From Monodelphis domestica (lineage: Eukaryota > Chordata > Mammalia > Didelphimorphia > Didelphidae): DNA of 64,000 nt. The notes beneath the pieces are model-generated. The model worked only from the letters and a program-made list of their open reading frames with translations. It did no database searches and was not told where the DNA came from. The translations under genes were made by a program, and so were the position numbers. Of this stretch, positions 1-64,000 are shown one piece after another. Where the stretch lies: positions 213,691,019 to 213,755,018 of the forward strand of contig NC_077228.1 in the NCBI RefSeq assembly GCF_027887165.1, given 5' to 3'. Each line of letters begins with the position of its first letter. Within the stretch, counting starts at the first letter, position 1.

Positions 1-2075
1 TGCAGTACTGGTAACAGTCTAGATATGATGCCTATGTCTGGGAAAGGTGGGAAGAGTGACTGGCATGGCTAAAGGTAGGATTCTCTTGACTTGATTTCCT
101 TATTATGATGTTTCCATTTGAACAGTAATGTTTCCTACCTGGTTAAATTCTGAGTCTGGTTTTGGATCCTGGAATTGGAAGTGGTATTTTGTATAAAGTT
201 TAACTGACTCTTAACCTGAATTCAAATACAGTTAAGGATGCTTTAACCTGGTATACCTATATTGAGTCATTCTGTGGCCTTAGACATGGGCCTGGAGAAA
301 CAGTTTTGATACTAATCATTCTCCTGCTGTTTCTTCTTATAGCAAATTCCTATTTTCAGGGCAGGAGAACAGTCTGGGTTTTTCATAGAAATACTGAATA
401 TATAACTTATTAGATTAATACTAGTACATCTGGTTTACTGTGATAAACTGCAAGTAAAAAAGATCTTGCTGTTTTGATCTGATTTGCAGTCATTCCATAG
501 CCTAAGCAAAAATTAAATTAGTACTTAAACTATCATATATATAAGATTAAGTCCCTGAAGAATCTCATTTTTCAGAAGACTATAAAGGAGCTTGTGAAAC
601 AAGAATGTAAATCTGTTCATTTGTGAGCTTAAAGTTCTCTTATGTTTCACAGGATAGAAGTTTCAGTATAATCAATTATCTTAGTGAAGAGTAACATAAA
701 CTTTCTTGTATTAAATTAATGGGAAATATGATTTTACTTAAGGTTATTATTTAAAACTGGGATGAGAATCTGAGTGTAAAATGTGTCCTGAAATACAAAC
801 TACTAAAGAGCAATCTTAAAGATGTTCCCATTATTTAAAAGGGTTTCTGAGTGCAGTCATCTATGCTTGTGTAATGTCTATGTCCATTTGAACATGGTTA
901 ATGATTGAACATGTTTTACTATAGACAACTTGTTTCATATAAGCTATTGTCTGTATACAATTTGGATCTTATCCCAGGTCTTTGTGACTTAAAGTTGAAT
1001 AAACATCTTTTATACTAATTTATTTGTATAACCCATCGATGAAAAGCATCTTCTTAAAATGAGTACTGCTAGCTATGTATTTATAATCAAGATTAGGTTT
1101 CTAAAGTATCCTCTCTGAAAGGATAATTTAGTTGGAAGGAAAAAATATTATGTAAGCAATGAAGTGAAAGAAACATATGCCAAATAATAAGTTCTAGAAA
1201 TTGGGTTGAGGATTTTACATATCAAATTGCATTGTTTTACAAATTGATAATTGTAAAAAAATAAGATAGAGACAGCAAGTGATAACTGAAATTCTCTGAA
1301 GTTTCCATGTGAACTAGGGATTCCTAAATTGATGTCTTCTAACAATTCTATTGTCTATAGGCTTAGAACAAGATCTGAACTAGTTTTCATCATATGATAT
1401 AGTTGTTGGGAAAAGCTCATGTAGGAGTGTGTATTAAATTGTATTGACAGATTTGGTAGAATTACCAGATGACTTGACACCAGAGAAGAAAATCCCCCTG
1501 AAAAAAGACCACTTCAGAGTCACCGGAAGAGAAAGATTAGGAAGGATGTCCAAGGGAAGATATTTCCAGTGACTAGAGAGAATATGGAACATCTGGGACT
1601 TGAGATGAAATGTGCTGGTTAACTGAACATTGATGTGGGTTACCAGTTTGCAGGGAGATTTAATGTTATTTGATACTGGTGAATATTATTGTATATTTTG
1701 GTTTTCTATTTCAAGGTATTGATGTTTATTAAGCTTCTTATTGACCAGGATGATATGTATGTCGCCCCTCTGAAATTGATACACGATGTATCCTCTAAAC
1801 ATCTTGATCTGTAGCATGCCTTAGTTTACATATAAAGCCTATTTAAGAAGACTTCTCCTTGGGGAAAACATATATGACTCACTCTAGGTCTGTTTAACTT
1901 TATGACTTTGATGGAAACATGGGATTATGATTGATTCACAGTACACTTATTTCCTGTTGTGAGTTTTAAGTCCTAGTTTATAGCTACTAGTGCTTACTCA
2001 AATTGATTAGAACAATGCAAGTTGGGGATAAGGGTAGATATAAAATTGAATGTGGTACTGAGCCATATATATTTT
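1..2075. other. AT-rich stretch without recognised genes
   Basis: No ORF, repeat family or splice-bounded coding block was recognised. AATAAA near 999, at the end of about 1 kb of transcript-like AT-rich sequence, leaves open a 3' UTR or retrocopy of an unknown gene. Confidence 0.5.
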
Positions 2076-2079
2076 ATTT

Positions 2080-2290
2080 TGTTGTTCAGTTGTTTCCATT
2101 TGTAGACTTAGTACCAAAATGGGGGATTATTATTTTTCTTTATTTTATTCCAGTAACAAATTTGTGCAAAGTTTCCCAAGGTTATATGACTCATATTGTC
2201 TCCTTCCCCTCTTCCCTTCCCACTATGGTAGTTGACAAGCAATTCCACTGGGGTTTACATGTAAAATGGGGGAATTATGAAAAAGTAAAT
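2080..2290 (-). mobile_element. L1 3' UTR fragment
   Basis: The + strand shows the reverse complement of a marsupial L1 3' UTR: cccaaggttatatgactcat, then a pyrimidine tract and ttgacaagcaattccactgg. The same order recurs at 13.97-14.07 kb and 36.6-36.7 kb. Confidence 0.65.
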
Positions 2291-2294
2291 TGAC

Positions 2295-4635
2295 TCAGTG
2301 ACCCATTATATTCCCAGCCCTGAGGATCTATCAGTCTTGAAAGACAGAAGAAGCTTCATTTAGGTTGCCAAGTAAGCAAGTGTTATTAATAAGCATTAAT
2401 CTGGAGGTTTATTACTAGATTTATAAGCATTTATTAGTAAAGAGAAAGAGAAAAATAGGTTTCAGCCTTTCTAATTTTAGGTAAAAATCTGATCCCCCAT
2501 TGTGGTCAGTGCTCTGAGTCAAGACCTGCAGAGATGCCTCAATGAGATAAAGGAGTAACACCAGAGAAAGTTAGTTCAAGTCTGATCTTGCTGCTCAAAC
2601 TGGCTTTTCAACCCTAAGTTCCTTCTATAGATCAGTGGCTTTCAACCATCATGCTCTCTGCCCCCCTGGTAACTTTGGGCCAGAAAGCAGGCTCTGATGT
2701 TGGCTGCACCTGGACGCTGGCTCTGTGACTCCTATGTTGAGTCTTTCCAAGATGGACTGAGTTAGAGGTCCCCTAAATATTTATGTCATACACAAGTCAC
2801 GTTCCCCCCTAAATGCCAAATCACATATTTGAGGAGGAACTGAGCTGCATGGGCATACTTCTTTCACTGATGGGAACCATTAAAATTTATCTATCTCATT
2901 ATGAAAATTTGTTACAAAATAATGGCCTATCCCGAAATCCAGGCTGATCTCCAGCAATCAGCCTGTCAATATGTGAATTTTTAATAAAATCCTTTAATTT
3001 TTCTTGGTCCTGAGTTTTGTCTCATTAATTAGGACAAAAGCCCAAAAGGAAATAATTTTCAATAAATTTCTTTCAACACCATTCTAGCTAGGTGCAAAAC
3101 TAGCTCTTCCACCTTTGAATCTGGTAACTCTCAGGTTGAAGCATTACAGGACCTTCTATAATATCACTAGCAGAGCTGAAACAATTTTATAACCATGTCA
3201 AATAGCAAGTCTTAAACATTTTATCAGATAAAACAAAGGAGAGAATTTTTTGAAGCTGTATTATAGTCTTGTGTGGAGAGAAAATAATTAATTTGTTCTT
3301 CACCTTAGACCCTATTTGGGAATGGAAAATTGCTTAGGGTTTCAAAATAAGACCTCAAGGATATTTTGTTATTGCCACAGACCCAGTGAGTTGAGAAGCC
3401 TCTTATCTCAGGAAAGCAAACCATTGGGATATCCTGCCTCCTTGTCTCCTCTGACCTTAGGAGTCAGAGGAGTCTCTCCTGAAGACATGACTATCCTTTC
3501 ATAACCTCCCCTACCTCTGGTGAAAGATCTGATGAAGCTTATGCTATGTAACTTGTTGCTTTCTAATTAGGTAGATTTTATGCCTAGATTGTGTAATGAA
3601 AGTAAAATATTAAATGGAATATTATTTTTTAAAAAGATTGTGGTCGCCATCTATAAAATTAATTCTCAAGTCATGGGTCTTTTAGTAGCTCTTAACAATT
3701 AAGTTTTAATCAAAATGAAGATAAAGTAAAAACAGGGAAATGTAGGAAGGAGACCAAAAATATCACCAAGGTAAATTATCCTGAGTTGAATCACAAAGCC
3801 TAAACCCACCTAGCCACCAAAGCCTGCCCTCAAGCACACAGGAGGCACCAGAGCTCCCACTCCTGCCCGTGTTCCACCAAAGCGCCAACCCAGAGAGAGC
3901 CTCCAAGTCCGACATCATACCTTTTTCTTTCTCTCCTCCTCCATCATGCAACGCATACAAAATGGGATGCAGGGTAGGATGAGATTGGGGAGGACAAGCC
4001 TGGGGAGTGGATTTTATCTACACAATTGTAATTCCAGTCCCCAGACCATGGGATATTGGACAGAGCAGGGTGGGGCTCTTGCTTGAGGAATCTATAAAAT
4101 GCTTAGATCTGCACCCATGCACTGGGCATTGCCATTACATTTGTGTCCCCTTACTCATGAGTAAGAGTAAAGTCTGCATCTTCTACTATCCACTCTCTGA
4201 CTCCAGGTTTATAATTATAATTTGGGTGGGTCGTTGTTTTATTTCATCCCACAGTCTTAATTAAATAAGAAACACTTAAAAATAGTTAACAGCTTTTAGA
4301 CAACTCTTTAACAACTGAGTTTATAATCTAATAATATACAAATTATAAGAGATTATTTCCTAATTTTATTGGTGTTACCAAGATTCCCAATATACTTAAA
4401 TTTAATTAACTTAATTTAATTCACACATATTTAATTTAACATTAACAGTATTAGGAAATACACATAAAGTTTCATCAATTTAAATTCACAGCTGTTATTG
4501 AAAGAATGATGGGCTAAATATTACAAACCACTGTTTTAAAAATCTCTTACTCAGGGGCCACCAGCTGCCCCTTTCCTGAATATTGTTGGTGGAGGAACTG
4601 AGTGGTTCTATTGAAAAACAGTGGGAAGGAGAAGT
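2295..4635. other. No gene recognised
   Basis: AT-rich sequence with only short chance frames on both strands. MIR-like residues may be present near 2600-2700 but are too diverged to call. Confidence 0.5.
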
Positions 4636-4639
4636 TAGG

Positions 4640-4816
4640 TGGCACCATGGATTGAGAGCCAGTCCTGGAGATGGGAGGTTCTGGGTTTAAATCTGGCCTC
4701 AGATGCTTCCTAGCTGTGTGGCCCTGGGCAAGTCACTTAACCCCCATTGCTTAGCTCTTACTGCTCTTCTGCCTTAAAACCAATATATAATATTGAGTCT
4801 AAGACAGGTAAAAAAA
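4640..4816 (+). mobile_element. CORE-SINE, plus strand
   Basis: It has the tRNA-related head (gattgagagccag, gggtttaaatctgg), the MIR-type core (agctgtgtggccctgggcaa) and the family tail (tctgccttaaaaccaatata) ending in A9. Confidence 0.9.
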
Positions 4817-4822
4817 AATTTT

Positions 4823-5018
4823 TTAAACCCTTACCCTCCGTCTTGGAGTCAATACTGTGTATTGGCTCCAAGGCAGAAGAGTGGTAAGGGCTAGGCAATG
4901 GGGGTTAAGTGACTTGCCCAGGGTCACACAGCTGGGAAGTGTCTGAGGCCAGATTTGAACCTAGGACCTCCCATCTCTAGGCCTGGCTCTCAATCCACTG
5001 AGTTACCCAGCTGCCCCC
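4823..5018 (-). mobile_element. CORE-SINE, minus strand, tail to tail with the previous copy
   Basis: Full-length: the + strand reads aaacccttaccctccgtctt at the tail through gcccagggtcacacagctgg to the head complement cacccagctgccccc-like end at 5018. With the copy at 4640 it forms an inverted pair separated by a few bases. Confidence 0.92.
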
Positions 5019-5152
5019 AAATTTTTAAATAAATAAAATCTCTTACTCTAAGATTTTTTTTGTGGAAAACTGATTTTGGGTTCAGGTGGAAAGCTCTAAG
5101 GAGTTCCATCAATTGCTGATGGGACATGGCCCCTTATTAGTCTTTGGACACC

Positions 5153-5341
5153 CTACCAACTTTTATTTCTCTTTTCATTTCTGGGGCCCCTTTTTTTCTT
5201 TCTACAATTTTGGGCCACATGACCATTTTTCCCACAGGAAAAGCACTTACTTGGATCTTGAAAAGTAGATCTTGCCTGACATATTACCTGTATCAGGGCA
5301 TCTGTGACAACGGGTAAGAAGGCTATTATGATTAAAATCAT
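5153..5341 (-). pseudogene. Retroviral Gag nucleocapsid zinc-knuckle fragment
   Basis: The minus-strand frame contains one CX2CX4HX4C zinc knuckle (CFSCGKNGHVAQNC) followed by a basic tail (RKKKRGPRNEKR), the layout of retroviral nucleocapsid. A stop follows soon after and no second knuckle or protease is visible. It lies on the same strand as the protease/RT relic at 8.8-9.5 kb, but downstream of it in that direction, so it is not the Gag of a simple provirus with that relic. A cellular zinc-knuckle retrocopy is the less likely alternative. Confidence 0.55.
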
Positions 5342-5344
5342 TTT

Positions 5345-8300
5345 AAAAGATTTAATTTTTGAGTAAGAATATCAATTTATTGTTTATGCCAGCATCACTC
5401 AAAAAAACAAAGGTCTGTGTAATTAGAAATAGATTACCCTAAAAACTATGATTCCCAGGAGTCCACTGTCTTCCTGTTGTTACATGCTGACATAGACAGG
5501 AGATAAATTGGGTGGTGTTCCTGGTCTCACTCTCTTTCCTTCCTATAGGGGCTTGCAGCTCTGAACACAGGCCTTTTGAACAGGTAGATTATTTTGGGGC
5601 ATATGATTTTATTTTGTTACCTTTATATTCCTTTACTTCTAGTGATTATTAATAAATTTTATAAAATATATTTGAAGTTATTGTATATTAATTTTAATTT
5701 TTACATTGATGACAACTACTGAAGTTGGAGAAAAAACTCAATTTTTTAAAGATAGCCTAGATAAATTTTGCAAAGCTGTGTTTCTCTCCTGTCATTTCTG
5801 GTGCCCTGCTCCTGCTGGGTTCCCCCCCCCACACCATTTTTCCCAGCTTTAGTTTGAGTGACTTAGCCAGGGGCTCTTGGCGGAGAAGGGATAAGCTGAT
5901 TCTCCAGCCAATCCTTTTTGCTGCTGATCCAGACTCTGCTACTAACTCCCAGCCACCTGCTTGCTGCTTCTGTTCCTGATCCTTCTGCTGCTGCTGTTGC
6001 TGTTGCCACATATTTAGAAACACCTTTTTTTTTCCCTGTGGAAGGTGAAGTATAAATCCCTTCTCCCCTCCCCTCAGTGGGTTTTCAAGCCAGCCCAAGA
6101 TGTTTTTTCAGCAGGGGAATGCACCCACCCCTACCCCAGTTTGGCTAACCCAGATAGGCTTCCATTCTCTGCCTGTGGAGGAAGAGGACTGAAGTAGCAT
6201 GTAGCCCCTGGCATTTTGCCCCTAAGGGGAAGGGGAAGGAAGTTTACTCTTCTAAACAGGAAGTAGAATTGCAAGCATGGCTCACTCTATAAAAGAGCAG
6301 TACATTACCTATTTCAAACAGATCCCAATTTTAGCATGTTTTTTCTTCCAACCATTCCTGAGTGCACGAATCCTTACAATTCACTTGCCTGAGAGATTCA
6401 GGGGAGAAATTCATCTTCCTACAACCCCTTGCCATTTGGGCCTGCCCAGTCTCTAAAATATATCCAATTTGGGATTCCTCCACACTATGTTCAGCAAGGA
6501 ATTCTCTCTCACTATGGGAGATCCCAGAGATGTAACAAAAGAAATCTAAATGGATAGGGAAATAACTTTAAAGAGTCTGGAGGTGAAATCTTTAAGCCTT
6601 TTCAGAATCCATTGTTTTATGGAAGTCTCTGTATTGGAACTGGAAAAAGGACTTTTGAATTCAGTGCTTGTATCCTGCCATGCTTATTGTATTCTGCTGA
6701 TTATTTGCTTTAAGATTTAATTTTATTTTTAAGTTCATACATTAATCTTACTAATATTCTGTTATATGGAATTATTTTAATCTACTGTGTTTTGGCTATT
6801 AGAGATATTCTGTTACATTATCTTTATTTGTACCTTTCCCCTATAACTGTATTTTAACAAAATATCAAAAAATAAGCCCCATAGTCATCTTGCAAAAACC
6901 CTCTTTTGTGGCAAAAACCATAGGTCCTTAGGGATACTGAGGTTGTCACCAAATCCATCGAAGCCACATGTTGCTTATATAGCCTTTTCTTCCATTTTGC
7001 CTTTGTTAATTGTCACATAGACGATGGATGAACTCCATCAACCTTGTATATAACCTTTGGAGAATTTAATGAGCTAAATATCTCAAATTGATTTTTAAGG
7101 AGTTTCAGACATGATTTTTAAATATTTTTCAATAGCTCTGACTAATCATTTGCCTGCCTCTGAGTTATTTGTAACAAGAAATAATGGGTCCATTTAGTAG
7201 CTGAAGTGAAGTGCAATTATAATCCCTACCTCCACATTTATAAAAATGGAATGGGTGAAACATATAACAGTCTCATACCAGAGGAGCTGGAAAGTTGTTC
7301 CTAGGGTGTGGTACCCCTGGATAATTCCCAAGAGGGAGCATCTCCCATTTGTAGCTCTTTAGCTTACTCTACCCTTCCACCAGAATGAACTAGATTCTTG
7401 GTGACCTTTTAGACCCAAAAAGGTTTTCATCAATAGTACAGAGGGGTTTTTGTTTGTTTGCTTTTTCTGGGCTCCTCTGCCACATTTTGGAATGATGGCA
7501 GTAATAGACTTTGTTAAAAGTATCTAAGCCAAGGTGGAAAGATTTGCTACACCTGAAAAACTTATGACAAGTATCCATTAGCTTCTAAGGTTTTTTTTTA
7601 ATGTCACCCAGAAGACTCATGTGAATCCTATATGATAGTGAGTTTGTTTGCTATTGTCATTAACTGGGCTATTGTGAATTTTGAGATTTTGGTATTTCTT
7701 TGAAAGTGCATTCTACTGTACTACTGTTTTATAAAGCTGTTACTTTGTAAAAAAAAAAAATCATTTGCACTCATTGTGGATCATGACCAGGTTAAAAAAA
7801 GGAAATGGATCTCATTTTGAGTTGAGAAACATTTGTATCCTACCTTTCCTTGGCTGACACAGTGTGTCACTGATTATAAGCTATATATTTTTAATTTTTA
7901 AATTTTTTTATCATTGTTTTCCCTTGTATGTGCAATAGAGTATTTGATTTTTCTTTTTTCTCTCATTTTCTGTACTTTAAGCATGTTACCAATATTAATC
8001 TTTTTTGATTTTGCAGTAATATAAGTTTAAAATATATATTTACTTTAATATTAATGCATACCCAAATGCTTTAGACTATGGAAACCTGCCACTTATTGAT
8101 AAATGTTATGGGACTGTGATTAATGATTGTGTCTGATTCCAGGAGAAGGGAATACAAAAAGAGCCACTGCACAATGCCAAAGAAGCACAAAGCTAACCTG
8201 TATAGTGCCAATTGAGCACAAGGTCAAAGAGACCAACCAATCCCAATGGGATTGATGAAATTTTGAGCTAAGACAAGGGGACTTTAACTTGTTTGGGGTT

Positions 8301-8815
8301 CAAGGTTGCAGCTGTTTTGACATATGTCAGAGGCAGGTCTTCCCCCATTCCACATTCTATCAAGTATCTTATTTTGGCTGCCATCCTGGCTCCAGTATTC
8401 CTGAGAGAAAAGGTAAAATCAGACCGTGGAATGCTGTTTCCCAATTTGCTGCTGAAATCTAGTCCCTTTTCTGTCTTTCATAGTGTGGCAAACTTTCTGT
8501 AGTCCTGGCTCCTGATTGGGTAAATTTGAAGGTGAAAGAGCTGGTCACAGGAAGTTCTTGCTATTTTTAAAGACCATTCCTTTTGTCACTTTCTGTGCCT
8601 TTCACTTTATGTGGACAAATAGCAGCTATAGCTTTGCTTAGAACTGCTTAGGGGGCAGTCAATAGATTCTGATTCATCACTCACTATAGCACATGTGGGT
8701 CATGGACCTCCCCATACTTAAGGATAAATGGGGTGATTAAATCTAAAAATGGGCAGGAGAGAGTTAATCCCAACTTCACACCATTGATAACCTGTTGAAC
8801 AACAGGTTTAGGTTT
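5345..8815. other. No gene recognised
   Basis: AT-rich. A short CTG/TTG stretch at about 5985-6004 gives a Gln-rich minus-strand frame that has no other support as a gene. Confidence 0.5.
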
Positions 8816-9455
8816 AGGTATCCTGGGTATAGGACAGCAAAGGTATATTACCTACTCTGCCAAGTGAAAGCAGATTGGTACTGGTCCTTGACTCTGAGAG
8901 ACACTGAAAAGAATGTTTTTACTAAGTTCACTACTACATACTGTTCTCCTTGAATTTGTGGCCATCCTCTCACTAATGGTGATCACATGGAAGATGTCAG
9001 GGGCATCCAAGGCTTTGGGTCATTCAGTTCCCTATAGTCAATAGTCTCATGCCAGCTGCATGTAATGAATGGTAGATGGTGGTTAGTAGGATCCCTACTT
9101 GCTCTAATTCTTGTATTAGGACAAGGATGTTCCCTGTCCCCTTGGTATTGTTATTCTCTGACTTGAATGATTCAATCAGATTGGGGGAATACTTAAATTA
9201 TGAAACTAGTAACCGTCAGTGACCACACTGATATCAGGCCATTCTTGGAATGGGGTTGGGATGGTCAAATGTGATAGTAAATCAATCCCTACAATACTAT
9301 GCCAATCCAGTGTATTTGGACCAAAAGCACTCACAGTAAGAGTGGCTACAGTTTGAGTACCTCAGATAGGGGGTTCATCAACAAACCTATGGAATGGAAT
9401 CCTCTGTCCTCTCCTAGAACCCTTCTCACTTGTGCTCTTGTATCAAGAAATTCCA
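8816..9455 (-). pseudogene. Endogenous retrovirus protease/reverse transcriptase relic
   Basis: Minus-strand translation shows a retroviral protease active-site block reading LDTRAQ near 9433-9452 (family motif DTGA, Gly replaced) and the protease tail IVGIDLLSHL near 9266-9297. Downstream comes the start of RT (QELEQVGIL, about 9090-9113), the DYRELN block (about 9027-9044, in another frame) and FFSVS...AFTWQSR then YTFAVL around 8830-8910, which are conserved gammaretrovirus-like RT segments. Frameshifts and in-frame stops separate the pieces, so it is long dead. No flanking LTRs were identified. Confidence 0.72.
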
Positions 9456-10137
9456 TCACAAAGAATCACTACTCTAGGCCACTGAATTTTAATAGGATTG
9501 TAGGGGTTAATGATCTCAAGGGAATGAAGACCCTGGAGAAGCCCCCCCCCCCATCCCTCATCTAAAGTCTTGGGAAAGTATCAAGTCTTAACTTGGAAGA
9601 TTCTAGGGAAGACACTAAGGGGATGACTGGATCTGGGCTCATGTCCAGCACTAGGACAGTAGTGATGCTCTCAGCTCACTTCCCAATTTGATTACCAGAC
9701 AATTTGCTTTGCCTACTCACCATCTTGGGGATTGATGTCCCAGAGGTTATAAATGTATTCTCTTGCTCTTTACTTAGTTCTTGGCAGGCCATCCTATGTC
9801 CCTATGAGTCACAGAAAGTTTGGAATTCCATCTCTGTCTTGTAGAAGAACCCTTTGATCTGATAGCCCATCTTAATGGATTTGAAGGGTTGGCCAAGCCT
9901 GATTTGATTGGGGTGTTCCCCTTCTTTTATTGGGCAAGATTTTCCCTGAATTTTTCCTTCTTCCTTTCACCATTTTTTGAGGGTCAGGTCATGCCCACTT
10001 CCCTCACTGGATCCTGGTTGAGAGGACAGAGTAGCATAAAGGCCAGCACTTTGTTTTCCAATTTTGATATGAGCAGGCCACAGGGTTTTTTGTTTTGTTT
10101 TGTTTTACTTTTAGCTAATATGTATTTATTTATTTTA

Positions 10138-10325
10138 TTTTTTAAAACCCTCACCTTCCATCTTAGAATCAATACTATGTATTGGTTCTAAAGCAGAAGA
10201 GCAGTAAGGGCTAGGCAATGGGGGTTAAGTGACTTACCCAGGCTCACATAGGTTAGAAATATCTGAGGCCAAATTTGAACCCTTATCTCTGGGCCTGGCT
10301 CTCAATATTTTCAGCCACCTAACTG
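10138..10325 (-). mobile_element. CORE-SINE, minus strand, diverged
   Basis: Tail complement aaaccctcaccttccatctt and core complement aagtgacttacccaggctca; the head is degraded near 10320. A MIR-like segment follows (10340-10480). Confidence 0.85.
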
Positions 10326-10339
10326 GTTTTTCAGCTAAC

Positions 10340-10490
10340 TTTTGTAGAGGGCTTTAAGGTTTGAAAAGTGCTTTATAAATATTCATTTGATCTTCATAAC
10401 AACCCTGGGAGATAGATTTTATCATTATCTCCATTTTATAGAGTTCTGCCTCAGGAAACTGAGATAGAGAGGAATTTAGTGACTTTGAAG
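10340..10490 (-). mobile_element. MIR-like SINE fragment
   Basis: aaaagtgctttataaatatt, tcataacaaccctgggagat and ctcaggaaactgagatagag are the typical MIR-family block in this order. Confidence 0.6.
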
Positions 10491-10571
10491 GCAGAAACTG
10501 TCTTTTGCCTCTTTTTATATGCCCAACACTTAGCTTAGTGCTTGGCATATAGTAGGCACTTTAAAAATGTT

Positions 10572-11777
10572 GGGTTGCCAGAAATTTAATTTATTCCAAA
10601 TAGATTTATTTACAATTTATGTATGCCAACAAATCCTTCCCTGTTCCAGGTGGTATTTGGTTTAAGAATTATTGAAAGCCAAATTTCCCCTTTCTAGTTG
10701 CTGCCTCAGGTAGGTAGGTATATTTGCTTTCTCCTAGCCAGGATGCTCCTCATCCCATTTTCTACAGTTTATCCCAGAGGTAACATAAGCAAGTAACATA
10801 TACTTTCACAGCTTAGAACAGAGGGCAACTAGAAGAAGACTATTCACACTTTCAAGGGGGTGAGGAGCCACAATAGCTTGGGCCTCTGAACTGTCTGCCC
10901 AGTGTCATTGTGGAAATGTGAGGAAGCCTTGCTCAGGTGATAATCCATTCTCTGGATTTATCCATCTTTGCCACTCTGTTCACTCTTGGATCTGTGAAGA
11001 TTAAATTTAACTCTCCCCTGATTGTGAAAATGAATTTAACTCTCCCCTGGTTGTGAAGATTAAATTGTAACCCCTGCCTATTTTTAGATTTAATCACCAA
11101 AGGTATAAACACCCTACTTAAAAGTTGAGTGGAGAGATCTGCTGATTTGGGGATTTAATCACCAAAGGTGTAAACACCCCATTCACACTTGAGTGGGGGA
11201 GGTTTGAGACCCATGTGTGCAATAGTGGGTGACAAATCAGCATTAAACTGACTGCCCCATGGCAGTCCTAATGCAAAGCTTCTACTGTGATTAGTAGATG
11301 TAAATTTAGGGGAAGGCACAGGAAGTGATGCAAAAGAAAGTGTCTTTAAAAGGGAGTAACAACTTCCTGAGTACAGTTTTTACTTGGAGTTCTGAATTCA
11401 AGTGGCGACTGGAGAAGAATATGCTGACTGGACCTGAGACCCTGTTCCTGGTGAGGCTGTTCTTAAATCTCTTTCTTTTGGACTGACAGGTGGTAAGTGA
11501 AAAGGCTGACTCCTTTCCTGAATATTTTCTGAAGAAACTAACCTTGGGAGAGACCTGCCTCTTGAGAGAGTTTTCCCCAGGTCTTCAGCTTTGCTGAGGA
11601 TGGTTGAAACTAACTCTCCCTGACCAGGTTGAGCCAGGGGCTGGGAGTAAATTACTTAGTACTTGGGCTAAATATCTTACCCTATCCTCTCTCTGGTTTT
11701 CTAACTTCACTCTTTCTATATTTTGTAAATAAATTGTAAATAAATCTATTTAGAATAAATTAAATTTCTGGCAACCC
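10572..11777. mobile_element. 1.2-kb element bounded by 49-bp inverted repeats
   Basis: 10572-10620 (starts GGGTTGCCAGAAATTTAATT) and 11729-11777 are reverse complements with one mismatch in 49 positions. The right two thirds (from about 10990) look LTR-like: short direct repeats, a TTTAAAAG box near 11343 and clustered AATAAA near the end. The interior of the left third does not match the right, so this is not a full palindrome. The terminal 11 bp recur at about 20864 beside similar LTR-like sequence. No transposase was seen and flanks give no clear target duplication. Options: a non-autonomous TIR element, or two LTR ends in opposite orientation. Confidence 0.6.
10995..11230 (+). repeat. 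Short direct repeats inside the inverted-repeat element
   Basis: TTTAACTCTCCCCTG occurs at about 11007 and 11036, with a third diverged unit after. A second pair, GATTTAATCACCAAAGG, starts near 11088 and 11153 (65-bp period), each followed by T(A/G)AACACCC. This is the enhancer-like repeat pattern often seen in LTR U3 regions. Confidence 0.7.
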
Positions 11778-12721
11778 TATTTTAAATATGATCCAGTCAA
11801 ATCTTTTTTTATAATAATTACCCCTTACCCCCCCCTTACAGGCCCCATCCCTGGTAGATTAACCTAACCTTGTTCCTGCTGTCTATGTATGTTTCTGCTC
11901 AGAAGTGGACCTCGTATGAAAGGGAACTTTGAGAAGTTCCCAGGAGGTGAGTCTTTTTTGCCTGAATTTCTTCTGATGTCCACTCATCTCTCTTCCTGGA
12001 ATCAGGAGAGCAAGCAGGGCTTGCAGGTCCAGGCTCTCTCCTTCTTCCTGGGACTGTCTCTTTGACTCACATCCTTGGGTACCAGACTCTGCTTCTCTTT
12101 TCACCTCCTCCAAACCCCAGTGTCTGAGGCCCAAGTAGCAGTCCCTCCCTTATACCTGCCTCCTGCTCCATTTTAGATGCCTTTATCTTCCCTCTACTAG
12201 GCCCCACTCTCCCTGGAGATTTCAGTATTAGCTTGGTAATGGACCTGGGACCCCTCTTCCTGGGTAGCTCTTTCCCTGATCCTTACCTGGTGACACCCAT
12301 GATTCTCTCCCCAAATCCAATTAGAGCAGATGTCCTCTTAGAAGATTTAGAGACTAAGGCAAGGAGAAGGGTCTCAAGGATCCTAGAGTCCAGCCAAGAG
12401 ACAGTGAAAGAAACCAGTAATCCTGGACATGCAGGAGTCAGGGAGGAGAGAATGCTGATGTATGAGCTGGAAGAAATCTTAGACACTCTTCTTTGTGGAA
12501 GTAAGGAGGGTACTGGGCTTCTGGGACCATACAAAGGGCAACTGGTATGAATCCAAGTAGGCAAGCATATATATGAATGGGCTATTATAGCTGTAAATAC
12601 ATATGACTCAATGTGCTAAATATATAAAGTCTGTGTAGAAATAAATAATAGTGGCATGTGATGTGAGTATATTCTATTCCCATTACACCTATTTGGACTT
12701 CTTTAACTCCAATGTGGTTGA

Positions 12722-12905
12722 CAGTCAAGACCTGGAGATGGGAGGTTAGGGTTCAAATCTGACCTCAGACACTTCCTAGCTGTGTGACCCTGGGCAAGTC
12801 ACTTAACCCCTATTGCCTAGCCCTTACCACTCTTCTGCCTTGGAACCAATATATAGTATTGATTCTAAGGTGAAAGGTTTAAAAAGTTTAAACCTAAAGG
12901 TTTAA
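12722..12905 (+). mobile_element. CORE-SINE, 5'-truncated
   Basis: It begins inside the head (caagacctggagatgggagg), with intact core agctgtgtgaccctgggcaa and tail agtattgattctaaggtgaa. The purine microsatellite at 12906 starts at its 3' end. Confidence 0.9.
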
Positions 12906-13033
12906 GAGAAAAGAAAAGGAAAGAAAAGAAAAGAAGAGAAGAGAAGAGAAGAGAAGAGAAGAGAAAAGAAAAGAAAAGAAAAGAAAAGAAAAGAAAAGAA
13001 AAGAAAAGAAAAGAAAAGAAAAGAAAAGAAAGA
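12906..13033 (+). repeat. (AAAAG)n / (AAGAG)n microsatellite from a SINE tail
   Basis: About 128 bp of pure purine pentanucleotide repeat directly follows the 3' end of the SINE at 12722-12905, so it most likely expanded from its A-rich tail. A block of AGAAG units sits within AAAAG units. Confidence 0.95.
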
Positions 13034-13582
13034 AGCATTCTAAACACGGAGGACAGCCAATGAAAGGAGTCAGGAGGTGGATTATCTTGTTCTAGCTGTA
13101 GCACAGAGGCCAGTGTCACTGGCAAGAGAGTAGGCAGTGGGGAAAACAGTATGTGGGTGGTTGTAAGATGTAAAAAGCCCAGAAAAGGGAAGGAGAGGAA
13201 TATTTTTTGAAGGGCTTCAGATGCCAAATATAGGATTTTATACTTGATCCTGAAGTTGATAGGGAGTCAGTGGGGTCACTGAATCAGACCTGCACTTAAA
13301 GAAAATCACTTTGACAGCTGAGTGGAGCATGGACTGGAATGGGGAGAAATTTGTGGCAGGCAGACCCCACGTAAGGTCTGCACCTCCAGGGTGTTAACAG
13401 TGTCAGTGGAGAGAAGGGATCATATAAGAGAGATATTACCCATAAAAGTTGACAGGTCTTAGCAATAGCTTGGATATGGGAAGAGAGTGTGAAATGGAGA
13501 CTGAAGAGTCCAGGATGTGACCTAGGGATGGAGCCTGGGTGACTTAGATGGCTAGTGGTACCCTCTGTAGTGATAGGGAGGG

Positions 13583-13632
13583 GGACAGCTAGGTGGCTGA
13601 ATGGGTAGAGAGCCAGGTCTGGAGATGGGTTC
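13583..13632 (+). mobile_element. CORE-SINE head fragment
   Basis: Only the first ~50 bp of the element (gacagctaggtggctgaatg, agagccaggtctggagatgg) are present, ending abruptly near 13632. Confidence 0.6.
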
Positions 13633-13929
13633 AAAACATAATAAAACATTTGAGATGTTTTCAATCCATAGGGTGGAATGATAACACTTTAATCAAATAA
13701 TTATATAGAGATGATTTATTTTGAAGATATTTATTTCCCAAAATATTTAGGTGAATTAGTTTTACAGTTCTTGAAAGGAACCTTAATGATTCCCCTGACA
13801 GGATCAATACAGGCATTGTACCATAATTAAATATAATTAAACTAATTTTCACTACAGGTATTATAAAAGTTGTGATGGAACTATAAAGATACACATATAT
13901 TCACTCCAATACAGAAAATACCAGTTGTG

Positions 13930-14530
13930 GCCTTTTTATTATTTTTCTCCATATTATTTTATTTATTTGTTTTTAGAATATTTTTCCATGGTTACATGAT
14001 TCATGTTCTCTTCCTCTCTTCTTCCCTTCCTCCTCCTGGAGGTGATAAGCAATTCAACTGGTTTATACATGTCTTATTACTTAAAACTCATTTCCATATT
14101 ATTCATATTTGTTATAAAGTAATCTTTTAAAACCACAACCCCAAATCATGTACCCATAGAACCAAATGATCAATCATGTGTTTTTCTTCTGTTTCTACTC
14201 CCAAACTTCTTTCTCTCCATGTGGATAGCATTTTTTCTCATAAGTCTCTCAGAATTGTTCTTGATCATTGCATTGCTGCTAGTAGAGAAGTCTGTTACAT
14301 TTGATCGTCCCACAATGTTTCAGTTTCTGTGTATAATGTTCTCCTGGTTCTGCTCTTTTCTCTCAGACTCAGTTCATGGAGGTCTTTCCAGTTCTTTTAG
14401 AAATCAAGCAGTTCCTCATTCCTTAGAGCACAATAGTATTCCATCACCATCATATGCCACAATTTGTTCAGCCATTCCTCAATCAAGGAATACCCCCTCA
14501 TTTTCCAATTTTTTTGCTATGTTTTTTTTT
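13930..14530 (-). mobile_element. L1 3' end (ORF2 C-terminus plus 3' UTR), diverged
   Basis: In minus orientation it carries the L1 3' UTR (ccatggttacatgattcatg, aagcaattcaactgg) followed by ORF2 C-terminal sequence (ttctcctggttctgctcttt, acaatttgttcagccattcc). Substitutions and the left-hand microsatellite-like T/A tract show age. Confidence 0.8.
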
Positions 14531-15162
14531 TTAATTAAAAGATAGCTCTCAAATTCAGAACACAATATAACTAGACTATAAAAAGGATGCATCTCCCCCC
14601 AAAGTGATGGAGAATGCTTGGTACCACAGTAGACACAGTTCCCTTTCCATAGGACATTCTAGCAAAAGAACTACTTATAAATCTAAAAATACAGTATTCT
14701 CTTTGATTGCATATTGTAAATACAAAAAAAAATGAAAAGCTGGTTTAGCAAATACATAAAAGAGAAATTGTTCGAAAGGAGAGATTAGTAAACGACTATA
14801 GGAAACACATGTATCAAAACTGAAACCTCAACTGGTTAGTATGGCTTTGAAATTGAATTTGATAGCTCCCAGAGAAAGCTTTGAAATGTCCAAACTTTAT
14901 TTCAGAAATAATGTGTTCTAGGTGGTTTCGCCTCAGCTCTCACTATGCCTATTATGTAGGTGTATAAAACTGATTGCTAGGTGATGGTTTTATTTCACAA
15001 CTAGGCATAGTCAGAAAAGGATTTATAAAATCAGAGCCCTAGCACCAAGGATGAAACAAGACCAAGGCAGAGTATTGCTCTGGGAGACAGAAAACACGAA
15101 TTCTAGTTTGAGTTCAGACACTAAATTGCCATTTTACCTTGGAGACAAGTGTTTTCCTTTCA

Positions 15163-15272
15163 TGTGTAACCCAAGGCAAATAAGTCACTTAATCCCAAAT
15201 CCCTTACCACTCTTCTGCTTTGGAACTGATACCTACTATATATTCTAAGACAGAAGGTAAGGGTTAAAAAAC
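15163..15272 (+). mobile_element. Old CORE-SINE 3' part
   Basis: Diverged core and tail (aggcaaataagtcacttaat, ctcttctgctttggaactga, agacagaaggtaagggtt) ending in an A run. Confidence 0.75.
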
Positions 15273-15289
15273 AATAGTGAAGTGATTGT

Positions 15290-15830
15290 GAAGAATTTTC
15301 ACTAATTTTTCCATTACTCAGAATACAACTTCCTCTTAAGAATCTGTTCAAGTTGCATTCATCATTTGTATTTTTCTCTTGGTTTAGCATATTTTGCTTT
15401 TTGCCAGTTGCTATAAGTCTTCCTAATTGTCTCAGAAGCCTTCTCATCATGCACAATAATATTCAATTACATTCTGATACCTTGGTTTTTTCAGACATTC
15501 CCAAAGGGTACCTATCTACTTTGTTTCTAGCTCTTTACTATCACAAAAAAAAAAATGCTGCACAGAATATTTTGGTATATTTTAAACTTTTGTTTTTCTC
15601 TTTGACTTCCTTGGAGTATACAGCCAGGAAGTGAGATAAAGGAGTCAAAGAATGTGAAGAGTTTCATCACCTTTCTTGCATAATTTCAAATTGAAGTCCA
15701 GAATGGTTGGACCAATGAATAATTCTGCCAATAGTACATCAGTGTGCCCATTTTCTTCTTAGGACCCCTTGAACACTGACTGTTCCCATCTTTGCTAATT
15801 TATTTGATGTAATCTGTTTTACAGGAGAAA
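15290..15830 (-). mobile_element. Old L1-type fragment
   Basis: Minus-strand LINE remnants are recognisable from tccagaatggttggaccaat and the downstream aatattcaattacattctga block, both counterparts of sequence in the younger L1s here. It is heavily diverged and has no ORF of interest. Confidence 0.5.
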
Positions 15831-16413
15831 TTCCCTCAAATGCTTTTAAAAGTAGGAAGGAGTATAAATATGAAACAAATACAAATTATTGGCCCAGATA
15901 AAAGCCTCTGAAGACTTCTTTTTTGCATATATTTTCATATAAAGAAAGCTTTAGGTTAGACTTCTTCTCTAAGAGTCTTAGGGGGGTTCTCTATGCTTCT
16001 GCCCTCCTCTGTTCCTGTCTGCAAAGAATTCCACCCAATTTCCATCAGTGGTTTATTCACTTTGTGGATAATCCCTGTACATTTTCAGGTCTAGATTAGG
16101 TGTGCTTAGCTACCCAGAACACTTAGGGTTCACCCTGCCTTTTAACTGCTCTGGATCCAGAGAGTTCAAAGCAGATTTAGGACAATAAAGATTAGGATAA
16201 TAAAGTAGGGAAATCACAAATGTTTTTGCAAAGACAGGAGGAAAATACTCTTGAATTGCCCTCTATCCTGGATGATTCCCATCACAATTGTCCTAATTAA
16301 TATAATAATCTGACTATAAATGCAAGTGATCTTGGGTAGGCTTGGGGAATTGGGACAAGGTTCTAGAAACTAAGCATTAAATGGGATGGGTCCCAGTTGG
16401 ATTAGCTATGCAT

Positions 16414-16643
16414 GAGGAGGTTTTGTGCCACCATGCTGATGTCCCTGGAATCCTTAATGTTCTATTTCTCTGTTCTTACCCTTCCCATGTATGTTCTTCA
16501 TTCTCAGCTGAGAGCATCTGTCATCTCTATGTGAAGTTGAATCATGCTTACACCATCCTTGACTGGACCTTCAGCCACTCCACCATCAGCTGCCATATGG
16601 ACATCATTTATTCCTCTGACTCTCTGAAAACACATATCTAAAG
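16414..16643 (+). pseudogene. FADS6: FADS6-like fatty acid desaturase relic, frameshifted and internally deleted
   Basis: The + strand keeps pieces of FADS6 in the right order. Around 16487-16552, VCSSFSAES then YVKLNHAYT matches the segment of human FADS6 holding the second histidine box (remembered as VCTAFTAEH ... HVKMHHAYT). It joins directly to ILDWTFSHSTISCHM (16553-16599), matching VLDWAFGHSIISCHV just before the third histidine box. About 120 residues between these blocks are missing. One base is lost after GA at 16600-16601. Restoring that frame in the reading gives HHLF (16602-16613), then an in-frame TGA at 16617-16619, then LSEN, against human HHLFPRLSDN. A weaker first-box match (TTG.GCCACC.ATG) lies at 16419-16434. 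In human, FADS6 is the neighbour upstream of FDXR on the same strand, which fits a decayed resident gene; a retrocopy is the alternative. Human residues are from memory. Confidence 0.6.
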
Positions 16644-17534
16644 GTAGAAAAGGGATTGGGGCAGAAAAGTGCTGAGGACAGGAGAGAAAATGGCCAGAAG
16701 AAGGGAAAAAAAGTATTAGGAGTCAAGGAGAAAATAATTAGAGGCAAGGAAGAATAGTTAGGGGCAGAAGAGAGCAATTAGAGAGACCAAAGAAACTGGC
16801 ACAGTAGGAATAACTTCAGGGCATACATGTCTAGAACTGATCCTACCCACTGCCTCTTGAGCAGGTCAGAACTTAAACCATCCTAAATAGATAAATGTCA
16901 ACCATATTCTATTTTTTTTCTCTCAATGGAAAATTAACCACTTAACTCCATTTTAAAAAATTGACTTTTTGAGGGGCAGCTGGGTAGCTCAGTGGACTGA
17001 GAGCCAGGCCCAGAGATGGGAGGTCCTAGGTTCAAATCTGGCCTCAGATACTTCCCAGCTGTGTGACCCTGGGCAAGTCACTTAAACCCCATTGCCTAGC
17101 CTTTACTGTTCTTCTGCCTTGGAACCAAATCATAGTATTGATTCCAACATGTAAGGTAAGGGTTCTAAAAATAAAAATTGACTTTTTTTATTTCTAATAT
17201 CAATCAACCAAACAACAAGTATTAATTAATCACTTATAATGTACCAAACACTGTGCTCTAAGCTAGGGATACAAAAAGTGCCCCCCCAAATTATAATTTC
17301 CTTTTTCCTGTCAAGGAACCTTTCCTTCTAATAAAAAAAAAATTATTTTTAAGGGGAAAAGGGCATCTAAATGGTTCAGTAGATAGAGAGTCAAGCCTAA
17401 AGAATAGAAGTCTGGTTCAAAATCTGACCTCAAACACTTTTTTAGCTGCATGATCCTGGGCAAGTCATTTAACTCCAATTGTCTAGTCCTTGGGAAGGGG
17501 GAGAGGAAAAAATAGTTCAATAAAATAAAGCATT

Positions 17535-17810
17535 ACATTAATTAATTTTACCTTTATATGCTACACCTATTTCTATTTCTCTGGTCTTACCCTCTACAAA
17601 GGCAGGGAGAGGTGTTTTTTCTTCTTTGAGACCTAGTTTGATCATTATAATTTCATAGTGTTCCATTTCTATTTTTGTTGTTATTGATGTTATTTTCTTC
17701 TACATTGTAATGACTGTTTATAGTGTTTTTCTAGTTCTGCTCATTTTGCATCAGTTCATGTAAGTCTTCCCATACTTCTTGCCAGTCCTCTTCTTAGATA
17801 TCTTCCAATT
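17535..17810 (-). mobile_element. Old L1 fragment
   Basis: The stretch tttctagttctgctcatttt followed by gcatcagttcatgtaagtct is the diverged counterpart of the conserved L1 ORF2 3' segment (gttctcctggttctgc...gcatcag) in minus orientation. It separates two SINEs. Confidence 0.5.
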
Positions 17811-17982
17811 AGCACCTATGTGGTACAGTAGACAGGGCATGACTTGAATTTAAATAGGGTCTCCGTGTGACCCTGGGCAAGTCACTTAACCCCCATTGCC
17901 TTACCTCTTACCACTCTTCGGCCTTAGAACCAATACACAGTATCGATTATAAGACAGAAGATAAGGGTTTTAGAATAAATAA

Positions 17983-18048
17983 ATATATGTAAATAAATAA
18001 ATAGATAGATAAATAAATAGATAAATGAATGAATGAATGAATAAATAT
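17983..18048 (+). repeat. (AAAT)n/(AGAT)n/(AATG)n tetranucleotide tract
   Basis: Tandem AAATA, GATA and GAAT units directly follow a SINE tail at about 17975. Confidence 0.9.
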
Positions 18049-19320
18049 GGTCTCAGACCTAGTTGTGTGACCCTGGGGAAGTATCTTAAGCTGTCTTCCT
18101 GCATTTCCTTAAGAGTGAAATAGGAGGAGGCAGCTGGGTAGCTCAGTGGATTGAGAGCCAGGTCTAGGGAGGTCCTGGGTTCAAATTTGACCTCAGAAAT
18201 ATTCTATCTGGATGACCCTGGGCAAGTCACTTAACCCCCATGGCCTAGCCCTAACCACCGTTCTACCTTAGAACCAATACACAGTATTGATTCTGAGATG
18301 GAAGGTAAGGGTTAAAAAAAAAAAGGAATAAAACAGGAATGATAAGAGCACTTATCTTCCAGGATAGTATGAGAATCAAATGAAATAATAATTGTAAAGC
18401 ACTTAGCACTGTGCCTGGCACATAGTAAGGAGGGACTGTATCATAATTATCACTCTTTTCTCAATGCCTGACATATAACAGGCATTTAATAATTTCCTGC
18501 AGGGGCAACTAGGTGGCTCAGTGAATTGAGAACCAAGCCTAAAGATGGGAAGTTTTGGGTCCAAATGTGGCCTCAGACACTTCCTAGTTGTGTGATCCTG
18601 GACAAGTCACTTAGCCCCAATCACCTAGCCCTTCCTGCTCTTCTGCCTTGGAACCAATACTTTGTATTGATTCGAAGACAGAAGGTGAGGGTTAAAAAAA
18701 AAATAGGGGGCAGCTGGGTGGCTCATGGATTGAGAACCAGGCCCAGAAAGTCCTGGGTTCAAATCTGACCTCAGAAACTTCCTAGCTGGGTGACCCTGGG
18801 CAAGTCACTTAATCCCCATTGCCTAGCCCTTACTACTATTTTGCCTTGAAACCAACACACAACATTCATTCTAAGACAGAAGGAAGAATTTTTAAAATAA
18901 TAATAATAACAGTAATAATAATTTCCAAATGAATGAATACATCTCTAGAATTAGGGACTCCACTATCAGTCCCTTTATTAATGTAGGGGTTGAGCCAGGT
19001 CTAACCCAAAACTCTCCTGTTGCAACTGATGGGAAATTCTTTTTATTTGAGCTCTGATGTGATACAGAGCATAAATAGTCAGCATTTCCTTTCTAATAAT
19101 AAACCCTTCTATACTAAAGGACAGTTCTGAAGATGTTGCTTGCCCATCCAGCACCTCACTATATCTCCACTTCTCAAATCAAATTCTCTAATTTATTTTT
19201 CCTTGGGGCCAAACAAATACAACAACTTTTTATTATTATTAAATTTTTTTAAATTTTATTTTTTCCCCATTACACGTAAAAACAGTTTCCAACATTTTTC
19301 AAAGAACATTGATTCTCCGC

Positions 19321-19432
19321 CTGTCAGCTAGGGGAGGGTTGGCGGGAGGGGGGGAGGAAAAGAAAATGATCTCTGTTTCCAATGAATAATGTATGAAAAT
19401 GACCAAATAAAATGTTTAAAAACTTAAAAAAA
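19321..19432 (+). mobile_element. Very short 5'-truncated L1 3' end with target duplication
   Basis: A plus-strand L1 3' tail (gatctctgtttccaatgaat ... ccaaataaaatgttt, then A9) is inserted into older minus-strand L1 3' UTR. cattgattctc before the insert (about 19306-19319) is repeated right after the A-tail (about 19437-19448). It matches the 3' end of the young L1 at 22.4 kb. Confidence 0.75.
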
Positions 19433-20214
19433 AAGAGCATTGATTCTCGAATTCTCTCCCTCCTTTCTTCCCTTCTGGTTGGGGGGTTTCCTGCCTACCT
19501 TGAGATGAGAAGCAATCTCACACAGATTTTACATGAGGCACAACTTTGTCTCAGCTTCAATTTGCATGAACATCTCTCAGTTGCCCACTATGTGCAAGAT
19601 GCTATTTTCTGTTCCTTTGATGGTTTCAGTGGTTCTCTTTAATCTCTTTGGTGGAAACTGCATTTCCAGTTTCTCCAAGGGAGCTAAGAAAGGTTATAAA
19701 CTAGGGGAATTAGATTGGTTCATTTAGTGGGCATAAAAGATGACCTGCCTTTGTCTTAGACTCCTCTAAAGGTCAAGGAGGCCCAGAGGGTGACCTGTTC
19801 TGCTTGTAGAATAAGGGAAGGGAGCAATAGAGGATAAAGTTCTAGACATTTACCCTGCTTTGTGGCCTTGTAGCTATGGGATGTGTTTCTAGTATTTGGG
19901 CCAAGTAGTGCCACCCCATCAGTGACCTCTTCTAAACCTCTCCTAGAACTGTCATTGGGGTGTTAAAGGAAATATCTCTTCAGTTCACTGAAGTGTTAGG
20001 TTTATAGCCCTGATCCTCAGGTTCCAGTCCTGGATTTGTTACTTAATCCCTGTCCTACTAGTTTTGTGATCCTGGACAAGTCATGGGCAGTGACACCTGG
20101 CATCATCGATCCTTTAGCTTAAAGCTTGTAAGTATAATGATGGTAGTGGGTCAGGGAGAAGGAGGGGAGGCTAAGTGACTAATGAGCTGTCCTACATGTG
20201 AAAGAGAATTCTTG

Positions 20215-20875
20215 ATTGTCTATCCAGAGTTAACACATTACCTCACTAGATTGTGAAGACAGGATTAACTCTCCTTTGTCTACCTTTTGATTAAATCAAC
20301 ACAAGCTTGAACTAGGTGGAGGAGCTCGAAAAACCACTTAGTGAATTCACACCCTACTTAGTGCTAGGTGAGAAGCCAGCAAGATACTTGGAGAGCTCCA
20401 TCCTTTTTTTTAACTCAGTCAGAAACTTTTGAATTCTTTTAAGAGTTCACAGCTTCAGAAACTGAACCCTTTCAATGAGTTCACCCCTATAGAAGGTGCA
20501 AACTTTTCCCCACAAACACTGCTGCCTGGGCAATGCTAGACTATGGAAACTGTGATTGGCCCCTGTGAATAGGGGCAGGGACAGGAAACCACCATAAAAG
20601 CCACTAAATCTTTTGGCTGAGGGAGGCTGATGAAGTTGAGTCTCATGGAGAGTGTCTACTGGAGATAGTCTTCGGTGAAGTTCCCTAGTAGATTCCTGGA
20701 GAACTAGAAACAGGTTAATTAAGTAGCTGAATAAATAATGGACAGTCAGAAAAGGTTCAGTTGGATGGTCCTGGCTTAAAACTTAAAACTACCTTAAGAT
20801 TTGAACAGTAATTCCTGGTTATTGATTTGACCCCTGAGGAATAGAAAAGAGATAGGTCGGTGGGTTGCCAGAATT
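20215..20875 (+). mobile_element. LTR-like block related to the 11-kb element
   Basis: It shares phrases with 11.0-11.6 kb (ttgtgaag...ttaactctcc, attaaatcaacac, cacaccctacttag, then a region ending aataaataatgg). A weak TATA-like ccataaaagcc lies at about 20591 and gggttgccagaatt at 20861. It is diverged, borders are uncertain and no coding sequence is present. Confidence 0.45.
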
Positions 20876-21599
20876 CTTGATTTCATAACTTTATTTCACA
20901 GTCATATCCAGTTCCCTGTGTTTCCTCAGGGAATGGGACACAAAAGGATATGGTTGTCTGTGAGGTTCTGAAGGTTCCAAGAGACTCAGATTAACAAAGT
21001 AGCTGAAGAAGAGATCCATGTCTACCAGGGATCTGTAATGGGGAATAGGAAAGGAAAATTGGATGAGACTTCAGGGGATGGGAAATCTCTGAAAGGTTTG
21101 CAAAGATTTTCTGAAGATTGCTAGGGAATCAATGACCACCATCTTTTTTTTTTAATTTATATTTATTATCATACAAAATACACTTCCATATTGGCCATCG
21201 TTGTAAGAGCAAATGCCTATATAAACAAAACCACAAAATAAAGCCATAAATACACTGATGTGAAAAATGACTCTGACACTTCTCCGGAAGTGGAGAGCAT
21301 TCCTATTGTCAACATGAAATATGGACACCTCAATTTTACCCCTGCCCTTTGAGAAACCCCAGTACCAGGCACACCTATTTTGGATTGAACAATAGGCCTT
21401 GGACCATTTGGGGACCCTAGTGCTGGTGGGATTAGTGGTCATAGTCAAAATGTTGAGTGGCTTTATTTGTTTTACAAGCTTCTCCCATTGTATTAAAGTC
21501 CTATCAGGAAGCCCAGTTCTTAGTTTGACCCTTTCCTTTGTAATTATTATAGTTGACCACTCCCTGATATTACCTAAGGCTGGCTGCAACTTCTTTGCA

Positions 21600-21832
21600 G
21601 TCTGTGTGCAGTTTGTCCAATCATGCTTGCCTTCCCCAGAGGGTATAAAAGATCCCTAAGTTCTGCCCCTCTTCAGAGCTGGCATCTAGCCCACTGCTTT
21701 CTCCCAGGTATACATCCCCAAAGTCCCCAGGGTGCAAGCTCTGTGTGCTGGCCAAATATTGGACTTATCCCGATCCTGATTAAAGACTTGATTTTTCTGA
21801 CTATCTAATAGTTATGTGTTTTTTCTAAGTTA
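21600..21832 (+). promoter_or_regulatory. LTR-like promoter/polyadenylation block
   Basis: A CCAAT box (gtccaatcatg, about 21616) sits about 27 bp before TATAAAAG (about 21642-21649). ATTAAAG follows about 135 bp later (about 21779), and the block ends in ttaaca near 21832. This order (CCAAT, TATA, polyadenylation signal, CA end) fits a retroviral LTR U3-R-U5. The upstream limit was not found, and no tRNA primer-binding site is recognisable after it. Confidence 0.45.
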
Positions 21833-22104
21833 ACACTGTCATAAGTCTTTCTGGATTGTCCCAAGTGTCAACGTGGAATCTAGAAACCCCAAACTTGTAG
21901 CCTAGTAAGATCTGATGAACCCCAAGTTTTAAGACTAGCTGGAGACTCCAGAGCTTGTGCTGCTTCCCTGTTCCCACAAGAATCCACCCTGAAGGGAATC
22001 TCAGGCTAGCAGTTTCAGACTGAATAATGGACCCTAAGGTAAAAGATAATCCCCAAATCAAGTGATTCTTCTTGTCTCCAGAAGCCTCCCACACTGTATC
22101 ACAC

Positions 22105-22176
22105 CCTCCTTTCCAGGATTGAACTCAGGACCTTCAGTTTACAAAACTGAATTGCTGCCTACTGCACTAACGATGT
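22105..22176 (-). pseudogene. tRNA-Met (elongator) pseudogene
   Basis: On the minus strand, 72 nt align without gaps to elongator tRNA-Met: CGTTAGTGCAGTAGGCAGC covers the A box and D arm, ACTGAAGGTC the 3' anticodon stem and variable loop, and GAGTTCAATCC the B box. The anticodon loop reads TTTTGTAA, so the CAT anticodon is lost, and acceptor and T-stem pairings are broken. It is a dead tRNA copy or a tRNA-derived repeat head, not a working gene. Identification rests on the remembered tRNA-Met sequence. Confidence 0.65.
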
Positions 22177-22234
22177 TGACACAGGTTACTGCCTTGCTGA
22201 GAGTAACCAAGTTTTCACCGATCATTATCGTACA

Positions 22235-22311
22235 ACATTGCTGTTACTGTATCCAATGTTCTCCTGGTTCTGCTTATTTCACTCTACATCAGTTCTCACA
22301 GATCTTTCCAG
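22235..22311 (-). mobile_element. Older L1 3' fragment, proximal part (split by the young L1)
   Basis: Minus-strand sequence equivalent to the end of L1 ORF2 (+ strand: aatgttctcctggttctgc, tttcactctacatcagtt). It continues at 26046 on the other side of the young L1, so the two pieces were one element before that insertion. The left border is not sharp. Confidence 0.7.
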
Positions 22312-22884
22312 CTTATCATTTCTTTCTTTTTTTTAATATTAAATATTGTAATAATAGCCTAGATTTTTTTTCACTTTAGACATTATTTTATTTGGTCATT
22401 TCCAAACATTCATTGGAAACAAAGATCATTTTCTCTCCCCCCCCCCCACCTCTCCCATAGCCGACGCACGATTCCACTGGGTATCACATGTGTTCTTGGT
22501 TCGAACCCATTTCCATGTTGTTGGTATTTGCATTAGAGTGTTCATTTAGAGTCTCTCCTCAGTCGTATCCCCTTCTCCCCTTTAGTCAAGCAGTTGCTTT
22601 TCCTCGGTGTTTTTACTCCCATAGTTTATCCTCTGCTTGTGGATAGTGTTTTTTAGATCCTTGCAGATTGTTCAGGGACATTGCATTGACCCTAATGGAG
22701 AAGTCCATTACCTTCAATTGTACCACAGTGTATCCGTCTCTGTGTACAATGTTCTCCTGGTTCTGCTCCTCTCACTCTGCATCAATTTCTGCAGGTTGTT
22801 CCAATCTCCATGGAATTCCTCTACTTTATTATTCCTTTTAGCACACTAGTATTCCATCACCAACATATACCACAATTTATTCAG

Positions 22885-25365
22885 TCATTCCCCAATTGAA
22901 GGGCATCCCCTCATTTTCCAAATTTTGGCCACCACAAAGAGTGCAGCTATGAATATTCTTGTACAAGTTTTTTTACTTATTGTCTCTTTGGGGTACAAAC
23001 CCAGCAGTGCTATGGCTGGATCAAAGGGCAGACAGTCTTTTAGCACCCTTTGGGCATAGTTCCAAATTGCCCTCCAGAATGGTTGGATCAATTCACAACT
23101 CCACCAGCAATGAATTAATGTCCCTACTTTGCCACATCCCCTCCAGCATTCATTACTTTCCTTTGCTGTCATGTTAGCCATTCTGCTAGGTGTGAGGTGA
23201 TACCTCAGGGTTGTTTTGATTTGCATCTCCCTGATTATAAGAGATGTAGAACACTTTTTCATGTGCTTATTAATAGCTTTGATTTCTTTGGCTGAGAACT
23301 GCCTGTTCATGTCCCTTGCCCATTTATCAATTAGAGAATGGCTTGATTTTTTGTACAATTGATGTAGCTCTTTGTAAATTTGAGTAATTAAACCTTTGTC
23401 AGAGGTTTTTATGAAGTTTGTTTCCCAATTTGTTGCTTCCTTTCTGGTTTTAGTTACATTGGTTTTGTTTGTACAAAAACTTTTTAATTTGATGTATTCC
23501 AGATTATTTATTTTGCATTTTGTGAATCTTTCTAAGTCTTGCTTGGTTTTAAAGCCTCTCCCTCCCCAAAGGTCTGACATGTATACTATTCTGTGTTGGC
23601 CTAATTTTCTTATAGTTTCCTTCTTTATGTTCAAGTCATTCACCCATTTTGAATTTATCTTGGTGTAGGGTGTGAGGTGTTGATCTAAACCTAATCTTTC
23701 CCACACTGTCCTCCAATTTTCCCAGCAGTTTTTATGAAGTAGTGGGTTTTTGTCCCAAACGCTGGGATCTTTGGGTTTGTCATATACTGTCTTGCTGAGG
23801 TCACTTACCCCAAGTCTATTCCACTGATCCTCCTTTCTGTCTCTTAGCCAGTACCAAATTGTTTTGATGACCTCTGCTTTATAATATAGTCTGAGATCTG
23901 GGAATGCAAGGCCCCCTTCCTTTGTATTTTTTTTCATTATTTCCCTGGATATCCTTGATCCTTTGTTCTTACAAATGAACTTTGTTATGGTTTTTTCTAG
24001 ATCAGTAAAAAAGTTTTTTGGAAGTTCCATGGGTATGGCACTAAATAGATAGATGAGTTTGGGTAGGATGGTCATTTTTATTATATTGGCTCGTCCTACC
24101 CATGAGCAGTTAATGTTTTTCCAATTGTTCAAGTCTAGTTTTAGTTGTGTGGAGAGTGTTTTGTAGTTGTGTTCATAAAGTTCCTGTGTTTGTCTCGGGA
24201 GATAGATTCCTAAGTATTTTATTTTGTCTAAGGTAATTTTGAATGGGATTTCTCTTTCTAGTTCTTGCTGTTGAGCTGTGTTGGAAATATATAGAAATGC
24301 TGATGACTTATGTGGGTTTATTTTGTATCCTGCAACTTTACTAAAGTTGTTGATTATTTCGATTAGCTTTTTGGTTGAATCTCTAGGATTCTTTAAGTAG
24401 ACCATCATGTCATCTGCAAAGAGTGATAACTTGGTCTCCTCATTGCTGATTTTAATGCCTTCAATTTCTTTTTCTTCTCTAATTGCTACTGCTAGTGTTT
24501 CTAGTACAATGTCAAATAATAGAGGTGATAATGGGCATCCTTGTTTCACTCCTGAGCTTAATGGGAATGCATCTAGTTTATCCCCATTGCAGATGATGTT
24601 TGCTGATGGTTTTAGATATATACTGCTTATTATTTTTAGGAACAACCCTTCTATTGCTATGCTTTCTAGTGTTTTTAATAGGAATGGGTGTTGTATTTTA
24701 TCAAAGGCTTTTTCTGCGTCTATTGAAATAATCATGTGATTTTTGTTGGTTTGCTTGTTGATGTGGTCAAGTATGTGGATGGTTTTCCTAATATTGAACC
24801 AGCCCTGCATCCCTGGTATAAATCCTACTTGATCATGGTGAATGACTCTTCTGATCACTTGCTGGAGTCTTTTTGCTAGTATCCTATTTAAGATTTTTGC
24901 ATCTATATTTATTAGGGAGATTGGTCTATAATTTTCTTTCTCTGTTTTTGGCCTGCCTGGCTTTGGAATTAGTACCATGTTTGTGTCATAAAAGGAATTT
25001 GGTAGAACTCCCTCTTTGCTTATTATGTCAAGTAGTTTGTATAGTATTGGGGTTAGTTGTTCTTTGAATGTTTGATAGAATTCACTGGTGAATCCATCAG
25101 GCCATGGGGATTTTTTCTTAGGAAGTTCTTTGATGTCCTGTTGGATTTCTGTTTCTGATATGGGATTATTTAAGAAATCTATTTCTTCTTCTGTTAGTCT
25201 AGGCAATTTATATTTTTTTAGATATTCATCCATATCACCTAGGTTGGTGTATTTATTGCAGAGCTTGTGGATAGTTTCCATTTGGGGAGGCATGTTTTGA
25301 TTTTGTTTGGATTTCATCCTCATTCTCTTCTTTTCCTTGGGTACTCCCTCCATAAAAGTTTTCAA
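22885..25365 (-). CDS. L1 ORF2-like reverse transcriptase ORF, 826 codons, endonuclease missing
   Basis: This is LINE-1 ORF2 protein, which performs target-primed reverse transcription. The open frame runs from the finger region ([17 protein letters not shown] near residue 40) through the RT core ([38 protein letters not shown], catalytic FADDMMVY) to the C-terminal region with RTRRTLY-type sequence just beyond the stop. The N-terminal apurinic endonuclease domain is absent: the first ~37 residues come from unrelated leader sequence in another frame. The stop at 22885-22887 is TGA where the sister copy at 27.3 kb reads TGG (GE-W-LNKLWY), removing roughly 60 C-terminal residues. The frame is otherwise unbroken, so the insertion is young. 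Family assignment is certain; activity in cis is unlikely without endonuclease. Confidence 0.93.
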
Positions 25366-26032
25366 TAGTCACTTTTTCCCCCCTTTCTTCTTGAAGGCTT
25401 GATTTTGGGACATGTGAGCCATCCCTTTGGTGGTTTTATTCCCCTTTCCTTTTTGGTCTGGGGCCTGGGTGATATGGGCGGGTTTTCTGTGAATTTAGGT
25501 TTCCTCAGACTAGTTCTTCCCAGCCTCCGAGGTTTCTTAGAGCGCTGGGCCCCTGTGTTCAGCCCAACCACCCAGGGGATCAGCGTAGCCCGCCCAGGTG
25601 TTCAGCTCCGCCCAGGTGCTCAGTGCAACTGCCCCGGAGTTCCGCAGCCCACTGTGTTCAGCTCAGGATTCTCCTGTGAAACCACCCTGAGAGGTCGTTT
25701 CCTTGCAGTCTTTAGATCCCAAGGACCCTGGTGTGCCCCCCCAGACAGAGACGCTTCTCACTCACTAGCTGTCCCAGTGAGCGCTCTGATAGCTTACTCT
25801 GGTTTGGTGGGGGAGAGGGGCGGATCAGTTCACATTTTTGTGTGAGCTTTTCCTCCTCCTTATAGTATGGAAATGTTCAAACCCCACGTACCTTCGTTCC
25901 TGTGGGATACTGGAGAGTCCCTCCGTTCTTCCAAAGGTGATTTTTATGCTCTTTTGAGGTAGTCTATTTCCTTCGGTGCTGGGGAGAGGAAGAAAGTTGC
26001 GTCTAGATTGCAGCCATGTTTACCCCGAAGTC
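25270..26032 (-). promoter_or_regulatory. L1 5' UTR/leader with promoter-like GC-rich sequence
   Basis: This stretch is the 5' end of the L1 in minus orientation. It is GC-richer than its surroundings and contains an open frame at 25362-25571 (RSKKPRRLGRTSLRKPKF), which may be the start of ORF1 or leader translation. On the + strand gcagCCATGTTTacc at about 26011-26025 places a YY1-type CCATnTT motif within about 20 bp of the element's 5' end, the position at which YY1 sets the start site of human L1. Promoter function here is inference. Confidence 0.6.
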
Positions 26033-26045
26033 CTTATCATTTCTT

Positions 26046-26318
26046 ATAGCACAATAGTAGTCCATTACCAACATGTACTATAATTTATTCGGTCATTCCC
26101 CTATTGATGGACAACCTCTCAGTTTCATATTCTTTGCTGCTACAAAAAGAGCATCTATACATATTTTTGTACAAGTCAGTTCTTTGCCCTTTTTTAATTA
26201 CCTCTTTGGAATACAGACCCAGTAGTGGTTTCACAGGATCAAAGGGTATGCACAGTTTTATAGCCCCTTGGGCATAGTTTTGAATTGTCCTCTAGAATGG
26301 TTGGATCAGTTCACAAGA
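26046..26318 (-). mobile_element. Older L1 3' fragment, distal part
   Basis: Minus-strand L1 ORF2 C-terminal sequence (+ strand: agcacaatagtagtccatta, cctctagaatggttggatca). It is more diverged than the young L1 and ends near 26318, where a plus-strand L1 begins. It is the continuation of the piece ending at 22311. Confidence 0.75.
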
Positions 26319-26327
26319 TTTTCATCT

Positions 26328-27850
26328 TTTAAAGAAATCAAAACTATTAATAAGCACATGAAAAAGTGTCCTAAATCTCTTATAATCAGAGAAATGCAAA
26401 TAACAACAACTCTGAGGTATCACCTCACACCTAGCAGATTGGCTAACGTGACAGCAAAGGAAAGTAATGAATATGGGAGGGGGTGTGGCAAAGTTGGGAC
26501 ATTAATTCATTGCTGGTGGGCTTGTGAATTGATCCAACCATTCTGGAGGGCAATTTGGGACTATGCCCAAAGGGCGCTAAAAGACTGTCTGCCCTTTGAT
26601 CCAGCCATAGCACTGCTGGGTTTGTACCCTGTAGCATTCCAGGCATATTCACATCTAAGAAATATGAATGATGTATGGATATTGCATTATCAGACACATG
26701 GTTGAACTCTGATATTTGTGAGCGGACTCTTGACCTAGCCATGCTGCCTTTGTTCAGGGCAAACTCATTAACATTCAGCTGCTGAGCAAAACTCATTTGC
26801 AAAAGCTGTGGGTTGAAGTCAGCACTCCCAGAAGGTGTTCTCATTACCATTGCATCCAATGTGAATCAACTATGCTTTGTTACTTATTCATTGAGCACCT
26901 CCCAATCCACACTGGAATAAATATGGGAAGTGGTCCCCTGATCTTTCTGTTGGATTTCCATTCTCACGCTTGATACTCTTTTCCTCTTTTCTATCTAGGA
27001 ACTCTTGCTTCCACAAGTTCTATTATTTCTTACATTTTCCTTTAATTATTTTTCTAAGGAAAATGTCATCAGGGACCAGTGCCGCTCCCTACTTAAATTA
27101 ACTTGTCCGTGTCTCTTTATTTATCACCCATTTTCTCAGACTCCTTGCTCCTTCTTGAGCCCAAACCCACTAAGGAAAATTTTTATGTAATAGCCGCTGG
27201 CCAGTCTGTTATATACCCCAAAGAGATAATAAGGAAAAAGACTTGTACAAGAATATTCATAGTTGCACTCTTTGTGGTGGTAAAAAATTGGAAAATGAGG
27301 AGATGCCCTCCAATTGGGGAATGGCTGAACAAATTGTGGTATCTGTTGGTGATGGAATACTATTGTGCAAAAAGGAATAATAAAGTGGAGGAATTCCATG
27401 TGAACTGGAACGACCTCCAGGAATCGATACAGAGTGAGAGGAGCAGAACCAGGAGAACATTATATACAGAGACTGATACACTGTGGTACATTCGAATGTA
27501 ATGGACTTCTCCATTAGTCTCAATGCAGTGATCCTGAACAACTTGAAGGGATTTATGAGAAAGAACACTATCCACATTCAAAGGGAAAACTGTGGGAGTA
27601 GAAACACAGAAGAAAAACAACTGCTTGATCACATGGATCGAGGGGGATATGATTGGGGATGTAGACTGTAAATGATCACCCTAGTACAAACATCAACAAC
27701 ATGGAAATAGGTTTTGATCAAGGACACATGTAAAACCCAGAGGAATTGCACATCTGTTACAGGAGCGGTTAGGTGGAGGGGAGGGAAGGAACATGATTCT
27801 TGTAACCAGGGGGAAATGTTCTAAATTGACTAATTAAATAAAAATTTCAA
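26328..27850 (+). mobile_element. L1 ORF2 C-terminus and 3' UTR, plus strand, split by a 584-bp insertion
   Basis: The first segment (26328-26629) translates as L1 ORF2 C-terminal sequence ([46 protein letters not shown]). The reading resumes at 27214 ([52 protein letters not shown]) and runs into the 3' UTR with an A-rich end near 27850. The interruption at 26630-27213 has its own 5-bp duplication. The element is 5'-truncated and is convergent with no functional ORF. Confidence 0.9.
26630..27213. mobile_element. 584-bp insertion in L1, solo-LTR-like
   Basis: The insertion interrupts L1 sequence exactly and is bracketed by TACCC at 26625-26629 and 27214-27218, a 5-bp duplication typical of retroviral integration. 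It begins TGTAGC and has an AATAAA near 26917 about halfway along, as expected for an LTR. The other end (gtctgttata) is not a canonical CA, so LTR identity is inferred. No coding motif was recognised. Confidence 0.5.
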
Positions 27851-27894
27851 AACACTAACAACACCCCCCCCCCAACAAGACTTCCATCTTTAAT

Positions 27895-28030
27895 GAAGAA
27901 CAGGAAATCCCTGAGCTTCAGTTTCTTCATCTATAGAATGGATGTACATCTCCAGTACCTATCTTTCCGGTTTATTGTGAGGTTCAAATAAGATAGTGTA
28001 ATTACTTTGCAAATCTTAAAAACAAACAAA
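27895..28030 (-). mobile_element. MIR-like fragment
   Basis: cttcagtttcttcatctata and attgtgaggttcaaataaga are the MIR-family motifs, followed by an A/C-rich tail. Confidence 0.55.
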
Positions 28031-28287
28031 CAATAAAAATCTTGATACTTTGATACTGGATAGCTTCCCCTCATTCCCTTGGCTCCTGATGATTGAATAT
28101 TAAGCAGAGTCCAGTAAAAATCTTGCTCAGAAATTTACTAGCTTTATCTCCAGAGTTTTTTGGTCAATAAAGTTATTGATTGATTGTGTGACCTTGGGTA
28201 AATTGCTTCATTCTGTTTCCTTATTTGTAAAAGTTACTAGCACATTTGTTACTTGTCTCCAGGATTGTTAAAAGAAAAGCATTTTAG

Positions 28288-28480
28288 GAGGTTGCTGGGT
28301 AGCTCATTGAGAGCCAGGCTTAGAGATGGGAGGTCCTAGGTTCAAATTTGACCTCAGACACTGCCTAGCTGTGTGACCCTGGGCAAGTCACTTAACCTCC
28401 ATTGCCTAGTCCTTACCACTCCTCTGTCTTAGAATCCATAGTATTGATTATAAGGTGGAAAGGTTTTAAAAATAAATAAA
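28288..28480 (+). mobile_element. CORE-SINE
   Basis: Near-complete copy with a short head deletion (gctgggtagctcattgagag), intact core and an AAATA-type tail. It is the last repeat before the FDXR promoter, about 450 bp upstream of the first CCAAT box. Confidence 0.92.
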
Positions 28481-28939
28481 AGAGGAAAGCATTTTGTAAA
28501 CCAGATGCTATAGAAATGGCAGTAGTTATTTTTATTATCTGAAACCAAAAGGCCCCAGGGTTACACTAAAATGGGAACAGACGAGGTGCTGCAGATAGAG
28601 CCCCAAGGGTTTAGTGTTAGTTCTGCCACAGTGACAAAATATATGTGACTTTGAATTCCACTCCGTGCCTCAATTTTCTCATCTGTAAAAAGGGTAACTT
28701 TAAGTACTCTTCCAGCTCTGAGAAGTCATATACTTCAGAGACAGGGCATACACAATTCCCTACTTTGGAAAGAAGTAATATGCGATTGAACCTGAGGTGA
28801 GGAGAATAGAGAGGAGGGGAGAGATGCCGGAGGGATGGTAAAGTCGACCCAGTCCGGTATAGTAGCCCAGGAAAAAGTGGTAAGGAAAGTCATCCCCGAC
28901 CTTCTAGGATTAATCACCCAACTATGGTACTAAGAATCC

Positions 28940-29437
28940 TTTTAAGGATTGGCTGGGACTAGGCTCAGTCTGATCTTTGGAACGAATCATAGAAAGACAA
29001 GGCGGGGAAAATCTTTATCTTGGGCCCAATCTCGACTCCCTTAGTGAAGGGGGCGGGGCAAATCAGAACGCTCGTTCTCATTGGCTGAGGTCTGTGCCCA
29101 GCATAGTTTTGGAGGCAGGAAAGTTATCCTTCCCCCTTATTCCCTTAGCTACTGATGATTGGCTCAAATGAGCATTAAGGCCGCCCATGTAACGTCAGAT
29201 TCCTGTCTTCTCCCGGAAGCTGGGGTGGGGGTGGGACTGTGCAAGACGGAAGGTGGAGCTCTAGGACGGGGCACCACCCAGAAGGGGGTGGGGCCATGAT
29301 GGTTACCAGTAGTGTCCGCTGCGGGAAGGGCGGGGTCTCGGTGTTGACGAGAGAGTGGGCGGGATGGGCCGGGGCTTCTGGAAGCCCTAAGGTCTCGGTC
29401 TAGTTTCCCACAGGTACTCCTTTCTCCCTGGCCCTCC
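28940..29437 (+). promoter_or_regulatory. FDXR: FDXR promoter, CCAAT/GC-box type
   Basis: A GC-rich, CpG-bearing region ends at the FDXR ATG. Three inverted CCAAT boxes with the same core ATTGGCT occur at 28948, 29080 and 29158. GC boxes include GGGCGGGGC at about 29051-29059 and GGGCGGGG at about 29328, plus GGGCGGG near 29356. No TATA box is evident, as is usual for a housekeeping mitochondrial gene. The ATG context is ccctccATGG. Confidence 0.75.
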
Positions 29438-40665
<11,228 letters not shown>

Positions 40666-41087
40666 CTCTTCAGCTCTGGCCCAGGCCCCAAAATGTGGCC
40701 TGAGTGATGCAAGAATGTGACCTGACCTGGGCTGGGCCAGAGAAGGGGCAAGGAAGGACAAAGGACAGTCTGCCCTTGAGCCCTGTCCTTGCTGCCTCCC
40801 TCCTTCCACTCCTTTTTCTCAGGGGTCCCCATTGCCTCCAGTCCCCACCCCCCAACTGCTTTTTGTTTTTAGCATCTTCTGTTTCAGTCTCTAGCATTTG
40901 GATCACTTGGGAAGGAGTGTGGGGAGGGACAGTTCCGGGTCTGTCTGCATCCCCAGCAGCCTCAGCTTCCATCTGGGTTCTACCCCAGACATTCTTCTGC
41001 CCACTTTCATCCCAACCCATCCTTCATCTGACTGGCCTGGGCAGTGGGAGGAGGCTCAGGTGTCAGGAACCAAGGTGGAAGAAGAGG

Positions 41088-41105
41088 AATAAAGGTGGAA
41101 ATAAA
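41088..41105 (+). terminator. FDXR: FDXR polyadenylation signals
   Basis: Two AATAAA hexamers at 41088-41093 and 41100-41105, about 425 nt after the FDXR stop, followed by a GT-rich stretch (tttgtgagatgttctttgg). The inferred cleavage site is near 41120. The 3' UTR itself shows no repeat. Confidence 0.85.
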
Positions 41106-41120
41106 GAACTTTGTGAGATG

Positions 41121-41859
41121 TTCTTTGGATTCCTGTCCACATTATCCTCTCAATAGCCCTTGGCCTTGCATGGCCACCAGGTGGTGCTCTGTCTCCCCTG
41201 TAGAGGCCCCCTCCTTACTGTTTTTGGGTCTAGGGTCAATGGGGGACCCAGGCCCCTTCCCCGAAATTCTTTGCCACTCCCAATCTTCTGTCTTTGCCTC
41301 CAAAAAGGATGACTTCTTTTTGTGGTACGGGCCTGTGGCAGCCCTTGTGAAGTGCAGGGACTTCCAAGGGGAAGAATGTTTATTTTAAAGAATGGAAAGC
41401 CGTGCTAGATCTCAGAGCATAGTGAAAATAGTTCTCAGGGTCTCCAAGTGAATCCTTCAATAGTGGAGGCTGAGTAGCCCCAGTCAGCCTCATCTCCCTC
41501 AGGCTTTCATTGGCTTCTCCTAGGCTGTTCACATTGGGTTCCGGAGGAGGGGGAGGAAGAGGAAAGGCAGAGCCGGGTGGGAGCTGTCCTTCATCTCTCC
41601 CTGGTCACAAGGACTTGCCGTCCAGCCTTTCCATCTGTGTGGGGTACCCCTCCTCCCGCCTGGAGCGCCTTCAGCTCTTGCCGTCATTGATCCCGCCTTC
41701 CACTCGACAGTTCAAGCCCCTTTTTGAAGTTGGGGGGGGGGGGTCACTCCTAGAGCTCAGGAAACGGTGTGTTTTCTAGAAAAGAAGAGATCCAAAGCGC
41801 AGAAAAGAAGCCAGGAGTCCTGGCCCCCCACGGCCTCTTTTTTCTGACTCCCCCTCCTG
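41121..41859. other. FDXR-GRIN2C intergenic, unique sequence
   Basis: GC-moderate unique sequence with a G-run at about 41732-41742; no exon recognised. Confidence 0.5.
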
Positions 41860-43150
41860 GTAGCTTCCCTTCCCCAAATGGATTGACGAGGAGGTGGGCC
41901 GAAAGGATCGAAGCACCCGCCTTAAGGCCGAATCAAAGTGGTTTGAGGAGCCCAAGCGGTCCAGCCCTGTCTTCCGGCTGATTCCGGGCTGGCTCAGGGA
42001 GCAGAAGGGGGGCTGCGCTCCGAGGGACTGGCGGGCGGGGGGGTGAGGGGGCGTGGAGGCGGAGAGAACCGATGCCCCAGCAGGACTTGCCAGGGACTAG
42101 GCAACCTCGGCAGTCGACTCGGTCACATTTAAACTGGCGAGCGAAGCGCAGCTGGAAGGACCAGCCTAGTCCCTGGAGCCAGGGAGCGAGGGGGACGAGG
42201 GCCGGGGGCATGAAGTCCCGGGGAGGGCCCAGCCCAGCTCGTCTGATAGGGGCGCCAGAGTGCCTGGGCTTGGTTCCCAACTGAACGCTCGCAGTGCCCC
42301 TCTGGAGTCACAGGGAGCCCTTGGCTGGGCGGCCGAAGGCTAAGTATCAGAGTCGCGGGTCTCTGTGAAGTGTAGGAGGCGAAGGCGCAAGAAGACGGGC
42401 GGACGGGTGCAGCGCCCCTTCTTTTCTAGGGTGAGTGCACCGCAGGAGGCGGGGCGGGCCAGCAACCCCAGGTTGGGGGGCGGCGGCAACTTCACCACCA
42501 ACTTAGGGTTCCTGGGGCTGGGGATCCAGTCGGAGATGGGGCAAAGGACTGCGGAGACCTAGGCAAAAGGATACCCGGAGAACTCTGGAGCGCGCACGGT
42601 CCTGCTCTGTTCCTGGAAGAAGGACAGCAAGCTGGAAGGGAGCACTCGGACCAAAGACCTGGGGGATCTACTGGAGACTGTGAGCCCGGGAGAGGGGAGC
42701 GCGGTGCAGAGCAGCAGAGAGCAAGGGGACATACAGGAGAAAAACGAGCTGGGAGGGGACGCCCTGGGGACGCGAGGAAGGACGTGAGCAGAGGCCCTGA
42801 ACAGCGCTCGGCGCTGGGTCTAGTCGGCCTGCGGGGGCGAGAAGGAATACGAGAGGTCCCTTCGCTGGCTTAGCCTGGGGCAGGTGGGACTGGGAGGAGG
42901 TGACCGGGTACCCAAGTGGTCAAACTGCCTGCATGAGTCTCCAGCCCCCGCCTCACATCCCACCCAGCCAACTGTTGCCAACAGTGGGGTCCCACGCTAC
43001 AAACCTTGACTACATCTGGTTCGAGCCCAGGGAACCGGATCGGGTGGGAGGTGACGAGAAGTCCGCCTGTCCCCACCTAGGAACAGTCTCCTTGGGATAG
43101 TGTCGGAACCTCTATCATCCCGCCAGTTCGCTCTCTGTCCTTCCCCGCCA
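41860..43150 (+). promoter_or_regulatory. GRIN2C: CpG-rich region, probable GRIN2C promoter and 5' UTR exon
   Basis: The stretch has dense CpG and G-rich blocks (gcgggcggggg near 42029, ggcggggcgggcc near 42448, ggggggcggcgg near 42476) between the end of FDXR and the first GRIN2C coding exon, with no coding homology. GRIN2 genes have non-coding first exons, so a 5' UTR exon probably lies here. Its borders cannot be set; candidate donors exist but none is decisive. A G12 run lies just outside at about 43317-43328. Confidence 0.5.
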
Positions 43151-45889
43151 GTCCCCGCTTTTTCCCTCTCTCCTTTCCCTCGTCCCTCCACGTATTGTCT
43201 GCTCTCAGAAACCAGAGACTCCACGACTTGTTGGGGTTGGGGGGATGGCATCGCAGATGTGTAAGATCTTCCCCTCCCAACCCTAAAGACCGACCCGAGG
43301 ACAAGAAAGGAAGAAGGGGGGGGGGGGGCAGTGTGTGCTAGGCGAGCGCTGGGCACCAGGCTGACTTGGAAGCTGCTGGGAGCTGTGGGTCCCTCTATTT
43401 CCTTCTGGCTTTCCCCCATTCCTGGTTTTTGCCAAGAGCCCCAAAGGTCCGTGACTTTGGGATCTAGTAGTGCTCAGCCCCTATCAGACGGGGTCTGGAG
43501 AACTATGGCTGGTGTTTTCTGCTTTGTAATCTCCAAGCTCTAAACTGTTACTAAACAATTTGCGGAGCAAGGAAGAGAACCTAGGGTCTCTGGTTCCCGA
43601 AAGTAAGCTCCTGCCAGGACGGCTCATTCTCACTTGGGTTCCAAATCTGTCTAGATCGGACTTCCACCCTCTATTCCCATCCCACCCCCTCCACTCCACT
43701 CTTCGTTTTCATACCAGGTAGCCCAGGGCGACTGATGGCTCACGGAAGGAAGAATTCTAATAAGGGGAAGGGGTGAAATGTAGCCCCCAACAACTCGACC
43801 CTTCTCCTTTCAGTTGGCCCTCCAATGTCCAACAGGACTTGTTCGGCCTTTAGACTCCTAGCCCTCATCCTCGCCTTTTGCCTGGATGTGTGATTCAGTG
43901 CCTGGGAGGACTGAGAGCAAGATGAAAAGGAGCTAGGAGCGGGGAGGGAGCTGGGCTCCGTCTGGGTTTCCTTCCTAACACATCCCATCTCTCTGGGAAA
44001 AAGAAAAAAAACAAACAAACAAACAAACCCAACGCTTGGAGATCCTTGTTTGGAGAAGTAACCTCCCTGGAAATGAGGGTGGATTAGGGAACAAGGGTGT
44101 ATAAATGTGTGTGTGTGCGCGCGTGTGTGTGTGTGTTCGCGCGCGCCCTGGGAGAGGGTCGAGTCCGCAGGTAGCTGTGACGCTAGAGCTTGGGCGGTCT
44201 CCGGTTGACCGCCAGGAGGGGCTCAAAGCCACCGCAGCATCGCTTGTGTCCTTGAGCTGCCGGGTGGTTGTGCCCCTCCTCGCCTGCGCCCCTTCCTTCT
44301 AAGTGTGGGGTGGGGGTGGGAGCAGTCTGATGTCTTGTTCCCTATGAATTATTTATCACTGGCCTAAAAATACTCCGAACTTCACAGCCTGAGTGTCAAA
44401 GATCCCTGCTAGGGGAGTGGGAGGGGGGAGACAAGGGCTGTTGGGAGAGGGACTCGGTGCGGGGATGTATGTAGAAGAATCAGCCCCTAATGGGCTGCTC
44501 CCCAAGATATCGAGGCCTTCTTAAGGTCCAAGAATATCGGGGATGGGATGGTGAGAGAGGGAGGGAGAAGGGAAGGATCGTTTGCAAGAAGCTAGTTGTG
44601 AAACCTCTGGGTGGGTATTGCAGATGGTACCCGGAGACCCTCCAGGGTGGGCATCTTATGGTGGGCAAGTGAGTGTGACTTGGGTTCTGCCCATTTTCTC
44701 TGGGATCTCCTCCCAGCAGTGGGGCCCTTAATTCACTTTTGGGGGGCAGTCATAAAATGGGGGAGAAGCACTTGGAGGCTACAAAGGGTTTTTTTGGGGG
44801 GTGTCTATATTAGAATATTGGTTCCCTACTCACTGTGTCACCTAGGCAATAACCACCGGAGTCCTCAATTCCCTCCTATGTGAATGAAGGGAGGGTGTGT
44901 AGGCTAGGTTACCTGTAAGGTCCTTAGATTTTAAATCTATGGTTTTATAAAGGGAAGAGAAGGATGAGTAATGGGGGAAGGAGGAAGAATGAGGGGAAAG
45001 TCTTGGAGAGCTCTTATAGTTTGGCAAATCTGAGAAAAAAAATGCTTACTAATGAGAAAGAGAGACAGAGGAGGGAGACATTCTAATAGAGACACAGACA
45101 AAAGAACAGAGAGACAGTCAGAATTCATGGAAAGACAGAAACAGACCAAGAGAGAATTCTACCTGTTCCTTCTGTTAGATTTACTGTCCCAAAAAAACAA
45201 TTTTCCCCTTACTCAGCTTACTGGTGCCTGAAACTTTCCTGAAAACAAGACTTGGGGGAAAGAATTGCAAGGAATTGAAGGTATGGAGAAGAGTCACGAT
45301 TAGATGTCTTACAGTTTGGATACCAGTGAACAGGTTGTCTGAGGGGAGTCTTCCATTATTTGAAAGGTTGTCACATAGAAGCTATATGGCTCTCAAGAGA
45401 AGACATAGGACCAAAAATGAATTTCCACTAACTAAAAGTAAGATCTTTGTGGCAATTACAACCATCCAAAAAATAAAAGATCCACTCTTTGTGAGGTAAT
45501 GAGTTTCCTGTCACTGGAAGTAGTCAAGCAGAGGCTAGATGATAAATCTAGAAATGGATTTGTGCCCTGCATAAGACATTAACTAGAATGACCTCTAAGA
45601 TTTTTTATTCTTTTCAATCAATATTCTGTGTATAAATGGTAGGTAAACTTCATGGTGTATTAGTATTCACCAGAGTGAATCAACAGCTAAGGGGGTTTTC
45701 CTTGTGTTTTGTGGCTCTTTGATCCTACCTAAATCTTTCTTCTCCTCAGGTTCTACTGGTTGTTCCTGTGTTCCTTGCTCCACAAAACCCCTACCTTGAT
45801 ACGAGAATCTCTTCAGGACCCATACCTGACATTTTGTGTCCTTGTCTGTCTTTGCACCATCTCTGTCTGTTTCTTTTGGTCACTGTGTC
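43151..45889. other. Probable GRIN2C 5' intron, mostly unique
   Basis: No interspersed repeat is evident for about 2.7 kb, which is exceptional in this window and suggests a conserved regulatory stretch. It includes an A/CAAA run at about 44000-44028, the TG/CG tract at 44105-44149 and an AT-rich clump near 44340-44375 (tatgaattatttatcactgg). Confidence 0.45.
44105..44149 (+). repeat. TG/CG microsatellite between FDXR and GRIN2C
   Basis: TGTGTGTGTGCGCGCGTGTG followed by more TG and CG units; alternating purine-pyrimidine throughout. Confidence 0.9.
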
Positions 45890-46259
45890 TTCTTGAGGTA
45901 TATATATGTGTGTGTTTTCCTCTCCTCTTCTCTCCTTTCTCTCTCTGCTTCTCTCTTTGTCTTCTCTGTATCTGTCTCTCTGTCTCTCTCTGAGACTCTG
46001 TATCTATTTCATTGTTTCTGTTTCTCACTGTACACCTCTCTGTGTCTTGTCCCTGTCTGTTTTTCCTCTGCCTCTTTTTCATCTCTGTCTGTTTCCTCTT
46101 TGGCTCTCTGTTTCCTTTATCTCTTTCTTTCTGTCGGTCTGTCTTTCCATTCTTTTCAGTGTTTCTCTATCTGTTTGGATGTATCTTTGTTTCTCTTCAT
46201 CTTTCTCTCTCCATCCATGCTCCTCTGTTTGTCTCTGTCTCTGTTTTATATTTCTACAG
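45890..46259 (+). repeat. Long polypyrimidine tract ahead of GRIN2C coding exon 1
   Basis: About 370 bp of the + strand is CT-rich with recurrent TCTCTG/TCTGT units, interrupted by few purines, and runs directly into the splice acceptor tttctacag at 46251-46259. It is a decayed microsatellite serving as an extended polypyrimidine tract. Confidence 0.8.
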
Positions 46260-46275
46260 GACCTCTCCAGTGGAC

Positions 46276-49200
46276 ATGGGTAGAGCCTTGGAACTGGCCC
46301 TGCTGCTGACCACCCTCCTAAGCACCTGGGCAGGGGTGGGGCCTGGCCGGGGGAAACAGGCAGTGACAGTAGCAGTGGTGTTTGCCAGCTCTGCACCCCC
46401 ATTGCAGGCCCAGGCCCAGACCCTGGCCCGTGCCCGCCTCACCCCTCAGAACTTCCTGGACCTGCCCCTGGAGATCCAGCCAATCACTGTGGTGGTCAAT
46501 GACACCAACCCCAGCACCCTTCTCACCCAGATCTGTGGGCTCCTGGGCTCTGCCCGTGTCCATGGCATTGTTTTTGAGGACAACGTAGGCACTGAGGCTG
46601 TGGCACAGATTCTTGACTTCATCTCCTCCCAGACTCACGTACCCATCATCAGCATCAGTGGAGGCTCAGCTGTGGTCCTTACTCCAAAGGTGTTTTGGCA
46701 TCCCCTTCTGCCCTTGTCACCTTTGCTTGCTAATATCATAGACGCTTGGGCAGGGAATAGGATCTCCAGGAATGGGAAATTTGGAGGGGCAGCAGATTGG
46801 GAATCTGGGGTAAGGTGAGGCTGGGAAGGAGTCACAGACATGGAAGTTGGGAAGGTAAAGTTATATTTTGGGGGAGATGGGAATAAAATGCTAGAGGAGG
46901 GGTTTGGGGTCCTTTGGGCTGGTTAGAAGATATTTGGAGGAGAGGAAATTGGAGCTGGGAAAAGTGAAGGTTTTGAAGATCAACAGGAAGGCAGAATGGA
47001 GGAGATTAGAGTTCACATAGACAAGGATAGAAAAAGTCCAATGACTTCCCCCTTCCATAAGGAGAAATAAGAATGGGTACCAGTCTAAGCTAGAAACAAA
47101 CTAAATTTATTTCACTACATTCTTATTTTTCTAAAAAAAGTTTTATTGATGTCTTTTTTATATTCCTCCCATATAACAAATAATATTTTAAAGACATGCA
47201 ATAAAAAGAAAAAAAGGAAAAATATTAGTAAAACCAGTCAATACACTGAAAGCATCTGAAAACATGTGGAATGTATAAAACCACCTCTGCAAAGGCATGT
47301 TTGGGAGTGCCCTTTCATAGCCCTTCTTTTGAGCCATCTTTATCTGTTTTTCAATAATTTTCCAACATTAATTTTGTGTGTGTGTGTGGTTGTTCTTTCC
47401 ATTTATATTGTTCTTGTATATATGGTTCTTCTTGATTCTGCTTACTTCACTGCATCAGTTGCATTCATCACAGTTTTCATTTCTTACTTCACTGTGTTTG
47501 GATAAATCAGCATCTCTTTCTACCTACTGAGTTCTCATATTGCACAGAACTAGCCCAATGTCCTTTGCTGGGCCTTGGATACAATTTTTATTCTAAACCT
47601 TTCCATTCAATACATTTCCCCAAACCTCCCTTTAATATATATAATCTAGGTCATGTGTTCAAATCTGATCTCATATTCTTCTTAGCTGTGTGATCCTGGG
47701 CAAGTCACTTAATCCTCAATGCCCAATTCTTACCACAATTCTGCCTTGGAACCAATATATAGTATTGATTCTAAGATGGAAGGTAAGGGTTTAAAAACAT
47801 ATATATATATATCCTAAATGTTGTTCAGTCACGTTGGTTGTGCCCAAGGAGTTTTCTTGGCAAAGGTATTGAAGTGGTTTGCCATTTCCTTCTCCAACTC
47901 ATTATAGGTAAGGAAACTGAGGCAAACAGAATCAAGTGACTTGTTCAAGGTCACACACCTAGTAAATGTCAAAAGCTGGAACATATCCTAAATATCCTTA
48001 ATGACTGTTGTCTGGAACCAGGCTGGGATAGTCTTGTGTCCACTAATATTTACACTATAGAAGGCAGTGAGAATTGGAGAGGAAGAGACAAAGTGGTCGA
48101 GGGGCAAGGAAGGATAGAACCTCAGGCAGAGTGTAAATAGGGAAGAAGAGCTGAGTTTCCCCAGGAACTAATGTCCAGGGGGTACACTTCCTCCCATGGG
48201 GTCCGCCATGCCTCATGCCTCACAGCCCTATGCTGACTGTGTCTCTTCAGGGGAGACAAACCCTGGGAGAGGATGATGAAGTCATATTGTGGGGTCATAG
48301 ACAAGTTGAATTTGGTTTATGTGTGTCGGGGAGACTGAAGAAGACAGGCTGCCCCTTCCAATTCTCTGGATTTCTTTCTGGACAGTAGTTCCCCTTTAAC
48401 TCTTTTTGTTATACCTAGTTACACCTCCGACCTCAGGGCTAGAAAGAGAAAAAGAGTGGCTCTGGGTTCTGGAAGCAGAGAGGGTCTCAGCTCCTTCCCA
48501 ACTTCCTCTCCCTTCCTGGCAGGAACCAGGCTCATCCTTCTTGCAGCTGGGGGTGTCCATTGAGCAGCAGATACAGGTGATCTTCAAGGTCTTAGAGGAG
48601 TATGACTGGAGCTCCTTTGCGGTCATTACCAGCTTCCATCCTGGCTATGCTGTCTTCCTGGAGGGCATCCGCTCATTCACTGAGGCCAGCTACCTGGGCT
48701 GGGAATTGCAGGACATCCTCACCCTGGAACTGAGCCCTGGCAGCCCCAGCTCACGAGTCCAGCGCCTTCTACGCCAACTGGATGCTCAAGTGCTGGTGGC
48801 ATACTGCTCTCGGGAAGAGGCTGAATACCTTTTTGCTGTGGCTGAGGAAGAAGGGCTGGTGGGGCCAGGCTATGTCTGGGTGGTGCCTAGCTTGGCACTG
48901 GGCAGCACCGAGGCCCCACCCTCTGTCTTTCCTGTGGGCCTTATCAGTGTAGTGACCGAGAGTTGGCGCCTGAGCCTGCGCCAGAAAGTCCGAGATGGTG
49001 TGGCCATAGTGGCCCTGGGAGCCCATGGCTACTTACGGTACCATGGAGACCTGCCAGCCCCTGCTCGTGACTGCCACGCTCCCACTGAACCTGTCAGCCC
49101 TGCTGGAGAAGCCTTCTACAGGTAAGCATCCTGTGCCATGTAGGTACCAAAAAGAGAAAAAAAAATGGGGGTGGAGAAGGGTTAATGAGATATATATCAG

Positions 49201-52200
49201 AATTAGGACTCATTTCCATTTTGATTTGTATCTCATTTGCATCTATTATCCCCTAAATACTCAGGAACCCTTTTTGCCCCGCATCCCACCTTTCTAAGCT
49301 CCACTTTGGAGCCCTCTAGTATCTTCTTGTGGGAGAGACTCGTCCTTAATTCCTATCTTGTCTGGGACCTGAGGCAGGCTGGGATAGCCTTGTGTTCACC
49401 AATTCTTACACTACAGAAGACTGTGAGAATTGGAGAGAGAGGGGCAGGTGAATTGGTCCAGCTTCAAAAAAAGACTAACAGAGCCCTCATCTGAATTGGC
49501 ATCACAGGATCTAAGGTTGGAAGGAACATCGTAAATCATCTAGCATACCCTTGAACATGTGCAGGGAGAAGCAGCCCTCTCTCCTGAGTCAGCCTGTTCT
49601 GCTTTTGAATAGATGTAATTCCTAAGAAGTTTTTCTTTGCATTAGGCCAAAATCTACTTCTGAAGTTTCTACCTACTTCTGCCCTCTGAAGCCAAGTAGA
49701 ACAAGTCAATCACTCTTTTGCATCCGCCTTTCAAATACTTGAAGACAGCTGTCTTACCCTATTGGGCAATTAGGTGGCACAGTGGATATAGATTACCAGG
49801 CCTGGAGTTAGGAAGACCTGAGTTTAAACGCAGCCTCAGTCATTTACTAGCTGTGTGACCCTGGACAAGTCACTAAATACTATTTGCCTCAGTTTCCTCA
49901 TCTGTAAAAATGAGCTGGAGAAGGACACAGCAAATCAATCCAGTATCTTTGTTGAGAAAATCTCAAATAGGGTCATAAAAAAACCTGTTATGACTGAACA
50001 ACAACAATTTTATCCTGTTTGGGTCTTCTCTTTGCCATGCCATTCATCCCAATTAATTCACTTTCAGCATGACATGTTTCCAGTTCTCTCACCAACCTTG
50101 GTCACCATTGAAAAGCTGAAGAATAGACAGAAAAGCCTGACGATGTCTCTTTGTTAATGTTTGGTCATTTTAGTCATGTCCAGCACTTCATGACCCCATT
50201 TGGAATTTTTTTGGCAAAGATACAGGCATGGTTTGGCGTTTCCTTCTCCAGTTCATTTTACAGATGAGAAAACTGAGGCAAACAGTATTCAGTAACTTCC
50301 TCAAGGTCACACACGCACTCAGTAAGTGTCTGAGGCCAGGTTTGAACTCGATCTCCTGACTTCAGGCCTGGGGCTCTATTCATTGTGCCACCTACCTGCC
50401 CTTGTCTCTTTGAGACCTTGCCTTTTGAAGTTTAATGACCAGAGACTGAGGATGCTGAGCCTTAAAGAGAGAAGCAATAGAAGGGACATTTCAGTTTTTC
50501 AAAAGACTATATATCATGTGGAATGCTGACTAGATTTGCCTCTATTTGGCCCTACTGGGAAGAAGTGGGTAGGAGAAGCGAATAGGAACTGCTGAGAGAT
50601 TTAAGGCTCTGTGTAACAGAAAATTCCTATTTAGAGTTGTCCAAAATTAGAATGGATAGTATATTAGACTTCCATGGACATCTTCAAGCATGCACTGCAT
50701 GATCATTTGTTGATAATATAATAGAGAGGATTCTTAGTCAAATATAGTTAGGCTAGTTTGCTTCTGAGGTCCTTTCAAGATATTCTCTTATTTCTTTCTA
50801 ACCATTTTTCCAACCTCTGTCCTTCTGCAATTGATTTTTTGAACCCAAAGGTAGGGCTTTACATTTAAGCAAGAAATTGACTTCATTTAGCAAAATACAA
50901 AGGACTACTTAATGTTTTTCCTTTGAATCTCGGGTGCCTTGCCCAGAGAACCTATAATTAATTAATACTTCTTGAATTGAATATGATTCCTAATAGACTT
51001 TATTTTATTAGATTTCACTCACTATTCTAGCTTGGGGTTCTTAGATATTGAATCAGGGACTCAAGTTCACTATAAGTACTGTGTGATGAAGAGATGGAGC
51101 TCCCAAGCTAGGGCTCCTATCATTTTAAGGGGATAGGAGGGGAAGTGTTTCCACCTATGAAAAAGGACCCATCACAGACAGATCCATAGGTAGAATGGAT
51201 AGATGGTCTTTCGAAAAGACCAGGAACAAAAAGTGGCTCAGGAAATAAATACATCACTAAGCCAGACGAAGGGAGATCCTAGATTCAAATCTAGCCTGAG
51301 ACACATCCTAGCTGGGTGTCCCTGGGCAAGTTATTTAACCCCAATTGCCTAGCCCTTGCCATTCTCCTACTTTGGAACCACTACTTAGTAGTGATTCTAA
51401 AAAAGAAGATAAGAATTAAAAATATAAAGAAGCAGCAAAAGATCACCTTCTGTATTGATCCTTCCCTCCTTTGTCAGGCACCTGCTGAACGTGACCTGGG
51501 AGCAACGGGATTTCTCCTTCAGTGCTGGAGGGTACTTGGTGAGGCCCACCATGGTGGTGATATCACTCAACCGGCATCGGCTCTGGGAAATGGTGAGAAA
51601 GGGAAGGGGAGAGGTTGGGACCTTGAGTTATTCTTTTGCCCACCCCTACTCCTCAGCCTCTGGTTTCTTCAGCCTGGGATATCCGTCTAGTTCTAGTTCA
51701 CTGAGTCTTAGCTATAAAGTCTCTCATCATTTTCTCTACTCTACCACCCCCTAATTTAAGTTTTATATGTCCCATAACTCTTCCTGAGGTCCTATTAGTG
51801 TAGAAATTCTGCATATTACCATCACTAAGCCATAGTTGAGGCCTTTCTTAAAATCCTCTCCCACAAGGCTACTTTTCTTCTCCTACCTGACCTCATCTGA
51901 AGGGATACCATCTTTTTCTCAGCTTCCCCAGTCTGTGGATCTCACTGTTTTCATTTTCTCTGGGGTAGATGTAAAGGCAGGGTCAGAGTTCTACTAGGAG
52001 CCAATGTGGGCTGTTCCTTGGGCCCAGAGGGAGCTTATCCTGTCTGTGCTTTTCTGGAAGGGGATGATCCAGGTATGCTCCATCCTTGGGACAGCTAGCC
52101 CAGTGCCATGATCTCCTGGGGAAATGCCTCTCCCCTTCTTTTGGGAGAAAGTTGTACCATGCTGGCATAAGTACCTTCCAGAGTCCGGAGTGTTAGTGTA

Positions 52201-52461
52201 GGAAAGAGAAGAGGACCTGGATTGACTCTTATCCCGTCACAGGTGGGGCGCTGGGAGCAGGGCATCATTCACATGAAGTACCCTGTATGGCCCAGATACG
52301 GTGCCTACCTGCAGCCAGTAGTTGATAACCGGCACCTGACAGTGGCCACCCTAGAGGAACGACCCTTTGTCATTGTGGAAAGTCCTGATTCCAGTACAGG
52401 CGGCTGCATCCCCAACACTGTGCCCTGCCGGAAACAAAGCAACCGCACCGACAGGTTTGGC

Positions 52462-52506
<45 letters not shown>

Positions 52507-53338
52507 CCCGCGCAATAAGGGAATTCTTCCTCTCTTCCAAAGGGCCATGAAATACATGCCAAGGTCCTCTGGTGATTTTTCAAAAGCCCAAGTTAGTGTG
52601 AATCCAGATGCTTGAACTCCATCCCTCCTGAAGTTATACCCACATTACTCTGGGAAGGGTGGCATTGCCTGGTCTTCTTCTAGTTAGATGGTAAGACCAC
52701 CAAAACAGCAAGAAGGAGGTTAAGGTTCTAGTTATGGCTCTGCTATATTAATTACTTTGGACAAATCGCTTCTCTGGGTCTCAGTTTTCCCATTTATAAA
52801 ATGAAGTTTGGGGGGAGGGAGAGAGGAATAATGAGAACTAGATGACCTCCAAGGTCTTTCCAGTCTTAGCATTCTAAATCATAAGAATCATAAGGCTTAT
52901 GATTTTGAGTTGAAGGCATCTCTTGTGATGTCACTAGAAGGTAAAAATTAGGGATGGAGGCACATTTTTTCCTCCCTTGTCCTTCCCCTCTCCCCAGTGG
53001 TCCTTGAAACAAGGTCTTTCACCCTCACACTGGCAGGACTGTTTATACTTGAGCCTATGGCAGGGTCTCATTTCCTCCTGGCTCCACCAGCCCTTAGACT
53101 CCCTTCTCCCAACTCCTGCCTTCATCCCCTTCCATTCCCCATCCCCTGGCAGCATCTTAAACAACAGAAAAGGAGGATGTTAGTTCAGAAGACAGCCTTG
53201 AGCTCCTGAGATAACGTCAAAGGCCAGACCTTTTCTTATCCCCCAGGCTTACGAGTTTAGCAGTGACCACACTAGCTACACCAGCATAGGCTCTGTGGGT
53301 ATGGAGGAGTGACCACACCATGCTCCTTCCCCAGGGGC

Positions 53339-53392
<54 letters not shown>

Positions 53393-53439
53393 CAGAGAGA
53401 GAGACAGAGAGAGAGACAGAGAGAGAGAGAAAGAGAGAA

Positions 53440-53526
<87 letters not shown>

Positions 53527-54756
53527 AATCAAAGAATCTGAAACAGGAAGGTACCTTAGAGCTTGTGCAGTTTAATACCTTAATTTTATTTTTTCCAAAA
53601 TTCTGTTATATAGAAATAAATTTTGCCAGTTGATTTTTGAATTTTTTTAGATTGCTTTTTTGAAATTTTTTTAGAATTCAGGGTTTTTTTCCTTCTCCTC
53701 TGTGAGGCAGTGAATAATCTGATATAGGTGATATCAGTACATTCATTTCCATATTATTCATGTCACAATAGAAGACATATGCCACACATCTAATAGAAAT
53801 CTCCTGAAGGAAATGTAGAAGATGATGTTTTGATCTGCACTCTAACTCCAACAGATCCTTCTTTGGCTGTGGATAGCATGTCCATCATGAGTTTCTTGTG
53901 TTAAACTTTAATTTTATTTTTAAATTATTTTATTGGGGCAGCTAGGTAACACAGTAAATAGAGAACCACGCCTGGAGAGGGGAGATCCTGGGTTCAAATC
54001 TGGCCTCAGACACTTCCTAGCTGTGTAACCCAGGCAAGTCATTTAACCCTAATGGCCTAGTCCTTTGCCACTCTTCTATCTAAAAATTGATACTAAGACA
54101 GAAAGTAAGCGTTTTTTTTTTTAATGTCTTATTGCCACCTCTTTTTAACATTTCTGTCATTTTCAAATAATTGCAGACCTCCTTTCATGCTGACCACGTT
54201 TGACAGTATATGTCTCATTCTGTACCAGTAGGTCGCCACCTTTCTGCCTCATGGGAAGCATCCTTGGTCTCTGAAGTCATAATTGGTCACTTCATTGATC
54301 AGTTTGCTGATGTTTTCTGCTGCTGTTTTTCTTACACTGTTAGGGTCCTTGTCTAGATTATTCTCCTGGATCAGTTTATTTTCAACATTGATTATTTTAA
54401 CTCTTTCCAAGTTTCTTATGGCTCAATAATCTTCCATTCGATTCACATATCACAATCTAATCACCATTCCCCTAAATGATGGCAACCCCTTGTTTTCCAG
54501 TTTTCTGGTACTGCCAAAAATGCTGCTATGAACATCTTGGTTATATGGGCCCTTTCCTTGGCATTTATGCCTACTGGCAGGTCAAAGGGGATGTACATTT
54601 TCATAACTTTTCTGGTATAATTCAATTCGCAACTCCACCAAGAATATTAGAAGACCTATTCTCCCATGGCCCCTCTAGCATTGATTATTTTTTGTCATCT
54701 TTGCCAACAATTCTCATTTTATAAAGAAGGAAACTGAGTTTTTGAATGGAAAAAAG

Positions 54757-54794
<38 letters not shown>

Positions 54795-55903
54795 ACATGG
54801 ACACATTTTGGGTGCTCAGGAGCATGCCTGAGCTACATCAGGATGGACAGGAGGCGGGTGGTAGGACTGACTTGGGGAATGGCCTGAGTCAGAGAATGGG
54901 GCTGACCTGAGGTTCTTCTGGCTGGGGTCTATGCTGGGGGGTGGCAGCAGTGATGGCCCCGGGGACTCCTACACCAAACTGTGCTGCAAGGGCTTTTGCA
55001 TCGACATCCTGAAGAAGCTGGCCAAGGGGGTCAAGTTCTCCTACGACCTGTACCTAGTGACCAATGGCAAGCACGGCAAGAAGGTGCGGGGCATCTGGAA
55101 CGGCATGATTGGTGAGGTAGGTAAGGCCCTGACTACAGCCCCATTAGTAAGATCCCTGGCACTTCCCTGGCACAGGCAACTCACTTCAATTTAATGTTTC
55201 TCTATTAAATACCTACTATGTATAAAATAGTTTTGTGGATACTTTTCCTCCCTTCAATCCAAATTCAATACTTAACCTCTGTTTGTTTCAGTTTCCCCAA
55301 TTGTAAAATGGGGAAAATAATGGGATCTACCTCCCAGAATTGTGAAGATAAAGAAATATTTGTAAAACATTTAGTACTATGCTTGGCTCATAGTAGGTGC
55401 TGTGTGTGTATGTACATATCTAGGTCCATATATATGTACATACATACAGCACCTACTATGTACCACATATATATGCCAGTTATTATTATTATTATTATTG
55501 CCTATTGAGTAGGAAGACCAGAGGGCTACCTGCCCCCACAAAATATGGAACGATTGAGCCTGGGTTGGGTGACAGGTTCCCTGTGTGTCGTGATTTCTTC
55601 TAGAATCTAATTCATTCTAGCTTGATCCTCACCTTATTGAGGGTTTTTGAGGATGAGCCCAGGCTAAGCACCTGGAATGGGGATGAGGATATGGCTGAGG
55701 GCAAGTGTTGGGTACCTGGATCCTTCCCTTCACCACTCCCCTCTCCCAGGTGTACTACAAGCGGGCAGACATGGCCATCGGCTCCCTGACCATCAACGAG
55801 GAGCGCTCGGAGATTGTTGACTTCTCCGTGCCCTTCGTGGAGACGGGCATCAGCGTCATGGTGGCCCGGAGCAATGGCACCGTCTCGCCCTCTGCCTTCC
55901 TGG
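46276..55903 (+). CDS. GRIN2C: GRIN2C, NMDA receptor subunit GluN2C, 5' half (six coding exons)
   Basis: GluN2C is the glutamate-binding subunit of cerebellum-enriched NMDA receptors. Exons: 46276-46689 (acceptor at 46260, so the exon includes 5' UTR), 48523-49121, 51478-51592, 52243-52463 (or to 52454), 54948-55116 (or from 54951), 55750-55903. About 557 residues are visible. Residues 1 to about 20 are a signal peptide ([14 protein letters not shown]). The amino-terminal LIVBP-like domain follows ([41 protein letters not shown]). The S1 half of the ligand-binding domain begins at [15 protein letters not shown] and contains [19 protein letters not shown], whose Arg binds the glutamate alpha-carboxylate in this family. 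N-glycosylation sequons NDT, NVT, NRT and NGT are visible. The last exon ends in phase 1 after SPSAFL. The TM1 exon, pore loop and C-terminus are not in the window. The start was chosen by homology; an in-frame upstream ATG at 46012 lies in pyrimidine-rich intron. Confidence 0.96.
47105..47640 (-). mobile_element. Old L1 fragment in GRIN2C intron
   Basis: ttcttgattctgcttacttc followed by actgcatcagttgcattcat is the recognisable L1 ORF2-end motif in minus orientation. A short TG run at about 47377-47388 interrupts it. Confidence 0.5.
47645..47812 (+). mobile_element. CORE-SINE, 5'-truncated, GRIN2C intron
   Basis: Starts within the head (ttcaaatctgatctcatatt), with core and tail intact, ending in an AT repeat (atatatatatat). 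Confidence 0.88.
47816..47985 (-). mobile_element. MAR1-type SINE
   Basis: Complement of the MAR1 3' block: ttcttggcaaaggtattgaa, gccatttccttctccaactc and aaggaaactgaggcaaacag. It directly follows the preceding SINE. Confidence 0.8.
49766..49985 (+). mobile_element. MAR1-type SINE, plus strand
   Basis: gcaattaggtggcacagtgg at the head, gtgtgaccctggacaagtca in the core, and the MAR1-specific 3' block atgagctggagaaggacaca and aatctcaaatagggtcataa. Confidence 0.88.
50160..50402 (-). mobile_element. MAR1-type SINE, minus strand
   Basis: Near full-length complement: ttttttggcaaagatacagg, cgtttccttctccagttcat, aggtcacacacgcactcagt, ending at the head complement gtgccacctacctgccc. Confidence 0.9.
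51230..51425 (+). mobile_element. CORE-SINE, diverged, ends ~50 bp before a GRIN2C exon
   Basis: agctgggtgtccctgggcaa core and tagtgattctaaaaaagaag tail. Its A-rich 3' end at about 51425 is only ~50 bp from the acceptor of the exon starting at 51478. Confidence 0.85.
52464..52513 (+). repeat. (TG)n(CG)n microsatellite at GRIN2C exon 5 donor
   Basis: About 17 TG units followed by CG units begin at the GT of the splice donor after CAG at 52461-52463. Alternating purine-pyrimidine sequence of this kind can adopt Z-DNA. Confidence 0.95.
53338..53526 (+). repeat. (GA)n microsatellite, GRIN2C intron 5
   Basis: About 190 bp of GA dinucleotides with occasional GACA, AAAG and GGGA interruptions in the first half and a purer second half (about 53443-53515). 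A strict purine strand capable of triplex DNA. Confidence 0.95.
53580..54735 (-). mobile_element. Old L1 fragment split by a SINE, GRIN2C intron 5
   Basis: Both sides of the SINE at 53936-54122 read as diverged minus-strand L1 ORF2 (tccggattattctcctggatcagtt-like sequence near 54360-54380, caaccccttgttttccagtt near 54484, caactccaccaagaatatta near 54630). The SINE is the later arrival. Confidence 0.55.
53936..54122 (+). mobile_element. CORE-SINE inside old L1
   Basis: ggggcagctaggtaacacag to actaagacagaaagtaagcg, interrupting minus-strand L1 sequence. Confidence 0.9.
54759..54793 (+). repeat. (GT)n microsatellite, GRIN2C intron 5
   Basis: A pure GT run of about 35 bp lies 155 bp before the acceptor of the following GRIN2C exon. 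Confidence 0.95.
55265..55400 (+). mobile_element. MIR-like SINE, GRIN2C intron 6
   Basis: gtttcagtttccccaattgt, aaatggggaaaataatggga and cttggctcatagtaggtgc in MIR order. Confidence 0.65.
55389..55460 (+). repeat. Hairpin in GRIN2C intron 6
   Basis: catagtaggtgctgt at 55389-55403 pairs with acagcacctactatg at 55446-55460, and the pairing extends inward through gtatgtacatat with a 2-nt bulge to a loop of about 10 nt. It grew from the 3' end of a MIR-like repeat (cttggctcatagtaggtgc). Confidence 0.75.
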
Positions 55904-57204
55904 GTGAGCTAGGAGTGGAGAGGGAGGGAATCAGGGCTGCCATTTGGGTGCCTGGGAAGGGAATAGTGTTGGGGGAGGGAGAAGGTCTTGAGGAAATCCT
56001 TGGCAGCTAATACTGATCATCATGGTGTGGTATGAAGAACACTAGACTTGGAATCTGAGCTCAAAGCCTGACTTTGATGTTTCTACTTGTGTGGCCTTGT
56101 CTGAAGTCACTTTAACTCTATGGGCCTCCATTTTCTCATCTGTAAAATTAGGAACTTAGACAAGATCTTAGCCCTGGAGTCCATGAATATGTTTTAGGAA
56201 GTCTGTGAAATTAGATAAGAAAAACGATTATTTTTTTTCTGTATTTTCTCTAACCTCTAACTGAAATTTAGTATTTTCCTTAGTTATTTAAAGTTTTTTT
56301 TCTTCTGAGAAGGGGTCCATAAGCTTTCCCAGACTTCCAAAGAGAGTCCATAACACAAAAAAAGACAATAATCCTTGGAATAGAGCCGGGGTGGCAAAAC
56401 TTTTTGAGACTGAGTGCCCAAACTGCATCCTCATGCCGTATGTGAGCCCCCATGCCTCTTACCCCAAACAGAGAAGGGAGGAAGTGTTCCCATTGGGCGA
56501 CTGGGCAGAATATGGGTGATGAGAGAAATGTCCTCAGATGTGGTGGAGAAGGGGAGGGGAGCAGCCCCCTCTGGCACATGTGCCATAGGTTCACCAACAC
56601 AGGAATAGAGGATCTCTTAGGTTCCTTCTAGTTCTGTTATTCTGCAACCTTATCATTTCTCAGGGTTGAGAGGAGAATTGGGTCTTTTTCTCAACTTTCA
56701 GACTTCTTTCTTTATTCCCTACTATCAGGGCTAGATCCCCTCCTCAAAGTAGGCCAGGGCTTTTCTAGGACCTTGAGGCCTTTTCTTCCCTTGGCTCTAC
56801 TAGGTTCCTTGAATCTTGTCTACTGGGGTCAGAGAGAGCAGAGTGGGCAGTAGAGTGTCTAGGGGTCAGGAGAGTACTACTTTCTTTCCCCCCAGGCTCC
56901 CCAAGAGAAATTGGAATTAGGGCAAGTTCTCTCTCAGGCATCTGGCACACTCAAGTCAGCAAACCTTTTGGGAACAGCTTCTCTGCACAAGAGACTGAGA
57001 AGGAGCCTCTTTCCCCCATCTAATCCATCCTTCATGTCACTGCCAGGCCAACAATACTTATGCAAATATAACAGGAGACAGAGCAGCTCTGAAAGCAGTA
57101 AGGACACCTGTACATGCTCTGAGCTGTAGGCAAGGCCCTTCCAACACACATTCCCCTCTTGGTAGTCCTTTACAGCTTCCTGAATCCTTTTTAAAACTCC
57201 CTTT

Positions 57205-57352
57205 AGAATATTGCCTCAGACACTTCCCTGTTGTGTGACCCTGGGCAAGTCACTTGACCCCCATTGCCTAGCCCTTACCACTCTTCTGCCTTGGAGCCAA
57301 TACACAGTATTGATTCCAAGATGGAAGGTAAAGGCTTTAAAAAAAAAACAAC
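57205..57352 (+). mobile_element. CORE-SINE, 5'-truncated, GRIN2C intron 7
   Basis: Starts at gcctcagacacttccctgtt; core, tail and A-tail are present. Confidence 0.9.
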
Positions 57353-58149
57353 ACAATAAAACAACTCCCTTTAGAAGGGAAAGAACATGAATCATGCAAC
57401 CATGGGAAATTTTCTTTAATCAATAAAATTAAATTTTAAAAAATAAAATAAAACTCCCTTTAAGCCCCCTTTTCAATCTCCCTTTAGATTTAGAGCAGGC
57501 CCAGCATGCTTTGCCTAGAACCAGCCCATGTGGATGTTTGGGGGGCAAATTCTCTAGAATACATATTGGAGGGGCCCTTCCTCTGACTTGTATAGTACAA
57601 GTAACCCGACTGTTCCAAGAAGTGACCCCTCATGAAGGGCTTGGCTTCAGTGGCTACTGGTTGGCTGGCTGACTATAAACTCCAGTCTAGTCCAGGCTAG
57701 TGCTCTGGTAGCTCTTCCAACTTTCCAAAGTTCACAGTGTAGTAATCTGGTCCATTTTGTCTCTAATTCTCACCTAGGAGGAATGCCACTGGGTCATAAG
57801 AAACATGGGTGGATGAGCTCCGAGCAAAATGGTGGCCTGGATGGGGAGGTTAGGCAGTTTGGGCTTTGCCTATCACTGGTGTCACCTCTCTCCCACCTAG
57901 AGGGTCTACAGAAGTTCTTGCCTTGCTGGCTACCAGGGAAGTGAGGTCAATCTCAAGCAGACCTTCCTGTCCCTTTTGTAGGCACATTTGGGTTCTGGTT
58001 GGCAGCCAATTAAAAGGCTTTTTGTCTCTGACTGGGAACAGGGTATCGTTGAATACTCTGAATTGGAGGAAGGGTCTCTCTAACACCAGCTCCTAGAGAC
58101 AAGTCGCCAACCTTCTCTGCAGGCAGAGCCATGCTACCCTCATTGATCA

Positions 58150-58520
58150 GTCCCCCATGATCCATCAGTCTGACTATCACTCCTCTACAAAACCTTTCAT
58201 TGGCTCCCTACTGCCTACAGAATCACGGTCAGACTGCTCAGTCCAGTGTATTTAGCTTCAGCCCTCCACAGTCTGGCATTAATCCAGCTTTCCTGCTTTC
58301 CCTCCCCGCCGAGGGCTATGCTCCAACCAAATGGAATTGATCTCTGTTCTTGGATCACCTTGTACTTGCCCGTCTCCCTGCTTTGCTCATGCTCTATTCC
58401 CTATGCCTCGAATATCCTCCCTCCCTCTCTTTACCTGATGAATCCCTATCCATCTTTTAAAGTCCAACTCCAAAACCACTTCCTCCAGAAAGCCTTTCTT
58501 GTTTGTCCAAGTCAGTAATG
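58150..58520 (+). mobile_element. L2/CR1-like LINE 3' region
   Basis: cctttcattggctccctact, gcatgcctcgaatatcctcc-type sequence near 58401 and cacttcctccagaaagcctt follow the order of the ancient mammalian L2 3' region (homologous phrase: cctcctccagaagcctttcc). Confidence 0.65.
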
Positions 58521-58567
58521 TCCTTTTCCCACTCAAATGCTATAAAATACTTTTGAAAAATACCCAT

Positions 58568-58762
58568 CTTGGGGCAGCAGGGTGACTCAGAGGATTGAGA
58601 ACCAGATCTAGAGATGGGAGGTCCTGGGTTCAAATTTGACTTCAGATACTTCCTGGCTGTGTCACCCTGGGCAAGTGACTTAACCCCCATTGCTTAGCCA
58701 TTACTGCTCTTCTGCCATGGAACCAATATATACTGATTCTAAAAAGGTAAGAATTTAAAACA
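58568..58762 (+). mobile_element. CORE-SINE, GRIN2C intron 7
   Basis: Full-length copy (ggggcagcagggtgactcag) with a 3' deletion near tatatactgattctaaaaag. Confidence 0.92.
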
Positions 58763-59164
58763 AAAATCCATCTGATATACTTATGTATTTTAGCTAGCTA
58801 CAAGGTATTCATGTGATATGCCATTATTGGACTAAGCATATGAGGGCAGCATATATTGGGGAAACTACCTGATGTCTAGTCAAAAAACCTGCTGAATTCA
58901 AGCCTAAACCCTTATACTCACAATCTGTTTGATCATGAACATGTCATTTAAACCCCATGCCTCAGTTTCCTTACCTACCTAATGGAACCAGTAAAGCTTG
59001 CCTGTTTCATAGGATTGGTGTGAGAAAAGTAACTTATAAGCTTTAAAGTTCTAAAAAATGTATTATTACTATTATTGATTTTTGCAGTATCCATAGGACC
59101 CAGTTAGTAAATGTTTGTTAGATTGATTGAATGGAGCAAGTCAGTCAGTCAGTCAGCACTCATT

Positions 59165-59420
59165 CCTTCATTATTGTTTTGTTTAGTCATTTTTGAGTCA
59201 TGCCTGACTCTTCATGACCTCTTGTGGGGTTTTCTTGGCAAAGATACTAGAGTGGACTGTATTTTCCATCTCTGGCTCATTTTTTAAAATAAAGAAACTG
59301 GGGCAAACAGGGTTAAGTGACTTGCCCAGGGTCACATAGCTAGTAAGTATCTGAGATGGGATTTGAACTCAGGAAGACTCATCTTCCTGACTTTAAGCCT
59401 TGCCACCTTGCTGACCTAAT
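59165..59420 (-). mobile_element. MAR1-type SINE, minus strand
   Basis: ttgagtcatgcctgactctt, ggttttcttggcaaagatac, aggcacactg-poor core aagtgacttgcccagggtca and gatttgaactcaggaagact are the MAR1 complement. Confidence 0.88.
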
Positions 59421-60639
59421 CATTCCTTGAACCACCATTCATTAAGTCGTAATTGAGGGCTGGGTAAGGTGCTAAAGGACCCCAAAATGAGAGAAGATCC
59501 AGGAACCCAAGTGACCATCTAGTGCCTCTAACACATCAGATAAATGGGCATCCGACCTTGACTCAAGCTTTCACGTTTGAACGGTTCTAATGGTTAGGGA
59601 GTTTCTCTTGACTAGGCACATCAGGCTTCTGGGTTTAATTTGTCTTTGCCCAGCTTCTGTTCACTGCCACTTGTTCTGACTATGGTGTTGGACAGAACAA
59701 ATCTTCTGTTTCCTTTGCCAGATCGTTATGCATATTCCATGACCCTTGGCTGTGCCTCTGTCTACATCTTCTCTCTTGGTGCTGTCATTAGCTCACATGG
59801 GTTTAATGATCATCTCTATGCCGAGGGAAGCCCAGACCTCCAGAGGAAGCCCCAATCTCTCTCCTGGGTTGGGGTCCCGTACCCAGGGCTACCTGCCAAG
59901 TTTGTTGTCCAACAGATATTTCAAGCTCAATGTTCTCTTCCCTCCCCAAACCATCCCTCTTCCAAACTTCCCCCCAGCCTCTTACAGCCTTCATGTCATT
60001 TTCATTCATTCCACATAATAATGAACATTAACATCACCTTTCAAGGTTGTGAGAGCCCATTTTAGAGCCCTGAAAGGTTGTGACTATCACAGATGGGAAA
60101 ACTGAAGCAGGTCGAGGCGTTGTGACTGGTCCAGGTTCATACAGCTAGCAGGTGTCTAAGATAAGATACGAACTCAGGTCTTCCTAACTCCAGTTCCGCC
60201 ATTTTTCTACCAATCTATCTGCCTTGGATGTATCTGACTGATTGCCAGATGTTGACTGTTCTTTCTCCTATGACATCTCTCGTACCTGTCTCCTTCTCCC
60301 TGCTCATACGGCCACTATCCATGTTTCATATAGACATTTCCATAGGCTTCCAATTGGTTTCCCAGCCTCAGGGTCTCTCTACTTCAATCCAAAGTTGCAA
60401 TTCTGCTCCTTAAATCTAATTTATGCATGAGTCAAAAGACATCACTAGTGATGTTGTTTTGGTCCTCTGAGTTTGAGGGACAACTAACTGATCTATCTTC
60501 CACAAAGCTACCAAAGAGACTTTACTAATGCATGGGTCAGACCACAGCACCACCCTATTCAGTAAACTCCAATGCCTCGCAATTATTTCTGTGATCAAAT
60601 AGAGATGCCTCAGATAGAGGTATTTAAAAGTCCTTCACT

Positions 60640-60768
60640 CAAGTCTGGCCTCAGACACTTCCTAGCTGTGTGACCCTGGGCAAGTCACTTAACCCCAACT
60701 GCCTATCCCTTACTGCTCTTCTGCCTAGGAACCCATATCAATTCCAAACCAGAAGGTAAGAGGTTTTT
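60640..60768 (+). mobile_element. CORE-SINE, host of a nested SINE
   Basis: 5'-truncated copy ending ccagaaggtaagaggttttt, whose tail carries the target duplication of the next element. Confidence 0.88.
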
Positions 60769-61014
60769 TGTTGTTGTTGTTGTTGTTTTTTGTTGTTTGT
60801 TTTTTGGGTTTTTTTTTTAAACCCTCACCTTCCATCTTGGAGTCAATACTGTGTATTGGCTCCAAGGCAGAAGAGTGGTAAGGGCTAGGCAATGGGGGTC
60901 AAGTGACTTGCCCAGGGTCACATAGCTGGGAAGTGTCTGAGGTCAGATTTGAACCCAGGACCTCCTGTCTCTAGGCTTGGCTCTCAATCCACTGAGCCAC
61001 CCAGCTGCCCCCAT
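60769..61014 (-). mobile_element. CORE-SINE nested in the tail of another, with target duplication
   Basis: Full-length minus-strand copy (complement of head at 61000-61012, long T/G-T-T tail at 60769-60815). GGTAAGAGGTTTTT is present at 60755-60768 and again at 61015-61028, a 14-bp target duplication. Confidence 0.93.
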
Positions 61015-61825
61015 GGTAAGAGGTTTTTAAAAATAAATAAATAAATAAAGTTCTTCGCAGCCCAGCCCTATCCTATCTTTTCAATCTTATTAAACATTGA
61101 CCCTTTTATGCGTGCTACAGTGGAGCCAAACCAGCTTTCTTCCTGCCCCTCATCTCTGGCACTCCATCTCCCATTACCAAACCTTTGCAATGGTTGTCTC
61201 CCACACCAAGAATATATGCCCTCCCATCTCAGCCTCTTAGAATCCCTACTCTCCTTCGAGATTCAGCTCAAATGCCTTTCCTAAGCCCCCTCCCCACCCC
61301 AGCTCCTAGTGGTTCCTCCCCACTCCCGAATAGTTTATAATTTTATCATCTCTTCTGGCTAGACCCTAAGGTCTTCAAAGCCACAGATATTTCTCTCCTG
61401 CCTAAAGACACGCCTGGATCACCCCATCCTTGAAGAAAACCCTTTGCTTGATCAGACGTCTCCCTGATCCTGTTATCTTATATTTTTTCTCCATCAAACT
61501 CCTAGAAAAATCTTCCTATAAGTGTTGCCTATAATCTCTTGCCTCAGCCCCTCGCAGTCTGACCCCAGACCTCACCACTGATCTGAAATCGCCCTCTCCA
61601 AGGTTACCTCCCAGTGGTTTCTTAATTGCACATAGCAGGCACTTAAGCTTGTTGGGTTGGATTGGATGGGCATGGTGACTCTATGAAGAATATGCCAGAA
61701 GAAGACCAGCTCTGGTAGGTACTATCCCCCAAGGTGGAAAGGCTTCCAGCTCCAGAACTGTGTGTATCTGTTGTTAGTCAAGGACCAGCCCAAGTTTACA
61801 GGGGCTGGTCAACAAGAGTTTGGTC

Positions 61826-62110
61826 AGGGACAGCTAGGTGGCTCAGTAGACCCAGAGCCAGGCTTGGAGATGTTGGGTGGGGGGTTCAAATCTAGCATCA
61901 GACACTTCTTAGCTGGGTGGCCCTGGGCAAGTCACTCAACCCCATTTGGAGGAAACCCAGTTTCCTCATTGAAAAAAATGAGCTGGAGAAAGAAAATACA
62001 TTGTTTTGTATTGGATCCAAGGCAAAAGAAGAGATTTGAACTCAGGAAGACTCATCCTCCTGACTCTAAACCTGGTACTCTATTTTCCTTGCCACAAGGT
62101 AATTAAAAAA
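61826..62110 (+). mobile_element. MAR1-like SINE, rearranged
   Basis: The head is CORE-SINE-like (gggacagctaggtggctcag) and the 3' block MAR1-like (cagtttcctcattgaaaaaa, tgagctggagaaagaaaata). It is followed by a MAR1-complement-like segment (gatttgaactcaggaagact at about 62033). Confidence 0.65.
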
Positions 62111-63252
62111 AAAACAACCCAAAACAAGAGTTTGGTCTTTGGCTTTCCCCCAAGTGTGGGTGGAATTCCCTTCCCAAGGCTCATCTGACCAGCTCATCTT
62201 ACCCAGCATCTCCTTTGTGTGCACTGGGGGGAGGAGGGGTCGGAGGATAAAAGTTTTGGCATGGCACCGCCCCCTCTCTCTGTTTCCCAGAACTCAGCTG
62301 GGGAGCCTGGCTCAGAGCCAGGCAGTGGTCACTTAGGTTAGATTAGGCTTTAATCTGCTTTCTCTAATCTTTGGGGATTATTAATAAAACTCTATGGAAA
62401 ATAAGAACCTGGAGTTATTGTTATTAATTTAATTTTAAATTTTACACCCATAATAATGAAACTATCTACCAAATTGTGGAGGGGTCTGGAGCTGTGGGAG
62501 TCAGGACTATGCTTTCAGGACAGATTGAAGTCAAAGCCCAGAAGACTGAGAGAGAGTTTGAGGTAATAGTGACATATCAAAGGGCTGGATCTGGAGTCAG
62601 AGGACCTCAGTTCAAATCTCAGCTTGGCCACTCTTACTTGCCTGAGTGAACTTTGTCACCCAGGCCTCATTTTTCTCATCTATTAAATGAAGGGGTTGGA
62701 CTCAATGGCCTCTAAGATCTCTAAATCTTTGATCCTCTGATAAATGGAAATATCTAGAAGATATTTAGGATTTTTAGAGATATCCAAATGTTTGCAAAAG
62801 AGGTCAGGACTTAAAGTATATATCTATGAGTCATAGCATCATAGAGGCCATAGAGTCCCAACCTCTTCATTTTACAAATTGGGAAACTGAGGCAAAGAAA
62901 GGCAAAAAGACTCAGGATCACTCAGCTGACAAATGTCTGAATTGGAATTTAAACCCATATCTTCCTGCCTCTAAGTCCGGTGTTCTAACCACTCTGCCCT
63001 GTATCTACCTGGTGGTGACTTTTGGTTCTTTGAGCATAAAAAAGTCTTAATTCCTTATGGAAGGGGGGAAAAAGATGATCAAAGGGTTGAAAATTGTGCC
63101 TTGAAAATTGAGTAAGTCAGAGGGCAGAAATGTAGGAAAGACCTGAGAAAGTTTTTCTCCTCTGAGAAGAGAAGGAAGGAGCAGTCAGAGAGGTAGAAGG
63201 AAAGTAAAGATATTTAGATATATAAAAGGATTAAGTCAAGAGTGAGAGGATT

Positions 63253-63452
63253 AGGGGCAGCTAGGTAGCACAGTGGATACAGCCCCAAGTCTGGAGGTGG
63301 GAGGACTTGGGTTCAGATTTGATGTCCAATCTGTGTGACCCTGGGCAAATCACTTAACTCCAATTGCCCAGCCCTTACCACTCCTGCCTTGGAACTGATA
63401 CTTAGTATTGATTCTAAGACAGACAGAAGGTTAGGGTTTTGGTTTTTTTTAA
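63253..63452 (+). mobile_element. CORE-SINE, GRIN2C intron 7
   Basis: ggggcagctaggtagcacag to agacagacagaaggttaggg, with a short deletion in the head-core junction. Confidence 0.92.
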
Positions 63453-63667
63453 AGAAAAAGACAAAGAAGAAAAGGAGAGTTGGCACAATGCCTCTAGGAT
63501 ACATATCATGAAATGGCATAAGAGGATGAGGAAAACATTTATTTCCTTGGTGATTAGGAGGTCCCTGGTGTCCTTGGAAAGAACAGATTTAATTGGGTAG
63601 GAGGCAGGTCAGATTGCAAGGGGTTAAAGAGAGATCAATGGAGGCAAATGGGGACAGATTGCTCCTC

Positions 63668-63885
63668 TCCTTTTTTATTTTTAACCCTTACCTTCTGTCT
63701 TGGAATCAATACTGTGTTTTGGTTCTAAGGCAGAAGAGTGGTAAGGGCTAGGCAATGAGGGTTAAGGGACTTGCCCAGGGTCACACAGCTGGGAAGTGTC
63801 TGAGGCTAGATTTGACCTAGAACCTCTCATTTTTAGGCCTGACTCTCAATCCACTGAGCCACCCAGCTGCCCTCCCCCCCCCCAT
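63668..63885 (-). mobile_element. CORE-SINE, minus strand, GRIN2C intron 7
   Basis: Full-length complement from aacccttaccttctgtcttg to gagccacccagctgccctcc, ending in a C-run. Confidence 0.93.
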
Positions 63886-64000
63886 TTGGAGGGGCCCTGT
63901 TCTAGAGTAGAGATTGAAAATTCCTGGAAGCCCAAAGGTGCATCCTCCTTGATCTGTAGAGGGAGGAAATACCCCCAGAAACTTCCAAATTCTGGGCATT

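Follow-up and report, generated by a model that had tools for sequence, protein, structure and literature searches.

A broken copy of FADS6 lies upstream of FDXR in the 64,000-nucleotide stretch of the Monodelphis domestica genome analysed here (the window; C2:213691019-213755018, on a contig of 544.7 Mb). This relic is almost certainly an unprocessed duplicate pseudogene, derived from an old tandem duplication of FADS6 and FDXR in which the two units suffered complementary losses. In the upstream unit (unit A) FADS6 is kept and FDXR is decayed; in the unit within the window (unit B) FDXR is kept and FADS6 is decayed. The present order is USH1G, FADS6 scraps, FADS6 (intact), dead FDXR, dead FADS6, FDXR (intact), GRIN2C.

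Region studied

The region around the window comprised 160 kb upstream and 40 kb downstream; 5,200 of its 264,000 bases are N. Negative coordinates are window-relative and give bases upstream of the window. Directly past the window, at 64001-69000, 5000 bases read N, either a gap or sequence that was withheld. A 200-bp N run (-91199..-91000) is found within -92671..-89701, with near-identical flanks (99.6-100%), and is probably an unmerged assembly overlap.

Genomic context and the two duplicate units

USH1G was placed by tblastn at -109188..-99854, upstream; an open frame at 48400-49122, downstream of FDXR, matches NMDA receptor 2C (GRIN2C, E 2e-99). The initial annotation of this DNA had held that the strand and position of the relic fit the order FADS6-FDXR-GRIN2C, and they do: FDXR-B lies downstream, GRIN2C beyond it, and the same neighbours surround FADS6 in the horse, according to an excerpt of PMC13215600.

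Self-comparison of the 264-kb region, with repeats masked by local depth alone, listed 189 pairs. A collinear same-strand chain links the two units; its FADS6 part pairs -63882..-42677 with 10878..20898, and its FDXR part pairs -34443..-19045 with 29141..41162. The chain spans the FADS6 5' flank, exons and introns and runs on past the FDXR stop in both units; it holds exons and does not depend on repeats. Some further pairs between the two stretches depart from this diagonal or match in the opposite orientation; these off-chain pairs we take for repeats. Two marks of a duplicate pseudogene are present in the relic: homology to the parent through introns and flanks, as given by the collinear chain, and disabling changes (start codon lost, exon 3 acceptor turned from AG to AT, deletions, a missing base and an in-frame TGA).

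An origin of the two units from a series of independent local duplications of FADS6 and FDXR pieces, in place of one whole-block event, is improbable, though it deserves some weight. Scrambled exon-3 and intron scraps at -78.1..-75.8 kb and a partial exon 6 at -43.9 kb mark the locus as prone to duplication, and identity varies strongly along the chain; the main chain nevertheless holds to a single order and orientation in both units, beginning in the 5' flank of FADS6 and running on beyond the FDXR stop. One clean duplication is itself an idealisation, because the units differ in length (~45 vs ~30 kb) and their identity is patchy (K2P 0.06-0.35, 22 blocks), and the scraps at -78.1..-75.8 kb point to at least one further duplication event.

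Between the dead FADS6 and FDXR, at 22885-25368 on the minus strand, lies a LINE-like open frame. It encodes 827 aa and includes a reverse transcriptase domain (PF00078, E 8e-46).

Detection and extent of the FADS6 relic

FADS6 proteins matched the site of the initial annotation (16414..16643) by tblastn in three collinear pieces: 16486-16554 (FADS6 residues 142-164), 16555-16602 (residues 296-311) and 16602-16652/16664, the last displaced by one frame and containing an in-frame TGA. As a chance control, 100 dinucleotide-Markov versions of the window were scored by best single-piece match, the best null score being 30.0 bits for the wombat query and 27.3 bits for the opossum one. Taken singly, the top two pieces at the site (31.6 and 31.6 bits, wombat; 32.0 and 30.8 bits, opossum) barely exceed the best null; they adjoin in the correct order. 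The strongest match was the exon-1 piece at 12347-12493 (52.4 bits, wombat; 40.8 bits, opossum), and with a chimpanzee FADS6 query the best real score equalled the best null (30.0 vs 30.0 bits). A Pfam profile scan of two open stretches of the relic gave a match in neither. DNA homology between the relic and the intact FADS6 copy reached E 1e-92, 7e-26 and 5e-62 across 15297-16944 (blastn), and it is this homology, not the single protein pieces, that places the identity of the relic beyond doubt.

The FADS6 relic is therefore real, as first described, with its two protein blocks in order and DNA homology to the intact copy, and it is larger than first noted. Within the extent originally given, 16489-16643 is exonic and 16414-16488 is intron. 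The part from exons 1 and 2 (12347-12500), the broken histidine box 2, the loss of the exon-3 acceptor and the intron homology on either side had gone unnoticed. A gap between the two blocks had been recognised and is present; it amounts to 131 residues (165-295), where about 120 had been estimated. The recognisable parts are listed in Table 1.

Table 1 Features of the FADS6 relic (FADS6-B) and of FDXR-B in the window. Positions are those of the window; negative positions in the last column lie upstream of it.
Feature	Position	Strand	Evidence
FADS6-B 5' flank/promoter region	10878..12346	+	Discontinuous blastn blocks to -63882..-63233, 69-77%
FADS6-B exon 1 relic	12347..12472	+	tblastn E 7e-10 (wombat P0048), 2e-6 (Monodelphis P0116); alignment
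FADS6-B exon 1/end-of-exon 2 join	12467..12500	+	Alignment to FADS6-A
FADS6-B intron 2, 5' part	12501..12707	+	70% block to -60896..-60660
FADS6-B intron 2, 3' part	15297..16488	+	Blocks to -52954..-51554, E 1e-92 and 7e-26; alignment
FADS6-B exon 3, 5' part, residues 143-164	16489..16554	+	tblastn and alignment
FADS6-B exon 3/exon 5 join	16553..16555	+	CCA, 3-bp microhomology; alignment
FADS6-B exon 5, 3' part	16555..16643	+	tblastn and alignment
FADS6-B intron 5 remains, separate blocks	16644..20085	+	Collinear to -47901..-45440, E 5e-10 to 3e-70
Match to sequence downstream of intact FADS6 exon 6	20730..20898	+	72% block to -42841..-42677
Intact FDXR-B, 12 exons, 493 aa, GT-AG introns	29438..40665	+	
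Recent gene-conversion tract	40413..40847	+	Partner in dead FDXR-A, -20026 to -19592; 3/435 differences

Disabling changes in FADS6-B

Alignment to FADS6-A showed the following changes, given in order along the relic. The ATG is replaced, so that the start codon is lost. The join between exon 1 and the end of exon 2 falls at a 6-bp CTGGAG, which FADS6-A carries in exon 1 and in exon 2 alike; ~2.0 kb is gone with it, histidine box 1 included, and the exon 2 donor GTAAGG survives at 12501. The exon 3 acceptor is changed from AG to AT at 16487-16488. Histidine box 2 (HX3HH) reads YVKLNH and is broken. The deletion between exons 3 and 5 has removed 131 codons, taking with it exon 4 and the introns on either side of that exon (3 and 4), a span of 3.7 kb in FADS6-A. 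In exon 5, a single base is missing at ~16600-16601 (GAGCAT vs GA-CAT), by which histidine box 3 is broken, and a change of CCCAGG to CTCTGA creates a TGA at 16617-16619; the one-base loss and this stop had both been read correctly from the letters alone. The exon 5 donor at 16644 is still GTAGAA. Exon 6 was not found by tblastn, the sole match (16196-16267, E 0.24) being at chance level and in the wrong order.

As a membrane desaturase, FADS6 carries three histidine boxes, HX3H, HX3HH and HX2HH, according to an excerpt of PMC6337163; in the relic all three have failed, box 1 by deletion and boxes 2 and 3 by breakage. The relic would give no functional product, since the histidine boxes, the start and the acceptor are missing. 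CpG is nearly absent from 11911-12500 (1 in 590 bp; observed/expected 0.03), as against 40 in 1001 bp (observed/expected 0.48) at the FADS6-A counterpart, a loss that would be expected for a long-methylated promoter.

Exons 1 and 2, and exons 3 and 5, are joined without introns, which is what a processed retrocopy of FADS6 mRNA with internal deletions might show, and the earlier reading had named a retrocopy as an alternative. Such an origin is scarcely credible: remnants of introns 2 and 5 survive, as do the 5' flank and the downstream FDXR homology, all in order, and both joins lie within exons, not at splice junctions. The retention of intron and 5' flank sequence is what marks the relic as an unprocessed duplicate. 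Both deletions (12467; 16553-16555) begin and end within exons, although exons account for 6% of the length of FADS6-A; this is perhaps chance.

Intact FADS6 in unit A and FADS6 of other marsupials

An intact FADS6 was found at -63040..-44817, on the same strand as the relic and ending ~57 kb upstream of it. Its six GT-AG exons join to an uninterrupted frame of 374 aa, of which residues 1-325 are identical to a record labelled Monodelphis domestica (P0116). An excerpt of PMC6337163 reports that FADS6 has six exons in the animals it compares, apart from two exceptions. A whole-genome protein search with P0116 (3.586 Gb in 13 contigs) gave nine rows: five are FADS6-A exons, a sixth is a scrap upstream with a weak score (E 0.125), and the other three lie elsewhere (E 0.2-8.8). 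P0116 is without the canonical exon 6, so exon 6 could not show in this search, and the relic was not among its rows, so that further decayed copies may exist elsewhere.

FADS6 records were listed for five marsupial species, with full-length records (373-375 aa) for Gracilinanus, Sminthopsis, Vombatus and Sarcophilus. According to an excerpt of PMC3038909, Fads6 and Otop2 are neighbours in 18 of 25 genomes, opossum being one of the 18, and the opossum Ush1g-Otop2-Otop3 locus reads as chromosome 2, 214.4-214.8 Mb of an older assembly, near the window.

The initial annotation had taken the relic to suggest loss of FADS6 in this lineage, possibly in marsupials at large. As a unitary pseudogene, the remnant of a FADS6 lost in the marsupial lineage, the relic would indeed sit on the correct strand, in the correct place by FDXR, and be plainly disabled; this reading can be given next to no credence, however, since the genome also has FADS6 in intact form and marsupial FADS6 proteins are on record. 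A unitary pseudogene has no functional copy elsewhere, and the 374-aa FADS6-A lies upstream. Given FADS6-A, on the same strand between USH1G and the relic, and the records of five species, FADS6 is lost neither here nor in marsupials at large.

Further partial sequences accompany the intact gene. At -78101..-75780, pieces of FADS6 exon 3 and of its introns 2 and 3 stand in scrambled order and are probably two or more extra partial FADS6 copies; a decayed partial copy of exon 6 lies at -43943..-43809, shortly after the true exon 6. In P0116 the C-terminal 14 residues match -37832..-37791 and not the canonical exon 6 at -44966; this end of the record looks mis-annotated or alternative.

FDXR copies and gene conversion

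FDXR-A is decayed: its promoter region and exon 1 are kept, with a TAG at codon 6; fragments for residues ~334-402 carry a stop and a frame change; the last exon is present; and a piece for residues 299-332 is doubtful (E 0.20). For the intervening exons no match was seen by tblastn in the upstream region. The promoter and exon 1 region of this dead copy (-34443..-33681) holds 20 CpG in 763 bp (observed/expected 0.37), and its promoter may still be open. In an FDXR protein search none of the 120 matches listed was named as marsupial; an opossum FDXR query did list marsupials.

A tract of 435 bp, spanning the end of the last intron, the last exon and the 3' end of FDXR, is nearly identical in the two copies (Table 1), set against a background of 477 differences in 3282 sites, counted in four of the remaining seven FDXR blocks. 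Under a uniform rate the probability of three or fewer differences in 420 bp is ~1e-24, for a tract chosen after being seen. Sharply bounded near identity within diverged paralogues, the mark of interlocus gene conversion, is thus found in the FDXR copies, and the tract reflects recent gene conversion; at a general mammalian rate its 3/435 differences correspond to ~1.3 Myr. Over 43 last-exon residues the FDXR of Gracilinanus equals FDXR-B, and FDXR-A has one change. Copying from the live to the dead FDXR fits, because the Gracilinanus last exon matches FDXR-B and not FDXR-A. Raised identity is also seen elsewhere between the copies, as at 33123-33426 (96-98%), and such stretches suggest older conversion tracts.

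Age and phylogenetic placement

Divergence between the units was measured in 22 blocks chosen by hand from the self-comparison: K2P ranged from 0.19 to 0.35 in the 14 that belong to FADS6 and from 0.06 to 0.30 in the 8 that belong to FDXR. At a general mammalian rate the FADS6 part suggests an age of roughly 37-67 Myr, a figure that conversion would bias too young and for which the marsupial rate may differ. With support of 100/99 the relic groups among marsupial FADS6 sequences, which puts the duplication after the split from placentals.

In the best tree Monodelphis and Gracilinanus are paired (89/89) and the relic stands beside the Australian marsupials at an open fork (80/92), a weak placement with its row 24% filled and its branch long (0.44). 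An AU test does not reject the relic with Monodelphis (p 0.23) or with both didelphids (p 0.229). In the 11 columns that separate the two didelphids from three Australian species, 10 of them in exon 1, the relic is Australian-like in 6, didelphid-like in 1 and neither in 4. These site patterns lean towards a relic outside the didelphid pair, and are suggestive, not proof.

It is possible, though we hold it only tentatively, that duplication and complementary loss predate the didelphid radiation and are maybe pan-marsupial, with a CpG-island promoter of FDXR-A that is open in a copy still exchanging sequence with the live gene. If duplication and loss are that old, the conserved-looking FADS6-FDXR neighbourhood of marsupials would be stitched together from two duplicate units.

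Proposed origin and comparison with known systems

In the duplication that we favour, a block of FADS6 and FDXR was copied head to tail between USH1G and GRIN2C in the marsupial lineage. The outer copies stayed intact, FADS6 beside USH1G and FDXR beside GRIN2C, and the inner copies, FDXR-A and FADS6-B, decayed. FADS6-B carries two exon-to-exon deletions at microhomologies, loss of the ATG and of the acceptor, a frameshift, a stop and loss of promoter CpG; the FDXR copies have swapped sequence recently via gene conversion. The structure, the homology, the disabling changes, the intact partners and the conversion tract are observed; the order of events and their age we infer, and the inner copies probably died through plain redundancy.

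An unprocessed duplicate pseudogene is ordinary in kind. Like the unprocessed pseudogenes of tandem segmental duplications, the relic keeps introns and 5' flank in part, has an intact parent nearby and carries disabling mutations; unlike them, it belongs to a case in which each unit lost a different one of two linked genes, which makes the intact pair a mosaic of both units. CYP21A2 and CYP21A1P are a live gene and its dead neighbour kept alike by interlocus gene conversion. The FDXR pair resembles them in its near-identical live/dead tract amid diverged sequence, and differs in that its copies are ~60 kb apart, old, similar in short tracts alone and not known to have a phenotype. No description of this duplication was found in the papers surveyed on FADS6, including marsupial FADS6 and FADS6 pseudogenes, and on FDXR in opossum.

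The locus guards against a false claim of marsupial FADS6 loss. It is also a clear example of tandem duplication and complementary decay giving an apparently conserved order, in which the intact neighbours come from different copies. In the live/dead FDXR pair, the 435-bp near-identical tract could confuse short reads.
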